DNA from: Ochrobactrum teleogrylli
GTDB taxonomy: Bacteria; Pseudomonadota; Alphaproteobacteria; Rhizobiales; Rhizobiaceae
Assembly (NCBI RefSeq): GCF_006376685.1
Contig: NZ_VEWL01000007.1
Location: forward strand, 124,001 to 188,000
Direction of reading: 5' to 3'
DNA: 64,000 nucleotides
The first letter of the stretch is position 1. Every line of letters starts with the position of its first letter. The notes under the pieces were generated by a model. That model saw only the letters and a program-made list of their open reading frames with translations. It was not told the origin of the DNA and did no database searches. This document shows positions 1-64,000 of this stretch, in pieces. Position numbers and translations under genes: made by a program.

Positions 1-68
1 CTCGTGGGTTGGCGGTTGGCGCATTGACGCTTATCATGGGCATAATCTGACGGCAGGATTCCGCAAAT

Positions 69-2525
69 ATGGTAAGGCTTATCGGTTATTTCTTCGGGAT
101 TGGTGCGGTGCTGATGCTTCTGGCAGCAGGCGGCGTTGCCCTTTACGTCGGAAGCCTTAGCAAAGATTTGCCCGATTATGAGGTGCTGGCGAAGTACGAG
201 CCGCCGGTCATGACCCGCGTTCATGCATCGGACGGCAGCCTGATGGCGGAGTTCGCGCGCGAGCGTCGCATGTACTTGCCAATCCAGGCTGTGCCGAACC
301 GGGTCAAGGCTGCGTTCATCTCCGCCGAAGACAAGACCTTCTACGAACATCATGGTCTCGATTTCGGTGGTCTGGCACGCGCCGTTATCACTAACGTCAA
401 GAATATGGGCTCGGGTCGCCGCCCGATGGGCGCGTCGACCATCACGCAGCAGGTCGCGAAGAACTTCCTCCTGTCCTCGACCCAGACCTATGACCGCAAG
501 ATTCGTGAAGCGATTCTGGCCATGCGTATCGAGCAGGCCTATTCCAAGGATCGCATTCTCGAACTCTATCTGAATGAAATCTTCTTCGGCCTTGGCTCTT
601 ACGGTATCGCCAGCGCGGCACTGACCTATTTTGACAAGTCGGTCGGCGAACTGAACATCGCGGAGAGCGCGTATCTCGCAGCACTCCCGAAAGGCCCGAA
701 CAATTACCATCCCTTCCGCCAGCCAGCCCGCGCCATGGAACGTCGCAACTGGGTGATCGATCGTATGGCCGAAAACGGCTATATCACGACAGCGGAGGCG
801 GAAGACGCGAAGAAGCAGCCACTCGGTGTCACATCGCGCAGCGATATGCACTATGTCTTCGCATCGGAATATTTCACCGAGGAAGTGCGCCGGCAGATCA
901 TCCAGAAATATGGTGTCGACGCCCTGTATGAAGGCGGCCTGTCGGTCCGCACGACACTGAACCCGACCTTGCAGGTCGAAGCACGCAAATCGCTGCAGTC
1001 TGCACTTCTGCGCTATGACGAGGCACGCGGCTGGCGCGGTCCGTTGAAGAATGTCGATCTCGGCAATGATTGGGGCACCGCCTTCGGCGACATGCAGTCC
1101 TATTCGGATGTTCCGGAATGGCAGCTCGCCATTGTGCTGAATGTTTCCGCTGCCGGTGCCGATATCGGCCTCCAGCCGGAAGTCGAAGCGTCCGGATCGC
1201 GCAGCAAGGAGCGCAAGCGCGCCTTTATCACCGCCGACGACATGAAGTGGGCGATGCGCGTCACCAATATCGATGGCAAGCGCAGCAGTGCGAAGTCGCC
1301 GGAAGGTGTACTCAACACCGGCGACATCATCTATGTCTCGAAGGAAGGCAACGGCTATCGGCTTCAGCAGCCGCCGAAGCTTGAAGGCGCGCTCGTCGCC
1401 ATGGACCCGCATACGGGCCGTGTGCTGGCAATGGTCGGCGGCTTCTCCTATGCGGAATCGGAATTCAACCGCGCCACGCAGGCCTATCGCCAGCCGGGTT
1501 CGTCGTTCAAGCCGTTCGTCTACGCTGCGGCGCTCGACAATGGTTATACGCCTGCTTCCGTGGTTCTGGACGGTCCGCTGGAAGTCAATCAGGGCGGTAC
1601 GCTCGGTGTCTGGGCGCCGAAGAACTATTCGGGTAAATTCGCCGGTCCGTCCACGCTTCGCTACGGTATCGAGCAGTCGCGTAACGTCATGACCGTGCGT
1701 CTGGCACAGGACATGGGCATGAAGCTTGTCGCTGAATATGCCGAACGTTTCGGCGTTTACGACAAGATGCTGCCGGTTCTCTCCATGTCGCTCGGCGCGG
1801 GTGAAACCACCGTACTGCGCATGGTAACGGCCTATTCCGTCATCGCCAATGGTGGCCAGAGCATCACGCCGTCGATGATCGACCGTATTCAGGACCGTTA
1901 CGGCAAGACCGTGTTCAAGCACGATGCGCGCCAGTGCGAAGGCTGCAATGCACAGGATTGGGCCAATCAGGAAGAGCCGACCCTGATCGACAATCGCGAT
2001 CAGGTGCTGGACCCGATGACGGCCTATCAGATCACATCGATGATGGAAGGCGTTGTTCAGCGCGGCACGGCGCAGATTCTGAAGAGCCTCGACCGTCCGC
2101 TGGCTGGCAAGACCGGCACGTCCAATGACGAAAAAGACGCATGGTTCGTCGGCTTCACGCCCGACCTCGTGGTCGGTGTATTTATGGGCTACGATACTCC
2201 GGAATCGCTCGGACGGGGCGGCACGGGCGGCGGTCTGGCTGCACCGGTGTTCAAATCCTTCATGGAGCAGGCGCTGGCTGGAACGCCCAAGGTGGATTTC
2301 CGCGTACCGGAAGGCATGACCCTTATTGCGATCAACCGCAAGACCGGCATGCGCACCAATCAGGGCGATCCGAATCTGATCATGGAAGCCTTCAAGCCGG
2401 GCACGGGACCATCCGACAGCTATTCGGTCATCGGTATGGATTCGTTCCGTGAAGGCGCGCCTGTCGCACCGCAATCGCCGCAAGCAACCCGTGCAATCAA
2501 CTCCGGCTCGGGCGGACTTTACTGA
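69..2525 (+). CDS. mrcA: Penicillin-binding protein 1A, bifunctional peptidoglycan synthase
   Basis: Class A PBP of 818 residues that polymerises lipid II and crosslinks stem peptides at the outer face of the inner membrane. An N-terminal membrane anchor (about residues 4-28) is followed by a GT51 glycosyltransferase domain with the EDxxFxxHxG box at residues 87-96 (catalytic Glu87). The transpeptidase domain has SxxK at Ser478/Lys481, SRN at 537-539 and KTGTS from Lys681. The ATG has an AGGA about ten bases upstream. The first 68 bases of the window contain only short open frames, so the upstream neighbour cannot be named. Length and all motifs are normal for the family, so the gene looks intact. 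Confidence 0.96.
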   Translation: MVRLIGYFFGIGAVLMLLAAGGVALYVGSLSKDLPDYEVLAKYEPPVMTRVHASDGSLMAEFARERRMYLPIQAVPNRVKAAFISAEDKTFYEHHGLDFGGLARAVITNVKNMGSGRRPMGASTITQQVAKNFLLSSTQTYDRKIREAILAMRIEQAYSKDRILELYLNEIFFGLGSYGIASAALTYFDKSVGELNIAESAYLAALPKGPNNYHPFRQPARAMERRNWVIDRMAENGYITTAEAEDAKKQPLGVTSRSDMHYVFASEYFTEEVRRQIIQKYGVDALYEGGLSVRTTLNPTLQVEARKSLQSALLRYDEARGWRGPLKNVDLGNDWGTAFGDMQSYSDVPEWQLAIVLNVSAAGADIGLQPEVEASGSRSKERKRAFITADDMKWAMRVTNIDGKRSSAKSPEGVLNTGDIIYVSKEGNGYRLQQPPKLEGALVAMDPHTGRVLAMVGGFSYAESEFNRATQAYRQPGSSFKPFVYAAALDNGYTPASVVLDGPLEVNQGGTLGVWAPKNYSGKFAGPSTLRYGIEQSRNVMTVRLAQDMGMKLVAEYAERFGVYDKMLPVLSMSLGAGETTVLRMVTAYSVIANGGQSITPSMIDRIQDRYGKTVFKHDARQCEGCNAQDWANQEEPTLIDNRDQVLDPMTAYQITSMMEGVVQRGTAQILKSLDRPLAGKTGTSNDEKDAWFVGFTPDLVVGVFMGYDTPESLGRGGTGGGLAAPVFKSFMEQALAGTPKVDFRVPEGMTLIAINRKTGMRTNQGDPNLIMEAFKPGTGPSDSYSVIGMDSFREGAPVAPQSPQATRAINSGSGGLY

Positions 2526-2680
2526 TCCGGTTACAGGGCTTTGGCCTTTACACAGCGTGGCCGCGTCACTATGGTCCGCGGCGCTTGGACAGGCTGTCCG
2601 ACGCTGGAAATGACGAGCCGGGCTTTGCGTCCGGTTTGGTTTCCCATTGAAATAGGAATTACTGAAGGAACGATTTGCCC

Positions 2681-3809
2681 ATGCGCGCGGAAATCGAGAC
2701 GCTGGTTGACGAAATCAAGCAGGCCATAAGCCTGCTGAGGAGGCATCTTTGACTGGGATCAGGCGATAAAACGTCTCGGCTATCTCAATCAGAAGGCCGA
2801 AGATCCCACACTCTGGAATGATGCCCAGGAAGCCCAGAAGCTGATGCGTGAGCGCCAGCAGCTGGAAGACAGCATTAACGGTATCAATCAGCTTACCCAG
2901 ACATTGAATGACAGCATCGAACTCATCGCCATGGGCGAGGAGGAAGGCGACAAGTCGATCATCGACGACGCGGAAAACACCATCCGCGAACTCAAGGTCG
3001 AGATCGATCGCCGCCAGATCGACATGCTGCTGTCGGGCGAAGCCGATGCCAACGACACCTATGTCGAAGTGCATGCCGGCGCCGGTGGCACGGAAAGCCA
3101 GGACTGGGCGTCGATGCTGCTGCGCATGTATACGCGCTGGGCAGAACGCAACGGCCGCAAGGTCGAAGTGATGGAAGTGCACGATGGCGATGAAGCGGGC
3201 ATCAAATCCGCGACCATTCTCGTCAAGGGGCACAATTCATACGGCATGATGAAGACCGAATCAGGCGTTCATCGTCTGGTCCGCATCTCGCCCTACGATT
3301 CCAATGCCCGCCGCCATACGTCCTTCGCCAGTATCTGGGTTTATCCGGTGATCGATGACAATATCGATGTGCAGGTGACGGAAGCAGACGTTCGCATTGA
3401 TACCTATCGTGCATCGGGTGCCGGTGGTCAGCACGTCAACACGACGGACTCCGCAGTGCGTATCACGCATATCGCGAGCGGTATCGTGGTGCAGTGTCAG
3501 GCGGAACGTTCGCAGCACAAGAACCGTGAAAAAGCATGGTCGATGCTGCGCGCGCGTTTGTACGAGGAAGAGTTGAAAAAGCGCGAAGAAGCGACGGACG
3601 CAGCCAATGCCACCAAGACGGATATCGGCTGGGGGCATCAGATTCGTTCCTACGTTCTGCAGCCATACCAGTTGGTGAAGGATTTGCGCACCGGCGTGGA
3701 AAGCACCAATCCACAGGAAGTGCTGGATGGCGCGGTAACGCCTTTCATGGAAGCAGCGCTCGCACACCGCATTCAGGGTGGTGGCGAGATGATCGACGAT
3801 ATCGACTGA
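2681..3809 (+). CDS. prfB: Peptide chain release factor 2, made by programmed +1 frameshift
   Basis: RF2 recognises UGA and UAA and triggers peptide release on the ribosome. Codons 1-23 are read from ATG 2681 to an in-frame TGA at 2750-2752; skipping the T at 2750 continues as Asp-Trp-Asp and runs to 3809, giving about 375 residues, the normal RF2 length. The GGQ peptidyl-transferase motif is at residues 248-250. The codon-recognition loop reads Ser-Pro-Tyr where E. coli has Ser-Pro-Phe. AAGGA lies 11 bases upstream of the ATG. A frame opening at 2844 is only the C-terminal part and should not be taken as the gene start. The gene is followed by a bidirectional terminator shared with the convergent M23 gene. 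Confidence 0.95.
2738..2752 (+). promoter_or_regulatory. RF2 programmed frameshift site
   Basis: An internal Shine-Dalgarno-like AGGAGG (2738-2743) stands three bases before CTT TGA C (2747-2753). This is the layout of the E. coli prfB autoregulatory site: low RF2 leaves the ribosome paused at UGA, the tRNA on CUU slips +1 to UUU and translation continues. The C after the stop gives a weak termination context. The motif is read directly; the mechanism is taken from the family. Confidence 0.95.
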
Positions 3810-3835
3810 TATCTGTTCGAAATCCGCGAATAACA

Positions 3836-3863
3836 AAAACCCGGCCTCAGCGCCGGGTTTTTT
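3836..3863. terminator. Bidirectional Rho-independent terminator, prfB / M23 peptidase
   Basis: CCCGGC (3840-3845) pairs with GCCGGG (3852-3857). The stem is flanked by an A-run on the left and a T-run on the right, so it can end transcription from both convergent genes. Confidence 0.85.
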
Positions 3864-3873
3864 ATGGCTGTTG

Positions 3874-5217
3874 TTAAAGCAGCGGCTCTATCTGTTTGCC
3901 CGCTTTGAGAAAATTGACCGGATTGACGGGACGACCGTTCTCGCGCACTTCATAATGAAGGTGACTCCCGGTCGAACGCCCGGTGCTGCCCGCCTGACCG
4001 ATGACCGTGCCGCGGGCGATCTTCTGCCCGTCACGGACCAGAACCTGCGAGAGATGCGCAAAGCGTGTGGCAAAACCATTGCCGTGGTCGATCTCGACCA
4101 TATTGCCATAGCCGCCAAAGCGTCCTGCCTTCATGACCATTCCGGCAGCCGTGGCCCGGATTGTCTGGCCGTAGGCGGCGCGAAAATCGATACCTGAATG
4201 AAAGGCGGAGCTGCCGAAAAACGGGTCGCTGCGATATCCGAAAAGGCTCGTCACCGGCATACCGGGGGCAGGGTTCGCGAGCGGCATCGCCGTGATTTGT
4301 TTGCGAACGCTATCGAGCCGTTCCAGTGCACTGTCGAGATTGCGGATCTGCATGTCGAAATCGTTGACGATTGTGCCGGGCGCTGAAATCGGAATCAGCG
4401 GGCCGCCCATGGCAGAATGCGCCTGGTCCGAGGTTTCGATGCGAAGCCCGGCGGAATTCAGCGTGTCGACGATGGTGTCGGCTTTTTCATAAGCGGCATC
4501 CGCCAGATTGCGCACCTTGCCATTCTGTTCGCTTTCGATGCGATGCAAGGTCTGGTTGATGGTGGCAAGCAACTTGTCGGAGGTCTCGATTGTGGATTCA
4601 CCCGACATGCCGCCCGCAAGACGCAGACCCAGCGGTCCCGCATCGGCACGACGCTCCGGTTTGACATTCGCGGGCACAGGCCCGGTTATGATCGGATCGA
4701 TGCCGGGAAAATCCCGCCCGCCAATCGCCTCATCCGGGATAAGCTGGCTATGCTCTTCGGCGAAGGGGACGGGCTGTGTCGGCATATCCGGCATGGGCTG
4801 CAACTTCGATGCCCGTTCCAGCAAAGGCGCAAGCTTGCCATCGCGCGCGCTCAGCGTCTGCTGACGCTGCATGAGTTCAGCGAGCTTGTTTTCCATGACC
4901 TGCTGGTCAAGCATCTGGCGGCTCGTAATGCGGTCCACTTCCGTGCGCAGCAGCGAAATCCGGTCTTCATAAAGCTGCTGGTTGCGTGCCTGTCGCGCAA
5001 TGCCGGAACTGATCAGATCATCGCGCAGCACGAGATAGGCGGTGGAGCCGAGATAGGCAGTTGAAAGCGCCAGAAACGCCGCTCCGCCTGCAATGGCCAT
5101 CCAAGGGCGAAACGTGAAATGGCTGATTTTCTCGCCGCGAGCGATAATGACGACAGGCGGTTCCTTGCGTTCACCGAAGACCGTCTTTCCCGTTGTTTTC
5201 GCCCGTTTATTCGTCAT
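3874..5217 (-). CDS. M23-family (lysostaphin-like) metallopeptidase, envelope
   Basis: Predicted cell-wall endopeptidase or divisome/elongation activator of about 447 residues. The basic N-terminus is followed by one membrane segment (about residues 37-60), a region likely to form a coiled coil, and a C-terminal M23 domain with the zinc-binding HxGxD motif (HSGIDF) and HLHYE. Both zinc motifs are present, so it is probably catalytically competent rather than a degenerate EnvC-like activator. ATG 5217 is preferred to a GTG at 5226. The gene converges on prfB. The substrate bond cannot be told from the sequence. Confidence 0.88.
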   Translation of the reverse strand: MTNKRAKTTGKTVFGERKEPPVVIIARGEKISHFTFRPWMAIAGGAAFLALSTAYLGSTAYLVLRDDLISSGIARQARNQQLYEDRISLLRTEVDRITSRQMLDQQVMENKLAELMQRQQTLSARDGKLAPLLERASKLQPMPDMPTQPVPFAEEHSQLIPDEAIGGRDFPGIDPIITGPVPANVKPERRADAGPLGLRLAGGMSGESTIETSDKLLATINQTLHRIESEQNGKVRNLADAAYEKADTIVDTLNSAGLRIETSDQAHSAMGGPLIPISAPGTIVNDFDMQIRNLDSALERLDSVRKQITAMPLANPAPGMPVTSLFGYRSDPFFGSSAFHSGIDFRAAYGQTIRATAAGMVMKAGRFGGYGNMVEIDHGNGFATRFAHLSQVLVRDGQKIARGTVIGQAGSTGRSTGSHLHYEVRENGRPVNPVNFLKAGKQIEPLL

Positions 5218-5393
5218 GGCACCCACATGCCCCCCGATAGAGCAGCTCGGAACCTGAACACGGATGCGAACTGCAAAATTCTGGCGGAACGTTCTGGAAA
5301 ACGCACCGATTCCCTAAGTTTGATTACAACTTATTAGGGTTAATAAAGCTTTGCATTCGTGGCTTGCGCCAGCCATGCGGGCCGGAAAGTGTC

Positions 5394-6221
5394 TCAGATC
5401 GAGACCGGAGACAGGTTGCGATAAAAGGACGGCGTCAGCCCGGCTTCGGCCCGTGCCAGATCGTTGAACGGCGGCTTGAGATCGCCTCGAAAATTGGTGC
5501 GCACCAGTTCCTGAAAGCGGGCGACCGGATCGATGCGATTACGCGCGCAGAAAAAGCGAAACCATTTCGCGCCGACCGCGACATGGGTTTTCTCGTCGTT
5601 ATAGATGATGTCCAGTATCGCTGCCGTCTCGTGATCGCCGGTTTCGATCATCTTTTCCAGAAGCGACGGCGTCAAATCCAGCCCACGCGCTTCGAGTATC
5701 AGCGGCACCACGGCCAGCCGCGCCTCCAGATCATTGCGCGTTTGATGCGCCGATTGCCACAGCCCGTCATGAGCAGGCATGTCACCATAATCGGCGCCAA
5801 GGTCTTTCAGGCGATTGCGCAGCAAAGTGAAATGCCGCGCCTCGTCATCAGCGACTTTCATCCAGCCATCGAAAAAGCTGCGCGGAATGGGCTTGGCTGC
5901 AAAGCGGGCCACGATATCGAGCGCCAGATCGATGGCATTCAACTCGATATGCGCAAGAGCGTGCATCAGCGCGATACGGCCATGCTCCGTGTGGAGCGAG
6001 CGCTTCTTCATCATGCGCGGCGGGACAAGCTCCGGCTTGTCCGGACGGCCCGGGCGATCTGGCAAAGGCGGGTCGAGCGGGCTTCGCACCGAGAGCGTGC
6101 GCCCGAACCAGCGCGCCGCCGTCTCGCGCGTGAGGCGGACTTTGTCGTCCAGATCGGCTGCAGCAATGGCACGGATGGCATTGCCACGTAGCGTTTGTTC
6201 GGGAGCCTTGGTCTCGCGCAT
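5394..6221 (-). CDS. DUF455 ferritin-like domain protein
   Basis: About 275 residues, largely helical. Carboxylate/histidine motifs typical of a di-iron ferritin-like four-helix bundle are visible: EHGRIALMHALAHIE, DDEARH and NDEKTH. The family (DUF455) has no firmly assigned reaction; a distant relation to MiaE-type tRNA hydroxylases has been suggested for the fold. The gene lies 21 bases downstream of the bcp-like gene on the same strand, so the two are probably co-transcribed and may share a redox or iron theme. GGAG precedes ATG 6221, although GTG codons at 6233 and 6224 are possible starts. Confidence 0.8.
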   Translation of the reverse strand: MRETKAPEQTLRGNAIRAIAAADLDDKVRLTRETAARWFGRTLSVRSPLDPPLPDRPGRPDKPELVPPRMMKKRSLHTEHGRIALMHALAHIELNAIDLALDIVARFAAKPIPRSFFDGWMKVADDEARHFTLLRNRLKDLGADYGDMPAHDGLWQSAHQTRNDLEARLAVVPLILEARGLDLTPSLLEKMIETGDHETAAILDIIYNDEKTHVAVGAKWFRFFCARNRIDPVARFQELVRTNFRGDLKPPFNDLARAEAGLTPSFYRNLSPVSI

Positions 6222-6242
6222 CACAGGATACACTCCGTCGGG

Positions 6243-6719
6243 CTATAGGGCGCGAGCCGCTTCCAGCACGTCTTCGGCGTGACCGGCAACTTTCACCTTA
6301 TTCCAGACCCGTGCGATACGGCCAGCGGCATCAATCAGAAAGGTTGTACGCTCGACGCCCATATATTTGCGGCCATACATGCTTTTCTCGACCCACACGC
6401 CATAGGCTTCCAGAGCTGTGCGTTCTTCGTCTGCGACGAGATCGACGGTCAGATCGTGCTTTTTGCGAAACTTGGCATGTTTCGTGGCGCTGTCTGGCGA
6501 CAGGCCGATTACCCGCGCACCGATTTTGTCGAATTCCGGCTTCAATTGTGAAAAGGCAATCGCTTCCTTGGTGCAGCCCGACGTGTCATCCTTGGGATAG
6601 AAATAGAGGACGACAGGCTTGCCTTTCAACGACGAAAGGGTGAGTTGACCGCTTCCCGAAAGTCCATCTGACGGCAAGCTGAAATCCGGTGCCGTTTCGC
6701 CAACTTGGGGATGAGCCAT
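6243..6719 (-). CDS. bcp: Thioredoxin-dependent peroxiredoxin, PrxQ/Bcp type (one-cysteine form)
   Basis: Cytosolic thiol peroxidase of 158 residues that reduces hydrogen peroxide and organic peroxides. The AhpC/TSA fold is clear, with the peroxidatic Cys49 in a PKDDTSGCT motif. E. coli Bcp has a resolving cysteine five residues later; here that position is isoleucine, and Cys49 is the only cysteine in the protein, so the thiol must be resolved by an external partner. AAAGG precedes the ATG. It is divergent from the AsmA-like gene and upstream of the DUF455 gene. Confidence 0.93.
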   Translation of the reverse strand: MAHPQVGETAPDFSLPSDGLSGSGQLTLSSLKGKPVVLYFYPKDDTSGCTKEAIAFSQLKPEFDKIGARVIGLSPDSATKHAKFRKKHDLTVDLVADEERTALEAYGVWVEKSMYGRKYMGVERTTFLIDAAGRIARVWNKVKVAGHAEDVLEAARAL

Positions 6720-6971
6720 ATCTGTGCCTTTCTTTTATGGATTAGCATGGAAATCACCTGTTACAGTCCGAGCTATCGCATTCGAGTGACGCTTGTGCAA
6801 CCATGGAAACCGCATCGTTTCGCAGATTGGCGAAATGTCGGAAAATGGACGCAAGCGCAAACCGCAGGCACCGTCTCAGATGGAAAGGGTGAGTAAAATC
6901 AATTCAATACGATAGTTTCATGATTCATCTTATGAAGCGTCGTCGATTGCAGCACTTGATATCCGGCTGGG

Positions 6972-9900
6972 TTGTTGACAGAAAAACCGAAACGAATCCG
7001 CTTCACGAAGCGGGAGATGGATAGAATCGAGCGTCTGGCCGCTGATGGCGCAGATGGTCTCGCAGACGGCCCGTTGCGCTCGGGGCGGTCATTTATTTCG
7101 CGTTGTTCCCATGCTTTCGTTTCGATTTGCATTCTGCTTGTTCTGGTCGGTGGTGCGGGTTTTCTCATTCTTCGTGGCGGCGTGAACAGCGAGCTTTTGC
7201 GTAATGAAGCGCAGAAGGCTCTGGTCGGCGTGCTGGGGGATGGCGCGTCCGCTTCGATTGGCAGCGCCGCGCTTTCGCTCGATCAGGATAGCCATGTCGC
7301 CATGGAAGCGCGGGACGTTTCCGTGATCGACCCCAGGCAAGGCGTTGAAATCAAAGGCATCCGGTCTGTGCGCCTTGGTTTGGCGCCTCTGCCGCTCTTG
7401 ACCGGCTCGGTGCGCGTGGCGCAGCTCGAAGTCGAGGGCGTGACCTTCGATATGCCGGAGGCGAAGGGCGACGGTTTCTGGAAGTCCCTGCCTTACGATG
7501 AGCGCGGCATCGTCGATTTCGATGCCGTTTCGGCGCAGATTTTCGCGGCAATGCGCAAGAGCGTCGAGCTTTTGCGCCAGCAGGACACCCGCGCCATTGG
7601 CATTTTCAACAGCACCATCCGCTTCAAGGCAGGTGATGCTCAGCAATCCGTGGAAATCAAGACTGCGCGACTGGTGGAAGATCAAGGCAAGATCGCCATC
7701 ACGGGTGATCTGCTCTGGCAGGGCAAGAGGATCGCGATTGACGGCAAGATTGATCGCGATGTTGCTGATAACAGCCTTCAGGGCTTCGCGCTTAACATCA
7801 ATGATATTCCCGTTAAGCTCGGATCGCCGCCTGAAGTAACGCCTGTCATGGCGAACAACAGGATCAATCCGGCGCATTTCGAGCTGGACGGGCAGGCAAA
7901 AATTACGCTTTCCGGCACAGCCGCGACGGGCGACCGGCCCGAACGCCTTGGCGTTGATCTGGGCGTCGATGGCATCGACATGCAGATGGGGCGGGTCGAG
8001 GACGTGCGCGGCAGTGCGCTTTTGAGCCTTGAGCATCAGGTGGGTAGCCGCAAGATCGAGATCAAGCAATCGCGGCTGCAATTGGGGGGACTTCAGGCGC
8101 AGTTCAACGGCGCATTCGGGCCAGAACCGGAGGATGCGGGCAATGAGGACGGTCCGGCCTATCGTTTCGAGGTTCTGACCAGTTCGGCGACGAGCATGCC
8201 AGCGGAGTCTACAGAGCAGCCGCTGTCCTTCGCAACCCGCATATCTGGTCGTTTTCTGGCTGATCAGCTGCGTGTGCAGTTTGCCAATCTCGATGTGCAG
8301 ACCGAAAACGGCCAGCTTTACGGGCAGGGCGGGATGGCGTTCGGCAATGGCTCGCCTGAAATGATCTTCATGCTGCGCATTCCGAAAATGCCGGTGGCTG
8401 ACGCCAAGCATCTCTGGCCCATCGACGTGGCCGATGGCGCGCGTGAATGGGTTCTGAAAAACCTTTACGGCGGCACGCTGAAAGATAGCCAGATCGACAT
8501 CTCGCTGGCTGCCGGACGCTTTAACGGTCCGGGTCTGCCGCCACCCCTGACGGGCGATGAAATCAAAGGTGATTTCAAGGTTTTCGACACACGTCTTGAC
8601 GTGGTCGGTGAATTGCCGCCGGTTCGCGATGCCGATGGTGTGATCACCGTTCGCGGTGCGCATACGACGATCAAGCTCCCCAAGGGTGTCGTCTATACGG
8701 CGCAAAACAGAAAGGCCGACGTTTCCAATGGCACGCTGATCATTCCATGGGGTCCGCAGCGCCCGGTTATTTCCGATCTCGATATTACGGTTTCGGGCGA
8801 TGCATCCGCTATCGCTGAGATTGCCGGCAAAAAGCCGATCGACGTCCTGAAAAACGTGCCCTTTCTGCCGGAAGACGTATCGGGCGATGTGAAGGCGCAG
8901 GTAAAGGTGAGCTTCGCTGTATCAAAGGACCCGCCGCCCGGTACTTTGAAATGGAGCGCCGATATCGGCTTCAACAATCTGGATATTGCAAAGCCGGTGG
9001 GCGGATCGAATGTCAGCAATGCGACAGGCACGATCAAGGTTGACCAGACCGCCGCTGTCATCACCGCTGATGCTAAACTCGATGGCGTGCCCGGCAAGGT
9101 GACGATGACCGAGCCGGTTAATCTGTCCGGACCGGCCAAGCGCGATCAGAAGATCAAGCTGGAAATCGACGACAAGACACGCAATGCGGTGTTTCCGGGG
9201 CTGAACTCCGTCTTTTCCGGGCCAATGTCGGTTGATCTCGGCATGGCGGAAGGCGGTAAGCGCCACGTCACGGCCGACCTTGGCAGAACACAGGTGGACC
9301 TGTCATGGCTTGGCTGGCGTAAGGGCGCTGGCATACCGGCCAAGGCCACCTTCGATTTCATCCAGAATCCGGATGATAAGAGCAAGATCGATATCAACAA
9401 TCTGGTCTTCACGGGGGATGCATTCGGCGTAAAGGGCGATCTGTCGATTGCCAAGGGCGATTTCCAGTCGGCTGATTTCAGCGAATTGCGTCTCAACCGG
9501 AATGACCGTCTGTCGGTCAAGGCTACCAAGGGTGCCAATGGCTATCGGGTCAATGTGCGCGGATCGCAATTCGATGCGCGGGCCTTGATCAAGCAGGCTT
9601 CAGATCTGGGCGGCAAGGGCAGCGGCGGCAAAAGCAAGGGGCCGCGTGTGGTCGTGAGCGCGCAGGTCGATGAAGTCAGCGGCTTCAACGGCGAATCCTT
9701 GCGCAATGTCGCTATTTCCTATGAAAGCTCCGGCAATCGCATTGCGGGTGTTTCCGTCAACGCCCAGACTTCGTCCGGTCAATCATTCGTCGCGACGAAT
9801 AATGATCAGGGCGATGCCCGCTCAATTTCGCTCCAGTCCAATGATGCGGGCGCGGTGCTGCGCTTTTTCGATTTCTATGACAAGATGCGCGGCGGCAAGA

Positions 9901-10412
9901 TAACCGTTGGGCTTGCGGCGCAGGGCGATGGCCCGCTGCGTGGACAGATCGATGCCCGCAACTTCGCGATCATCAACGAGCCGCGTCTGGCCAAGCTCGT
10001 GTCGAGCCCGCCTGCAACCGGTGGTGCAAGCCTCAATCAGGCGGTGAAGCGTGACATTGACGTGTCGCGCGTCGATGTCGAGCGGGGCTTCTCGCTGATT
10101 GAAAAGGGCGATGGCTATCTCAACCTGTCGAAGGGTGTGGTGCGCGGACCATCGGTCGGCACAACGTTCCAGGGAACGCTTTACGACAAGCAAGGCAATA
10201 TGGCGATCACCGGCACCTTCATGCCTGCCTATGGTGTGAACCGCCTGTTCGGGGAAGTGCCTATCGTGGGTATGCTGCTGGGCAATGGTCGCGACCGTGG
10301 CCTGATCGGCATCACCTACAAGCTTTCGGGAAGCGCAAAACAGCCGCAGGTGATCGTCAATCCTATTTCGATCATTGCGCCAGGCATCTTCCGCTCGATC
10401 TTCGAGTTTTAA
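6972..10412 (+). CDS. Large AsmA-like / DUF3971 envelope protein
   Basis: About 1146 residues with a basic cytoplasmic N-terminus, one membrane segment (about residues 48-68) and a long beta-rich periplasmic body ending in an AsmA-like C-terminal domain. This architecture matches the YhdP/AsmA group, which is implicated in moving phospholipid between membranes; the function here is inferred from that. The first possible start is a TTG at 6972 (another at 6975) and the first ATG is at 7018, with no convincing ribosome site for any, so the N-terminus is uncertain. It ends at a bidirectional terminator facing tyrS. Confidence 0.82.
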   Translation: MLTEKPKRIRFTKREMDRIERLAADGADGLADGPLRSGRSFISRCSHAFVSICILLVLVGGAGFLILRGGVNSELLRNEAQKALVGVLGDGASASIGSAALSLDQDSHVAMEARDVSVIDPRQGVEIKGIRSVRLGLAPLPLLTGSVRVAQLEVEGVTFDMPEAKGDGFWKSLPYDERGIVDFDAVSAQIFAAMRKSVELLRQQDTRAIGIFNSTIRFKAGDAQQSVEIKTARLVEDQGKIAITGDLLWQGKRIAIDGKIDRDVADNSLQGFALNINDIPVKLGSPPEVTPVMANNRINPAHFELDGQAKITLSGTAATGDRPERLGVDLGVDGIDMQMGRVEDVRGSALLSLEHQVGSRKIEIKQSRLQLGGLQAQFNGAFGPEPEDAGNEDGPAYRFEVLTSSATSMPAESTEQPLSFATRISGRFLADQLRVQFANLDVQTENGQLYGQGGMAFGNGSPEMIFMLRIPKMPVADAKHLWPIDVADGAREWVLKNLYGGTLKDSQIDISLAAGRFNGPGLPPPLTGDEIKGDFKVFDTRLDVVGELPPVRDADGVITVRGAHTTIKLPKGVVYTAQNRKADVSNGTLIIPWGPQRPVISDLDITVSGDASAIAEIAGKKPIDVLKNVPFLPEDVSGDVKAQVKVSFAVSKDPPPGTLKWSADIGFNNLDIAKPVGGSNVSNATGTIKVDQTAAVITADAKLDGVPGKVTMTEPVNLSGPAKRDQKIKLEIDDKTRNAVFPGLNSVFSGPMSVDLGMAEGGKRHVTADLGRTQVDLSWLGWRKGAGIPAKATFDFIQNPDDKSKIDINNLVFTGDAFGVKGDLSIAKGDFQSADFSELRLNRNDRLSVKATKGANGYRVNVRGSQFDARALIKQASDLGGKGSGGKSKGPRVVVSAQVDEVSGFNGESLRNVAISYESSGNRIAGVSVNAQTSSGQSFVATNNDQGDARSISLQSNDAGAVLRFFDFYDKMRGGKITVGLAAQGDGPLRGQIDARNFAIINEPRLAKLVSSPPATGGASLNQAVKRDIDVSRVDVERGFSLIEKGDGYLNLSKGVVRGPSVGTTFQGTLYDKQGNMAITGTFMPAYGVNRLFGEVPIVGMLLGNGRDRGLIGITYKLSGSAKQPQVIVNPISIIAPGIFRSIFEF

Positions 10413-10440
10413 AGCGGGTTAGCGCCGATAATACGGATGT

Positions 10441-10470
10441 GAAAAAGCCGGGCAGGAGCCCGGCTTTTTC
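10441..10470. terminator. Bidirectional terminator between AsmA-like gene and tyrS
   Basis: A perfect 12-bp arm (AAAAAGCCGGGC at 10442-10453) pairs with 10458-10469 across an AGGA loop. The A and T runs serve both strands. Confidence 0.9.
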
Positions 10471-10494
10471 GTTTCAATTATTGGGCTGGCCAGA

Positions 10495-11748
10495 TCAGGC
10501 CGGGCGGATAAGCACGTGGCGCTTCTTGCCGAGCGACAGCTTGATGACGCCCTGATCGTTCAACGCACCGGCGTCGATCGTCATGCGCGGATCGGTGACC
10601 GGCTCGTCATTGATGCGCACGGCACCGCCTTCAACATGACGGCGGGCTTCACCGTTGGTGGTGCAGAGTTCTGCCAGAACCATCAGCGCCAGAATGCCGA
10701 TGCCGCTGTTGAGCGTTGCCTTGTGGACGCCGACCGTCGGAAGATTTTCAGACAGTTCGCCGTCTTCAAAGGTCTTGCGGGCCGTCTCGGCGGATTCCTC
10801 GGCGGCATCACGGCCATGCAATATAGCCGTTATCTCCGTCGCGAGGATCTTTTTCGCTTCGTTGATCTCAGAACCTTCGAGCGCGGCAAGCTTGGCGATC
10901 TCATCCATCGGCAGCGTCGTGTAGAGCTTCAGGAAGCGTTCCACGTCTGCGTCCTCGGTGTTGCGCCAGTATTGCCAGAAGTCGTAGGCGCTCAGCATGT
11001 CCGCATTGAGCCAGATGGCGCCGCCCAGCGACTTGCCCATCTTCTGGCCGGAAGCGGTGGTCAGCAGTGGCGAGGTCAGGGCATAGAGCTGCGGCGTCCC
11101 CATACGGTGGCCGAGGTCGATACCGTTGATGATATTGCCCCACTGGTCCGAGCCGCCCATTTGCAGGCGGATATTATGGCGCTTGCTCAGTTCCACGAAG
11201 TCGTAAGCCTGCAGGATCATGTAGTTGAATTCGAGGAAGGACAGCGACTGCTCGCGGTCAAGGCGCATCTTCACCGAATCGAAGGACAACATGCGATTGA
11301 CCGAGAAATGACGACCCACATCGCGCAGGAATTCGAGGTAATTGATGTTGCGCAGCCAGTCGGCATTGTTGACCATCAGCGCGTCGGTGGCGCCGTCGCC
11401 AAAGGTGAGGTAGTTGGCGAAGACGCGCTTGATGCCGGCAATGTTCTCGGCAATCGTATCTTCGGTCATTAGCTTGCGCGCTTCGTCCTTGAAGGACGGA
11501 TCGCCGACCATGCCGGTGCCGCCGCCCATCAGGGCCACCGGCTTGTGGCCGGTCTGCTGGAACCAGTGCAGCATCATGATCTGGATAAGACCGCCCGCGT
11601 GCAGACTTGGTGCCGTCGGGTCGAAGCCGATATAAGCCGTCACGGTTTCCTTGGCCAACAATTCGTCGAGGCCGCTTTCATCGGAAATCTGATGAATGAA
11701 GCCACGCTCGGAAAGCGTGCGAAGAAAATCGGATTTGAAACCGGACAT
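10495..11748 (-). CDS. tyrS: Tyrosyl-tRNA synthetase
   Basis: Class I aminoacyl-tRNA synthetase of 417 residues that charges tRNA-Tyr. The HIGH-like signature appears as HAGG after the tyrosine-pocket segment [15 protein letters not shown], and the KMSKS loop as KMGKS. The C-terminal 70 residues form an S4 RNA-binding domain. AAAAGGA lies directly upstream of the ATG. Length and order are normal for the bacterial TyrRS. Confidence 0.96.
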
Positions 11749-11914
11749 TCCTTTTTCCTGACTGGTAAGGCGAAGTTGAAACTGGAGTAAGCGGATGCTT
11801 ACAACAAAGTGATAAGTTGGCCTTTAGCACCAATCAACCGCCAATAACAAGGAAACTCCCGAACGTCTGGCGAAACACGCAATTTGCGCAGGTTTCGTCA
11901 ACAGCTTCGATTGT

Positions 11915-12247
11915 TCAGTGCTGTGCTGTGCCTGAAAACAGATTGAGAACCACTACGCCTGCGATAATCAATGCCATGCCCGCCACGGCGGCAAAATCCA
12001 GCTTCTGACCGAAGACGAGCCAGCCGATCAGCGCGACCAGTGTGACGCCGATCCCCGACCAGACTGCATAGGCAATGCCGACGGGAATAGTCTTCAATGT
12101 CAGGGATAGAAAATAGAAGGCAAGCCCATAGGTGACGACCACAATAATAGATGGAATGGGCCGGGTGAACCCTTCCGACGCCTTGAGGCTCAATGTGCCG
12201 ATGACTTCGGAGCAGATGGCAATGGCGAGAAGGGCATAGACCGGCAT
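11915..12247 (-). CDS. Small multidrug resistance (SMR) efflux protein, EmrE/QacE-like
   Basis: 110 residues forming four membrane helices, the standard SMR size; these work as antiparallel dimers in the inner membrane. The essential glutamate is in helix 1 (ICSEVIGT) and the conserved AYAVWSGIG segment is in helix 3, which favours the EmrE/QacE drug-proton antiporter subgroup over the guanidinium exporter Gdx/SugE. The exact substrate is unknown. It sits downstream of the alpha/beta hydrolase on the same strand, but a terminator lies between them, so it is probably expressed separately. Confidence 0.88.
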   Translation of the reverse strand: MPVYALLAIAICSEVIGTLSLKASEGFTRPIPSIIVVVTYGLAFYFLSLTLKTIPVGIAYAVWSGIGVTLVALIGWLVFGQKLDFAAVAGMALIIAGVVVLNLFSGTAQH

Positions 12248-12294
12248 GGCGCACCTGCTGAGAAACGAATCGATCTGACGAAATCAATATGCAC

Positions 12295-12322
12295 AAAAAA
12301 TCCGGCGGAGCGATCCGCCGGA
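12295..12322 (-). terminator. Rho-independent terminator of the alpha/beta hydrolase gene
   Basis: TCCGGCGGA (12301-12309) pairs with 12314-12322 around GCGA. Read on the minus strand the hairpin is followed by a six-T run. Confidence 0.88.
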
Positions 12323-12361
12323 TAAGACCAGGTCAATCTGGTTTGCGACCGATTTTCTTGT

Positions 12362-13036
12362 TTAGCGCAGACGCTTCGGGCGCGCTTCGACCAGTTCGCC
12401 CATCAGCCGGCGGTCGAGATATTCCGAGCATTCCTCAATCAGCTGGTCGCCATGACCGGCAAAGAAGTGGTTGGCGCCTTCAATCGTGTTCTGTGTGATG
12501 GTGATGCCCTTCTGGGTTTTGAGCTTGTCCACCAGCGCCTGCACGTCCTTAGGCGGTGCCACCTTGTCCTGATCACCATGGATGATGAGGCCGGACGAAG
12601 GGCAGGGCGCGAGGAACGAGAAGTCGTAGGTGTTCGGCTGCGGTGCGACCGAGATGAAGCCTTCGATTTCCGGGCGGCGCATCAGAAGCTGCATGCCAAT
12701 CCAGGAACCGAAGGAATAACCGGCAACCCAGCAATTCTTGGAATCCGGATGCAGGGCCTGCACCCAGTCGAGCGCGCTCGCGGCATCCGACAATTCGCCC
12801 GCGCCGTGGTCGAATTCGCCCTGGCTGCGACCGATGCCGCGGAAGTTGAAGCGCAGCGTCGTAAACCCGCGCTGCTGGAACATGTAGAACAGATCGTAGA
12901 CGATCTTGTTGTTCATCGTGCCGCCGAATTGCGGATGCGGATGCAGGATGAGCGCGATGGGCGCGTTCTTTTCCTTGGAAGGCTGATAGCGGCCTTCGAG
13001 GCGTCCGGCTGGTCCGTTAAAAATGACTTCTGGCAT
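12362..13036 (-). CDS. Alpha/beta hydrolase
   Basis: 224 residues with the alpha/beta-hydrolase core. The nucleophile elbow is GYSFG, an HPHPQFGGTM stretch could form the oxyanion-hole side, and a late Asp/His pair (HGDQD and GANHFF) completes a plausible triad. It has no signal peptide, so it is likely a cytosolic serine hydrolase. The short enzymes of this subgroup are widespread in alphaproteobacteria and their substrate is unknown. AGCGGAG lies upstream of the ATG, and it ends at its own terminator. Confidence 0.83.
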   Translation of the reverse strand: MPEVIFNGPAGRLEGRYQPSKEKNAPIALILHPHPQFGGTMNNKIVYDLFYMFQQRGFTTLRFNFRGIGRSQGEFDHGAGELSDAASALDWVQALHPDSKNCWVAGYSFGSWIGMQLLMRRPEIEGFISVAPQPNTYDFSFLAPCPSSGLIIHGDQDKVAPPKDVQALVDKLKTQKGITITQNTIEGANHFFAGHGDQLIEECSEYLDRRLMGELVEARPKRLR

Positions 13037-13240
13037 GTGTACTCCGCTTGTAACGGGATGATCGGACCGAAGCTGCGAACTTGACGTTGGGGGACGCCGC
13101 TTCTAGAACCGATTTGAAATTTGGACAGGCTGAACCTGAAGTTCAGCACGCAGTAATGGCTTAATAGGCTTTTCCCGATTGAAAATTCAAGGAAATTGCG
13201 CTCGAAGCTCATTCTTGACGTTATTTAGGAGATAGGGACG

Positions 13241-14401
13241 GTGAACGGGAGCGGCAAGAGGCTCTATCTGGACTATAACGCCAGTGCGCCTTTGCTCGAT
13301 GAAGCGCGCAATGCGGTCATCGAGGCGTTGAGCATTACGGGCAATCCGTCCTCCGTGCATCGTGAGGGCCGCGCTGCCCGCGCGCTGGTTGAGGCGGCGC
13401 GCCGCAACGTCGCGTCGCTGGTCAACGCCAAGCCCGAACATGTCTTCTTTACCTCCGGCGCGACCGAAGCTGCATCGACGCTTTTGACGCCGAATTATAT
13501 GATGGGGCGTTCGCCGGTGCGCCTTTCGCATCTTTATGTCAGCGCGACAGAACACCCCTGCATGACCGCTGGCGGTCAGTTTGCCGCTGACAGCATCACG
13601 ACATTGCCTGTCGATGCAAACGGCATTTTGCGGCTCGATGTGCTGGAGCAAGCGCTTGCTGCCCATGACAAAAGCAAGGGCTTGCCGCTGGTCGCCGTGC
13701 AGGCCGCGAATAACGAAACCGGTGTCGTTCAGCCCGTGGCAGAGATTGCCGCTATCGTGAAGGCTGCGGGCGGCATTTATGTCGTCGATGCCGTTCAGGC
13801 GGCAGGGCGTATTCCGCTCGATATTTCAGATAATTGCGGCGATTATCTCATCGTTTCGTCCCACAAGATCGGCGGCCCGAAAGGCGTCGGTGCGGTTATT
13901 GCCATTTCCGATCTGATGATGCCGCGTGCGCTGGTGCGCGGCGGCGGTCAGGAGAAGGGACACCGTGCCGGTACAGAAGCCTTGCCGCTGATTGCGGGCT
14001 TCGGCGCTGCTGCAACCGTTGCGAAAGCGCGGCTTGAAAGTGGCGGCTGGTCTCCCGATATGCGGGACAGGCTGGAAGCGGGGATTTTAGAAATCGCACC
14101 CGGGGCAGTGATTCACGGCAAGGCCGTGGATCGTCTTCCGAACACAACGTTCTTTTCGCTCGATGGCCAGAAGGCCGAGACAGTCCAGATCGCCTTCGAC
14201 CTCGGCGGAATAGCGCTTTCGGCGGGTTCGGCCTGTTCGTCAGGCAAGGTCGGTCCAAGCCACGTGCTGGCGGCCATGGGCCATGAAGACGGCCCCGGCG
14301 CGATCCGAGTTTCGCTGGAACCGGCTGTCAGTGCGGATTCGGTCGAAGCGTTTCTCGCCGTCCTGCGCAAAATTGTTGAGCGTTACGAAGGCAGGAAATA
14401 G
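13241..14401 (+). CDS. Cysteine desulfurase, NifS/IscS type (first suf-operon desulfurase)
   Basis: PLP enzyme of 386 residues that takes sulfur from L-cysteine for Fe-S clusters. The PLP lysine is in SSHKIGGPKG and the active-site Cys332 is in SAGSACSSGK, the extended catalytic loop of group I (IscS/NifS) enzymes. The start is a GTG behind a good AGGAG. The gene opens the suf cluster as in other Rhizobiales, where it is often called sufS2, but 223 bases with a likely promoter separate it from sufB. A second, group II desulfurase (18334-19578) follows in the cluster. Confidence 0.92.
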   Translation: MNGSGKRLYLDYNASAPLLDEARNAVIEALSITGNPSSVHREGRAARALVEAARRNVASLVNAKPEHVFFTSGATEAASTLLTPNYMMGRSPVRLSHLYVSATEHPCMTAGGQFAADSITTLPVDANGILRLDVLEQALAAHDKSKGLPLVAVQAANNETGVVQPVAEIAAIVKAAGGIYVVDAVQAAGRIPLDISDNCGDYLIVSSHKIGGPKGVGAVIAISDLMMPRALVRGGGQEKGHRAGTEALPLIAGFGAAATVAKARLESGGWSPDMRDRLEAGILEIAPGAVIHGKAVDRLPNTTFFSLDGQKAETVQIAFDLGGIALSAGSACSSGKVGPSHVLAAMGHEDGPGAIRVSLEPAVSADSVEAFLAVLRKIVERYEGRK

Positions 14402-14506
14402 GCGGCTGAATTGTGTTTCAGTACTCGAATGGGCGCCAAGTTTGCGCCATTCCCAAAATATTCTTGAATTTTTCGGACAAATTTACGTGCGGCGCTTGAA
14501 ATCTAG

Positions 14507-14545
14507 TTTAGAGAGGTTTTAAAGAAGCGTCACGCACACTATATT
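14507..14545 (+). promoter_or_regulatory. Candidate iron-control (Irr-type ICE) box and promoter of sufB
   Basis: TTTAGAGAGGTTTTAAA (14507-14523) is an imperfect inverted repeat resembling the Irr box of Rhizobiales, two TTTAGA-like half sites. A TATATT (14540-14545) stands 16 bases after it, so the box would cover the -35 region, consistent with iron-dependent repression. The match is visible; regulation by Irr is inference from related suf operons. Confidence 0.45.
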
Positions 14546-14624
14546 GAGGCGGTATTGTTCAAGACATATCACCTTGACGTTTGCAACTGTCGGGCCTTGA
14601 CCCCGACGAGGATGGAGAACGCCA

Positions 14625-16148
14625 ATGCCTGCAGTGCAGGAGACCATTGATCAGGTCCGCGGCCTTGACGTGGATCAGTACAAGTACGGCTTCGAGACGA
14701 CGATCGAAGCAGAGAAGGCTCCCAAGGGCCTGAACGAAGATATCATTCGCTTCATCTCCGCCAAGAAGAATGAACCGGAATGGATGCTGGAATGGCGTCT
14801 GAAGGCCTATGAACGCTGGCTCACCATGGAAGAGCCAAGCTGGGCGCGTGTCGATTATCCGAAGATCGATTTCCAGGACGCCTATTATTATGCGGCGCCG
14901 AAGAACCAGAGCGGCCCGAAGTCGCTGGATGAAGTCGATCCGGAACTTCTCAAGACCTACGAAAAGCTTGGCATTCCGCTGCGCGAGCAGGAAATTCTTG
15001 CGGGCGTGCGCAAGCAGGGCGATCCGAGCGAAATCGACGGCAATCCGTCAGACAATGTCTATGCGTCCGGCCGTGTTGCCGTCGATGCGGTGTTCGACAG
15101 CGTGTCGGTCGTGACCACCTTCAAGGAAGAACTCTCCAAGGCGGGCGTGATCTTCTGCTCGATTTCGGAAGCAATCCGTGAACATCCTGAACTGGTGCAG
15201 AAATATCTGGCGTCGGTTGTTCCGGTGTCGGACAACTATTATGCGACGCTGAATTCGGCTGTCTTCACCGACGGTTCGTTCGTCTATGTTCCGAAGGGCG
15301 TTCGCTGCCCGATGGAGCTTTCGACCTATTTCCGCATCAACGAGAAGAACACCGGCCAGTTCGAGCGCACCCTCATCATCGCCGATGAAGGCGCCTATGT
15401 TTCCTATCTGGAAGGCTGCACGGCACCACAGCGCGACGAAAACCAGCTGCACGCCGCCGTGGTGGAACTGGTTGCGATGGAAAACGCCGAAATCAAGTAT
15501 TCGACGGTCCAGAACTGGTATCCGGGCGATAGCAGCGGCAAGGGCGGCATCTACAACTTCGTCACCAAGCGTGGCGATTGCCGTGGCGACAATTCCAAGA
15601 TCTCCTGGACACAGGTTGAAACCGGCTCCGCCATCACCTGGAAATACCCGTCCTGCATTCTGCGCGGCGACAATTCACGCGGTGAGTTCTACTCGATTGC
15701 CGTGTCGAACGGTTATCAGCAGATCGACTCGGGCACCAAGATGATCCATCTCGGCAAGAACACGTCGAGCCGCATCATTTCCAAGGGAATTTCGGCTGGC
15801 AAGTCGAACAACACCTATCGCGGACAGGTTTCGGCGCATCGCAAGGCCGAGAATGCCCGCAACTTCACCCAGTGCGACTCGCTTTTGATCGGCAACGATT
15901 GCGGCGCGCATACGGTGCCGTACATCGAAGCGAAGAACGCTACGGCGCAGTTCGAGCACGAGGCAACCACCTCCAAGATTTCGGAAGACCAGCTGTTCTA
16001 TGTGATGCAGCGCGGCATTCCGGAAGAGGAGGCAATCGCTCTCATCGTCAATGGCTTCGTGAAGGAAGTTATTCAGGAACTGCCGATGGAGTTCGCCGTC
16101 GAAGCCCAGAAGCTGATCGGCATCTCGCTTGAAGGCAGTGTCGGCTAA
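14625..16148 (+). CDS. sufB: Fe-S cluster assembly scaffold protein SufB
   Basis: SufB, 507 residues, is the scaffold subunit of the cytosolic SufBC2D complex, on which clusters are built from sulfur supplied by SufS. The C-terminal SufBD beta-helix domain is recognisable throughout, including the RGIPEEEA segment shared with SufD. GGAGAA precedes the ATG. It heads the sufBCDST run, and the promoter-like region just upstream carries the candidate iron box. It looks intact. Confidence 0.97.
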
Positions 16149-16221
16149 CCAATCGACACGCCTCTTCCCCATTGATTTTTCTGGCCAGCCTTTTCCTGGC
16201 ATTAGAACAAGGTTTACATTC

Positions 16222-16977
16222 ATGCTTGAGATCAAGAACCTCCACGCAAAGATCGCCGATACGGACACCGAAATCATCCGTGGCCTGAACCTCACCGTGA
16301 ACAAGGGTGAAGTGGCTGCGATCATGGGGCCGAACGGTTCGGGCAAGTCCACGCTGTCTTACATCCTCGCTGGTCGCGACGACTACGAAGTGACCGAAGG
16401 CGACATTCTCTATAACGGCGAGTCGATCCTCGAACTCGACCCGGCAGAACGCGCTGCCAAGGGCATTTTTCTCGCTTTCCAGTATCCGATGGAAATACCG
16501 GGCGTTGCCACGATGGAATTCCTGAAGGTCGCGATGAACAGCCAGCGCAAGGCGCGCGGTGAGCCGGAACTGAAGATTCCGGAATTCATCAAGCGCGTGA
16601 AGGACGTCGCCGGCGGCCTCAACATCGACATGAACATGCTGAAGCGTCCGCTCAATGTTGGCTTCTCGGGCGGCGAAAAGAAGCGCGCTGAAATTCTTCA
16701 AATGCAGCTTCTGGAGCCAAGCCTGTGCGTGCTCGACGAAACCGACTCCGGCCTCGACATTGATGCGCTGAAGATCGTTTCGGAAGGCGTCAATGCGCTG
16801 CGTTCGCCGGATCGCGCCGTGATCGTCATCACCCACTATCAGCGTCTGCTCGAATACATCGTTCCCGATAGCGTGCACGTGCTTTACAAGGGCCAGGTCA
16901 TCAAATCTGGCGACAAGAGCCTCGCACTGCATCTGGAAGAAAACGGTTATGCCGAAGTAATCGGCGAAGCAGCCTGA
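16222..16977 (+). CDS. sufC: Fe-S cluster assembly ATPase SufC
   Basis: ABC-type ATPase of 251 residues, soluble, that drives conformational change in SufBC2D. Walker A is GPNGSGKST, the signature is SGGEKKRAEI and Walker B ends in the unusual LDETDSGLD typical of SufC. ATG 16222 begins MLEIKNLHAKI, the expected start; the open frame extends upstream to 16129, but that part is not family sequence. The gene ends 13 bases before sufD. Confidence 0.97.
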   Translation: MLEIKNLHAKIADTDTEIIRGLNLTVNKGEVAAIMGPNGSGKSTLSYILAGRDDYEVTEGDILYNGESILELDPAERAAKGIFLAFQYPMEIPGVATMEFLKVAMNSQRKARGEPELKIPEFIKRVKDVAGGLNIDMNMLKRPLNVGFSGGEKKRAEILQMQLLEPSLCVLDETDSGLDIDALKIVSEGVNALRSPDRAVIVITHYQRLLEYIVPDSVHVLYKGQVIKSGDKSLALHLEENGYAEVIGEAA

Positions 16978-16990
16978 GGAGGATTGGATT

Positions 16991-18268
16991 ATGAATATCC
17001 AGACCGCTCAGACCGCAAAGCCGAGGACGCCCGCTGAAAGCGCGCTGATCGACAATTTTGGCGATTATATCGGCGATTTGTCGGGCAATGGCGATGTTGT
17101 CGTCGCACGCGATACCGCGCTTGAGCTGCTCAAGAGCAACGGGCTTCCGTCGCGCCGCGTCGAAAGCTGGCATTACACGGATTTCCGCACACTTTTGAAG
17201 GGCGTCGCGCCTTTTGATAGCGCTGCCGGTACGAAGCCGCTTGCGGCTTTGCTCACCGGTTCCACCATTCTTGCCGCCAGCAATGGCGCTGCGCTCGACG
17301 CCAAGGCGCCGGAAGGCGTTTCGCTGACCCCGGTTCGCGAAGCGTTGGCCGACGGTTCGCTGGCACTCCAGCTTAAAGCACGTGGCACCGACGATACGAT
17401 TGGCCAGATCAACGCTGCCTATGTCAGCGATGGCTGGATGGTTTCGATTGCCGATGGCACCGAGCTGGAAGCGCCTCTCGAAATCCAGAACATCCAGAAG
17501 ACCGGGCAGAGCCACACGCGTTTCCCGGTTCGCATCGGTTCGGATGTCAAGGCAACGATCATCGAGCGCCAGAATGGCGGCGAGGGCGATGCGTTCTCGA
17601 CGTCGGTGAGCCACGTTTCGGTTGGTGACGGCGCAGAAGTCCTCTGGGTCATCCTGCGTGATTTCGGCCAGGCGACGCAGCTTTCGCAGTTCATTGCGAC
17701 GATTGGCAAAGGCTCCAAGCTCACGCTCTACATCGTCAATGCGGGCGGCAAGCTGGTTCGTCAGGAAGTGCACGTCAATGTAACGGGCGAAGATTCCGAC
17801 TTCGAGCTTCGCGGCCTCAATCTTCTGGCCGACGACACCCACACCGACATCACCATGACGGTTGGCCATCTGGTGGAGAACACCCGTTCGACCCAGATCA
17901 TCCGCAATGTGGTGAAGGACCGCGCGCGCGGCGTTTTCCAGGGCATGATCCGCGTTGCGCAGATCGCCCAGAAGACCGATGCCCGCATGGCCTGCAACAC
18001 GCTTCTGCTTTCGGACGAAGGCGAGTTCGACGCCAAACCGGAACTCGAAATCTTTGCCGATGACGTGGCCTGCGGTCACGGTGCAACGGTTGCCGAGCTT
18101 TCCAAGGACTATCTGTTCTATCTGATGGCCCGCGGTGTTCCGGAAAACGAGGCGCGTGGCCTGCTGATCAAGGCGTTCATCGCCGAGATCATTGAAGAGC
18201 TGGAAGACGAAACGCTGGTGGAAGCGCTGGAAGCCGTGCTGTCCAACTGGCTCGCCGTTCATGCCTGA
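16991..18268 (+). CDS. sufD: Fe-S cluster assembly protein SufD
   Basis: SufD, 425 residues, is the paralogue of SufB that completes the SufBC2D complex and is needed for iron acquisition during assembly. The variable N-terminal helical half is followed by the conserved SufBD beta-helix with DDVACGHGAT and RGVPENEAR near the C-terminus. GGAGG precedes the ATG. It sits between sufC and sufS in the operon. Confidence 0.96.
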   Translation: MNIQTAQTAKPRTPAESALIDNFGDYIGDLSGNGDVVVARDTALELLKSNGLPSRRVESWHYTDFRTLLKGVAPFDSAAGTKPLAALLTGSTILAASNGAALDAKAPEGVSLTPVREALADGSLALQLKARGTDDTIGQINAAYVSDGWMVSIADGTELEAPLEIQNIQKTGQSHTRFPVRIGSDVKATIIERQNGGEGDAFSTSVSHVSVGDGAEVLWVILRDFGQATQLSQFIATIGKGSKLTLYIVNAGGKLVRQEVHVNVTGEDSDFELRGLNLLADDTHTDITMTVGHLVENTRSTQIIRNVVKDRARGVFQGMIRVAQIAQKTDARMACNTLLLSDEGEFDAKPELEIFADDVACGHGATVAELSKDYLFYLMARGVPENEARGLLIKAFIAEIIEELEDETLVEALEAVLSNWLAVHA

Positions 18269-18333
18269 TTGAATAGGACGGTGCGCTCAGATGTGCGCGC
18301 CGTCCTTCCTGCCGAACGGCAAAAGGAACGATC

Positions 18334-19578
18334 ATGGACCAGAAGAATCCGCTTGTTGCGGCCTATGACGTGGAAGCCATCCGCCGGGATTTTCCAATTC
18401 TGTCGCGCGAAGTCCACGGCAAGCCGCTTGTCTATCTCGACAATGGCGCTTCGGCGCAAAAGCCGCAAAGCGTCATCGGTGCGGTGACGCACGCTTATTC
18501 CAACGAATATGCGAATGTGCATCGCGGCCTGCATTTTTTGTCGAATGCTGCAACCGATGCTTATGAAAAGTCGCGCGAAACCGTGCGGCGTTTTCTGAAT
18601 GCGGGCTCGGTCGATGAGATCGTCTTCACCAAGAACGCCACCGAGGCAATCAATACGGTCGCCTATGGCTACGGCATGCCGCATATTGGCGAGGGCGACG
18701 AGATTCTGGTCTCGATCATGGAGCACCACTCCAATATCGTGCCGTGGCATTTCATCCGTGAGCGACAGGGCGCCAAGCTGGTTTTCGCTCCGGTGGACGA
18801 TCAGGGCATATTCCATATCGAGGAATTCGAGAAGCGTCTGACCGATCGCACAAAGCTGGTCGCCATCACGCATATGTCCAATGCGCTTGGCACCGTGACG
18901 CCGATCAAGAAGATCGTTGAGCTTGCCCATGCGCGGGGCATTCCGGTTCTGGTCGATGGCAGTCAGGGCGCGGTGCACCTGCCGGTCGATGTGCAGGATC
19001 TGGGCTGCGACTGGTATGTCTTCACTGGCCACAAAGTTTATGGTCCGTCCGGTATCGGTGTCCTTTATGGTCGCGCCGAAATGCTGGAAAAGATGCGCCC
19101 CTTCCAGGGCGGCGGCGAAATGATCGAGGAAGTCACGGAAGAATACGTGACCTATAATCATCCGCCACACCGTTTCGAAGCTGGCACGCCACCCATCGTT
19201 CAGGCAATCGGTCTTGGTGCGGCGCTCGAATATATGGAAAAGATTGGTCGTCACGCCATTCTCGCCCATGAGGAAGATTTGCGCGATTACGCCCACGAAC
19301 AACTGGGCAAAATCAATTCGCTCCGCATTTTCGGTCATGCGCCGGACAAGGGCGCGATCATCTCGTTTGCGCTGGAAGGCATCCATGCGCATGACGTGTC
19401 GATGGTGATCGACAGGGCCGGGGTGGCGGTGCGTGCGGGTACGCATTGCGCACAGCCCCTCTTGAAACGCTTTGGCGTCACCTCTACATGCCGTGCATCC
19501 TTTGCCATGTACAATACCCGCGCTGAAGTGGATGCATTGGCGGAAGCCTTGGAAAAGGCGAGGAAGTTTTTCGGATGA
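18334..19578 (+). CDS. sufS: Cysteine desulfurase SufS (group II)
   Basis: PLP-dependent desulfurase/selenocysteine lyase of 414 residues. The PLP lysine is in TGHKVYGPSG and the catalytic Cys372 is in RAGTHCAQPLL, the short protected loop typical of SufS. Such enzymes normally pass sulfur through SufE or SufU, neither of which is encoded next to it here. The downstream sufT start overlaps its stop by four bases (ATGA), showing translational coupling. Confidence 0.96.
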   Translation: MDQKNPLVAAYDVEAIRRDFPILSREVHGKPLVYLDNGASAQKPQSVIGAVTHAYSNEYANVHRGLHFLSNAATDAYEKSRETVRRFLNAGSVDEIVFTKNATEAINTVAYGYGMPHIGEGDEILVSIMEHHSNIVPWHFIRERQGAKLVFAPVDDQGIFHIEEFEKRLTDRTKLVAITHMSNALGTVTPIKKIVELAHARGIPVLVDGSQGAVHLPVDVQDLGCDWYVFTGHKVYGPSGIGVLYGRAEMLEKMRPFQGGGEMIEEVTEEYVTYNHPPHRFEAGTPPIVQAIGLGAALEYMEKIGRHAILAHEEDLRDYAHEQLGKINSLRIFGHAPDKGAIISFALEGIHAHDVSMVIDRAGVAVRAGTHCAQPLLKRFGVTSTCRASFAMYNTRAEVDALAEALEKARKFFG

Positions 19579-19994
19579 CCGAGATGGAACAAAAAGTTCA
19601 GGATCAGGCTGCAACCAAGCCTGCCGATGAAACGGCGAAAGCCGAAGGCAGCGCTGTTTTCTCTGCCTCCGCTCTTCCGCAGGAAGAACTCCTGCGCATG
19701 ACGGATGACATCATTGCGGCTTTGAAAACCGTCTATGACCCGGAAATCCCGGCGGATATCTACGAGCTTGGCCTTGTCTACAAGATCGATATAGAAGACG
19801 ACCGTACCGTAAAGATCGAAATGACCCTGACGGCCCCCGGCTGCCCGGTGGCTGGCGAAATGCCGGGCTGGGTGGAAAACGCCGTTGGAGCGGTGGAAGG
19901 GGTTTCCATGGTCGAAGTTTCGATGACCTTCGATCCGCCATGGACCGCAGACCGTATGTCCGAAGAAGCGCAGGTCGCTGTCGGCTGGTATTGA
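19575..19994 (+). CDS. sufT: SufT / DUF59 (MIP18-family) Fe-S maturation protein
   Basis: 139 residues: a low-complexity Ala/Glu-rich N-terminal extension of about 45 residues followed by a DUF59 domain with the DPEIPADIYELGLVY motif and the TAPGCPV cysteine. DUF59 proteins help move Fe-S clusters to target enzymes. It is coupled to sufS by an ATGA overlap and is the last gene of the operon, closed by a strong terminator. In several rhizobia a sufA follows at this place; none is present here. Confidence 0.93.
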   Translation: MTEMEQKVQDQAATKPADETAKAEGSAVFSASALPQEELLRMTDDIIAALKTVYDPEIPADIYELGLVYKIDIEDDRTVKIEMTLTAPGCPVAGEMPGWVENAVGAVEGVSMVEVSMTFDPPWTADRMSEEAQVAVGWY

Positions 19995-20020
19995 TTGCCT
20001 GTCCAGATTTTGAAATGCAA

Positions 20021-20047
20021 ACAGCCCCGTCTTACGGGGCTGTTTTT
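20021..20047 (+). terminator. Terminator of the suf operon
   Basis: ACAGCCCCGT (20021-20030) pairs perfectly with 20034-20043 around CTT, then a T-run. It stands 27 bases after sufT and could also act on the convergent glycosyltransferase because of the A-rich left side. Confidence 0.9.
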
Positions 20048-20094
20048 GTTTGTTCGATCTATTACGAGAACCGCTCACACTTTCGAAAAAATGC

Positions 20095-21066
20095 TCAGTG
20101 CCCGGTCGTTTTCGCATAATGCATGGATTGCTTGCCTCGGCAGCCGCGGAGCAACCCGACAAGACCTCCAAGCGCTGTCGCGGAGGCCAGCACTGCCGGC
20201 GCGCCTTTCAGCGGAATGGAGAGAACCGAAACCAGTAATTTCCAGCTGCGGCTGGCCAGCAGCGAAGGCAGTTTACCGAGCGCCCGCGATGGGTTCTTCT
20301 TGTAGGACGAAATGAACTCCGTCGTGTTGTGATCGCGATTACGGCGGAAGTGATAGGCGAGGGTCAGGCGGCTGAGCGGCACAGTCTCGTAGACGATGGC
20401 GTCCGGCGCCCATCCCGTTTTCGCATTGAGCGTTTTGGCCTTGGCCCACAAATGCCAGTCTTCACCGCCCGTCAGGCCGAAATAGGAATCGAATCGCAGT
20501 CCCGTCTCGCGAAAGAAATCGAGCCTGCCCATCCAGCTTCCCGTGGCGACCTTGATGCCGCCAGCCAGGCCATTTTCCCATTTCGCGCGTGATTTCCGCT
20601 CCGAGCGACTGGCAAGGCGGTCCAGCCCGGACCAGACGAATTTCTGCCAGATGTTCAATTCGCCCTCGACAGGCATCGGGCGCACCGGCGAGCCGACGAT
20701 ATCCAGGCTCTCCCTCTGTTGCTCAGCAAAGAGTTCAATCAACCAGTTTGGTTCTGGAATTTCGTCGTCATCGATGAAGACCAGAAAATCGTGGCCGTTA
20801 TCGACGGCATGGTTCAGCGCGCAATTGCGGGAGTGCGAAATGCCGATCCTCGGTTCAAGCCGATACTGCACGATATGGTCCGGCATGCGCGCAGCAAAAG
20901 CCGTCACCTGTTCATCCAGCGATTTGCGGGAATCGTTCTCGACGACCAGAAAATGCAGCGACACCTGTTCCGGCACCACGACGCTTTCCAATGACTTGAG
21001 AAGTGCGGCGAGCATCGCCGGGCGGTTTCTCGTTACCACTGAAATCAGAATCGAATATCGCTGCAT
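20095..21066 (-). CDS. Family 2 glycosyltransferase
   Basis: 323 residues with a GT-A nucleotide-sugar domain: N-terminal SVVTRNRP, the metal-binding IDDDEIP and a later GGEDWHLW acceptor-site motif. A hydrophobic C-terminal segment suggests membrane association. It probably adds a sugar to a surface polysaccharide, but donor and acceptor are unknown and no other polysaccharide genes lie beside it. It is a single gene between the suf terminator and an AT-rich spacer of about 220 bases (21067-21285) that holds its likely promoter. Confidence 0.85.
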   Translation of the reverse strand: MQRYSILISVVTRNRPAMLAALLKSLESVVVPEQVSLHFLVVENDSRKSLDEQVTAFAARMPDHIVQYRLEPRIGISHSRNCALNHAVDNGHDFLVFIDDDEIPEPNWLIELFAEQQRESLDIVGSPVRPMPVEGELNIWQKFVWSGLDRLASRSERKSRAKWENGLAGGIKVATGSWMGRLDFFRETGLRFDSYFGLTGGEDWHLWAKAKTLNAKTGWAPDAIVYETVPLSRLTLAYHFRRNRDHNTTEFISSYKKNPSRALGKLPSLLASRSWKLLVSVLSIPLKGAPAVLASATALGGLVGLLRGCRGKQSMHYAKTTGH

Positions 21067-21285
21067 GAAATATCTCGTTCTTAAGTTATCCGAAATTCTA
21101 TATTGAAATGAAAATAGTTAATACGGCAAGTATTAGGGAGCAAATAATAAATATTATAAATTACTAAATTATAATATACTTATAATGGTGTAATGATTTG
21201 GCGTTTAAAGTATTAAGCGAGATGCGCGATGTCGTGCGAGGAGGCGCAGTCGCAACAGTCATTGATTGTGAGTATTGGGAAAAAC

Positions 21286-21359
21286 TGGAGCGGGTAGCGG
21301 GAATCGAACCCGCGCGTTCAGCTTGGGAAGCTGACAGGCTACCATTACATCATACCCGC
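21286..21359 (-). tRNA. tRNA-Gly (anticodon CCC)
   Basis: Reading 21359 to 21286 gives a full cloverleaf: acceptor stem GCGGGTA/TACCCGC, anticodon stem TCAGC/GCTGA around TTCCCAA, T-arm with GGTTCGATTCC, discriminator T and an encoded CCA at 21288-21286. A T-run follows the 3' end. The 5' half (21320-21359) lies inside a 65-bp repeat, so this gene is the integration site of the adjacent element. The tRNA remains complete. Confidence 0.95.
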
Positions 21360-21384
21360 AATCTGCAAGATATTTCAGTATCTT
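21320..21384. repeat. Left attachment repeat (65 bp) of the prophage element
   Basis: Identical over 65 bases to 30082-30146 in the same orientation. It covers the tRNA-Gly gene from the anticodon arm to its 5' end plus 25 bases upstream, and ends with a small inverted repeat (AAGATA/TATCTT, 21367-21384) that could be an integrase site. Confidence 0.93.
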
Positions 21385-21437
21385 ACGGCGATAATTTTGG
21401 TTTACCGCCAATAAAGTTTTACAGACTGTTTTACAGG

Positions 21438-22463
21438 CTATGTTCTCTTTCTGGCCTCGTCAATCTGTTTTATCGTGGCCTCGATAGCTGCCGTTCGGCT
21501 CACATATCGGCGGATAATGTTCCGCACGGTTTCTTCTTCCCATCCCATAATTTCAGCAATTACACGCTCTGACAGACCGGCGATATAGAACTTTGTCGCC
21601 GCCGTCCCACGGAAGTCGTGAAAGTGCAAATCTCTATCGCCAAGCTTGGCTTCTTCTCGGCAGTCGGAAAAAGACGATCCAAATCCGTTTACCGTCCAAG
21701 GTGCCTTCCTGGTATTCGTCAGAACGATAGGCGACCGGCGTGGGATCGTTTGGAGCAATGTCCTCAATTCTGCGTAAAGAGGAATGACCGCTTCCTTCGT
21801 GTGTCGGCTTTTCCCGGTGGGAAGAATTATGGCGTTCTCGGTGATATGAGACCATGACAGGCGCAAAAGATCGCCAGCTCGCAAACCTGTGTGGGCAGCC
21901 AGATCAACCGCCCATGCGACTTCGGGTGAGCATTTCGTTTTAAGCTGCGCGATATCCTGATCTGTCCATATGATGGCAGCGCGGTCATTTTTATAGAGCT
22001 GTTTAATACCTTCACATGGATTTTGGCTAATCTTGCCAAGCGGGTCTACGGCATAGGACAGAACGCGAGAAAGGACTTGCATCCCATAATCTGCCGTTCG
22101 TGGCTTCTCCTCAAATTCCCCGCGCCACTTTCGAATGACTGGCCTTATTTTCTGAGGCCGATCAAACTGCGCGATGCTCAAGTCACCGAATTTCCTGCCG
22201 ATCCTATCCAGCCATCCATTCCAATTGCGTTTCGTGCTGTCGGCTAACTTCTGGTAGTCGTGGCTGGCCTTATATGCCGTAATGACGGCGCGAAATTTGG
22301 AAGCGTCGGGAATTATCCGGCTATCATTCGCCTCTTGAAGCGATGCCATAAATTCAGCCGATCCCGGTTCTCCACGAAGAGCAGGGCCGCCACGCCACGC
22401 ATAGTAATACGTGCGGCCCTTTGCATTGACCTTGTGGACGCCTTTCAAATCAACTGTAACCAT
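21438..22463 (-). CDS. int: Tyrosine recombinase / phage integrase
   Basis: About 341 residues. The catalytic set is visible: Arg in HTGLRAGD, Lys in GKSRHTKE, HDFR (His and second Arg), Trp in MGWEEE at the usual His/Trp position and the nucleophile Tyr in RRYVSR. The N-terminal part is a SAM-like core-binding domain with a YYYAWRGGP start typical of rhizobial prophage integrases. It lies 54 bases from the left repeat and is transcribed towards the tRNA gene. ATG 22463 overlaps the 3' end of the upstream 66-residue gene; a TTG at 22475 is an alternative. It appears intact. Confidence 0.93.
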   Translation of the reverse strand: MVTVDLKGVHKVNAKGRTYYYAWRGGPALRGEPGSAEFMASLQEANDSRIIPDASKFRAVITAYKASHDYQKLADSTKRNWNGWLDRIGRKFGDLSIAQFDRPQKIRPVIRKWRGEFEEKPRTADYGMQVLSRVLSYAVDPLGKISQNPCEGIKQLYKNDRAAIIWTDQDIAQLKTKCSPEVAWAVDLAAHTGLRAGDLLRLSWSHITENAIILPTGKSRHTKEAVIPLYAELRTLLQTIPRRSPIVLTNTRKAPWTVNGFGSSFSDCREEAKLGDRDLHFHDFRGTAATKFYIAGLSERVIAEIMGWEEETVRNIIRRYVSRTAAIEATIKQIDEARKRT

Positions 22464-22650
22464 GCTTTGCTTCAAACGCCCTTAGCTCTTTGTCTAGATC
22501 GCTATCCTGATCAATGACACGTTCGTCGTTGTCTGAATAAATCAGGATTGCCCCATCGGTGCATAATTTAAGCATGACACCGAGGTCTTTGGCTACGGAG
22601 GCAGCGCGGGCTATATCCGCTTTCGTGAAACGAAGTGCCTTCTGTGCCAT
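22450..22650 (-). CDS. Small conserved phage protein upstream of integrase
   Basis: 66 residues beginning MAQKALRFTKADIARAASVAK. I recognise the RFTKADIARA pattern from small genes beside integrases in rhizobial prophages, but no function is established. AAGGAGG six bases before the ATG is an excellent ribosome site. It overlaps the integrase start by 14 bases, suggesting joint expression. An excisionase or regulatory role is possible but unproven. Confidence 0.75.
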   Translation of the reverse strand: MAQKALRFTKADIARAASVAKDLGVMLKLCTDGAILIYSDNDERVIDQDSDLDKELRAFEAKHGYS

Positions 22651-22731
22651 TTAATCCTCCTTTCTGAGATTGTGATTTGTTCTCTGATTGTTCACGGTAT
22701 ATGAGTGACCGCTTGAACAGGGAGAAACGAC

Positions 22732-22965
22732 ATGTCTCGATTTAAAACGATCCGCAATCCGGCGCTTACCGAAGCTGAAAAGCAGCAACTGCTGTCCCGG
22801 ATGATTGCGTTGAAAGAGCTTATGAACAGCTGCTTGACCAATCTGGAGATTGGCAGTGAAGATTATAAGCTTCTGGATCGCCTTGGCAGGGAAGTCATGA
22901 GCGCCGGTGAGACCATTGCGAAGTCTCGGTTTTGGGGTAAGGATTATCACCGCATTGGCCGCTGA
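22732..22965 (+). CDS. Hypothetical phage protein, 77 residues
   Basis: Charged, mostly helical protein with no motif I recognise. GGGAGAAACGAC directly before the ATG is a good ribosome site. It diverges from the 66-residue gene; the 81 bases between them are AT-rich with two TGATTGT repeats and probably hold both promoters. It ends five bases before the convergent 73-residue gene. Confidence 0.65.
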   Translation: MSRFKTIRNPALTEAEKQQLLSRMIALKELMNSCLTNLEIGSEDYKLLDRLGREVMSAGETIAKSRFWGKDYHRIGR

Positions 22966-22970
22966 CATCC

Positions 22971-23189
22971 TCACTCCCTTTCCCGCAGTGCGGCGCGGCT
23001 GGCGTTCATGGCTTCCCATGCGGCAAGCACCTCAGCTGGTTTTGCGAAAGATTTCCTACCAAGCAGGGGCACATCGTCTACATCTGACAAGCGCCACCTG
23101 TCGTTCGTGAGGCGCAATGCAAAGGCGACAACGCTTCCTGCCTCGACAATCCTGTAACAATCCTTATCGAAGCGTTCGAGCTTAGCCAT
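22971..23189 (-). CDS. Hypothetical phage protein, about 72 residues
   Basis: Short protein beginning MAKLERFDKDCYRIV, with no recognised domain. Its start overlaps the 3' end of the HNH gene by eight bases in another frame, indicating coupled translation; a GTG at 23195 is an alternative start. Its position between an early gene and the HNH nuclease fits a phage early region. Confidence 0.6.
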   Translation of the reverse strand: MAKLERFDKDCYRIVEAGSVVAFALRLTNDRWRLSDVDDVPLLGRKSFAKPAEVLAAWEAMNASRAALRERE

Positions 23190-23598
23190 GGTCACCGCCG
23201 TTCAGGGCTTGGCGACCGGCAGAATACCGCTCGAAGTGGAAAACGACTGCTGTTTCATTGACAGTCAGAAGCCCGAACTTTTCAGCGAGACGAAAATTCA
23301 CACTGGTTTTTCGCGCCCGTTCGATCTGCCGTTCTAGTTCCCAACGGAGCCCTTCAATATTCATCGAAGACTTATAGAGATTGCATGACGCGCAGGCAGG
23401 CATGAGGTTTTCAATGGTGTTGTTCTCCGGGCGGAAAACCTCGCCAGTCGGAACAAAACGGCCTGTTGAATAGCCAGTGCTTTCCCATTGAGACTTGCGA
23501 ATGACGGGTTCTGCATGATCGACGTGCCAGCCCTTTTCAGGAAGTTCGCAGCCACAATAAGCGCACTTGCCGCCGAATTTCTGCTTGATCGTCAACAT
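23182..23598 (-). CDS. HNH endonuclease
   Basis: About 138 residues. A CxxC knuckle (CAYC) is followed by HVDHAEP, the HNH catalytic histidines, then asparagine and CASCN, the second zinc knuckle. HNH nucleases in phages commonly act in packaging or as free-standing homing-type nucleases; which applies here is unknown because no terminase is left. The start is uncertain: ATG 23598 has AAGGA placed too close, and TTG 23610 has no clear site. Its 5' end meets the broken tail-tip gene, so the promoter may have been changed by the deletion. Confidence 0.82.
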   Translation of the reverse strand: MLTIKQKFGGKCAYCGCELPEKGWHVDHAEPVIRKSQWESTGYSTGRFVPTGEVFRPENNTIENLMPACASCNLYKSSMNIEGLRWELERQIERARKTSVNFRLAEKFGLLTVNETAVVFHFERYSAGRQALNGGDHG

Positions 23599-24299
23599 TC
23601 CTTGATCCAAGCCAGGATTATCAGGCCACGGACGCCGACCCTTGGGCGGATGAAGACGATGTATCCGAGCGTGGTGAGGAAGCCAGAGACGTACAGTTCA
23701 ACATGGCTCCATCGCATAGTCAGGCTAGACGACTGATGAAGCTCGAATGGTTCCGAGCAAACCCGAACTGGGTAGGAACCTTCAATACGAACCTGATGGG
23801 CCTCGCAGCATTCGGGGAGCGGCTTATCCGTATTCAATACTCGCTATTTGGAATTAACAGTGTTTTTGAAGTCCTTGATTTCAAATTCATTCTTGGTGAA
23901 GGCGGCATCCTTCAGGGTGCGACTATACAGGTTCAGTCCATGCCGCAAGGTGCATACCAGTGGGATAGTTCGCAAGAGGGAACTCCGCCGGTGTCGGATG
24001 AAACAACGCGGGATGACGAACTGCCGGTTCCTGATGCGCCGGATGTCCTCATAATTGATGGTCCTGCCGCCTTACTTGGTTTCCCGCCTACGGGCAACAT
24101 TTTGCTTACTTATATGGTGCGATGGAGAAAGACCGTCGAAACCGAATGGCGGGTAGCCGGGCCGCTGGAAAACAGTGCCGAAAGTTTTGAGACGCCTATC
24201 CTGTCCGCAACGACCCAGTACGAATTCCAGTTGGCAGTACGAACGCAAAAAGGCCGAGTAGGCTCTTACTCAGCCAGCACGATCAAAACGACACCCTGA
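23589..24299 (+). pseudogene. 3' remnant of a phage tail-tip / host-specificity (gpJ-like) gene
   Basis: The frame is open from just after a stop at 23586-23588 to 24299, but has no start codon until an internal ATG at 23703. Translation upstream of that ATG still reads like family sequence (DVQFNMAPSHSQARRL), so the gene has lost its 5' part. The tail end carries a fibronectin type III-like region ending in a Ser/Thr-rich tip. In lambdoid-type phages this protein forms the central tail fibre that contacts the host. If translated from 23703 it would give 198 residues. The break lies next to the HNH gene. Confidence 0.75.
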
Positions 24300-24364
24300 T
24301 TGACCAGACAACCTGAGAAATTCATACCCTGCTTTGGCGGGGTGCTTTGCTATGGAGCATTCGC

Positions 24365-26611
24365 ATGACCGTTCGCACGATTGACGATATTTTTCGCGAT
24401 TTCGTTATTCCTGGCGTTCCTGCTTCGGGTGCATTTAACCCGTACAAGCCAGACATCCGCGATACGTTGAAGGCGCTGCTCGAAGGGATAAGCGCCTTTC
24501 CTGACAACCGCGTTATTCGGTTGAATAATGCCAATCTCGGAACGCCCAATAATATCGTAGTGACAGCCTCCGTTCCTACCCCTGTTGCCGCATATCAGGT
24601 TTTGTACATCCTGAATGTTACTCAGGAAAACACAGGACCGGTTACGATTTCTGGAGCGATAAATCGAAGACTTGTAACGAACACCAGCAAACCTATTCCG
24701 GCGGGCTATCTCACACCGGGAATGGCCGTGCTCTGTATCGACACCGGTACGGAACTTCGCATGTTGTCCTACGGCGAGATGGAGGCCATTGTTAGTGAAG
24801 CCGAAGCGGCAGCAGCGGCGGCAGAAGCGGCGCGCGATCAAGCTTCGAATTACGCTAGTGACGCGCTCACAGGCGGAATGGACCCTGGCATTTCTGCAAC
24901 AACATCGGTTCCGAGCCTTTCAATCCCTGCTGGCGTAAACCATTTCAAGACCGGGGGCTTTGCTTCTGTGGGTGACGGTGGCGGTGCGAACTTCACTAGG
25001 CAAGCCACGGAACCTAACAATGTTGGCAAGATTACGGACGCGAATGGAAACTGGTGGCAGAACGTCGTCGATCTCAATCTGGCACAACGTATTCACGAGG
25101 CCGTTGGCCGAAACTCGATCCGGGTAAACTGCATCGGTGACAGCCTGACCTATGGCTATGATACGACTGCTACCGGAACATTGCCACCGATTAACGGGTC
25201 TACAGCAACGCGTAGTTCGACCCCGTACCCCGACATGCTGGCGCTTTCATTGCAGCATATTTTCGGTTCCGTAACTGTGCGAAACTACGGCTTCCCCGGC
25301 GACCGGGCTAAGAGTGGTTATGAGCGATGGGAAGGAAACCTTGACCCCGCTGATGTATGGTTCATTTGCTACGGCACCAATGAAACGGTTGATATCGGCG
25401 GCTTCGATACGGTCAAGGACTTCCGGCACTCGATGCTTCAATGGATTGACTATGCCCGCTCACAGGGTGCCGTTCCGGTCATTCTGCTCGCTCCGGGTTT
25501 GCGGTCTTCCCCGCAGGCCATGAACGTTCGCTCCTTCAAACAGGCCGCTGCGGAGGCAGCAGCTGACGCAGGCGTGACGTGCATCGATGTGGAACAGCAA
25601 ATCCGTCACATCGCACAGCGCTGGACTGATGGCTCTCATTTGACGCCGGAGGCATATGAGGAATGGGGCGCTCATCTGGCATCATTGTTTGCTGATCGAG
25701 GCGGCAGGGTAAAGCCTGTTGCGGGCGGGAGCCGATTTTCTGCCAGTGATGGCCTTGGGGTTGGTGGTGAGATACTTGGATCAAACGACGCAGTGGACGG
25801 CGCTTTCCTTCGCCTAGATAATGATGTTTTGACTGTTGGCATTGACGCGCAGGAAGATGTTATCCTCATCATCCGGGCATACAATGCGTCAGGTGCGGTT
25901 AATCGCTCTTTCACAATCGTTTATGGCGGCGATATCGTTGCAGGTCGGAATTACGAGGTCTACGACCATATCCAGACAGGCTCACTTACCCCATCTCGCC
26001 GTTTCGTGGGTATGCGTCTCAGCAAGGGATATCGTTGCTTCAAGATCGTACCCATGGGCGGGCAGGCACTATTCATCGAACGAATAGACTTTGTTCGCCC
26101 GGAAGCGAGCGCGCAATCGGTAGCGGGAATAAACAAGCCTCTGCCACTCGTATCAGTCGTGCCGCCCGGTCAGAGCGGAAACTTCCGCATGGTGGACTGG
26201 AGTGAAAAGGTCGTTGGTACATACAATATCTCGACGCACATTCAGGCCAAGGCAGCGGCAATCGTCGGGGCTGGCATCATGGGCGGACGCGATATTTCAA
26301 GTGACAGAGGTTCCAACAATCAGTTGCTTTGGCTTAGAAACGGTACTGACATGCAAATTTATCAGCGTGTCGCTGGTACAGAAGCGCTGATCTATACGGA
26401 GACGGGGGCTTTCGCAGCCGGTGATTTGGATGCCACTGTCGATATGATCATCCAAGCAAGCGGCGCAGCCTCGTTCCTGGTGGATGGCGTTTTGAAAGCT
26501 GATTTTAGCGCTGGGGCGGTCACAATCAGAAGCGGGTTCCCGATGTTTATCTCAACAGGAACCAATGGCAATGTTGCCCGATGCGTCGGGGCTACGCTGA
26601 CGCAGTACTAA
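24365..26611 (+). CDS. Phage tail fibre/spike protein with SGNH hydrolase domain
   Basis: About 748 residues. The N-terminal part (to about 140) resembles a tail attachment domain; an Ala/Glu-rich coiled coil lies near 140-165. An SGNH/GDSL hydrolase follows with GDSL Ser260, block II Gly312, block III GTN (Asn339) and DGSH (Asp422, His425), so the catalytic set is complete. The C-terminal 280 residues are beta-rich, possibly carbohydrate-binding. Such proteins often remove acetyl groups from O-antigen or capsule during adsorption. ATG 24365 has TGGAG upstream; a TTG at 24347 is weaker. A small hairpin at about 24327-24344 separates it from the tail-tip remnant. Confidence 0.85.
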   Translation: MTVRTIDDIFRDFVIPGVPASGAFNPYKPDIRDTLKALLEGISAFPDNRVIRLNNANLGTPNNIVVTASVPTPVAAYQVLYILNVTQENTGPVTISGAINRRLVTNTSKPIPAGYLTPGMAVLCIDTGTELRMLSYGEMEAIVSEAEAAAAAAEAARDQASNYASDALTGGMDPGISATTSVPSLSIPAGVNHFKTGGFASVGDGGGANFTRQATEPNNVGKITDANGNWWQNVVDLNLAQRIHEAVGRNSIRVNCIGDSLTYGYDTTATGTLPPINGSTATRSSTPYPDMLALSLQHIFGSVTVRNYGFPGDRAKSGYERWEGNLDPADVWFICYGTNETVDIGGFDTVKDFRHSMLQWIDYARSQGAVPVILLAPGLRSSPQAMNVRSFKQAAAEAAADAGVTCIDVEQQIRHIAQRWTDGSHLTPEAYEEWGAHLASLFADRGGRVKPVAGGSRFSASDGLGVGGEILGSNDAVDGAFLRLDNDVLTVGIDAQEDVILIIRAYNASGAVNRSFTIVYGGDIVAGRNYEVYDHIQTGSLTPSRRFVGMRLSKGYRCFKIVPMGGQALFIERIDFVRPEASAQSVAGINKPLPLVSVVPPGQSGNFRMVDWSEKVVGTYNISTHIQAKAAAIVGAGIMGGRDISSDRGSNNQLLWLRNGTDMQIYQRVAGTEALIYTETGAFAAGDLDATVDMIIQASGAASFLVDGVLKADFSAGAVTIRSGFPMFISTGTNGNVARCVGATLTQY

Positions 26612-26951
26612 CCTTCCGAAATCCCGTGCATAATTTCTGAAGCAATGTCTTCATGTCCAAAGCTGCGCGGGATTTCCATGTAAGATGAAGAGCACCACCT
26701 GAGATGCCATCTGGTGATAAGCTTTTCAGAAGGCCAAATCTCTCAGCAACGTCAACAACACGTTGCGTCTCATCATCGAAATCGTGGCTATAGTAAACGC
26801 TACCACCGTTGTCTGCCACCCATTGCACTAACCTTAAAAGGCCATGCTGGTCTTCTTCAGACATAATTTCGTTTGGAATAGTTGAACCGACCAGTGTTTC
26901 AATTCTCTGGTCTAAGCGCGCCAATACCTGCAACACTTGCCGAAACCCCAT
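26592..26951 (-). CDS. Hypothetical protein, 119 residues, divergent to radical SAM gene
   Basis: No domain recognised. The protein starts MGFRQVLQVLARLDQRIETL, is acidic and mostly helical, with a short GGSVYY/ALHLTW beta pattern. ATG 26951 has an AGGG seven bases upstream; the frame is open to 27077 but that would run into the radical SAM gene. Its 3' end overlaps the tail gene by 20 bases in convergent orientation. Being the only minus-strand gene in the late region, it looks like an independently expressed cargo gene, possibly tied to the radical SAM gene with which it shares a 101-base divergent spacer. Confidence 0.55.
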   Translation of the reverse strand: MGFRQVLQVLARLDQRIETLVGSTIPNEIMSEEDQHGLLRLVQWVADNGGSVYYSHDFDDETQRVVDVAERFGLLKSLSPDGISGGALHLTWKSRAALDMKTLLQKLCTGFRKVSTASA

Positions 26952-27052
26952 AATTGCCCTGCAACATATTACATCGTCTGGTTGAAGTCGGCAAGCGGGT
27001 TTAATGTGATGCGATGGTTTGACAATCGCGGCTTGGCAATTCATGTTGCAGT

Positions 27053-28483
27053 ATGGCTGGGAAACATGTCGCATCAAAATATGAAACCATCTCCTCTATC
27101 CATCTGTTCATGAGAGGGAGGGAGTACCCGAAGTATCCTGCGAATGTGTTTCTGGAAGTTTCAAACCTTTGCGACCTGAAATGCGCAATGTGCGGACCGT
27201 TTTCTGCACTTAACGACATGCGCCTTTTTTCCTTGAAGGAAGAGGATCGGGGCTTCATGAAGGCCCCGCCACGGGAGAGAATTGAGAATATTCTTCGTCA
27301 CGCCTTGCGGATACAAGTATTCGGATATGGAGAACCGACGCTAAACCCAGACTTTCTCGATTTTCTTGATCTGGCAGGAGAATACGAAACACTCATCAGC
27401 TTCTTCAGCAACGGGATGCATTTCTCCGATGTGGTAGTGAACAAAATCATCGAAAGCCGCGTCCACGAAATTACCATTAGCTTCTCCGGCTCGACCAAGG
27501 AAGATTATGAGGCCGTTTATATGGGGGGCGTGTGGGAGACGGTACTTGCTGGCCTGAAGCTTATCAGTGATCGCAAGAAGGAACGTGGCACTAGTTATCC
27601 AATCATTTCTGTGAATAGCTTGGCGTATCGCCATCACGTCGAGACGCTGGATAGGTTCGTAGACGTCATGGGAGATGCTGGTGTGGGCGTCATCTATTTG
27701 AAGCCGCTCGTTCCTGTTCCAACTGTACCAGTGCTTGGACAGCACGCCTCTATATTCCGCCATTGGGTTGAAGGCCCGGTAATAGAGCGGGCTATTGCCA
27801 AGGCAAAGGAGCGAGGCATTATCTTCAATGCCGATCTGTATTTCTCCGGTGGAGCTACGGATGAAGATCATTACAAAAAGAAGATGAGGGCGCTCCAGCG
27901 TGGATTTGGTCTTAACCCGGATGATCTTCCGCCAGCATTGCCCATCATTGAACTGCGAGAAATAGCGAAATCCGTAACACCTAAAAAGCCGGCGAGAGTT
28001 ACTGTAACCGAGATATCCGGCAACGATTTGGCTTTACTGTCAGCCAGGCCACTCAAAGCAGATGGAATGTACTGCTTGGAGCCGTTCAACACGATGTATA
28101 TCGGGCGAAATCTCGACGTTAAGCCTTGCTGCAACGCACCGTCTACCACCCGGTTTGATAGCGTGAAGGGTAAGACAGGAGAGGATGTATGGGGCGGGAG
28201 CGCCTATTATCAAACACGTAAAGCTATTTTGCGGGGAGAATATCCAAACTTCTGCGTCGATTGCATCAAAGGGGGGAATGCTTATGCGGAGCACAATTTC
28301 GCAGATACGGTAGCCACCTACGGGACGTGGTATACAGAGGTCTTTAAAGACGATTTCAATTGCACTCCTCTCGATACACTTTTAGCTTGTGGGGACAATA
28401 GAAATATTGCTTCACGATGGAGATACACTCAGCACATAAGAGCATTCGCTGGGCTGATGAGATGGTTATCTCAACCGACCTGA
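27053..28483 (+). CDS. Radical SAM / SPASM-domain protein (prophage cargo)
   Basis: 476 residues. Cys40, Cys44 and Cys47 form the CxxxCxxC motif that binds the SAM-cleaving 4Fe-4S cluster, and GYGEPTLNP at 91-99 is the SAM-binding GGE-like strand. The C-terminal part has cysteines 341, 359, 360, 401 and 404 in a SPASM-like arrangement for auxiliary clusters, as in enzymes that modify peptides, proteins or sugars. The substrate is unknown; no precursor peptide is obvious beside it. It lies between tail and lysis genes, the classical site for lysogenic-conversion genes, and is less GC-rich than the host. The start has no strong ribosome site. Confidence 0.85.
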   Translation: MAGKHVASKYETISSIHLFMRGREYPKYPANVFLEVSNLCDLKCAMCGPFSALNDMRLFSLKEEDRGFMKAPPRERIENILRHALRIQVFGYGEPTLNPDFLDFLDLAGEYETLISFFSNGMHFSDVVVNKIIESRVHEITISFSGSTKEDYEAVYMGGVWETVLAGLKLISDRKKERGTSYPIISVNSLAYRHHVETLDRFVDVMGDAGVGVIYLKPLVPVPTVPVLGQHASIFRHWVEGPVIERAIAKAKERGIIFNADLYFSGGATDEDHYKKKMRALQRGFGLNPDDLPPALPIIELREIAKSVTPKKPARVTVTEISGNDLALLSARPLKADGMYCLEPFNTMYIGRNLDVKPCCNAPSTTRFDSVKGKTGEDVWGGSAYYQTRKAILRGEYPNFCVDCIKGGNAYAEHNFADTVATYGTWYTEVFKDDFNCTPLDTLLACGDNRNIASRWRYTQHIRAFAGLMRWLSQPT

Positions 28484-28543
28484 CATCGTAGAGGGTGTAC
28501 AACCATCAGGTCAGTAGAACGGCAGATAAAATATTCTGTCACC

Positions 28544-28566
28544 GCCGCCCACTGAGGCGGCTTTTT
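28544..28566 (+). terminator. Terminator between radical SAM gene and endolysin
   Basis: GCCGCC (28544-28549) pairs with GGCGGC (28556-28561), followed by five T. It isolates the cargo gene from the lysis cassette. Confidence 0.75.
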
Positions 28567-28588
28567 CTTTGCCGAAAGGAAATCACCA

Positions 28589-29272
28589 ATGGCACGACGC
28601 ATCAACGCGGCGGGGCTTTCGCTCGTCAAACAGTGGGAAGGCCTCAAGAATACAGCTTATCGGGATGTTGCCGGTGTCCTAACCATCGGTTACGGCCATA
28701 CGAGCGCAGCCGGTGCGCCTACGGTTACGCCGGGGATGGCAATCGGAGACGCCGAAGCCGAGCGCATCCTGAAAACCGATCTGGCCAAATTCGAGGCGAG
28801 GGTGGAGCGGTTCGTTAAGGTTCCGCTGACCGACAATCAGTTCGCCGCGCTCGTTTCGTTCGACTTCAACACCGGAGCGCTGGATAAGTCCACGCTGCTG
28901 AAGAAGCTGAACAAGGGCGATTATGCCGCCGTTCCGGTCGAACTCATGAAATGGGTGAATGCTGGCGGCAAGAAGGTACAGGGCCTTGTCAATCGCCGGG
29001 CCGCTGAAGCTGGTCTCTGGGCGAAAGGCGATTTCGTATCGTCAAATTACGTTCCAGCGAAGACGACAGCCAATAAGACCGATGTCGCCACGATTGGCGG
29101 TGCCGGTGCTGCTGGTGCAGCGGCAACGGTCGGCCCTGTCATCCCGGAAATTGTCAGCACCATCTCAAATCAGCAGGACGAATTGTCTAGCGGTCAGTGG
29201 GTGCGTGTGGCGATTGCTGGTGTGATTGTCGCTCTGACCCTCTGGGGCATCTGGCGGAAGACGCGCTCATGA
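28589..29272 (+). CDS. Endolysin (GH24 lysozyme) with C-terminal membrane segment
   Basis: 227 residues. The T4-lysozyme-type catalytic triad is intact with normal spacing: Glu17, Asp26 and Thr32. The enzyme domain ends near residue 150, followed by a Gly/Ala-rich linker and one strong membrane helix (about 205-222) with a basic tail. There is no N-terminal signal or SAR helix, so export would depend on a holin or on insertion of the C-terminal helix. AAAGGAAA precedes the ATG. The next gene overlaps its stop by four bases. Confidence 0.9.
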   Translation: MARRINAAGLSLVKQWEGLKNTAYRDVAGVLTIGYGHTSAAGAPTVTPGMAIGDAEAERILKTDLAKFEARVERFVKVPLTDNQFAALVSFDFNTGALDKSTLLKKLNKGDYAAVPVELMKWVNAGGKKVQGLVNRRAAEAGLWAKGDFVSSNYVPAKTTANKTDVATIGGAGAAGAAATVGPVIPEIVSTISNQQDELSSGQWVRVAIAGVIVALTLWGIWRKTRS

Positions 29273-29517
29273 TCTGGGCGCTCATTCCCTCATGGCTGAA
29301 ATACTCGCTCGCTGCCCTTGTGGCGGCGTTTCTACTTCTGGCGGGTGGGTATGTGGCCGGAAGGCTCTCAGGAACGGCCAGCACGGAAACCAAAATCGAA
29401 AGACAGAACAATGAAGCCACAGGCAAAGCTCTGGACGCTGCTCATTCTTATGATGAGTGCATTGACGCTGGCGGGGTGTGGACATTCAGGACCGGCAAAT
29501 GTGAGCGGCGTCCGTAA
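29269..29517 (+). CDS. Rz-like inner-membrane spanin subunit
   Basis: 82 residues from ATG 29269, which overlaps the endolysin stop (ATGA). One N-terminal membrane segment (about residues 8-28) is followed by a charged periplasmic stretch, the shape of an i-spanin. Spanins link inner and outer membrane and disrupt the outer membrane at the end of lysis. Identification rests on topology, position and the overlapping lipoprotein gene rather than clear family sequence, and it is short for an Rz. Confidence 0.7.
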   Translation: MIWALIPSWLKYSLAALVAAFLLLAGGYVAGRLSGTASTETKIERQNNEATGKALDAAHSYDECIDAGGVWTFRTGKCERRP

Positions 29518-29653
29518 CGTCCTCGGAACTGATCTGCTAGGCGCTCGCGGGGCAACCGAGGCGGATCAACGGAAGATCGACCGCACGATAGTGCGCGGAT
29601 GTGCAGGCGGCGTCTGGTCGAAAGACGAGTGCGCTATTCATGACAAAAAATAA
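29411..29653 (+). CDS. Rz1-like outer-membrane lipoprotein spanin subunit
   Basis: 80 residues from ATG 29411 in a different frame, starting inside the Rz-like gene and overlapping it by 107 bases. A lipoprotein signal peptide ends in the lipobox LTLAGC. The mature part is about 60 residues with two further cysteines. Overlapping out-of-frame Rz/Rz1 genes are a hallmark of spanin pairs, which supports both calls. An earlier frame start at 29318 would put about 31 charged residues before the signal and is unlikely. Confidence 0.7.
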   Translation: MKPQAKLWTLLILMMSALTLAGCGHSGPANVSGVRNVLGTDLLGARGATEADQRKIDRTIVRGCAGGVWSKDECAIHDKK

Positions 29654-29668
29654 AAGGGGCGGCGGGTA

Positions 29669-29971
29669 ATGAGCGAAGACTTGAAATGGCTCATGGGTAC
29701 GGCGGTCACGCTGATTGTCTTTTTCAGTGGCGCGCTGATCGCGGCGTTTCGCTCACTGTCCAATTCTCAGCGGAAGGGCGACGATCAGCTTCATGACCGT
29801 GTGAACCGAGTACGAGATGAGTATGTTCGCCGCGTCGATCTTGACGATCACGTAAAGCAATTGCGGGACGGCATGAAAGAGATGCGCGACGAGACACGAG
29901 AAGGTTTGAAAGAGACAAACAAGCGTCTCGACCAAGTGCTGGCCGTGCTGGCGTCAGATAAAAAACCTTAA
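29669..29971 (+). CDS. Small phage membrane/coiled-coil protein
   Basis: 100 residues: one membrane helix (about 8-28) then a highly charged helix likely to form a coiled coil to the C-terminus. The design recalls XhlA-type proteins and small phage lysis accessory proteins, but I cannot assign it firmly. AGGGGCGGCGGGTA lies before the ATG. It is the last gene before the right repeat and may supply part of the missing holin function. Confidence 0.65.
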   Translation: MSEDLKWLMGTAVTLIVFFSGALIAAFRSLSNSQRKGDDQLHDRVNRVRDEYVRRVDLDDHVKQLRDGMKEMRDETREGLKETNKRLDQVLAVLASDKKP

Positions 29972-30081
29972 GCGCCTCAGTCGTGAAAATCGTTTTACAA
30001 TGCCTACCTAACGTATTGATTTTTATAGGGCGCATTTGCCATGTTTTACAATTAAGTTATTGAAAACATTGAATTGTACTG

Positions 30082-30121
30082 AGCTTGGGAAGCTGACAGG
30101 CTACCATTACATCATACCCGC
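30082..30121 (-). pseudogene. tRNA-Gly 5'-half fragment in the right repeat
   Basis: The 40 bases from the 5' end (GCGGGTA at 30121-30115) to the anticodon arm of tRNA-Gly(CCC) are repeated here without the 3' half. It is a by-product of site-specific integration and cannot give a functional tRNA. Confidence 0.88.
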
Positions 30122-30146
30122 AATCTGCAAGATATTTCAGTATCTT
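30082..30146. repeat. Right attachment repeat (65 bp) of the prophage element
   Basis: Identical copy of 21320-21384, including the tRNA 5' half and the terminal AAGATA/TATCTT inverted repeat (30129-30146). Confidence 0.93.
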
Positions 30147-30199
30147 GAAGCCACATCGGGCTCGATCAGATTGGAGAGTTTGGCACTCTTGGGCACAAG

Positions 30200-30230
30200 C
30201 TATGTTCTCTTTATCCACCCGTCAATCTGT
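30200..30230 (-). pseudogene. Fossil 3' end of a second integrase gene
   Basis: Read on the minus strand these bases end Gln-Ile-Asp-Gly-Trp-Ile-Lys-Arg-Thr-stop, against Gln-Ile-Asp-Glu-Ala-Arg-Lys-Arg-Thr-stop for the intact integrase. At DNA level 30199-30230 matches 21437-21468 in 27 of 32 positions, and both begin exactly 53 bases after the end of their 65-bp repeat. Further upstream the frame is soon closed. This suggests an older related element once occupied the same site. The match is short, so chance cannot be fully excluded. Confidence 0.55.
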
Positions 30231-30439
30231 AAGATTGCGGCGGCAGGGTGGGGCCTGCGAAAAGTCGCTCAGCTGTCGCGATCACATGCTGTTACAGTCT
30301 TCACTTTACTGTCAAAGGTAGCAGAATTAGCATTTGCGCATATTGATATCCGCCGATCCGTCGCCATCTGCTGAACAAGCCTTTTACGACTTGCTGCAAC
30401 TTGCGGTGGGTGAAACGAAACGGACCCGACGGATACTCT

Positions 30440-31321
30440 ATGGCAAAGACAACGAAGCGTCGCGCATTGCTGATTGTGAACCCCAATGCCCGTAATGGGA
30501 AAGGGTTCGGCGGCGCGATGAGGACGGAACTTGAGCGCGGTGGGCTGGAACTGTTCGAGCACCAGCCGCGCGAGGGCGAAACGATCTCCGATGTCATTTC
30601 GCGCGAGCGGGACCATGATCTGGTCGTCATCGGCGGCGGTGACGGTTCCCTCAATGCGGCTGCAAAGGGGCTTATGGAAACCGGCATGCCGCTCGCCATT
30701 TTGCCGCTCGGAACAGCTAATGATTTTGCCCGAACCGTGGGCATTCCAGCCGATCCGGTGGAGGCTGCCCGTCAGATTGCGACCTATAAGGTGCATCCCA
30801 TCGATCTCGGCGAGGTGAACGGTCACCTCTATTTCAACGTCGCCAGTATCGGTTTCAGCGCGGAACTTGCGCAGCAACTGAGCGCGGACGCGAAAAAGAA
30901 ATGGGGCAAGCTCGGCTATGGTATCGTCGCGGCGCGCATTTTGATGCGGTCAGAGCTGTTTACCGCCTATCTCGAACATGATGGCATCACCGAAAAGATC
31001 AAAACATTGCAGGTTTCCGTCGGCAACGGCAAGTTTTACGGTGGTGGCATGGCCGTTGAAAAGGACGCGGCCATCGATGACGGCAAGCTGGATTTCTACA
31101 GTCTCGAAGTTGATCACTGGTGGCATCTGCTTCGTTTACTGCCGAGCCTGCGGCGCGGCACGCAGTCGAAATGGAATGATGTGCGCGCCTTTCCGACGAC
31201 AGAAGTGATTATCCGCACCAAGAAGCCGCGCGCGGTGAATACCGATGGCGAGCTTTCCACCTGGACACCGGCGCATTTCAAGCTCCACCGGCAGGCCATC
31301 AACGCGCTTATTCCCACTTAA
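30440..31321 (+). CDS. Lipid kinase, diacylglycerol-kinase catalytic family (YegS-like)
   Basis: About 293 residues with the DAGK catalytic domain: NPNARNGKG near the start, the nucleotide-binding GGGDGSLNAA and the PLGTANDFAR motif. It should phosphorylate a lipid such as diacylglycerol or phosphatidylglycerol at the inner membrane. ATG 30440 (MAKTTKRRALLIVNPNA) matches the family start; a TTG at 30401 would add 13 residues. It is the first complete gene past the prophage. The 293 bases before it (30147-30439) hold the integrase fossil and otherwise nothing I can name. Confidence 0.9.
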   Translation: MAKTTKRRALLIVNPNARNGKGFGGAMRTELERGGLELFEHQPREGETISDVISRERDHDLVVIGGGDGSLNAAAKGLMETGMPLAILPLGTANDFARTVGIPADPVEAARQIATYKVHPIDLGEVNGHLYFNVASIGFSAELAQQLSADAKKKWGKLGYGIVAARILMRSELFTAYLEHDGITEKIKTLQVSVGNGKFYGGGMAVEKDAAIDDGKLDFYSLEVDHWWHLLRLLPSLRRGTQSKWNDVRAFPTTEVIIRTKKPRAVNTDGELSTWTPAHFKLHRQAINALIPT

Positions 31322-31348
31322 CCGGCGCGCGACCGATAAACTCGAGCC

Positions 31349-31382
31349 AAAAAAAAGGGCCCGCAGCTATGAAGCGCGGGCC
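31349..31382 (-). terminator. Minus-strand terminator of the microprotein gene
   Basis: GGCCCGC (31358-31364) pairs with GCGGGCC (31376-31382). On the minus strand the hairpin is followed by an eight-T run, so it ends transcription coming from the 31462-31539 gene rather than the lipid kinase. Confidence 0.8.
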
Positions 31383-31461
31383 TAATCATGACGTTAGGTG
31401 ACTGGCTCAGAGGTCAAGAGAGCCACTTCTAAAACGGAGTAGTCCTGCGAATGTTCCGTGT

Positions 31462-31539
31462 TTAGAAGAAAAAATACCAGATAATCAGCACGAGGATGAA
31501 TGGTACGCCCAGAAGCCAAAGAATGAGTGCTCGAAACAT
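31462..31539 (-). CDS. 25-residue hydrophobic membrane microprotein
   Basis: Reading the minus strand from ATG 31539 gives 25 residues, Met-Phe-Arg-Ala followed by a nearly unbroken hydrophobic stretch ending Trp-Tyr-Phe-Phe-Phe, enough for one membrane helix with a positive N-terminus. A strong AAGGAG lies five bases upstream and a good terminator about 80 bases downstream, so it forms a complete small transcription unit. I do not recognise a family. It could be a regulator of a membrane protein or a stress microprotein; nothing in the sequence decides. Confidence 0.65.
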   Translation of the reverse strand: MFRALILWLLGVPFILVLIIWYFFF

Positions 31540-31811
31540 GGTGTTCTCCTTGTTGTGTATTTCCAACTCTGTGGGAGGCAGATTGGTTCCACAATTCAAG
31601 GCGGTGATCGTCGGCTCCGTTAATCATCTTGTGCGTGTGGCGACTCAAATGACGGCTTTTCTGAAAGTTTTAATGATCCGTCAATAAATCGGTGACATCA
31701 CTGGATTTATGTAAAGTGCAGCCAGCGTTTTTGGCTGCGTGTCGAGTAGCGGGCGTGTGGCGTATGAGTTCGAAGCGTGGGCTGAAAATTTCGGTCAGCG
31801 AGAAGGCGGCG

Positions 31812-33041
31812 ATGTTGCGTGATAAGCGCGGCTCGGTCGCCATGATGACTTTCATGGCCATGGCCGTTGCTCTGGCCGGTTGCGCGACACCGCCGGCTTC
31901 CAAGCCGAAGCGCTCCAAGGAATATTTTGCAGAATCCAAATATGGCGTGAAGGCAAGCCCGCGTGTTGCCTATGGCACCGGTAAGCCTATGCCCCGTGGG
32001 GGCGGACGAGATCAGACGGGCCAGCCTTACAAGGTCAAGGGCCGCTGGTATTATCCCAAAGAAGACAAGAATTATACCGCCGTCGGTCGTGCGTCCTGGT
32101 ATGGCGAGGCCTTCCATGGCCGTCTCACTGCCAATGGCGAAGTCTATGACATGACGCATCTGACCGCAGCGCATCCGACCATGCCGTTGCCGAGCTATGC
32201 CCGCGTGACCAATATGGATACCGGTAGCTCAGTCATCGTGCGTGTCAATGATCGCGGTCCCTATGAATATGATCGCGTGATCGATCTGTCGCAGAAAGCG
32301 GCGGAAATGCTCGATTACCAGCATCACGGCACGGCCAATGTGAAGGTGGAATATGTCGGGCGTGCGCCGCTCGACGGCAAAGATGATGCCTATCTGATGG
32401 CATCCTATCGCCCGGCTGGCAGCGATATGATCGGCCAGCCTGCAACGGGCGTAATGATGGCCATGAACGGCCCGACGCCAACCTCGCCGAAATCTGCTGT
32501 TCCGATACCTGCCATGGCGCCGCAAAGCGCACCCATGCCGGTTTCCGCGCCTGTGCCGCAGGAATCGCCGTTCTCGGTTAATCCGGCCTATGGCGATGCG
32601 TCGGGTCCGGCGCCGGTTTTGCCACCGAACGTACCTCTGCCGTCGCGCAAGCCGAATGGAAGCTTTGGTGTGGCCAATGCGGGTCACATCAGCGGGCTGG
32701 CGGGCTATGCATCTGACCGGATCGCAGCGAGCGCTTATACGGAAGAACGCACTTATGGCAGCATCCTGACCGCGAGTGCGGTTTCCGATGCCTGGAAGCG
32801 CCGCAACGCCGAGGAACACGGCGAATATGTCGAGCTTGGCCTTTTCGATACGCTTGAAGCCGCCGACAAGATGCAGCGCGCTTTGCCGAAGACGGCCAAG
32901 GTCAGCCGCACCAAGGTACCGACCGAAAAAGGCGAGTTCTACGAGCTGACGGCAGTTGCGCAGAAGGGCGGCAACGACGCCCTGCTGCGCGCAGCCTGGA
33001 AAGCCGGTGCAAGGGACGCATTCGTGGTCCGCATGGATTAA
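31812..33041 (+). CDS. rlpA: RlpA-family septal ring lipoprotein (lytic transglycosylase-like)
   Basis: About 409 residues. A lipoprotein signal ends at the lipobox VALAGC, followed by a double-psi beta-barrel RlpA domain with GRASWYGEAFHGRLTANGE and the catalytic-type NDRGPY segment, a Pro/Ala-rich linker and a C-terminal SPOR-like domain that would bind denuded glycan at the septum. AAGG sits five bases before ATG 31812 and gives a normal signal length; ATG 31764 and GTG 31692 are in-frame alternatives. Promoter elements are likely in 31540-31811, shared divergently with the microprotein gene. Confidence 0.88.
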   Translation: MLRDKRGSVAMMTFMAMAVALAGCATPPASKPKRSKEYFAESKYGVKASPRVAYGTGKPMPRGGGRDQTGQPYKVKGRWYYPKEDKNYTAVGRASWYGEAFHGRLTANGEVYDMTHLTAAHPTMPLPSYARVTNMDTGSSVIVRVNDRGPYEYDRVIDLSQKAAEMLDYQHHGTANVKVEYVGRAPLDGKDDAYLMASYRPAGSDMIGQPATGVMMAMNGPTPTSPKSAVPIPAMAPQSAPMPVSAPVPQESPFSVNPAYGDASGPAPVLPPNVPLPSRKPNGSFGVANAGHISGLAGYASDRIAASAYTEERTYGSILTASAVSDAWKRRNAEEHGEYVELGLFDTLEAADKMQRALPKTAKVSRTKVPTEKGEFYELTAVAQKGGNDALLRAAWKAGARDAFVVRMD

Positions 33042-33182
33042 GTGTCTGATCCAAAAGTCGCCATGCCGGTCTGCAAATGGCAAATTCTGCGCTTCCGGTG
33101 CTCACGTACCCAAATGTACGCTGCGCTCCGGTTATCGAAATCACCATTTTCGCCACGGCCTGCCGCTTTTTGATTCAGACAC
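33042..33182. repeat. 141-bp imperfect palindromic intergenic element
   Basis: The ends are inverted repeats: GTGTCTGATCCAAAAGTCG at the left against the reverse complement of a right end ending TGATTCAGACAC. Matching continues with interruptions towards a centre around ACGTACCCAAATGTACG, so the whole can fold into a long hairpin. It begins one base after the rlpA stop. It resembles RIME-like repeats of Rhizobiales. No open frame of note lies inside, and I noticed no second copy in the window. Confidence 0.7.
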
Positions 33183-33288
33183 TAAAGTCATTCAACCCCT
33201 ATCATAATCGAGTGATGCGGTTTGAAGGATTGATTTTAGCCGAATTCGTTGCGTAAGCTTGTCTCTCAGCTGGCGTGACAGGATTTCC

Positions 33289-34482
33289 ATGGGGCTTCAT
33301 TCGAGAATTGCCGGGGTTTGGGTAGCAGGAGCGATGGGAATCGCTGCTGCGCTGACTTCTGTGATCGCCGAAGCGGCTCCTGTTGAAACGTCATTCGTGG
33401 TCAAGGCTCCACAGGCCCTGCTGATCGATGACCGCAGCGGTACCGTGCTTTTGTCGAAAAACGCCGATGTGCCGATCCCGCCTGCCTCCCTTGCCAAGCT
33501 CATGACCGCGGAAGTGGTGTTCGAAGCGCTGGAAAAAGGCCAGACCACGCTTGAAACGCCCTATACGGTCAGCGAAAACGCATGGCGGACGGGCGGTGCG
33601 CCGTCAGGCACATCGACGATGTTCGCCCGCATCAAGTCCGCGCCGACTGTCGCGGATCTTCTTCAGGGGCTGATTGTTCAGTCGGCTAATGATGGCGCCA
33701 TCATTCTTGCCGAAGGACTTGCGGGAAGTGAAAAAGGCTTCGCGGAACGCATGAACGGGCGCGCGAAGGAACTCGGCCTGTCGGGTTCCGTATTCGTCAA
33801 TTCAACGGGGCTACCGGCAGATGGGCAAAGCGTCACGCTCGATGATCTGGCCAAGCTTGCCCGGCATATTCATTCGGCCCATCCGGATTTCTACAAATAT
33901 TATGCGCAGGAAGCTTTTACCTGGAACAATATCACCCAGCGCAACCGCAATCCGCTTTTGCGGCTGGATGTTGGCGCGGATGGCATGGGCACCGGTTACA
34001 CGGAAGCATCTGGTTACGCTCTAGTCGCATCGGCTGAGCAGAACGGGCGGCGTCTGTTTCTTGCGTTGAGCGGTCTCGCCAGCGTCAAGGAGCGCGAAGA
34101 GGAAGCCAGAAAGCTGATCCAGTGGGGCATGACGTCGTTTGACGATATGCGTCTTTATTCGGCAAACGATATTGTGGGGGAAGCGCAGGTTTTCGGCGGG
34201 ACACAGGCCAGTGTTTCGCTGAAAGTGAAGGACGATGTCGAATTACTGCTGCCCAAAGAGGGGCGGGAAAAGCTGAAGGCACGGTTCATTTATGAGGGGC
34301 CGCTGCATGCGCCGGTCGCAGTTGAAAGCAAGGTCGGTATGCTGGAGTTTGATCTCAACGGCAATATGGTTCAGCAAGTGCCGCTGTTTGCTGCGCAATC
34401 CGTCGAGAAAGGCAGTCTTGTGCAAAGAGCATGGAGCAGCGCGGTGGAACTTTCGACCGGCTGGTTGCGCAAATATCTTTAG
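33289..34482 (+). CDS. D-alanyl-D-alanine carboxypeptidase (peptidase S11, DacF-like)
   Basis: About 397 residues with a signal peptide (about residues 1-30) and an S11 transpeptidase-type domain that trims the terminal D-Ala of peptidoglycan. SxxK is SLAK and SxN is SAN. The third box, normally KTG, reads Gly-Thr-Gly (DGMGTGYTE), so the usual lysine is missing. A C-terminal PBP5-like beta domain and a final amphipathic helix suggest membrane association. AGGA precedes ATG 33289; TTG 33259 is an alternative. Activity may be altered. Confidence 0.88.
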   Translation: MGLHSRIAGVWVAGAMGIAAALTSVIAEAAPVETSFVVKAPQALLIDDRSGTVLLSKNADVPIPPASLAKLMTAEVVFEALEKGQTTLETPYTVSENAWRTGGAPSGTSTMFARIKSAPTVADLLQGLIVQSANDGAIILAEGLAGSEKGFAERMNGRAKELGLSGSVFVNSTGLPADGQSVTLDDLAKLARHIHSAHPDFYKYYAQEAFTWNNITQRNRNPLLRLDVGADGMGTGYTEASGYALVASAEQNGRRLFLALSGLASVKEREEEARKLIQWGMTSFDDMRLYSANDIVGEAQVFGGTQASVSLKVKDDVELLLPKEGREKLKARFIYEGPLHAPVAVESKVGMLEFDLNGNMVQQVPLFAAQSVEKGSLVQRAWSSAVELSTGWLRKYL

Positions 34483-34595
34483 ACAGTTTTCGGGACATGC
34501 TCAAAATTCTCGACCTCACCGCCAAAGGCCGGTATGAACTTGAATCAAGCTCTTGTGGCTATTGAATCTTTTCAGAACGTAATGCGGAAGCCAGA

Positions 34596-35240
34596 GTGTC
34601 AGGATTATTCATTACATTCGAAGGCGGCGAAGGTGCAGGCAAGTCGACGCAGATCGCCTTGCTTGCCAAATATCTGCGCGCAAACGGATTTGATCCCGTC
34701 ATTACGCGCGAACCCGGTGGTTCGCCGGGCGCTGAGGCTGTGCGGCACGTCATCCTGAGCGGCAATGCCGAAAGCTATGGTCCGGCCATGGAGGCAATGT
34801 TGTTTGCAGCCGCCCGCGCCGATCATGTCGATCAGCTGATCCGCCCGGCGCTTGCTGAGGGGCGCGTGGTGCTTTGCGACCGCTTCATCGATTCCAGCCG
34901 CGCCTATCAGGGTGTGACTGGCAATCTCGACGCGACCTATATGGCAGCCATTGAACGCATTGCAATCGACGGTGCTGTTCCCGACATGACAATCATTCTC
35001 GATATTCCGGCTGAAAAAGGGCTTTCCCGTGCCGGAAAGCGACGCGGTAACGAGACTGCGGATCGATTTGAGAAGGAAGACATTGCCGTGCATGAGGCGC
35101 GCCGTCAGGCATTTCTGGCCATTGCGGCTGCGGAGCCAGAGCGCTGCAAGGTTGTTGCAGCTGATCGATCGCAGGAAGAAATAGCTGAAGATATCGGCGC
35201 ACTGGCCAGCGAACTTTTGAAAAAGAAGGGGCTGTTGTGA
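34596..35240 (+). CDS. tmk: Thymidylate kinase
   Basis: Cytosolic dTMP kinase of 214 residues making dTDP for DNA synthesis. The P-loop is [11 protein letters not shown], the DRF/DR box is [13 protein letters not shown] and the LID arginines are in [14 protein letters not shown]. The start is a GTG with GGAAG upstream. It overlaps holB by four bases (GTGA), so both replication genes are translationally coupled. Confidence 0.95.
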
Positions 35241-36307
35241 TCGACGAACTCGACGTCCCCAAGGCGCATGATTCCATTGAAGGTATTCCGGGACCATCCG
35301 CGAGTGATTTTCTGACCGGTCACGGGGAGGTGACACGCTTTCTGGCGCAGGCCTATCGCGAAGGCCGGATGCACCATGCTTTGTTGCTCGAGGGCGAGCA
35401 GGGCATCGGCAAGGCGACGCTCGCTTTCCATCTGGCGGGGCATATGCTGACCCACGGCGATCAGACCAATGCGCCGGAAGATATCGGTACGCCGGATTTT
35501 TCGAGGCCTCTTTGGCGGCAGATCGCGGGTGGCATGCACCCAGCAGTGTTGCATATCAATCGCCCGTTCGACCAGAAGACCGGCAAATTCCGCACCGGTA
35601 TCACGGTCGAGGAAATCCGTCGCGTCACGCATTTTCTGACCCGCACCGCCTCGGACCATGCTTGGCGCATCGTCATCGTCGATCCCGCCGACGATATGAA
35701 CCGCAATGCGGCCAATGCGCTATTGAAGACACTGGAAGAACCGCCAGCGCGCGCGCTGTTCGTTCTAGTGTCGCATTCATCCGGTCGCCTTTTGCCGACC
35801 ATCCGTTCCCGCTGCCAGAGCATTCAGCTGCGTCCGCTGGACGAAATCGCCATGAAGGATGCGCTGACTCATGTCAGCGCGCATATTGGGCTGGATGCAT
35901 CGGGTGTCACGCCGACGCTTCTGGAACGCGCCGAAGGCAGCGTGCGCAAGGCGCTTCTGCTTCTGGCGCATGGCGGCATTGAGATTTCCGACACCGTCGA
36001 TGGGATACTGGAGAGGCCGGCCTTCGATCTGCCCAAGGCGCAGGCGTTGGCCAGCGTCCTGACGGGGCGTGAGGCGGAAATTCAGTATCAACTTTTCCGC
36101 GATCATCTGATGGAGCGCATCGCCACGGAAGCGCGCCAGCGCGCCGAAGCAGGGCAATTGCGGGAGGCCGATCAGTGGTCGCGATTCTGGAGCGATCTCG
36201 GTCGCGAGATCATCGATGCTGAAACCTATAATCTTGATCGCAAGCAAGCGGTTGTGATCCTGCTGGAGAAGACGCATCGCGCTTTTCACACTGGCGCTGG
36301 ATCATAG
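35237..36307 (+). CDS. holB: DNA polymerase III subunit delta-prime
   Basis: Clamp-loader subunit of 356 residues that, with delta and DnaX, loads the beta clamp. An AAA+ fold is visible with a [12 protein letters not shown]-loop, unusual for E. coli delta-prime but normal in alphaproteobacteria, a [23 protein letters not shown] Walker B region and the SRCQ sensor 1 motif. It starts with a GTG overlapping the tmk stop. Confidence 0.94.
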
Positions 36308-36457
36308 CTCCAGATTGGCCCAACTTGCTGCACTGCGGCGTGACATGACTGCTCACATGGGTTATGTCACAGCCGACGATTTTCTCTTGTGTGTGTCTGG
36401 TGATCGTTCCCGCAAACGGTCAGGCGCGCTTTCAAACATCGAAAGACCGGGTCCATA

Positions 36458-38005
36458 ATGAGCCGCGAAAAATACTATATCACCACCGCGATTGCTTACC
36501 CCAACGGCAAGCCGCATATCGGTCATGCCTATGAACTGATCGCAACCGACGCGATGGCGCGTTTTCAGCGCCTGAACGGCAAGGATGTGCATTTCCTGAC
36601 CGGTACGGACGAACACGGCATCAAGATGCTGCAAAGCGCGCGCAAGGAAGGCATCACGCCTCGCGAGCTTGCAGACCGCAATACCGAAGCTTTCCGTCGC
36701 ATGGCCGAGGTTCTGAACAGCTCGAACGACGATTATATCCGCACCTCCGAAGAGCGTCACTACAAGGCCAGCCAGGCCATCTGGCAGGCAATGGCCGCCA
36801 ATGGCGACATCTATAAGGGCGGCTATGCGGGCTGGTACTCGGTTCGCGACGAAGCTTATTACGGCGAGGAAGAAACCGAAGTCCGCGCGGATAATGTTCG
36901 CTACGGTCCACAAGGCACGCCTGTCGAGTGGGTTGAAGAGGAAAGCTATTTCTTCCGTCTCTCGCAATATCAGGACAAGCTGCTCGATCTTTATGAAAAG
37001 AATCCGGGCTTCATCATGCCTGCCGAACGCCGCAATGAAATTGTGAGCTTCGTGAAGTCCGGTCTGAAGGACCTGTCGATTTCGCGCACCACTTTCGATT
37101 GGGGCATTCCGGTGCCGGGCGACGAAAAGCACGTCATGTATGTCTGGGTCGATGCGCTGACCAATTACATTACCGCACTCGGCTATCCCGATACGACCGG
37201 CGACAAGTGGGCCTATTGGCCTGCCGATGCGCATATCATCGGCAAGGATATTTCGCGTTTCCATGCCGTCTACTGGCCTGCATTCCTGATGTCGGCAGGC
37301 ATTCCGCTGCCGAAGCGCGTGTTTGCACACGGCTTCCTGTTCAACCGCGGCGAGAAAATGTCGAAGTCGCTCGGCAACGTCATCGATCCGTTCGGTCTGG
37401 TCGAGCGTTACGGGCTGGATCAGCTGCGTTACTTCCTGATGCGCGAAGTGCCGTTCGGACAGGATGGCAGCTACAGCCATGACGCCATCGTCAACCGCAC
37501 CAATGCTGATCTTGCCAACGATCTTGGCAATCTGGCGCAGCGTTCGCTGTCGATGATCGCCAAGAATTGCGAAGGCAAGGTGCCGCAGCCGGGTGAATTC
37601 TCGGACGCCGACAAGGCCATTCTCGATCAGGCCGATGCGGCGCTGGAAACAGCGCGTAAGGCCATGGACGATCAGGCGCTGCATCTGGCGCTCGGCGCGA
37701 TCTTTGCGGTTGTCGCCGAAGCGAACCGCTATTTCGCCGGGCAGGAGCCATGGGCACTGCGCAAGACCGATCCGGCGCGCATGGGCACTGTGCTTTATGT
37801 GACGGCGGAAGTTATTCGCCGTGTCGGCATCATGGTGCAGCCTTTCATCCCGCAGTCGGCGGAAAAGCTGCTCGATATTCTGGCCATCCCTGCCGACAAG
37901 CGCCAGTTCACTGACGTGGCAGCAAGCCAGCTCATCGGTGGCGCCGATCTGCCAGCCCCGCAGCCGGTCTTCCCGCGCTATGTGGAAACCGAAGAGCAGA
38001 ACTGA
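36458..38005 (+). CDS. metG: Methionyl-tRNA synthetase
   Basis: Class I synthetase of 515 residues charging tRNA-Met, including the initiator. HIGH is in [10 protein letters not shown] and KMSKS in [10 protein letters not shown]. The protein lacks the four-cysteine zinc knuckle of E. coli MetG and the C-terminal dimerisation domain, as in the short form of many alphaproteobacteria. The 150 bases before it contain no clear gene. tatD starts six bases after the stop. Confidence 0.96.
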
Positions 38006-38010
38006 GTGCG

Positions 38011-38805
38011 ATGATGCTTGTCGATAGCCATTGTCACCTGGATTTTGCCGATTTCGAGCCGGAGCGCGATGCTGTTGTGCAGCGCGCGCTCGACGCCGGG
38101 ATCAAGCGCATGGTGACGATCTCCACACGGGTGCGTAAATTCGATTCGATCCGCGCTATCGCGGAAACCTATGAGTCCGTTTATTGCTCGGTCGGCACCC
38201 ATCCGAACAATGCGCATGAAGAACTGGACATTACGGCTGACGATCTGGTGCGCCTCGCGGAACACCCGAAAGTTGTCGCCATAGGCGAGGCGGGTCTCGA
38301 TTATCATTACGACTACGCTCCGCCGGAAGCGCAGCGCCAGGGGTTTCTCGTCCACATCGAAGCCGCGCGCCGCACGCAACTGCCGCTGGTCATCCATGCG
38401 CGCAGCGCCGATGACGACATGGCCGAAATTCTGGAGCAAGAAACCGCCAAGGGCGCGTTTCCCTTCATTCTCCATTGTTTCTCGTCCGGTCGCGCACTGG
38501 CGGAAAAAGGTGTTGAACTGGGCGGCTATGTTTCGTTTTCCGGCATTCTGACTTTCAAGAACTCGCCGGAAATCCGCGAAATTGCGACCATCGTTCCGCG
38601 TGACCGTCTGCTGGTGGAAACGGATGCGCCGTTCCTTGCGCCGCTGCCGCATCGTGGCAAGCGCAACGAACCGTCTTTCGTGCAGCACACCGCTGCCATG
38701 CTGGCCGAGACGATTGGCGTGAGCAATGAAGAAGTCGCCCGCATCACGAGCGACAACGTGTTCAGGCTCTTCTCCAAGATGCCCCGGCCTTCAGAGGAAG
38801 TTTGA
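38011..38805 (+). CDS. tatD: TatD-family metal-dependent deoxyribonuclease
   Basis: 264 residues, TIM-barrel metalloenzyme with 3'-5' nuclease activity in the family. Metal-binding motifs are DSHCHLDF near the N-terminus, GEAGLDYHYD, HARSADDD, HCFSS and a late ETDAPFLAP. Two adjacent ATG codons (38011 and 38014) are possible starts. It lies in the conserved metG-tatD-MBL order of Rhizobiales and its stop nearly touches the next gene. Confidence 0.93.
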   Translation: MMLVDSHCHLDFADFEPERDAVVQRALDAGIKRMVTISTRVRKFDSIRAIAETYESVYCSVGTHPNNAHEELDITADDLVRLAEHPKVVAIGEAGLDYHYDYAPPEAQRQGFLVHIEAARRTQLPLVIHARSADDDMAEILEQETAKGAFPFILHCFSSGRALAEKGVELGGYVSFSGILTFKNSPEIREIATIVPRDRLLVETDAPFLAPLPHRGKRNEPSFVQHTAAMLAETIGVSNEEVARITSDNVFRLFSKMPRPSEEV

Positions 38806-38807
38806 GC

Positions 38808-39626
38808 GTGACTTCTCCCCGAAATTGCCTGCGATTTACGATTCTGGGCTGCGGTTCGTCGCCCGGCGTGCCGCGCGTCAATGGCGATTGGGGGAAATGC
38901 GATCCGCAAAACCCGAAAAACCGTCGCACGCGTACCTCGCTGCTGGTTGAGCGTTTTAATGAGAGCGGCAACCACACCACGGTGGTGATCGATACGGGGC
39001 CGGATTTTCGCACGCAGATGATCAATGCCAGCGTGCACGCGCTCGATGCGGCGGTCTATACCCATCCGCATGCCGACCACATTCACGGGATCGACGATCT
39101 GCGCACCTATGTGGTGGATAATCGGCGGCTGATGGATGTCTATGCCAACCGCTTCACGCGTAACCGGCTCTACGACGCCTTTGGCTATTGTTTTGAGACG
39201 CCGGCGGGCTCAAGCTATCCGCCGATCCTGAGCATGCATGATATTGCAGCGGAAACACCCTTCACCGTCGACGGTGAAGGAGGTGAGATCCGGTTCGAAC
39301 CCTTCCGGCAGATCCACGGCGATATCGAGTCGCTCGGCTTCCGTATCGGCAATGTTGTCTATTGCACGGATGTCAGTGCGTTCCCGGATGAGAGCCTGCG
39401 CTATATCCGGCATGCGGATGTGCTGATCCTTGGTGCCTTGCAATATCGCCCGCATCCGAGCCATTTCTCGCTCGAACAGGCGCTGGAATGGATTGAGCTG
39501 TTTGCGCCCAGGCGGGCAATACTCACGCATATGCATGTGCCACTGGACTACGAAACGGTGCTGCGTGAAACGCCTGAGAATGTTGAGCCCGGATATGATG
39601 GGCTCCGGTTTGAAATCCCGGCCTAA
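38808..39626 (+). CDS. MBL-fold metallohydrolase (PhnP-like)
   Basis: About 272 residues with a metallo-beta-lactamase fold. The N-terminus has LGCGSSPGVPR, the metal site is THPHADHIHG, and further ligands are in CTDVSAFP and the terminal LTHMHVPLDY. It is closest to the PhnP/phosphodiesterase group, which hydrolyses cyclic nucleotide or phosphoribosyl phosphodiesters; its true substrate is unknown. GTG 38808 has GAGGAAG seven bases upstream, which favours it over a TTG at 38802. It is probably the last gene of the tmk-to-MBL run. Confidence 0.88.
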   Translation: MTSPRNCLRFTILGCGSSPGVPRVNGDWGKCDPQNPKNRRTRTSLLVERFNESGNHTTVVIDTGPDFRTQMINASVHALDAAVYTHPHADHIHGIDDLRTYVVDNRRLMDVYANRFTRNRLYDAFGYCFETPAGSSYPPILSMHDIAAETPFTVDGEGGEIRFEPFRQIHGDIESLGFRIGNVVYCTDVSAFPDESLRYIRHADVLILGALQYRPHPSHFSLEQALEWIELFAPRRAILTHMHVPLDYETVLRETPENVEPGYDGLRFEIPA

Positions 39627-39632
39627 AATAAT

Positions 39633-39660
39633 AAGCCCGGCATCTCTGCCGGGCTTTTTC
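39633..39660. terminator. Bidirectional terminator, MBL gene / ndvA
   Basis: AAGCCCGGCA (39633-39642) pairs with TGCCGGGCTT (39647-39656) across TCTC, followed by T residues. Confidence 0.9.
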
Positions 39661-39680
39661 GTGTTTGCTATCATCAGCGA

Positions 39681-41465
39681 TCAGGCACGGGCCGGGAAAG
39701 GCATCACATTACTGCCTTCTGCGGGCTTGGCCTGCTTGTCTTCCAGAGCAAGACCACCGGCGCGGAGCAGGTCGGAGAAACGACCGCCGCGGGCTGCAAG
39801 CTCATCGAAGCTGCCGCGTTCGACCAGATGGCCCTTGTCCATGAACAGAACCTGATCCGCTGAGCGTACCGTCGAAAGACGGTGCGCGATGATGAAGGTT
39901 GTGCGGTTCTGGCTCAGATCGTCCACAGCCTGCTTCACTTTTTCTTCGGTCTCGACGTCGAGCGCGCTTGTCGCTTCGTCGAGCACGAGGATCGGCGAAT
40001 CCTTCAGGATGGCGCGTGCAATCGCCAGACGCTGGCGTTCGCCGCCCGAAAGCTGCGAGCCGCGCTCGCCGACAACCGTGTCGTAACCGTTTGCCTTGGC
40101 GAGAACGAAGTCGTGCGCGGCGGCAGCCTTGGCGGCGGCATGGACGTCTTCATGCGTGGCATCTTCACGACCGACGCGGATATTCTCCTCCACGGAACGA
40201 TTGAAGAGACCGGCATCCTGAAACACGGTGGCAATCGCATGACGCAGCGAACGGCGGCTGACGGTGCGTGTATCGACGCCGTCGATCAGCACGCGACCTG
40301 CGGCCGGATCGAACACGCGCTGGAGGATATTGATCAGCGTCGTCTTGCCTGCACCGGTCGGACCGACGATGGCCACCGTCTGGCCGGGCTTCACCTCGAA
40401 GGAAACATCATAGACGCCCTGACCCGAATTCGGGAACTCGAAGGTGACATTGTCGAAGACGATGTCGCCCTTGACGTTTTCCAGATCGGCGACGTCCTGC
40501 GGCTCCTGACGGTCGGCAGTCGCATCTTCCATTTCGAAGAATTCTTCGAGCTTGGCGCGTGCGGTCACGGTCTGGTTGATGAAGGCGCTGATCTGGTCGA
40601 GACGGCCGATCATCAGCTGTGCGAAGCCGATAAAGGCAATCACATCGCCAACGCGCATCTGGCCTTTGGTCACGAAATAAGCACCGAGAACCAGCACGAC
40701 CACCATGGAGAAGGTCGAAGCCATCCGGTTCAGACCGCTGGCAAGTGCCCACCAGTTAAGAACCGGAAACTGTGCCTTTTCCAGATTGCGGGCATAGTCG
40801 CGCAGCGCCTGCGTTTCCGAGGCAATGCGGTTATAGCTCTGCACGACCGAAACATTGCTGATCGTATCGCTGACATGTTCGAAAAGCTTGTGGTGGTGCT
40901 TCTCAACGGCCATCTGGCCGTCCTTGGTCTTGCGCATGACCAGTTGGCCGATCATGACATAGATGACGCCGAGCACGATCAGGACGAGCGACATGCGCAT
41001 ATCCATGTTCATGGCAACCGGAATAAGCGTCGCCAGCGCCACAACCGTGGTCAGGTGCTGACGCATGAATTCGAGCCAGAGCGTGAAGAGCGAGTCCGTC
41101 GCGCGGATCAGCGTGTGCAGCGCATTCGACGTGCCGCGCTTCTGATGCCAGGCAAGCGGCATGGTGATCAGGCGCTCATAGGAGTCGATCATCACGCCGA
41201 GACGGCGGCGATGCGCAAGCCTATCCGCACCACGCGCCACAAAAACGGCTGCGATGATGTTGAAAACGCCAAGGGCTGCCCACATCGACAGCGGGGAGAA
41301 GATATCTCCCTTGTCGGAAATGGCCTGAATGACCTTACCGAAAAGGATAGGCTCGGCCAGAGTTACAAGGGCAACAAGGACACTCGCGACACACATCGAT
41401 ATCGTTGCGGCTTTCTCGACCGCAAGATATTCCATGGCTCGCCAGTATATTTTGAGCAATGACAC
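39681..41465 (-). CDS. ndvA: Cyclic beta-1,2-glucan exporter, ABC ATPase/permease NdvA (Cgt)
   Basis: Half-size ABC exporter of 594 residues; as a homodimer it moves cyclic beta-1,2-glucan from cytosol to periplasm, a step required for osmotic adaptation and, in Brucella and rhizobia, for host interaction. Six membrane helices (residues about 20-300) are followed by the ATPase with GPTGAGKTT, the signature LSGGERQR and ILVLDEATSALD. It resembles the Brucella Cgt protein very closely as I recall it. The start is a GTG with GGGAG upstream. The glucan synthase gene is not adjacent. Confidence 0.96.
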   Translation of the reverse strand: MSLLKIYWRAMEYLAVEKAATISMCVASVLVALVTLAEPILFGKVIQAISDKGDIFSPLSMWAALGVFNIIAAVFVARGADRLAHRRRLGVMIDSYERLITMPLAWHQKRGTSNALHTLIRATDSLFTLWLEFMRQHLTTVVALATLIPVAMNMDMRMSLVLIVLGVIYVMIGQLVMRKTKDGQMAVEKHHHKLFEHVSDTISNVSVVQSYNRIASETQALRDYARNLEKAQFPVLNWWALASGLNRMASTFSMVVVLVLGAYFVTKGQMRVGDVIAFIGFAQLMIGRLDQISAFINQTVTARAKLEEFFEMEDATADRQEPQDVADLENVKGDIVFDNVTFEFPNSGQGVYDVSFEVKPGQTVAIVGPTGAGKTTLINILQRVFDPAAGRVLIDGVDTRTVSRRSLRHAIATVFQDAGLFNRSVEENIRVGREDATHEDVHAAAKAAAAHDFVLAKANGYDTVVGERGSQLSGGERQRLAIARAILKDSPILVLDEATSALDVETEEKVKQAVDDLSQNRTTFIIAHRLSTVRSADQVLFMDKGHLVERGSFDELAARGGRFSDLLRAGGLALEDKQAKPAEGSNVMPFPARA

Positions 41466-41839
41466 TTTCGCACTCCCGCTCGTTCTATTTACGGGGCTAC
41501 ATGGTATAGCCCCGCCTTTGTATCAATATTCTATGACTGCAAGAAGTGGCTATCGGGTGTCAAATCCGGCCATAAATTAAAAACGTATGTAACTGAGTGT
41601 GAAGATTCAGCGGATTTCGCGCCAATATGAGCGAAAACTAAACTTAAAGCTTGCAGTTTCAAGTTTTATGGAATTCTACGCCACGCATTCGAATTCGGCG
41701 TCAAAATCCGCTCTGAGGATGGCGGAAATCAAATGTCGGCATCAGAGCACTAGCAATCGTGGAAACTCACGTCTATTGACAGGAATAACACTCAGACACG
41801 CCGATTGCGCGTGGCAGAAAGATATTGATCGGGTTTCTC
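41466..41839. other. Intergenic stretch between ndvA and RluA-family gene
   Basis: 374 bases separate the divergent genes. The section is AT-richer than its neighbours and must hold both promoters. I see no ORF with a ribosome site, no RNA gene and no clear hairpin. Confidence 0.6.
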
Positions 41840-42820
41840 ATGGCAGGCGTTGAACAGAAGATTGTGGATACAAGCGAAGCGGGCATGCGCCTCGATCGCT
41901 GGTTCAAGGTTCACTTTCCTGGGCTGGGCTTCGGCCATCTGCAAAAATTGCTGCGTTCCGGTCAGGTTCGCGTCGATGGTGGTCGCGCCAAGGCTGATAC
42001 GCGCCTTCAGGCGAACCAGATGGTTCGCATCCCGCCGCTCGGTGTCGATGAAAAGGCAACTGGCCCAGTCACAGCGCGTACCATCCGCAGCCAGCAGGAC
42101 GGCGACGTTCTCTCGCAGATGCTGATTTACGAAGACCCGAAGGTGTTTGTCTTCAACAAGCCAGCGGGTCTCGCCGTGCAGGGCGGTTCGGGACTGACCC
42201 GTCACGTTGACGGTATGCTGGAAGCGTGGCGCAACAAGAAGGGCGAAAAGCCGCGGCTTGTTCATCGCATCGACCGCGATACATCGGGCGTGCTTGTGGT
42301 GGCGCGCACGCGCGGCGCGGCGCAGGCTCTGACTGCCGCTTTCCGCGAACGTGATACCAAAAAGACCTACTGGGCTTTGGTGAAGGGTGTTCCGCGCAAG
42401 CGTGAAGACAAGATTTCGACCTGGCTGGTCAAGGAACAGACACCCGATGGCGACAAGATGCGCGTTTGCCAGCATGGCGAACCGGATTCCGATCACGCAG
42501 TTTCCTATTATCGCATCATCGAAAAGGTGGGCAACAATCTGACATGGCTGGAAATGGAGCCCTATACGGGCCGCACGCACCAGCTGCGCGTTCACGCCGC
42601 CTATATCGGTCATCCAATCATCGGCGATCCGAAATATTTCGAAGCCGACCAGAACTGGGAGTTTCCCGGCGGCATTCAGAAGCGTCTGCATCTGCATGCG
42701 CGCCGCATCCGCATCCCAAACCCATCGGGCGGGATCATTGATGTGACCGCGCCGCTGCCGCCGCACATGGTTCAGTCGTGGAACCTGCTTGGTTTCGATG
42801 AGGACAGTGCGGAAGACTAA
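41840..42820 (+). CDS. RluA-family 23S rRNA/tRNA pseudouridine synthase
   Basis: About 326 residues. An N-terminal S4 RNA-binding domain (RLDRWFKVHFPGLGFGHLQKLLRSGQV) precedes the catalytic domain with HRIDRDTSG (catalytic Asp) and EPYTGRTHQLR. The layout fits RluC/RluD-type enzymes that isomerise uridines in 23S rRNA; which uridine cannot be decided. ATG 41840 is preferred over TTG 41825. It is followed by the EamA transporter gene in the same direction. Confidence 0.92.
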   Translation: MAGVEQKIVDTSEAGMRLDRWFKVHFPGLGFGHLQKLLRSGQVRVDGGRAKADTRLQANQMVRIPPLGVDEKATGPVTARTIRSQQDGDVLSQMLIYEDPKVFVFNKPAGLAVQGGSGLTRHVDGMLEAWRNKKGEKPRLVHRIDRDTSGVLVVARTRGAAQALTAAFRERDTKKTYWALVKGVPRKREDKISTWLVKEQTPDGDKMRVCQHGEPDSDHAVSYYRIIEKVGNNLTWLEMEPYTGRTHQLRVHAAYIGHPIIGDPKYFEADQNWEFPGGIQKRLHLHARRIRIPNPSGGIIDVTAPLPPHMVQSWNLLGFDEDSAED

Positions 42821-42854
42821 CCAATAAAGTCAAACTGACGATTTCGGTGCGAAA

Positions 42855-43781
42855 ATGGGGCAGGGGAAAGTTGAAGCGCTGGCGCCGGGCCGGGCTTCTT
42901 TCGATGGGCTGGCCGTGGCGTTGGTCATCTTCATCATGTTCAGCTGGGGGCTTAATCAGGTTGCCGTGAAGATCGGCAATCAGGGTTTCAATCCGATGCT
43001 GATGGCCGCCGGGCGTTCCGCTCTCGGCGGCATATGCGTGTTTTTCTGGTGTTTCTGGCGACGCATTCCGCTGTTCAGAAATGACGGAACCCTGCTGCCG
43101 GGCATTCTTGCGGGGCTGTTGTTTGGCACCGAGTTTGTGCTGATTTTTCTCGCGATGGACCTCACCAGCGTCAGTCGCGTGACACTGATGATGAATGTCA
43201 TGCCGTTCTGGGTGGCGATCGGCAGCCATTTCCTGCTCGGCGAGCGCATGTCGATCCGGGCGTTCATCGGCATGTGCGTGGCGTTTCTGGGTGTGTTTGT
43301 GGTGTTTTCTGATCATGTCAGCCGACCGGGGCCCTATGCGTTCTATGGCGATTTGCTGGCGCTTGTTTCGGGCATTCTCTGGGGGCTGACCACGCTGGTT
43401 ATCAAGCGCAGCAAACTCGCTTATGCCGTTCCTGAGAAAATCCTGCTGTATCAGCTGGTCGTCGCCACGTTGGTGCCGCTACCGTTTATCGGCCTTGCCG
43501 GCCCACTCGTGCGCGATCCGAAAGTTCTTTCGGTAATCTCGCTGCTGTTTCAGTCCTTCTTTGTGGTCGCATTCACCTATCCGCTCTGGTTCTGGATGGT
43601 GAATCGCTATCCGGCGTCGAAGCTTTCCAACTTTGCCTTTCTCACGCCCGCTTTTGGCGTGTTGCTGAGCGGAATCGTGCTCGGCGAGGCCTTGAGCTGG
43701 AAGATATTCGCAGCCTTGATCCTGATCGGCCTTGGCTTGATAATCATCAATCGACCGGCAAAGGCGGCAGCAGCACGATGA
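42855..43781 (+). CDS. EamA/DMT-family transporter
   Basis: 308 residues with about ten membrane helices in two repeated EamA halves, the inner-membrane drug/metabolite transporter design. No substrate can be assigned. Its stop overlaps the start of the HAD hydrolase gene by four bases (ATGA), so the two are translated together. Confidence 0.9.
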   Translation: MGQGKVEALAPGRASFDGLAVALVIFIMFSWGLNQVAVKIGNQGFNPMLMAAGRSALGGICVFFWCFWRRIPLFRNDGTLLPGILAGLLFGTEFVLIFLAMDLTSVSRVTLMMNVMPFWVAIGSHFLLGERMSIRAFIGMCVAFLGVFVVFSDHVSRPGPYAFYGDLLALVSGILWGLTTLVIKRSKLAYAVPEKILLYQLVVATLVPLPFIGLAGPLVRDPKVLSVISLLFQSFFVVAFTYPLWFWMVNRYPASKLSNFAFLTPAFGVLLSGIVLGEALSWKIFAALILIGLGLIIINRPAKAAAAR

Positions 43782-44443
43782 AACTTGTTCTTTTCGATTG
43801 CGACGGCACTTTGGTCGATAGCGGTGACTTCATCCATCGCTGCATGGCAGAGAGCTTTGCCGATGCGGGGCTAACGCCACCGGAACAAGCCCAGACGCAT
43901 TCCATCATCGGTCTGTCGCTTCCGTTGGCCATTGCGCGATTGCTGGGCCGCGAGCCTGATGAACAGGTCAATTGGTTGACGCAGCGCTACAAGGATAATT
44001 TCGTGCGACTGCGGCAGGCGCCGGATTTCTCGGAGCCGCTCTATGACGGCATTCTGCCGCTTCTGACCGAACTCGGCGAGCGGGACGATCTTCTGTTGGG
44101 GATCGTCACGGGCAAATCTCGTCGCGGCGTCCATGCGGTGTTCGAACGCCATGGCATCGGCAAGCATTTTCTGGTCATTCGCACGGCGGACGACTGCCCG
44201 TCCAAACCCCATCCGGCGATGGTGCTTGAATCCTGCGCGGAAATGGGGATAGAACCCGACCGAACCATTGTTATCGGCGATGCGATTTACGATATGCAGA
44301 TGGCGCGCTCGGCAGGAGCCATGGCGGCGGGCGTGTCATGGGGTTATCATGACCGGCATGCGCTCGTCGAAGCCGGTGCGCACCACATATTGGCTACGCC
44401 GCACGACCTTCATCCGCTGCTGAAAGCAATGGATGCACTTTAA
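43778..44443 (+). CDS. HAD-superfamily hydrolase (phosphoglycolate phosphatase-like)
   Basis: 221 residues with HAD motif I FDCDGTLVDS, motif II VTGKS, a motif III lysine in SKPHP and motif IV GDAIYDM, and an alpha-helical cap after motif I. It is probably a small-molecule phosphatase. The true gph-like gene is the one at 49305-50006; this one is more divergent. It lies 17 bases upstream of the ATP12 gene. Confidence 0.9.
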   Translation: MKLVLFDCDGTLVDSGDFIHRCMAESFADAGLTPPEQAQTHSIIGLSLPLAIARLLGREPDEQVNWLTQRYKDNFVRLRQAPDFSEPLYDGILPLLTELGERDDLLLGIVTGKSRRGVHAVFERHGIGKHFLVIRTADDCPSKPHPAMVLESCAEMGIEPDRTIVIGDAIYDMQMARSAGAMAAGVSWGYHDRHALVEAGAHHILATPHDLHPLLKAMDAL

Positions 44444-44460
44444 AAAGTTGGAAAGACCCC

Positions 44461-45243
44461 ATGCGTGATACTTTAAGCGATCTTGAAGCCGGAAAGCAGC
44501 TTTCCGACGAGAATCCCATCATACGAGCGCAGAAGCTGATGCAGGCGCAACTGCCGAAGCGGTTCTATGAGCAGGTGGAAGTCGCTGAAGTGGAAGGTGG
44601 TTTTGCCGTTCATCTCGACGGTCGCCCGGTAAAGACACCAGCGCGCAGTCTCCTCATGCTTCCGACGGCTTCGGCGGCAGAGATCGTTGCTGAAGAATTC
44701 CGTGCGCAGGAAAAGGTTATCGATCCGGGTAAAATGCCCGCAACGCGCCTTGTGAACACGGCCATTGACGGCATCGCGCAGGACCCGCAGGCGGTGCTTG
44801 AAGACATATTGCGCTTCGCAGGCACGGATTTGCTCTGCTATCGCGCCGACGCGCCACAGGAACTGGTGTCGCGCCAGACGGCGCGGTGGGACCCGCTGAT
44901 CGACTGGGCGGAAACGCTGGGCGCGCGCTTTACGCTTGCCGAAGGCGTGATGCATGTGGAGCAGTCGCGTGAGGCGATTACGGCATTTGGCATTCATCTG
45001 TCCGCATTCACCGACCCGATTGCGCTTGCTTCGCTCCATACGATGACGACGCTAACCGGCTCGGCCATCATCGCGCTGGCCATCGCCAAGGGCGAAGTAT
45101 CCGCCGAAGACGGCTGGACACTGGCGCATATCGACGAAGACTGGACGACCGAACAGTGGGGCGAAGACGCGGAAGCGGCTGCACGGCGCAAGGCGCGCGC
45201 GGTCGAAATGATGATCGCAGCGCGGGTAATCAAGGCGCTTTGA
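44461..45243 (+). CDS. ATP12 chaperone, F1-ATPase alpha-subunit assembly
   Basis: 260 residues, clear ATP12 family: KRFYEQVEV and FAVHLDGRPVKTPAR at the start, the WDPLIDWAE segment and a late ALAIAKGEVSAEDGWTLAHIDEDWQ-like region. In mitochondria ATP12 binds the F1 alpha subunit during assembly, and alphaproteobacteria keep the same gene. It ends at a bidirectional terminator facing glnA. Confidence 0.92.
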   Translation: MRDTLSDLEAGKQLSDENPIIRAQKLMQAQLPKRFYEQVEVAEVEGGFAVHLDGRPVKTPARSLLMLPTASAAEIVAEEFRAQEKVIDPGKMPATRLVNTAIDGIAQDPQAVLEDILRFAGTDLLCYRADAPQELVSRQTARWDPLIDWAETLGARFTLAEGVMHVEQSREAITAFGIHLSAFTDPIALASLHTMTTLTGSAIIALAIAKGEVSAEDGWTLAHIDEDWTTEQWGEDAEAAARRKARAVEMMIAARVIKAL

Positions 45244-45293
45244 GCCAACTGAAACTATTTCTCAAATAGTTTATCCAAGGCATTGATTACAAA

Positions 45294-45327
45294 AAGAAAA
45301 CCCGGCCATAAGGCCGGGTTTTCTTTT
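45294..45327. terminator. Bidirectional terminator, ATP12 gene / glnA
   Basis: AAGAAAACCCGGCC pairs with GGCCGGGTTTTCTT around ATAA, with A and T runs on the two sides. Confidence 0.9.
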
Positions 45328-45373
45328 GCGCGTTTTTAAAAACGCGTCGTTCCCCTCGGTAACTCATGGAATG

Positions 45374-45395
45374 GCGGGAGCGCAAGCGCTCCCGC
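45374..45395 (-). terminator. GC-rich hairpin just after glnA
   Basis: GCGGGAGCG (45374-45382) pairs perfectly with 45387-45395, ten bases beyond the glnA stop. It has no T-run, so it may be a transcript-stabilising hairpin in front of the main terminator. A further 18-base palindrome (CGCGTTTTT/AAAAACGCG, 45329-45346) lies between the two. Confidence 0.6.
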
Positions 45396-45405
45396 ATCGC
45401 CGTTA

Positions 45406-46815
45406 TTAGACCGAGTAGTACATGTCGAATTCGACCGGATGCGGGGTCATTTCGTAACGCATCACTTCGGCCATCTTTAGTTCGATGAACGAGTCGATCT
45501 GGTCGTCGGTGAACACGCCACCGGCCTTGAGGAATTCGCGATCCTTGTCGAGCGACTGGAGCGCTTCACGAAGCGAGCCGCAAACGGTCGGGATCTTCTT
45601 CAGTTCCTTTGCCGGCAGGTCATACAGATCCTTGTCCATGGCCTGGCCGGGATGGATCTTGTTCTTAATGCCGTCGAGGCCAGCCATCAGCAGCGCTGCG
45701 AAGCAGAGATACGGATTGGCAGCCGGATCCGGAAAGCGGACTTCAAGGCGCTTCGACTTCGGCGAAGAGCCGAAAGGAATACGGCAGGAAGCCGAACGGT
45801 TGCGTGCCGAGTAGGCCAGCAGAACCGGAGCTTCATAGCCCGGAACCAGACGCTTGTACGAATTGGTCGACGGGTTGGTGAATGCGTTCACAGCCTTGGC
45901 ATGCTTGATGACGCCGCCGATGAAGAACAGGCAGTTTTCCGACAGACCGGCATATTCATTGCCAGCAAAGGTCGGCTTGCCGTCTTTCCAGATCGAGAAG
46001 TGAACGTGCATGCCCGAGCCGTTGTCGCCGAAAATCGGCTTCGGCATGAAGGTTGCGGTCTTGCCATAGGCATTGGCGACCTGATGCACAACATACTTGT
46101 AGATCTGCATCTTGTCGGCGTTGCGAACGAGGGAGTCGAACTTGACGCCGAGTTCGTGCTGGGCCGATGCCACTTCGTGGTGATGCTTTTCAACCGTTAC
46201 GCCCATTTCCGTCAGAACGGTGAGCATTTCGGAACGCATGTCCTGGCAGCTGTCGATCGGCGGAACCGGGAAATAGCCGCCCTTGACGCGCGGACGGTGG
46301 CCGAGATTGCCGGTTTCATAGTCGGTGTCGTCGTTGGACGGCAGTTCGGTGGAATCGAGCTTGAATCCGGTATTGTACGGATCTGCCTTGTACTTGACGT
46401 CGTCGAAGACGAAGAATTCAGCTTCCGGGCCGACATAGACCGTGTCGCCGATGCCGAGCGACTTCATGTAGGCTTCTGCCTTCTTTGCGGTCGTGCGCGG
46501 ATCGCGGCTGTAAGCCTCGCCCGAGATCGGCTCGAGAATGTCGCAAAGAATGACCAGCGTGGACTGGGCGAAGAACGGGTCGATATGGGCCGTCGCCGGA
46601 TCAGGCATCAGAACCATGTCGGATTCGTTGATGGCCTTCCAGCCGGCGATCGAGGAGCCGTCAAACATGACGCCGTCAACGAACATTTCTTCGTCAACGA
46701 GGCCGATATCCATCGTAACGTGCTGGAGCTTGCCCTTCGGGTCGGTGAAGCGAAGGTCGACAAACTTGATGTCGTTGTCTTTGATCTGTTTCAGAATATC
46801 GTTGGCGGTCGTCAT
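45406..46815 (-). CDS. glnA: Glutamine synthetase type I
   Basis: GSI of 469 residues forming a cytosolic dodecamer that makes glutamine from glutamate, ammonia and ATP. Conserved segments include FDGSSIAGW near the N-terminus, NGSGMHVH-like [12 protein letters not shown] and the KDLYDLP loop with the adenylylation tyrosine, so it should be controlled by GlnE. CAGGGA precedes the ATG. glnB lies 46 bases upstream, so it is probably cotranscribed from the sigma-54 promoter ahead of glnB. Confidence 0.97.
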
Positions 46816-46861
46816 TTTAATTCCCTGTTTGCACGACGAAGGAGAGGTATGCAGGTGTTAA

Positions 46862-47287
<426 letters not shown>

Positions 47288-47341
47288 CTAGGCAAAATTT
47301 TCTCTTCTCTTCCATTTCCTTAGCAGAGTGGCACTAAAGGC

Positions 47342-47363
47342 GGCACCTTTGCAAGGAGGTGCC
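47342..47363. promoter_or_regulatory. Inverted repeat upstream of the sigma-54 promoter, possible enhancer
   Basis: GGCACCT (47342-47348) and AGGTGCC (47357-47363) form an inverted repeat about 65 bases upstream of the sigma-54 box. The half sites look like the GCACC/GGTGC arms of NtrC sites, but the spacing is about five bases longer than the usual 17-bp operator, so the call is tentative. Confidence 0.35.
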
Positions 47364-47508
47364 TATCGTTGGGGTGTGGAAGAGCTATTCTGATATTGAA
47401 TGTATGATTAAAAAGTAATCAATTTGCGACAAATATAGGCTCTCTTGCACAAAGCGCTCTGCCGCGTGTTTAATCACCGCGAAATCCGTCTTACGAAACA
47501 GGTGCGCG

Positions 47509-49020
47509 ATGTTGGAATTGCTAAACCCCGATGAAATGGCAGCCGCGGACCGCTGGACCATGGATAACGGGGTGCGTGACGGCTTTTCGCTGATGCTGGC
47601 GGCGGGGCGGGCGGTGGCGGAAGTCGCACAACGCATGTTCGCCGACAAAGGGCCGGTCGCGGTTTTATGCGGACCGGGCAATAATGGCGGTGACGGTTAT
47701 GTCGCAGCGCAATATCTTCTGGAAGCGGGTTTCGAGGTCGTGTGCTTCAGCGTCGCGCCGCCGCGAAAAGGCAGCGACGCGCTTCGTGCCTCGCTGTTTC
47801 ACAAGGGCGAGGTGCGCAGCATCAACGAGTTTTCGCCCGCCAGTTTTTCCGGTGCCATCGATGCCATTTACGGCGCAGGGCTGACGCGTGACGTTCATGG
47901 GGCCGAAGCCGTGGCCATCGACGCGATCAACGCATCAGACATTCCGGTTATCGCCGTCGATCTGCCAAGCGGCGTGTCGGGCGCCAGCGGGCAGCTCTTG
48001 GGCGCGGCGGTCAAAGCGCGGGCAACCGTCACATTCTTTCGCAAGAAGCCCGGCCATTTATTGCAGCCGGGCAGGGCGTTATGCGGCGTTCTGCATGTGG
48101 CGGATATCGGCATTCCAGACCGTGTGCTGGACACGATCCGCCCACAGGCGCACGAAAATGCCCCCGCTTTGTGGGTGGATAGCTTGCCTGCCTTGAACGT
48201 CAATGCGCATAAATATAGCCGCGGACATGTCGCCGTCTTTTCTGGTGGCATGCACGCGACGGGCGCAGCGCGGCTGTCGGCACTGGCTGCGGCCAGAAGC
48301 GGCGCGGGAGCCGTAACGCTGTTGTCGCCACCGGATGCCGTGCCAATCAATGCGGCGCATGTCACCAGCATCATGGTGCGCGAAACCCGCAGTACCAGCG
48401 ATGTACGGGAGTTCATCGCAGATCGAAAAGTCGCGGCGGCTGTGCTCGGCCCCGGTTACGGAAACGCAGCATTCGCACGCGAGCATGCCCTGATGCTGGG
48501 CGGGCGCTCGGCATCGGCATTTCCGGCGCTCAATGGGCTGGTGCTTGATGCGGATGGCATAACGGCATTCGAAAAGAATCCGCGAGAATTGTTTGAGGCG
48601 CGAAAAGGCGCGGCGACAGCGCTTGTTTTGACGCCGCATGAGGGAGAATTCCGTCGGCTCTTCCCGGATGTGGCCAAGGATGATGCGTCAAAGCTCGATA
48701 AGGCCCGTAAGGCGGCTACCCTTGCCAATGCGGTGGTGATCTATAAGGGGCCGGATACGGTCATCGCCGCCCCGGATGGTCGCGCCGCGATCAATGCAAA
48801 TGGAACGCCGTTTTTGGCGACCGCCGGTTCCGGCGATGTTCTGGCAGGCATTGTGGCCGGTCTGTTGGCGCAGAGAATGTCGCCCTTCGAGGCAGCCTGT
48901 GCGGCAGTCTGGATTCATGCCGATGCGGGACGGCGCTTCGGTCACGGATTGATCGCTGAAGACTTGCCCGACCTGCTGCCCGCCGTCTGGTCCGCATTGG
49001 CAGTTTCAGCCCGAAGCTAA
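47509..49020 (+). CDS. nnr: Bifunctional NAD(P)HX epimerase / ADP-dependent NAD(P)HX dehydratase
   Basis: 503 residues in two repair domains. The N-terminal YjeF epimerase domain has GPGNNGGDGYVAA and VDLPSGVSGASG; the C-terminal carbohydrate-kinase-like dehydratase has AAVLGPGYG, LTPHEGEFRRLF and ATAGSGDVLAGIVAGL. Together they restore damaged hydrated NAD(P)H. It is divergent from glnB and converges on the small signal-peptide protein gene. Length and motifs are normal. Confidence 0.95.
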   Translation: MLELLNPDEMAAADRWTMDNGVRDGFSLMLAAGRAVAEVAQRMFADKGPVAVLCGPGNNGGDGYVAAQYLLEAGFEVVCFSVAPPRKGSDALRASLFHKGEVRSINEFSPASFSGAIDAIYGAGLTRDVHGAEAVAIDAINASDIPVIAVDLPSGVSGASGQLLGAAVKARATVTFFRKKPGHLLQPGRALCGVLHVADIGIPDRVLDTIRPQAHENAPALWVDSLPALNVNAHKYSRGHVAVFSGGMHATGAARLSALAAARSGAGAVTLLSPPDAVPINAAHVTSIMVRETRSTSDVREFIADRKVAAAVLGPGYGNAAFAREHALMLGGRSASAFPALNGLVLDADGITAFEKNPRELFEARKGAATALVLTPHEGEFRRLFPDVAKDDASKLDKARKAATLANAVVIYKGPDTVIAAPDGRAAINANGTPFLATAGSGDVLAGIVAGLLAQRMSPFEAACAAVWIHADAGRRFGHGLIAEDLPDLLPAVWSALAVSARS

Positions 49021-49023
49021 GGA

Positions 49024-49290
49024 TTATCGGTGACGGGAGCCGCCTCTGCCGGTGCCGACATCAATAATGATATCGCCCGAGACAGAGACATCGGTGTTGC
49101 CGACCCGAAAATTCTTCCAGCTGCCTGCTGGCGTTCCATCCGGCTCCGGGGCGGGCGGTGGCGCCGAGACGAGAGGCTTTTGCGGTTCAACGCCCGGAAG
49201 ACCGGGCGCGGATTTTTCCTGAGCGAAAGCGCCTGATGCCATAGCGGTTGAAAAAGCCAGCGTAACAAACTGAGAAACTGTATTTTTCAC
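49024..49290 (-). CDS. Small predicted periplasmic protein
   Basis: 88 residues with a signal peptide cleaved near Ala-Phe-Ala (residues 21-23), then a Pro-rich stretch and a short beta-like end with VGNTDVSVSGDIIIDVG. No family recognised. The GTG start has AAAGGATCGAG upstream. It follows gph by 14 bases on the same strand and is probably cotranscribed, although no functional link is evident. Confidence 0.72.
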   Translation of the reverse strand: MKNTVSQFVTLAFSTAMASGAFAQEKSAPGLPGVEPQKPLVSAPPPAPEPDGTPAGSWKNFRVGNTDVSVSGDIIIDVGTGRGGSRHR

Positions 49291-49304
49291 CGTTCTCGAT
49301 CCTT

Positions 49305-50006
49305 TCAGACGGGGTCTGCAACCGCGTCGATCAGCTGTTGAGCCATTTCGAGGGTTAATTCGTCATAATGCGAAATCACCCGGCTCGGTTCGTAATGCTG
49401 GACCGGAAGGTCAGTATAACCGAAATCGACGGCTACCACAGGAATGCCCGCCGCCTTGGCCGTGTCGATATCCGTGCGGCTGTCGCCGACCATCAGCGCG
49501 CGATCACGATTGCCGCCAGCGCGCGCAATGGTGTCGGTCAGATGGCGCGGGTCCGGCTTGCGCCAGGCGAAAGTGTCCGCCCCACAGATCGCGGCAAAGC
49601 GCGCGGCTTCGCCCATTGACGTCAACAGCTTGACCGAAAGAGATTCGAACTTGTTCGTGCAGACAGCCAGCTCGAAGCCATGCGCCTGAAAGCGGTCGAG
49701 CGCTTCCAGCACACCGGGGAAAAACACGGAATGTCCGGGCATGTTGTCCGCATAATGCTCGCGGAACTCTTCCACCAACTGGTCGAGGCGCGTGTCATCG
49801 ATCTGCGTCTGCTGCGCCGCGAAAGCGCGTTCGATCATGGTGCGTCCGCCCTGACCGACAAACCGGCGCAACGCTGCCCGATCGGCGGCCTTGAGACCGG
49901 AAATGGACAGGCAGTGATTGAGGCTGTCGAGCAGGTCCGGCGCGGTATCGACGAGTGTGCCGTCGAGATCGAAAACGATTATGGGCTTGGCACTGGCAAC
50001 AGACAT
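49305..50006 (-). CDS. gph: Phosphoglycolate phosphatase
   Basis: 233 residues. HAD motifs are all present: FDLDGTLVDTAPD, VCTNK, RKPDPRHL and GDSRTDIDTAKAA. In the family it removes phosphate from 2-phosphoglycolate formed during DNA repair. GAAAGAGAC precedes the ATG. It starts divergently from rpiA across about 200 bases (50007-50212). Confidence 0.92.
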   Translation of the reverse strand: MSVASAKPIIVFDLDGTLVDTAPDLLDSLNHCLSISGLKAADRAALRRFVGQGGRTMIERAFAAQQTQIDDTRLDQLVEEFREHYADNMPGHSVFFPGVLEALDRFQAHGFELAVCTNKFESLSVKLLTSMGEAARFAAICGADTFAWRKPDPRHLTDTIARAGGNRDRALMVGDSRTDIDTAKAAGIPVVAVDFGYTDLPVQHYEPSRVISHYDELTLEMAQQLIDAVADPV

Positions 50007-50212
50007 AATGTCTCTTTCGGATAGATGAGGTCAGGCATACGTAACCGATAGCGTGCAACGGCTCAAGGGCAGGTTCTCCGGTCGCGCAGATGTGAAATTC
50101 TGCGTCATATTTAAATAGATGCTTTGTTGTCATGCCTGCGCATGCTAGACGCGAACCGAATTGGGACGAGAATCCGCCGGTTCAACCCGGAGGATATGCT
50201 AGGATTTCTTTC

Positions 50213-50911
50213 ATGGACGAAGCACGCAAGCTGAAGATCGCCGCCGCAGCCGAGGCGCTGACGCATGTCAAGGATGGTATGCGTCTTGGCATCGGCACGG
50301 GCTCCACGGCAGAAGAATTCGTGCGTCTGCTGGCCGAAAAAGTGCAGGGCGGCTTCAAGATCGTCGGCGTGCCGACCTCTGAACGCACCGCCAGCCTGTG
50401 TCAGGAACTGGGCGTTCCGCTGACGACGCTGGAAGAAACTCCGCATCTCGATCTGACCATTGACGGCGCGGACGAAGTCGATTCCGAACTGTCGCTCATC
50501 AAGGGCGGCGGCGGCGCGCTGTTGCGCGAAAAGATCGTGGCCGCAGCCTCGGACGCCATGATCGTCATTGCCGACCAGTCGAAAGTTGTGGAAACGCTGG
50601 GCCGTTTTCCGCTGCCCATCGAGGTTAATCGCTTCGGTCTTGGCGCCACGATGCGCGCAATCGAGGCGGCAGCCGCGAAATGCGGCCTTGCAGGCCCGCT
50701 GAACCTGCGCTTAAAAGATGGTTCGCCTTTTGTAACGGATGGTGGACACTACATCGTCGATGCATCTTTTGGCCGCATTCCCGAGCCAAAGACACTATCT
50801 AACGCTCTCTTCGCCATTCCCGGCGTCGTCGAGCACGGACTTTTCATCGGGCTGGCGCGTGCGGCAGTGATTGCAGGCATCGACGGCATCCGAACCCTGA
50901 ACCGGTCTTGA
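50213..50911 (+). CDS. rpiA: Ribose-5-phosphate isomerase A
   Basis: 232 residues, cytosolic, converting ribose 5-phosphate to ribulose 5-phosphate in the pentose phosphate pathway. Motifs: [11 protein letters not shown], the DGADEVD active-site Asp pair, and [14 protein letters not shown] 50213 with AGGA nine bases upstream gives the expected N-terminus; the frame is open to 50132 with non-family sequence. The next gene follows in 51 bases. Confidence 0.95.
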
Positions 50912-50962
50912 ACTGCCAGTGCTATTGCTGGTGTTGAACTGATTGAACGGAGTATTGAGCAT

Positions 50963-51505
50963 ATGATCCCGGCAACTGGCTTTCGTCGTCTGATTGCACC
51001 GCTTTCCGTATTCGCCCTGATGGCCGGCGTTCATGCGGCTTCGGCGCAGGAAATCACTGATGCCCATCTGCAGGCTGCCCGCGAAGCGATCTCCGCGATC
51101 CACGCGACCGAGCAGTTCGACGAGATTCTGCCGAACGCAGCCCGCGCGCTCAAGGGCGAGCTGATCCAGAAGGACCCCAATCTCGAAGGTCTGATCACCA
51201 AGACCGTCGATGAAAAGGCTCTGGCTCTCGCTGCCCGCCGTTCGGACCTCGAAACCGAATCCGCACGCGCTTACGCAAAGGCGTTTTCGGAAGAGGAACT
51301 GAAGGCGATCTCGACCTTCTACACCTCGCCAGCTGGCAAGAAGCTTCTGTCGGAAGGCCCGATTGTGACCCGTGAAGTCGTGAAGGCCGCCAATGTCTGG
51401 CAAAATGGTGTTGCCCGTGACCTCGCTCGCGATGTTGCAGAAGTTCTGGCCGCTCAGGCCGGTGCGGCAGCTGGCCAGCAGACGCAGCAGCCTGCACAGC
51501 AGTAA
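50963..51505 (+). CDS. DUF2059 periplasmic protein
   Basis: 180 residues with a signal peptide (cleavage after Ala-Ser-Ala near residue 28) and a helical DUF2059 domain with EEELKAISTFYTSPAGKKLL, a motif common to the family. The C-terminus is Gln-rich. The function is unknown. It is followed by a terminator, so rpiA and this gene may form a two-gene unit. Confidence 0.88.
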   Translation: MIPATGFRRLIAPLSVFALMAGVHAASAQEITDAHLQAAREAISAIHATEQFDEILPNAARALKGELIQKDPNLEGLITKTVDEKALALAARRSDLETESARAYAKAFSEEELKAISTFYTSPAGKKLLSEGPIVTREVVKAANVWQNGVARDLARDVAEVLAAQAGAAAGQQTQQPAQQ

Positions 51506-51530
51506 ATCACGGCTCAGATCAAATAATTTG

Positions 51531-51559
51531 AAAGCCCGGCGACTTGGCCGGGCTTTTTC
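51531..51559 (+). terminator. Terminator after the DUF2059 gene
   Basis: AAAGCCCGGC (51531-51540) pairs with GCCGGGCTTT (51547-51556), followed by T residues. Confidence 0.88.
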
Positions 51560-51603
51560 TTTTGCCTACATATCATCGTCAGTAATTCTGAAGGAGATTC
51601 CCC

Positions 51604-52998
51604 ATGACCGGATATGACTACGACCTCTTTGTTATCGGTGGCGGTTCCGGTGGTGTGCGCGCAGGCCGACTGGCGGGCGCCATGGGGAAGAAGGTCGGTC
51701 TGGCCGAAGAATATCGCATGGGCGGAACCTGCGTCATTCGCGGCTGTGTACCGAAAAAGCTGTTTGTCTATGCCTCGCAGTTTCCCGAACATTTCGAGGA
51801 CGCCGCCGGTTACGGCTGGAGGGTGGGCGAAAGCAGCTTCGACTGGAAGAAGCTGATCGCTGGTAAGGACAAGGAAATCGACCGTCTGGAAGGGCTCTAC
51901 CGCAAGGGGCTTGAAAATTCGAAGGTCGAGATTTTTGCAAGCCGCGCGGTGCTCGTCGATGAAAATACGGTCGAGCTGAAGGCTGATGGACGACGCGTTA
52001 CTGCTGAACATATTCTGATCGCCACTGGTGGACGTCCGAACCCGCACGCGGCTTTGCCCGGCCATGAGCTTTGCATCAGCTCGAACGAGGCTTTTCATCT
52101 GGATGAATTGCCAAAGGCAATTGTCATCGCTGGCGGTGGCTATATCGCGGTCGAATTCGCCAATATCTTCCATGGTCTCGGCGTGGAAACCACACTTGTC
52201 TATCGCGGCAAGGAAGTCCTGAACGGTTTCGACGGCGATGTTCGCCATTTGCTGCATGAAACCATGGAAGCCAAGGGTATTCGCATCATTTGTGAGGCGG
52301 TTTTCGAGAAGGTTACGAAGCAGGCAAACGGCCTGTTGTCGATTGCCCTGTCGAATGGCGAGACGCTCGAGGCCGGGCAGGCGATGCTGGCGCTTGGCCG
52401 CATGCCCAACACGGAAGGACTCGGCCTTGAAACCGCTGGCGTGAAGTTGGACAAGCTCGGCGCCGTGGAAGTGGATGACTATTCGCGCACCAGCACCGCC
52501 AATATCTGGGCAGTCGGCGATGTCACCAACCGCGTGCAGCTGACGCCTGTGGCCATTCACGAGGCAATGTGCTTCCTTGAAACAGTTTTCAAGGACAATC
52601 CGACCAAGCCCGATCATGAATTGATCGCAACGGCTGTCTTTTCCCAGCCCGAAATTGGCACTGTCGGTTTGACCGAGGAAGAGGCAGCGAAGAAATATCC
52701 GGAAGTCGAAGTCTATCGCGCCTTGTTCCGTCCGATGAAGAACACGCTTTCGGGCCGCAACGAAAAGATGCTGATGAAGATCGTCGTCGATGCCAAAAGC
52801 CGCCGCGTCCTGGGCACCCATATTATGGGACCGGATGCCGGTGAAATGGCGCAGCTTCTGGGGATTTCGCTGAAGGCTGGCGCGACCAAGGATGATTTCG
52901 ACCGCACCATGGCCGTGCATCCGACCGCCGCCGAAGAACTGGTCACGATGTACAAGCCAAGTTATCGCGTCGTAAATGGCGAAAAGGTCGAAGGCTGA
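51604..52998 (+). CDS. gor: Glutathione-disulfide reductase
   Basis: FAD-dependent flavoprotein of 464 residues that reduces GSSG with NADPH. The FAD-binding GGGSGG is near residue 12, the redox-active disulfide is in GGTCVIRGCVPKK, the NADPH site GGGYIAVEFA follows, and the C-terminal catalytic base is in HPTAAEEL. AAGGAG precedes the ATG. Likely transcribed alone between the terminator and the DAHP synthase gene. Confidence 0.95.
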   Translation: MTGYDYDLFVIGGGSGGVRAGRLAGAMGKKVGLAEEYRMGGTCVIRGCVPKKLFVYASQFPEHFEDAAGYGWRVGESSFDWKKLIAGKDKEIDRLEGLYRKGLENSKVEIFASRAVLVDENTVELKADGRRVTAEHILIATGGRPNPHAALPGHELCISSNEAFHLDELPKAIVIAGGGYIAVEFANIFHGLGVETTLVYRGKEVLNGFDGDVRHLLHETMEAKGIRIICEAVFEKVTKQANGLLSIALSNGETLEAGQAMLALGRMPNTEGLGLETAGVKLDKLGAVEVDDYSRTSTANIWAVGDVTNRVQLTPVAIHEAMCFLETVFKDNPTKPDHELIATAVFSQPEIGTVGLTEEEAAKKYPEVEVYRALFRPMKNTLSGRNEKMLMKIVVDAKSRRVLGTHIMGPDAGEMAQLLGISLKAGATKDDFDRTMAVHPTAAEELVTMYKPSYRVVNGEKVEG

Positions 52999-53206
52999 CC
53001 CTTTCGCCGCAGGCGAATATCATTAACGATTATTGCTGGTATAAAACCCGCGCGTGCATTATATCAGCGCGACCCACGCACGCCGGGATTAGACATGTGG
53101 CTGGCATCTTCTTCAGGTGCAGGCTGCATGATTGGAATTCCGGCTTTCGTGTAAGGAGGATATAATCCGAGGATTATCGAGCGGATAACGCAAAACAGGT
53201 GCTCTA

Positions 53207-54586
53207 ATGACGAAGAACTGGACCCCGCATTCCTGGAGAAACAAACCGATCAAGCAAGTGCCGTTTTATCCGGACGCACAGGCTCTGACCGACGTTGAGG
53301 CCCGTCTTCGCACCTATCCGCCTTTGGTTTTTGCAGGCGAGGCGCGCAAGCTCAAGCAGCAGCTGGCCGCTGTGGCGGAAGGCAAGGCATTTCTGCTTCA
53401 GGGCGGCGATTGCGCCGAAAGCTTCGCTGAACATGGCGCGGACAATATTCGCGACTTCTTCCGCGTGTTCCTGCAAATGGCTGTCGTCCTCACCTTCGGT
53501 GCTTCCAAACCGGTGGTGAAGGTTGGTCGTATTGCCGGTCAGTTCGCCAAGCCGCGTTCGACGGACATGGAAACGAAGGATGGCGTCGAGCTGCCGTCCT
53601 ACCGTGGCGACATCATCAACGGTATCGATTTCGACGCAGCCTCGCGCACGCCCGATCCGCAGCGCCAGGACATGGCTTACCGCCAGTCCGCAGCAACGCT
53701 GAACCTGCTGCGCGCTTTTGCGCAGGGCGGCTATGCCAATCTGGAAAACGTGCATCAGTGGATGCTCGGCTTCGTCGGCAAGAGCCCGCAGGCGGAACGT
53801 TACACGGCTCTGGCGCAGCGCATTTCGGAAACGATGCACTTCATGCGCGCTATCGGCATCACGTCTGACAGCAACCATTCGCTGCGCGAGACTGACTTCT
53901 ACACGAGCCATGAAGCGCTGCTGCTCGGCTATGAAGAAGCGCTGACCCGCGTCGATTCCACGTCGGGCGACTGGTATGGCACGTCTGGTCACATGATCTG
54001 GATCGGTGATCGCACGCGTCAGGCCGACCATGCGCATATCGAATATTGCCGCGGTATCAAGAACCCGCTCGGTCTCAAGTGTGGCCCGTCCTTGCAGCCG
54101 GATGACCTCATTCGCCTGATCGACCTGCTCAACCCGGAAAACGAAGCTGGCCGTTTGACGCTTATCGCGCGCTTCGGCTACGACAAGGTGGGCGATCACC
54201 TGCCGCAGCTCATCCGCGCTGTCGAAAAGGAGGGCCGCAAGGTCGTCTGGTCCTGCGATCCGATGCATGGCAATACGATCACCGCTGGCGGCTACAAGAC
54301 GCGTCCGTTCGACCGCATTCTCAAGGAAGTGGAATCCTTCTTCGCGATCCATCGCGCCGAAGGCACGCATCCGGGCGGTATTCATGTCGAAATGACCGGC
54401 AAGAACGTCACGGAATGCACGGGCGGCGCCCGCGCCATCTCCGCAGACGATCTTCAGGATCGCTACCACACGCATTGCGATCCGCGCCTTAACGCCGATC
54501 AGGCATTGGAACTGGCGTTCCTGCTGGCCGAACTCCTCAAGAAGGAGCGCGATGCGGGCACTGAAAAGCAGGTCGCAAGCGCCTGA
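53207..54586 (+). CDS. 3-Deoxy-7-phosphoheptulonate synthase, class II
   Basis: 459 residues, plant/mycobacterial-type (AroA-II) DAHP synthase that condenses PEP and erythrose 4-phosphate in the first shikimate step. Family segments include [12 protein letters not shown], the metal-site cysteine in that motif, [19 protein letters not shown]-like [10 protein letters not shown] and TECTGGA. The first ATG matches the family N-terminus ([10 protein letters not shown]). The 208 bases upstream (52999-53206) carry the promoter but no obvious leader peptide or attenuator. Confidence 0.95.
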
Positions 54587-54717
54587 AAGGCTCTTGGATT
54601 GTAATCATTTGGGCAGGGCGGAGGTTTCGATCTCCGCCCTGTTGCTTTTGAAGCAGAGTTGTCTAAAGCATTCTCCGGCAAAGCGCGAAATCGTGTCCAT
54701 GGCTTCTGGGGGTATTT

Positions 54718-55068
54718 ATGCAGCGCATTTTTCTGGCTTTTCTGAACTCGATGCGCGCGCTGAAATATCTCGCGGGCAATGAAAAAGCCGTGCAACAGGA
54801 ACTGGTATTGTTTCTGGTCTCCTTGCCTGTCGCTTTCTTCCTTGCGCCCACATGGCTGGCCTTCCTGCTGATGACCGGCTCGATCCTGTTTCTGATGATG
54901 GTCGAAATTCTGAATACCGGCATAGAGGCGACATGCGATGCGGTGTCCCGCGATTTTCATAAGGAAATCCAGATTGCCAAGGACTGTGGTTCATTGGCCG
55001 TGCTGATCGCAATTATATTTGTTGTGGCCACATGGGGCTATATAATCATATCGTCTTTCTATTATTAA
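54718..55068 (+). CDS. dgkA: Diacylglycerol kinase, integral membrane type
   Basis: 116 residues with three membrane helices and the signature EILNTGIEATCD followed by KDCGSLAV, typical of bacterial DgkA. It recycles diacylglycerol produced by glucan and envelope modification to phosphatidic acid, which fits a cyclic-glucan-producing organism. It is followed by an AT-rich islet. Confidence 0.93.
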   Translation: MQRIFLAFLNSMRALKYLAGNEKAVQQELVLFLVSLPVAFFLAPTWLAFLLMTGSILFLMMVEILNTGIEATCDAVSRDFHKEIQIAKDCGSLAVLIAIIFVVATWGYIIISSFYY

Positions 55069-55183
55069 AATAAATATATTGGAATTTGAAATAGATAAAA
55101 TAGAAAAAGTTCGTTCATAGTTGCGGTTTTGGGAATTTCTATAATTGATATCTTCTTTGGCGGGGTGATTCCAGGAGATATAA

Positions 55184-55369
55184 ATGACGAGAATAATTTA
55201 TCTTTTTTTGTTTTTGGTATTTCTAATGTCGGCTGGGCTTTATTTTATTGACGCCAATGCTGCGGATACTGCACCGTGGCAGCCGAATGCACATCATTGC
55301 GATAGTTATGAAAACCTGGCGGATTATACACGTTGTATCCTCAGATCACCGAAGGCAGATATGGTGTGA
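55184..55369 (+). CDS. Small predicted exported protein, 61 residues
   Basis: A signal peptide of about 26 residues (cleavage near Ala-Asn-Ala-Ala) leaves a mature peptide of about 35 residues with two cysteines. CAGGAGAT lies before the ATG. Codon use and the surrounding sequence are much more AT-rich than the host average. No family recognised. Confidence 0.65.
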   Translation: MTRIIYLFLFLVFLMSAGLYFIDANAADTAPWQPNAHHCDSYENLADYTRCILRSPKADMV

Positions 55370-55540
55370 TTTATTCCCAGCAACGATTTGGGGATATATC
55401 GCATTATTATATATTTATAATTTATAAAATTATTTTTTATAAATTAAATATATCTTGCGAGTAATTTAATTATTATTGGTATTTTGAAATTTTTCAATTT
55501 GCGTATTCTGAAGACGTAAATTCAAAACGGAGAAATACTT

Positions 55541-55732
55541 ATGAGTAAATTTATTATGTCTTTCGTTGTTGTAGCTTCTGTTTTCTCTTTTGGTGCTGCA
55601 TCGGCGAATGCTTGTGTTCTTTCCGGTGAAAACGTGTTTAAGTGCGGTCAAGACTGCGCAAAAAGTTCAAGTGATTGGGGGTATATCGGTTGCTTCGCGA
55701 CAGCCGTCAATCCATTTGCGAATAGAAAATAA
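55541..55732 (+). CDS. Small predicted exported cysteine-rich protein, 63 residues
   Basis: A signal peptide ends near Ala-Asn-Ala (residue 24); the mature part of about 39 residues has four cysteines (ACVL, KCGQDC, GC), suggesting a disulfide-stabilised peptide. CGGAGAA precedes the ATG. It lies in the same AT-rich islet as the 61-residue gene, after 170 bases of very AT-rich sequence. No family recognised; toxin, adhesin or stress roles are all open. Confidence 0.66.
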   Translation: MSKFIMSFVVVASVFSFGAASANACVLSGENVFKCGQDCAKSSSDWGYIGCFATAVNPFANRK

Positions 55733-55907
55733 CTTCTGGTTGATGTTACGCAAGTTTCTGGAGGAAAACTCTTCTGATTGAAGTGATCTCTGGATATTTC
55801 GTTTTCATCCGCAGATTAAACACCGGAGGGGAGGCGTGCCAGTCATTGCATCCCCTCCACTCCCACGCTAAATCTTGCGCAGAAATAGTGTTGGTGAGAA
55901 TCTCATT

Positions 55908-57563
55908 ATGCTTCGTATTGCAGTCGCGCAGCTCAATCCCGTCATGGGCGATATTGCCGGAAATCTGGCCAAGGCCCGCGCGGCTCGCGTGCAGGCTGCC
56001 GACATGAAGGCCGATCTGATCCTGTTCACAGAGCTGTTCATTGCCGGTTATCCTCCTGAGGATCTGGTACTGAAGCCATCTTTTGTCGAAGCCTGCGAGA
56101 AGGCCGTCCGAGACCTTGCAGCCGATACGGCGGATGGTGGGCCGGGCGTTATCATCGGAACCCCTCTGCGCCGCGAGAGTGGCTTGCATAATTCGGTCAT
56201 GGTGCTGGATGGCGGCGAAGTGATTGCTGAGCGGTTCAAGGTCGATCTGCCGAATTACGGCGAATTCGATGAAAAGCGCGTATTCGAGCCGGGTCCGCTG
56301 CCGGGACCAGTCAATTTCCGTGGCGTGCGAATCGGTATTCCGATCTGCGAGGATATCTGGGGCGATCTCGGCGTTTCCGAAACGCTTGCCGAAAGCGGTG
56401 CAGAATTCCTTCTCGTGCCGAATGGTTCACCTTATCACCGCGCCAAGATGGACCGCCGGTATCAAGTCGTTCTGAAGCAGGTGATGCTGTCCGAACTGCC
56501 GATGCTTTACGCCAATCAGGTTGGTGGTCAGGATGAACTGATTTTCGATGGCGCATCGTTCGCTTTCAATCCCGGAAACAAGTTCCCGTGCCTGCAAATG
56601 CCGCAGTTTTCGGAACAGATCGCCATGACGATCTGGCATCGCGACGGAGACACCTGGCGGTGCGAGGAGGGCGAGAAGGCTTTGCTTCCGGAAGAGTTGG
56701 AAGCGGACTATTCCGCCTGTGTGCTGGGCCTGCGCGACTATGTGAACAAGAACGGATTCAAGGACGTCGTTCTGGGTCTTTCCGGCGGTATCGACTCGGC
56801 AATCTGCGCCGCGATGGGCGTGGATGCACTGGGGCCGGAGCGTGTGCGCTGCATCATGCTGCCGTATCGCTACACGTCAGGTGAATCCCTGCAAGATGCA
56901 GCCGACTGCGCCAAGGCCCTTGGCGTACGTTACGATATCGTGCCCATTGCCGAGCCGGTTGAGGGCTTCATGAGCGCGCTTCAGCCACTATTTGCCGGTA
57001 CGGACAGCGGTGTCGCTGAAGAAAACCTGCAAAGCCGCGCGCGCGGCACCATCCTGATGGCCGTTTCGAACAAGTTCGGCTCCATGGTCGTCACGACTGG
57101 CAACAAGTCGGAAATGTCGGTTGGCTACGCCACGCTCTATGGCGACATGAATGGCGGCTTCAATCCGATCAAAGACGTGTACAAGATGCAGGTCTATGCG
57201 ATGTCGGAATGGCGCAACAGCCATGTTCCGCAAGGCTCGCTCGGACCGGCAGGCGAGGTGATCCCGAACAACATCATCTCCAAGGCGCCGTCCGCCGAAC
57301 TGCGCGAGAACCAGACCGATCAGGACAGCTTGCCGCCTTATCCGGTGCTCGACGACATTCTGGAATGTCTGGTCGAGAACGAAATGAGCAATGCCGATAT
57401 TGTTGCGCGCGGCCATCCGGTTGAGACCGTGCAGCGTATCGAACATCTGCTTTATCTCGCTGAATACAAACGCAGACAATCGGCACCCGGTGTTAAGATT
57501 ACCAGGAAGAATTTTGGACGCGATCGCCGCTATCCCATAACGAACCGCTTCCGCGACCGCTGA
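55908..57563 (+). CDS. nadE: Glutamine-dependent NAD+ synthetase
   Basis: 551 residues. An N-terminal nitrilase-type glutaminase domain carries the Glu42, Lys111 and Cys147 triad, and the C-terminal ATP-pyrophosphatase domain has [11 protein letters not shown]. It turns deamido-NAD into NAD using glutamine. ATG 55908 matches the family start; a GTG at 55875 would add 11 residues. gltX starts 11 bases after the stop, so they may be cotranscribed. Confidence 0.95.
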
Positions 57564-57574
57564 AAGATAATAGA

Positions 57575-58948
57575 ATGACTGTTACTGTTCGTTTTGCCCC
57601 GTCGCCGACGGGTTACATTCACATCGGCAACACGCGCACTGCGCTCTCGAACTGGCTTTATGCCCAAAAGAATGGCGGCAAGTTCATCCTGCGCTATGAC
57701 GACACGGATGTTGAACGGTCGCGTGAAGAATATGCTGAGGCCATCGCCGTTGATCTGGACTGGCTTGGCGTCAAGCCGGACCGCGTCGAATATCAGTCGA
57801 AACGCTTCGATGTTTATGCTCGCGCCGTGGAAAAGCTGAAGGAAGCAGGGCTGCTTTATGCCTGCTATGAAACGGCTGACGAACTGGAGCGTCGCCGCAA
57901 GCTGCGTCTCGCGCGCCGCCTGCCACCGGTTTATGGCCGCGAGGCGCTGAAAATCACCGATGCGGAAAAGGCCGCTTTCGAAGCCGAAGGCCGCAAGCCG
58001 CATTGGCGCTTTCTGCTGCCGAATTTCGAAACCGATCCGTTCACAACGCAGCGCACCGAAGTTCACTGGGATGATCTGGTGCGTGGCCCCCAGGTGGTCG
58101 ATCTGGCGTCCATGTCGGACCCGGTGCTGGTGCGTGAAGACGGCACCTATCTCTATACGCTGCCTTCGGTCGTGGACGACATCGATCTCGGCGTCAGCCA
58201 TATTATCCGTGGCGACGACCATGTGACGAATACCGGCGTGCAGATCGCAATCTTCCGGGCGCTCGGCGCAGAACCGCCGGTCTTCGGACACCATAATCTG
58301 CTGACCACCACGACGGGCGAAGGGCTGTCCAAGCGCACGGGCGCGCTTTCGGTTGGGTCGCTGCGCGAAAACGGCTATGAGCCGATGGCGGTTGCTTCGC
58401 TGGCTATCCTGATCGGCACGTCGGAAAATGTCACCGCTGCGCCGACCATGGATGCGCTGGCGGAACATTTTGATCTGGCCTCCATCTCAAAATCGTCGGC
58501 CAAGTTTGATCCGGCGGAACTGGACACGCTTAATCGCGCATTGCTGCACGAAATGTCTTTTGCCGACGCCAAGCCTCGTCTCACAGCGCTTGGTATTGAA
58601 GGCGACAAGGCTGAATCATTCTGGCTCGCTGTGCGTGGCAATCTGGATCGCTTCGGCGATGTGCAGCATTGGTGGCAGATCGTAACTGGCGATTTGCCGG
58701 AAGCGCCGGAACTGTCCGATGAGGATCGCGACTTTGTTCGTATCGCGTTCAATTCGTTGCCATCAGCTCCTTGGAGCCACCAGACATGGAAAGTCTGGAC
58801 CGAGGCCATCAAGTCGGAAACGGGACGTAAGGGCAAGGGTCTCTTCATGCCGTTGCGTCTGGCGCTGACGGGGCAATCTCACGGACCCGAACTGGCCGAC
58901 CTTCTTGTGCTGATGGGGCCGGACAAGGTTCAGAGCCGAAAGCCCTGA
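57575..58948 (+). CDS. gltX: Glutamyl-tRNA synthetase
   Basis: 457 residues, class I synthetase. HIGH appears as HIGN in [21 protein letters not shown], the KMSKS loop as GLSKRTG, and an anticodon-binding C-domain follows. Rhizobiales often carry two GltX enzymes, one of which charges tRNA-Gln for later amidation; this one cannot be assigned to either role from the sequence alone. Confidence 0.94.
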
Positions 58949-58971
58949 CAGTTACTGATTACAAACAAAAA

Positions 58972-59009
58972 CAGCCGACACAGTTGATACTGTGCCGGCT
59001 GCTTCTTTT
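58972..59009. terminator. Bidirectional terminator, gltX / maeB
   Basis: A 13-base arm (58972-58984) pairs with 58989-59001 around TGAT with one mismatch. T-runs follow on the plus strand and A-runs precede it for the minus strand. Confidence 0.88.
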
Positions 59010-59020
59010 TGCGGATAGGC

Positions 59021-61360
59021 TTACTTGCGAATCTTCGCCTTGCGCACCGGTGCTTCGCCAGCGCGCTGCAGTGCTTCAACGACCGACAGAGCGGTCATGT
59101 TGACGACACCGCGCGACGTGACCGAAGGGGTCAGAATATGTGCCGGGCGGGCGGCACCGAGCAGGATCGGGCCGACATGCAGCGCATCGGTGACGGTCTT
59201 GACCACGTTGAGCGTGATATTGGCCGCATCGAGATTCGGGAAAACCAGAAGATTGGCTTCTCCCTTGAGGCGCGAATTCGGGAACACGCGGTCACGCAGC
59301 GCCTGAGACAGCGCTGAGTCGCCATGCATTTCACCATCGGATTCGAGGTCGGGGGCCTTGTCTGCGAGGATGGCCGCTGCCTGACGCATCTTTTCCGCGC
59401 TGGCGCTTTCCTTAGATCCGAAATTCGAATGCGAAACCAGAGCAGCCTTCGGGACAATGCCAAAACGGTCGATTTCCTTGGCGGCGAGAATTGCCATTTC
59501 AGCAATTTCATTCGCGTTCGGATCGACATTGACATAGGTGTCGGTCAGGAACAGCGCGCCGCGCTGCGAAATCAGCAGGCTGAGCGCGGAGTAATCGCGG
59601 ATACCCGGAACAATGCCGATGATCTGGCGCACAACGCGCAGATGGCGCTCGAAACGACCTTCGAGACCGCAGATCATTGCATCCGCTTCGTCGCGCATCA
59701 CGGCCAGGGCCGCAATGGCGGTCGAATTGGTGCGCACGATAGTGCGGGCCGCTTCCGGCGTGACGCCCTGACGCCCCGTATAGGACAGGTACAGATCGAC
59801 ATAGTCGCGGTAGCGTGGATCGTCTTCAGGGTTGATCAGTTCAAAATCGACGCCCTGACGGATTTTCAGGCCATAACGGCGCAGGCGCGTTTCGACGACC
59901 TGCGGACGACCGACAAGGATTGGCGCGGCGATGCGTTCTTCGATCACCACCTGCGCGGCACGCAGCACGCGCTCATCTTCACCATCGGCATAGATGACGC
60001 GCTTGGGTTTGTCCTGCGAACGGGCGGCGGCGAAAACCGGCTTCATGATGAGGCCGGAGCGGAACACGAAGCGGTTCAGCCTGTCGAGATAGGCTTCCAT
60101 GTCCTCAATGGGGCGCGTTGCGACACCAGTTTCCATCGCAGCCTTGGCCACAGCCGGGGCGATGCGCAGGATCAGCCGCTGATCGAAAGGCGAGGGAATG
60201 ATGTAATCCGGGCCAAAGGTCGGCGTGTCGCCGGAATAGGCCTTGGCGGCGACATCGGAAGGTTCCTCACGCGCAAGCGATGCAATGGCGCGCACGGCGG
60301 CGAGCTTCATCTCTTCATTGATCGCGGTTGCGCCGACATCGAGAGCGCCACGGAAGATATAGGGGAAGCAAAGAACGTTGTTGACCTGATTCGGATAGTC
60401 GGACCGTCCGGTGCAGATCATGGCGTCGGCACGCGCAGCACGCGCTTCTTCCGGCATGATTTCCGGCTTTGGATTGGCGAGAGCCATGATCAGCGGCTTT
60501 TCAGCCATCTGATTGAGCAGTTCCGGCTTCAGCACGCCCGCAGCCGAAAGGCCGAGGAACACATCCGCCCCGCCGATGACATCTGCCAGCGTGCGCGCAT
60601 CGGTCTTCTGGGCATAGATTTCTTTCCAGCGGTCCATCAGCGTGTTGCGGCCTTCATAGACCACACCTTCCAGATCGCAGACCCAGATATTTTCACGCTT
60701 GGCGCCGAGATTGACGAGAAGATTGAGGCAGGCGAGAGCCGCGGCACCGGCACCCGAGGTGACGATCTTGGCGTCTGCAATCTGCTTGCCTGCAAGTTCC
60801 AGACCGTTCAACACGGCGGCGGCCACGATGATCGCCGTCCCATGCTGGTCGTCATGGAAAACCGGAATATTCATCTTGGCGCGAAGCTGTTCTTCAACTT
60901 CGAAACATTCCGGTGCCTTGATGTCTTCCAGATTGATGCCGCCAAATGTCGGCTCCAGAGCGGATACCACGTCGACAACCCGGTTGATTTCCAGCGCGTC
61001 GATTTCGATGTCAAAAACGTCGATATCGGCGAACTTCTTGAACAGGACGGCCTTGCCTTCCATGACCGGCTTCGATGCGAGCGCGCCGATATTGCCAAGA
61101 CCCAGAACAGCCGTACCGTTCGAAACCACCGCCACGAGATTGCCTCGCGCTGTATATTCGGCTGCGGTGGCAGGGTCTTCCTGAATGGCGAGGCAGGGCG
61201 CTGCCACGCCCGGCGAATAAGCGAGCGCAAGGTCACGCTGGTTTCCAAGCGGCTTGGTTGCCTGGATTTCCAGCTTTCCAGGCTTCGGATATCGATGGAA
61301 AAACAGGGCTGCTTCATCGAAATCCGAACGCGTCGGCGTGGAAGGAGTTTTCTTGGTCAT
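59021..61360 (-). CDS. maeB: NADP-dependent malic enzyme with phosphotransacetylase-like domain
   Basis: About 779 residues. The N-terminal malic domain has YSPGVAAPC, the metal/substrate site in [10 protein letters not shown] and an NAD(P)-binding GAGAAAL; the C-terminal 330 residues are a phosphotransacetylase-like domain that regulates rather than catalyses in this family. It decarboxylates malate to pyruvate making NADPH. ATG 61360 (MTKKTPSTP) is preferred; ATG 61378 would add six residues. It converges on gltX. Confidence 0.94.
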
Positions 61361-61540
61361 AGTCGCATCGCTTTCCATTTTTCCGCACCGCCGGGATGAT
61401 CAGCGGCGCGTGGAGGGTGCAATCACATGCACACCGAGCCTTTAAACACGTGGGTCGGGCACTTTGGGTTTTAGCTCAAACTCTGACGTCCCATTAGGCC
61501 CGTTTTGGAGAATGAGTTTATCTGTAATGTAATGGCCGTG

Positions 61541-62320
61541 TCAGAAGGCGCTCTGATAAGCGCCGCCGTCAATAACGAGATTCTGGCCCGTTATATAGCC
61601 TGCATGCTGCGAGCAGAGGAAGGCGCAAGCCTTTCCAAACTCTTCTGGCTGGCCAATGCGTCCCGCAGGGATGCGGGCTGCGCGCTTGGCAGCTTCTGCT
61701 TCTGCGGTGGTGCCGGTCTTCTGCGCGGAGAAGGCAAAGCCTTTGCGCAGGCGGTCCGTGTCGAATGCACCGGGCAGGATATTGTTGATGGTGACATTGG
61801 CCCCGGCAACGGTACGGGCAACGCCGGCCAGAAAGGCCGTCAGTCCCGCGCGGGCGCCGGATGAAAGATCAAGTCCCGGAATGGGCGCATAGACCGAGGT
61901 CGAGGTGATGTTGACGATGCGGCCAAAGCCGCGCTCAACCATTCCGTCGATGACCGCCTTGATCAGTTCGATCGGGGTGACCATGTTCTGCGTCACGCCT
62001 TCAAGAAGGGCTTCGCGGTCGAGCAGGCGGAAGTCGCGGAAGGGTGGTCCGCCATTATTGTTGACCAGAATATCCGGGTTGGGGCAGGCGGCGAGCAGCG
62101 CCTTCTGACCTTCTGGCGTCGAAACATCGGCGGCGACAGCGACCACATTGACACCATAAGCCGAGCGAATGGCGTCAGCTGTCTCAAGAAGAGTTTCTTC
62201 ACTGCGTCCGTTCAGCACGATATCGCATCCTGCCTCGGCCAGTGCTTCGGCGCAGGCGCGACCCAGACCTTTGCTGGAAGCGCATACGATTGCCTTGCGA
62301 CCTTTCAAGCCCAAATCCAC
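61541..62320 (-). CDS. Divergent short-chain dehydrogenase/reductase (SDR)
   Basis: 259 residues with a Rossmann fold. The cofactor motif is CASSKGLGRA in place of TGxxxGIG, and NNNGGPP replaces NNAG. At the catalytic site the usual YxxxK is replaced by a Leu-Ser-Ser-Gly-Ala-Arg stretch, so the standard Tyr-Lys pair is absent. Such divergent SDRs occur widely, annotated as oxoacyl reductase-like, but their chemistry is uncertain. The C-terminal INGGxY-like IDGGAY is kept. Confidence 0.87.
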   Translation of the reverse strand: MDLGLKGRKAIVCASSKGLGRACAEALAEAGCDIVLNGRSEETLLETADAIRSAYGVNVVAVAADVSTPEGQKALLAACPNPDILVNNNGGPPFRDFRLLDREALLEGVTQNMVTPIELIKAVIDGMVERGFGRIVNITSTSVYAPIPGLDLSSGARAGLTAFLAGVARTVAGANVTINNILPGAFDTDRLRKGFAFSAQKTGTTAEAEAAKRAARIPAGRIGQPEEFGKACAFLCSQHAGYITGQNLVIDGGAYQSAF

Positions 62321-62602
62321 GGCTCGATCCTCTTTGCTTTTTAAAGGTCATGGAGACATGCCACCAAGCGCCAAGTGCAATCAACCGGATTCTGGTTGAC
62401 GCGCTGATGTGTCCACTTTTCTCGACGCTCATTTGACCATTTTTCGGTGTTTTTCACGCACACTATTCGGTGATCGTGGTTTGCTTGAGGCTGTCTGTTC
62501 GTCGGCCACCGTCATCTGCGCATTACAGTCCCGTCATAACTCTGTGACATGAATCAGGTTCTCTGCACGTAGTTTCAGGTTGCCATTGAGAGGGACAACC
62601 AA

Positions 62603-63469
62603 ATGAGCACCGATGCAGCGCAGGCCAAGAAACTCCGGACGATTTTTATCTCGGATGTGCATTTGGGATCAAAGGCCGCGCAGGCCGATCTGCTTCTCGA
62701 TTTCCTGCGCTACCATGATGCGGAAACGATTTTTCTGGTCGGCGATATCGTCGATGGCTGGCGATTACGGCGCAACTGGCACTGGCCGCAGGAACATAAC
62801 GACGTTGTCCAGAAGCTTCTCCGTAAAAGCCGCAAGGGCACCAACATCATCTACATTGCAGGCAATCACGACGAGTTCCTGCGTAATTTTCAGGGAACGC
62901 ATTTCGGCGGCATCGAAGTGATAAACCGCGCCATTCACGAGACGGCGGATGGCCGCAAGTTTCTGGTGATCCATGGCGATCAGTTCGACGTGGTGGTGCG
63001 CAATGCCCGTTTCATCGCTTATCTCGGCGACTGGGCCTATGACACGGCGATCTGGATCAACACGGCGATGAACCGTTTGCGCTCGCTCTTCGGGTTGCGC
63101 TACTGGTCGTTTTCGGCCTGGGCGAAATTCCGCGTGAAAAAGGCGGTCAATTTCATCGGCGAGTTCGAAACGGTGGTGTCCGAAGAGGCGCAGCGCATCG
63201 GTGTCGATGGCGTCATTTGCGGTCATATTCACCACGCCACCATCGAAAAGATGAACGATGTTGAATATATCAACACCGGCGACTGGGTGGAAAGCTGCAC
63301 AGCGGTGCTGGAGCATTTCGACGGACGTATGGAACTGGTCAGTTGGACGGAAATGCGCGACGAAAAATCGTCCGGCGGCAGGGCTCTCGCTCACGATAAT
63401 CGGGCCGACGACAACAGGATAGTCCGTCTGCCACGTCCTGCCCGTAGCGCGGCGCAAATTGCCGGATGA
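62603..63469 (+). CDS. Calcineurin-like metallophosphoesterase, LpxH-like
   Basis: 288 residues. All metal-binding blocks of the family are visible: SDVHLG, GDIVDGW, GNHDE, HGDQFD and GHIHHA. It is close to UDP-2,3-diacylglucosamine diphosphatases, but the C-terminal 40 residues are a non-conserved charged tail, and alphaproteobacteria usually employ LpxI for that step, so a different phosphoester substrate is possible. The glycosyltransferase start overlaps its stop by four bases (ATGA), linking the two in one envelope-lipid or polysaccharide task. Confidence 0.88.
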   Translation: MSTDAAQAKKLRTIFISDVHLGSKAAQADLLLDFLRYHDAETIFLVGDIVDGWRLRRNWHWPQEHNDVVQKLLRKSRKGTNIIYIAGNHDEFLRNFQGTHFGGIEVINRAIHETADGRKFLVIHGDQFDVVVRNARFIAYLGDWAYDTAIWINTAMNRLRSLFGLRYWSFSAWAKFRVKKAVNFIGEFETVVSEEAQRIGVDGVICGHIHHATIEKMNDVEYINTGDWVESCTAVLEHFDGRMELVSWTEMRDEKSSGGRALAHDNRADDNRIVRLPRPARSAAQIAG

Positions 63470-64000
63470 ACAAGCTCGTCATCGTCACCGACGCCTGGCA
63501 TCCGCAAGTCAACGGCGTCGTTCGAACACTGACAAAATGTCAGGACATGATGCGCGCGCGCGGTTACGAGGTGATTGTGGTTTCGCCACTCGACTATAAG
63601 TCGGTTCCGTGCCCGACCTATCCGGAAATCAGACTGGCGCTGACCACGCCCGGCGCATTTCGGCGGCGGTTGGTGCAAATGCAGCCTGACTATATCCACA
63701 TCGCCACCGAAGGTCCGCTCGGCTACATGGCGCGACAGGCATGTCTGAAAAAGGGCTGGAGTTTCACCACCAGTTTTCATACGCGCTTTCCTGAATATGT
63801 TGCGGAGCGCTTTCCGGTTCCCTTGAGCTGGAGCTATGGCTTTCTGCGGCGGTTTCACAATGCCGCATCGCATACGCTGGTTCCCACCCAATCCATTCTG
63901 GATGATCTGAAAGAGCGCGGTTTTACCGGCCTCAATCTGTGGACACGCGGCGTGGATCGCGGTGTATTCCATGCCCGCGCCAATGTGAGCCGCGATCTGC
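63466..64000 (+). CDS. Glycosyltransferase family 4 (5' part; cut by window end)
   Basis: The first 178 codons of an open frame continue beyond the window. It begins MNKLVIVTDAWHPQVNGVVRTL, a GT-B N-terminal domain of the mannosyl/sulfoquinovosyl-transferase group, with IATEGPLGYMARQ and FHTRFPEY segments typical of glycolipid-acting family 4 enzymes. The ATG overlaps the metallophosphoesterase stop. Donor and acceptor are not known; an envelope glycolipid is a reasonable guess. Confidence 0.88.
   Translation, partial: MNKLVIVTDAWHPQVNGVVRTLTKCQDMMRARGYEVIVVSPLDYKSVPCPTYPEIRLALTTPGAFRRRLVQMQPDYIHIATEGPLGYMARQACLKKGWSFTTSFHTRFPEYVAERFPVPLSWSYGFLRRFHNAASHTLVPTQSILDDLKERGFTGLNLWTRGVDRGVFHARANVSRDL

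What the first reader, a model, noticed from the sequence alone, without database searches (positions are those of the whole stretch)
27053..28483. Radical SAM/SPASM enzyme carried as prophage cargo between tail and lysis genes
Complete CxxxCxxC and a SPASM-like set of five C-terminal cysteines sit in a gene flanked by phage tail and lysis genes and closed by its own terminator, the usual position of lysogenic-conversion genes. It survived while capsid and packaging genes were lost, which hints at selection. It might modify a surface sugar, a phage tail protein or a peptide, or act in defence; it is not an obvious viperin.
Basis: partly seen in the sequence, partly recalled or inferred. Interest (0 to 1): 0.75.

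Follow-up and report, generated by a model that had tools for sequence, protein, structure and literature searches.

The report
Radical enzyme in phage surface-sugar slot
A broken-down bacterial virus left in this genome still carries a radical-chemistry enzyme in a spot where related viruses carry genes that change the sugars on the bacterial surface, so it probably alters a surface sugar, although this has not been tested at the bench.

Summary
Window 27053-28483 encodes an intact 476-aa radical SAM protein (C40-x3-C44-x2-C47). Its family-invariant C-terminal cysteines fit a one-cluster 'twitch' domain of the BtrN type better than a two-cluster SPASM. It lies in an 8,762-bp tRNA-Gly-integrated prophage remnant with perfect 65-bp att repeats; a junction at 23593-23595 has removed head, packaging and most tail genes. 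Prophages that share the tail-fibre N-terminus show that the interval between fibre and endolysin is a cargo slot. In 19 of 22 distinct prophages it holds glycosyl-, acyl-, rhamnan- or methyltransferase-family genes (three loci have gtr-type sets or parts of them); one more holds a heparinase. None of 66 control proteins from the same loci matched such families. The nearest solved structures are BtrN and cytosylglucuronate decarboxylase, which act on a cyclitol and a sugar nucleoside. Five near-full-length relatives (34-39% in the best segment) lie on non-phage contigs; two are fused to sulfotransferases. Best reading: a lysogenic-conversion enzyme that oxidises or epimerises a surface-glycan sugar by radical chemistry. 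Substrate and reaction are inferred. Peptide maturation, tail modification and viperin-like defence are less likely.

The parts
21286..21359 (-). tRNA-Gly (CCC), integration target, still intact
   Evidence: ARAGORN
21320..21384 (.). left att repeat, 65 bp, overlaps the 5' part of the tRNA gene
   Evidence: perfect direct repeat, spacing 8762; the two flanks overlap in a single copy of that length at the empty site of congener G024 (locus L039)
21438..22475 (-). tyrosine integrase
   Evidence: Phage_integrase E 3.9e-17; phrog_1 E 5.3e-43; 79% identical copy in congener G029
23182..23610 (-). HNH endonuclease fragment; its N-terminal part is missing at the junction
   Evidence: phrog_2118 positions 170-277 of 301
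23593..23595 (.). junction: DNA homology to fibre-bearing prophages starts here in 29 of 29 loci (duplicates included; 14 at 23593, 15 at 23595)
   Evidence: first seen
23703..24299 (+). C-terminal fragment of the central tail (J-like) protein with a weak fn3 match
   Evidence: phrog_5616 positions 413-623 of 873; the matching protein is about 590 aa in L050, L052 and L055
24347..26611 (+). tail fibre; N-terminus conserved in the lineage, tip with SGNH/GDSL hydrolase (residues 262-438)
26592..27077 (-). 161-aa antisense ORF, orphan; may not be a gene
   Evidence: no match in Pfam (0.01), NCBIfam (0.1) or PHROGs (0.01); found only in its own genome among 35 of the genus
27053..28483 (+). radical SAM / twitch enzyme (the finding)
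27170..27193 (+). codons of C40-x3-C44-x2-C47 (radical SAM cluster)
   Evidence: invariant in 6 of 6
28073..28264 (+). twitch domain cysteines C341, C359, C360, C401, C404
   Evidence: invariant in 6 of 6; C341, C359, C401, C404 aligned with BtrN cysteines
28544..28569 (+). terminator-like hairpin at the right side of the cargo slot
28589..29272 (+). phage lysozyme / endolysin
   Evidence: Phage_lysozyme E 5.4e-46; 79-97% identical in 8 congener copies aligned
29197..29653 (+). two overlapping small ORFs after the endolysin, Rz/Rz1-like by eye
   Evidence: the Rz/Rz1 name is by eye only
29669..29971 (+). small phage protein, 100 aa
   Evidence: phrog_6664 E 2.3e-10
30082..30146 (.). right att repeat

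Best explanation
It is a lysogenic-conversion gene in a decayed prophage. The enzyme uses SAM and a [4Fe-4S] cluster to pull a hydrogen atom from a sugar unit of the host's surface polysaccharide or its precursor. With help from one auxiliary cluster it leaves that sugar oxidised (keto) or inverted (epimer), so the surface no longer matches the receptor used by this or related phages. Shown here: the protein, its cysteines, the prophage remnant, and that the slot it occupies mostly holds glycan-modifying genes in prophages of the same lineage. Inferred: that this gene follows the slot's rule, the sugar substrate, the reaction (dehydrogenation and epimerisation about equally likely), expression, and the phage-exclusion benefit.
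For: Slot survey: of 22 distinct fibre-anchored prophages other than the window, 19 carry a glycosyl-, acyl-, rhamnan- or methyltransferase-family gene between fibre and endolysin and 1 more a heparinase. L072 has GT2 and GtrII by HMM and a GtrA-like ORF by eye. None of 66 non-slot proteins from the same set of loci matched such families. Loci anchored on lysis genes: acyltransferases in L044, L048 and L051, GtrA plus GT2 in L046. Profile search of solved structures: BtrN (cyclitol dehydrogenase) best at 2.1e-8 with the twitch cysteines aligned, then cytosylglucuronate decarboxylase at 0.003. Relatives L062 and L063 are fused to sulfotransferases, L062 also to a methyltransferase. Low GC (49% against 56% for the window) fits imported cargo.
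Against: No substrate, phenotype or expression data. The rSAM gene is in none of the other prophages found, so function is assigned by position. Most of the BtrN score comes from the twitch domain (28.9 of 36.5 bits; core 5.6). The next hits after cytosylglucuronate decarboxylase include a peptide maturase, SkfB, at 0.0085. Three of five relatives have no recognised second domain, and the neighbours of L061 and L064 look unrelated to glycans by eye. Lysis-anchored loci L042, L043, L047, L049, L050, L057 and L059 gave no glycan gene in what I scanned (one protein each of L043, L047, L049, L057) or read by eye. In the fibre-anchored set L070 has no slot ORF of 200 aa or more, and the 666-aa protein of L041 (= L079) has no Pfam match. 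A glycan change by an rSAM enzyme alone, without its own transferase, would be unusual (judgement).
Confidence: 0.62

Rival explanations
1. Radical SAM maturase of a ribosomal peptide (RiPP) or other protein substrate encoded nearby or in the host.
For: SPASM/twitch proteins often mature peptides (recalled); weak local matches to peptide-maturase models such as WgkB and HxsC, far below cut-off; SkfB among the PDB profile hits at 0.0085. Several 22-58-aa plus-strand ORFs with GTG/TTG or ATG starts lie just upstream (26704-27113) and were not tested.
Against: None of the 25 NCBIfam families shown (of 29 matched) reached its cut-off. Five family-invariant C-terminal cysteines, one-cluster type. 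Only 39 residues precede C40, too short for a recognition domain of usual size (recalled). The upstream small ORFs overlap the antisense 161-aa ORF or the rSAM start and none has a known family. Slot neighbours in relatives are mostly glycan genes.
Confidence: 0.12
2. It modifies the phage's own tail fibre or another virion protein, which explains its place next to the fibre gene.
For: Adjacent to the fibre gene; fibre tips vary between relatives.
Against: Slot content does not track fibre tips: of 10 locus pairs with fibre-tip matches of 200 aa or more, 1 shares cargo. No other fibre-bearing prophage found carries an rSAM gene. The slot's usual content is glycan enzymes.
Confidence: 0.06
3. 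Anti-phage defence by a viperin-like modified nucleotide.
For: PADLOC pVip models match the radical SAM core at E 1.6e-6 and 0.001.
Against: The matches cover only residues 35-149 and 38-147, the generic core. Other radical SAM models match better, and a twitch domain is present. Viperin motifs were not otherwise tested; that prokaryotic viperins make ddhCTP is from a passage of PMC12926258.
Confidence: 0.05
4. A non-functional passenger: cargo caught in a decayed prophage with no present role.
For: The prophage is broken; one allele only; no promoter-like site above chance; no copy in the other 34 genomes of the genus.
Against: Full-length open frame with every family-invariant residue kept (the window row is part of that alignment), in a slot with a clear functional theme.
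Confidence: 0.15

Closest known systems
BtrN, 2-deoxy-scyllo-inosamine dehydrogenase (PDB 4M7S, 4M7T)
   Same: Radical SAM plus one-cluster twitch domain; twitch cysteines and a YGEP motif align. Acts on a sugar-like cyclitol (PMC9012708, passages).
   Different: 476 against about 270 residues in the chains, with a longer stretch between core and twitch; an extra invariant C360 where BtrN has F in the alignment; antibiotic pathway, not phage cargo.
Cytosylglucuronate decarboxylase BlsE (PDB 7VOB) / TIGR04466
   Same: Radical SAM core similarity; sugar-nucleoside substrate (by name).
   Different: Match limited to profile positions 85-225, E 0.003; NCBIfam score 23.9 against a cut-off of 400.
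Serotype-conversion cassettes of temperate phages (gtrA-gtrB-gtr(type), oac; Shigella phages such as SfIV)
   Same: Prophage-borne change of surface polysaccharide. GtrA, GT2, GtrII and acyltransferase genes sit in this same slot in related prophages.
   Different: In the Shigella phages the genes lie next to int-attP (PMC3851460, passages), here between tail fibre and endolysin; the window's cargo is a radical SAM enzyme, not a transferase.
NF033640 twitch domain-containing radical SAM proteins
   Same: Shares radical SAM and twitch domains (best NCBIfam hit, 77.4 bits).
   Different: Below the curated cut-off of 170; the stretch that matches residues 340-406 here is at model positions 4-71, so the order looks permuted.

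Membership tests
Radical SAM superfamily | CxxxCxxC and Pfam Radical_SAM above cut-off | tested here: met
   44.9 bits against 29.5; C40/C44/C47 invariant in 6 of 6
SPASM | Pfam SPASM above cut-off | tested here: inconclusive
   window protein 20.2 bits against 21.5, but all five relatives exceed the cut-off (31.3-77.9 bits); the Pfam model does not separate SPASM from twitch (recalled)
SPASM with two auxiliary clusters | about seven or more conserved C-terminal cysteines (number recalled) | tested here: not met
   five family-invariant C-terminal cysteines; two further cysteines of the window protein are not invariant
Twitch (one auxiliary cluster, BtrN type) | four cysteine ligands in a truncated SPASM domain | tested here: met
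   C341, C359, C401, C404 align with BtrN cysteines; definition from PMC9012708 passages. The cluster itself is not testable here.
BtrN-like dehydrogenase or NeoN/HygY-like epimerase | reaction on a sugar-type alcohol | not testable with these tools
NF033640 twitch radical SAM | score above curated cut-off | tested here: not met
   77.4 against 170 bits
Prokaryotic viperin | full-length match to pVip models | tested here: not met
   residues 35-149 only, profile positions 5-105 of 257, E 1.6e-6
RiPP radical SAM maturase | equivalog match above cut-off | tested here: not met
   none of the 25 families shown of 29
RiPP radical SAM maturase | precursor peptide gene nearby | tested here: inconclusive
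   small plus-strand ORFs exist upstream; none was tested further
Phage serotype-conversion cassette | located in the lineage's conversion slot | tested here: met
Phage serotype-conversion cassette | encodes a glycosyl- or acyltransferase | tested here: not met
   no such gene in the window's slot
Phage serotype-conversion cassette | changes surface antigen or receptor | not tested
   needs bench work
Functional prophage | head, packaging and tail genes present | tested here: not met
   element only 8,762 bp; genes on both sides of 23593 are truncated

The most novel reading that the evidence does not exclude
A phage changes its host's surface by radical chemistry: instead of adding a glucosyl or acetyl group, it carries a twitch radical SAM enzyme that oxidises or inverts a carbon of a sugar already in the surface glycan, as a single-gene receptor-masking device. 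The same small enzyme family is built into large sulfotransferase and methyltransferase fusion proteins in other bacteria.
Probability: 0.4. Interest if true: 0.78.

Novelty: new variant of a known kind. Interest (0 to 1): 0.58.

Why it matters
The surface conversion described for Shigella phages uses glucosyl- or acetyltransferases (PMC3851460, abstract start and passages). A radical SAM enzyme in that role would widen the chemistry of lysogenic conversion and give a small, rare enzyme family (relatives in five other assemblies here) a testable substrate class. The survey also defines a discrete fibre-endolysin cargo slot in this prophage lineage, useful for finding further unknown surface-modifying enzymes by position alone.

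Tried and rejected
Fibre-cargo co-inheritance: I tested whether similar fibre tips travel with similar cargo among 23 loci (window included). Of 10 locus pairs with tip alignments of 200 aa or more, 1 (L045-L083) shared cargo. Not supported.

Phage satellite instead of remnant: considered because int, fibre, cargo and lysis genes remain. Rejected because both genes at the junction are truncated and homology to 29 of 29 relatives starts at 23593 or 23595, with nothing matching in 22500-23592 at E 1e-10. The 29 loci include the same prophages twice (L041/L079, L052/L073, L054/L076, L055/L081, L086/L087, judged by equal ORF lengths, slot lengths or identical stretches). A recombination between two phages, rather than a simple deletion, is not excluded.

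Antisense ORF 26592-27077 as a partner: no family match, no relative in the genus. Left unexplained.

Host name: not given by the tools. The nearest named link is Ochrobactrum sp. MT180101, 88% identical over a 12-kb plasmid stretch of congener G034. Two other look-ups did not settle it; two further fetched stretches (L170, L171) were not searched.

Rows dropped: the slot scan used 43 of 44 slot proteins (the window's own left out). The control scan used 66 of 80 control proteins: I left out 14, namely 8 long upstream proteins (777-999 aa), one lysozyme, two J-like fragments and three from the window's own locus. The fibre survey left out L067 and L055/L081 (contig ends inside the slot) and L090 (30% fibre match only). 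The Pfam listing for A5 shows only 25 of 39 families. Of the 80 lysozyme loci (149 were found, 80 kept), none was analysed further except where the same prophage appears in the fibre set.

Full report
WHAT IS THERE. Window 27053-28483 (+) is one intact ORF of 476 aa. It matches Pfam Radical_SAM above the curated cut-off and SPASM just below it. The best NCBIfam hits are a twitch radical SAM subfamily (NF033640, 77.4 bits against a cut-off of 170) and a tungsten-cofactor maturase (TIGR04317, 76.3 against 380); none of the 25 families shown of 29 reached its cut-off. The family-invariant cysteines are C40, C44, C47 and C341, C359, C360, C401, C404.

THE ELEMENT. Perfect 65-bp direct repeats at 21320-21384 and 30082-30146, 8,762 bp apart, bound the element. 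The left copy overlaps the 5' part of tRNA-Gly(CCC). In congener G024 (locus L039) the two flanks overlap by 65 bp, i.e. an empty site with one copy of the repeat. IMG/VR holds the 8,534-bp core (21438-29971) as an identical provirus, L002, probably from the same strain. From left to right: integrase, small ORFs, a truncated HNH gene, the C-terminal fragment of a J-like tail protein, a tail fibre with an SGNH/GDSL hydrolase tip, the radical SAM gene, endolysin and small lysis-type ORFs. Homology with fibre-bearing prophages starts at 23593 or 23595 in 29 of 29 loci searched (duplicates included), and nothing in 22500-23592 matches them at E 1e-10. The HNH match covers profile positions 170-277 of 301 and the tail match positions 413-623 of 873: both genes at the junction are cut. 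So head, packaging and most tail genes are gone, through a deletion or a recombination at this point.

HOST. The genome is 4.76 Mb in 43 contigs, in a genus of 35 held genomes. The only named link is Ochrobactrum sp. MT180101 (88% over 12 kb of a congener's plasmid), so the host is probably an Ochrobactrum-type bacterium. Some taxonomies merge that genus with Brucella (recalled); I could not tell which species this is.

THE SLOT. Among congeners, endolysins 79-97% identical (8 aligned with the window's) and fibre N-termini 64-69% identical (6 aligned with the window's) are shared, but what lies between them differs. With the fibre N-terminus alignment as query, 25 viral contigs were found, L002 among them. 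Adding the congener loci and removing duplicates, incomplete contigs (L067, L055/L081) and a weak match (L090) leaves 22 distinct prophages besides the window: L045, L053, L068-L080 (13), L082-L086 (5), L088 and L089. In 19 of 22 the slot holds at least one gene of a glycosyl-, acyl-, rhamnan- or methyltransferase family: L045, L053, L068, L071-L078, L080, L082-L086, L088, L089 (for L073 the same-length slot of L052 with the same ORFs was scanned; L076 is counted on the FkbM methyltransferase seen). L069 holds a heparinase II/III and, by size and the rve match, a transposase piece. L070 has no ORF of 200 aa or more. L079 (= L041) has an unassigned 666-aa protein and a DUF3800 protein. L072 has a GtrII glucosyltransferase (E 1.5e-10), a GT2 and a GtrA-like ORF (by eye); L082 and L053 have a GT2 and small ORFs 52% and 45% identical to that of L072. 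The whole-set scan of 43 slot proteins gave 10 with group-1 glycosyltransferase, 8 with family-2 glycosyltransferase and 7 with Acyl_transf_3 matches, among others. The control, 66 other proteins of 200 aa or more from the same set of loci, gave tail, capsid, integrase, regulator and single restriction or Abi-type families and no glycan family (20 families, all shown). Loci anchored on the lysis genes instead add acyltransferases in L044 (two), L048 and L051 and GtrA plus GT2 in L046. Against this, L049 has an outer-membrane barrel, L047 and L057 small DUF4258 and HTH genes, and L042, L043, L050 and L059 nothing recognised (of these only one L043 protein was scanned, the rest read by eye). A conserved hairpin lies at the right side of the slot: the exact 30-mer occurs in 11 of 173 loci, 4 of them copies of this element and 7 others (L049, L058, L068, L077, L082, L084, L085; 5 of the 22 surveyed prophages); in L085 it is about 2.5 kb before the endolysin.

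RELATIVES OF THE ENZYME. No relative in 34 other genomes of the genus at E 0.001, none in 396 others of an order sample at 1e-20, none but itself in 289 genomes of a class sample with a profile at 1e-30. In annotated phages 1 record and in plasmids 19 records matched, none over 80% of the query and at most 29% identical in the rows listed; in viral contigs only the identical L002 and a partial 24% match, L003. A scan of the species-genome collection with six peptide patterns, which finds close relatives only, gave 25 stretches, of which 5 encode near-full-length relatives at 34-39% (best segment), all in metagenome-assembled genomes: Enhydrobacter (L061), Thiotrichales (L062), Chromatiaceae (L063), Gammaproteobacteria (L064), Thiomargarita (L065). 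L062 is a 1,798-aa protein with a sulfotransferase, two radical SAM/SPASM units and a methyltransferase; L063 ends in a Stf0 sulfotransferase; L061, L064 and L065 show no further Pfam domain. In a search of those five genomes, L062's has three matching units, two of them in this one protein. Weaker relatives in a phylum sample (11 of 397 other genomes at 1e-10; 22-30% over the core) include, by eye, fusions to hexapeptide-type acetyltransferases (L011, L015) and to a glycosyltransferase and methyltransferase (L004).

HOW IT PROBABLY WORKS. With the six-row profile, the best solved structures are BtrN (2.1e-8 and 4e-8), then cytosylglucuronate decarboxylase (0.003), SkfB (0.0085), a lipid synthase (0.029) and PqqE (0.11). 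The BtrN match is mostly the twitch domain (28.9 bits) with a weak core match (5.6 bits), so it supports a one-cluster, BtrN-type design more than a specific reaction. BtrN oxidises a cyclitol, and its auxiliary cluster is held by four cysteines (PMC9012708, passages). NeoN is described as a putative radical SAM epimerase of an aminoglycoside (PMC10991966, passages). In the family C360 is an extra invariant cysteine where BtrN has a phenylalanine in the alignment; since one cysteine separates epimerase from dehydrogenase behaviour in HygY (title only, in the reference list seen), C360 is a test point, though PCC is common in SPASM-type domains (recalled). Putting slot and fold together, I commit to oxidation or inversion of a sugar in surface glycan or its precursor, leading to receptor change in the lysogen. 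Slot and protein are shown; substrate, reaction and benefit are inferred.

RIVALS. Peptide maturation lacks an equivalog match and a recognition domain of usual size; small upstream ORFs exist and were not tested. Tail modification is not supported, since fibre tips and cargo do not travel together (1 of 10 pairs). Viperin-like defence rests on a generic core match. A dead passenger cannot be excluded, since only one allele is known.

LITERATURE. Searches for radical SAM with prophage/tail fiber/SPASM (1 paper), O-antigen/lysogenic conversion, seroconversion/prophage/O-antigen, SPASM/polysaccharide/sulfotransferase, lipopolysaccharide/epimerase/glycosyltransferase/phage and serotype (15 of 55 listed) showed no radical SAM enzyme described as phage surface-conversion cargo. 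I saw listings only, apart from passages of PMC12926258 (viperins) and PMC8743553. The latter lists a 'radical SAM metalloprotein' in a Campylobacter jejuni methylation/capsule-biosynthesis cluster and a putative sulphotransferase near another radical SAM gene, a chromosomal precedent for the association. In Shigella phages conversion genes sit next to int-attP (PMC3851460, passages), unlike here.

VERDICT. A real gene in a real conversion slot, with a plausible and testable sugar-modifying role; a new variant of a known kind.

Noticed in passing
window 24347-26611: The tail fibre tip carries an SGNH/GDSL hydrolase domain (residues 262-438), possibly an esterase acting on the host glycan; the tip resembles that of L078 weakly (24% over 308 aa).
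   Followed up: partly
window 26592-27077 (-): 161-aa antisense ORF between fibre and cargo with no family match and no relative in the genus.
   Followed up: partly
window 28544-28569 and loci L049, L058, L068, L077, L082, L084, L085: Identical hairpin-containing 30-mer at or near slots of prophages with different endolysins; possibly a recombination joint as well as a terminator.
   Followed up: partly
window 28589-29272: The endolysin is close to the gene-transfer-agent endolysin model BgtA (237.7 bits against a cut-off of 315).
   Followed up: no
L062:8492-13888: 1,798-aa protein with sulfotransferase, two radical SAM/SPASM units and a methyltransferase in one chain.
   Followed up: no
L079:12536-14536 (= L041:2899-4899): 666-aa slot protein without any Pfam match; by position a candidate unknown glycan enzyme.
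   Followed up: no
L053:5425-7101, L082:9422-11005, L074:13674-14939: Slot ORFs next to GT2 genes without Pfam matches, perhaps serotype-specific membrane transferases by position.
   Followed up: no
window 21320-21384: The att core overlaps the 5' part of the tRNA gene, including the anticodon region, rather than the more usual 3' end (usual position recalled).
   Followed up: no
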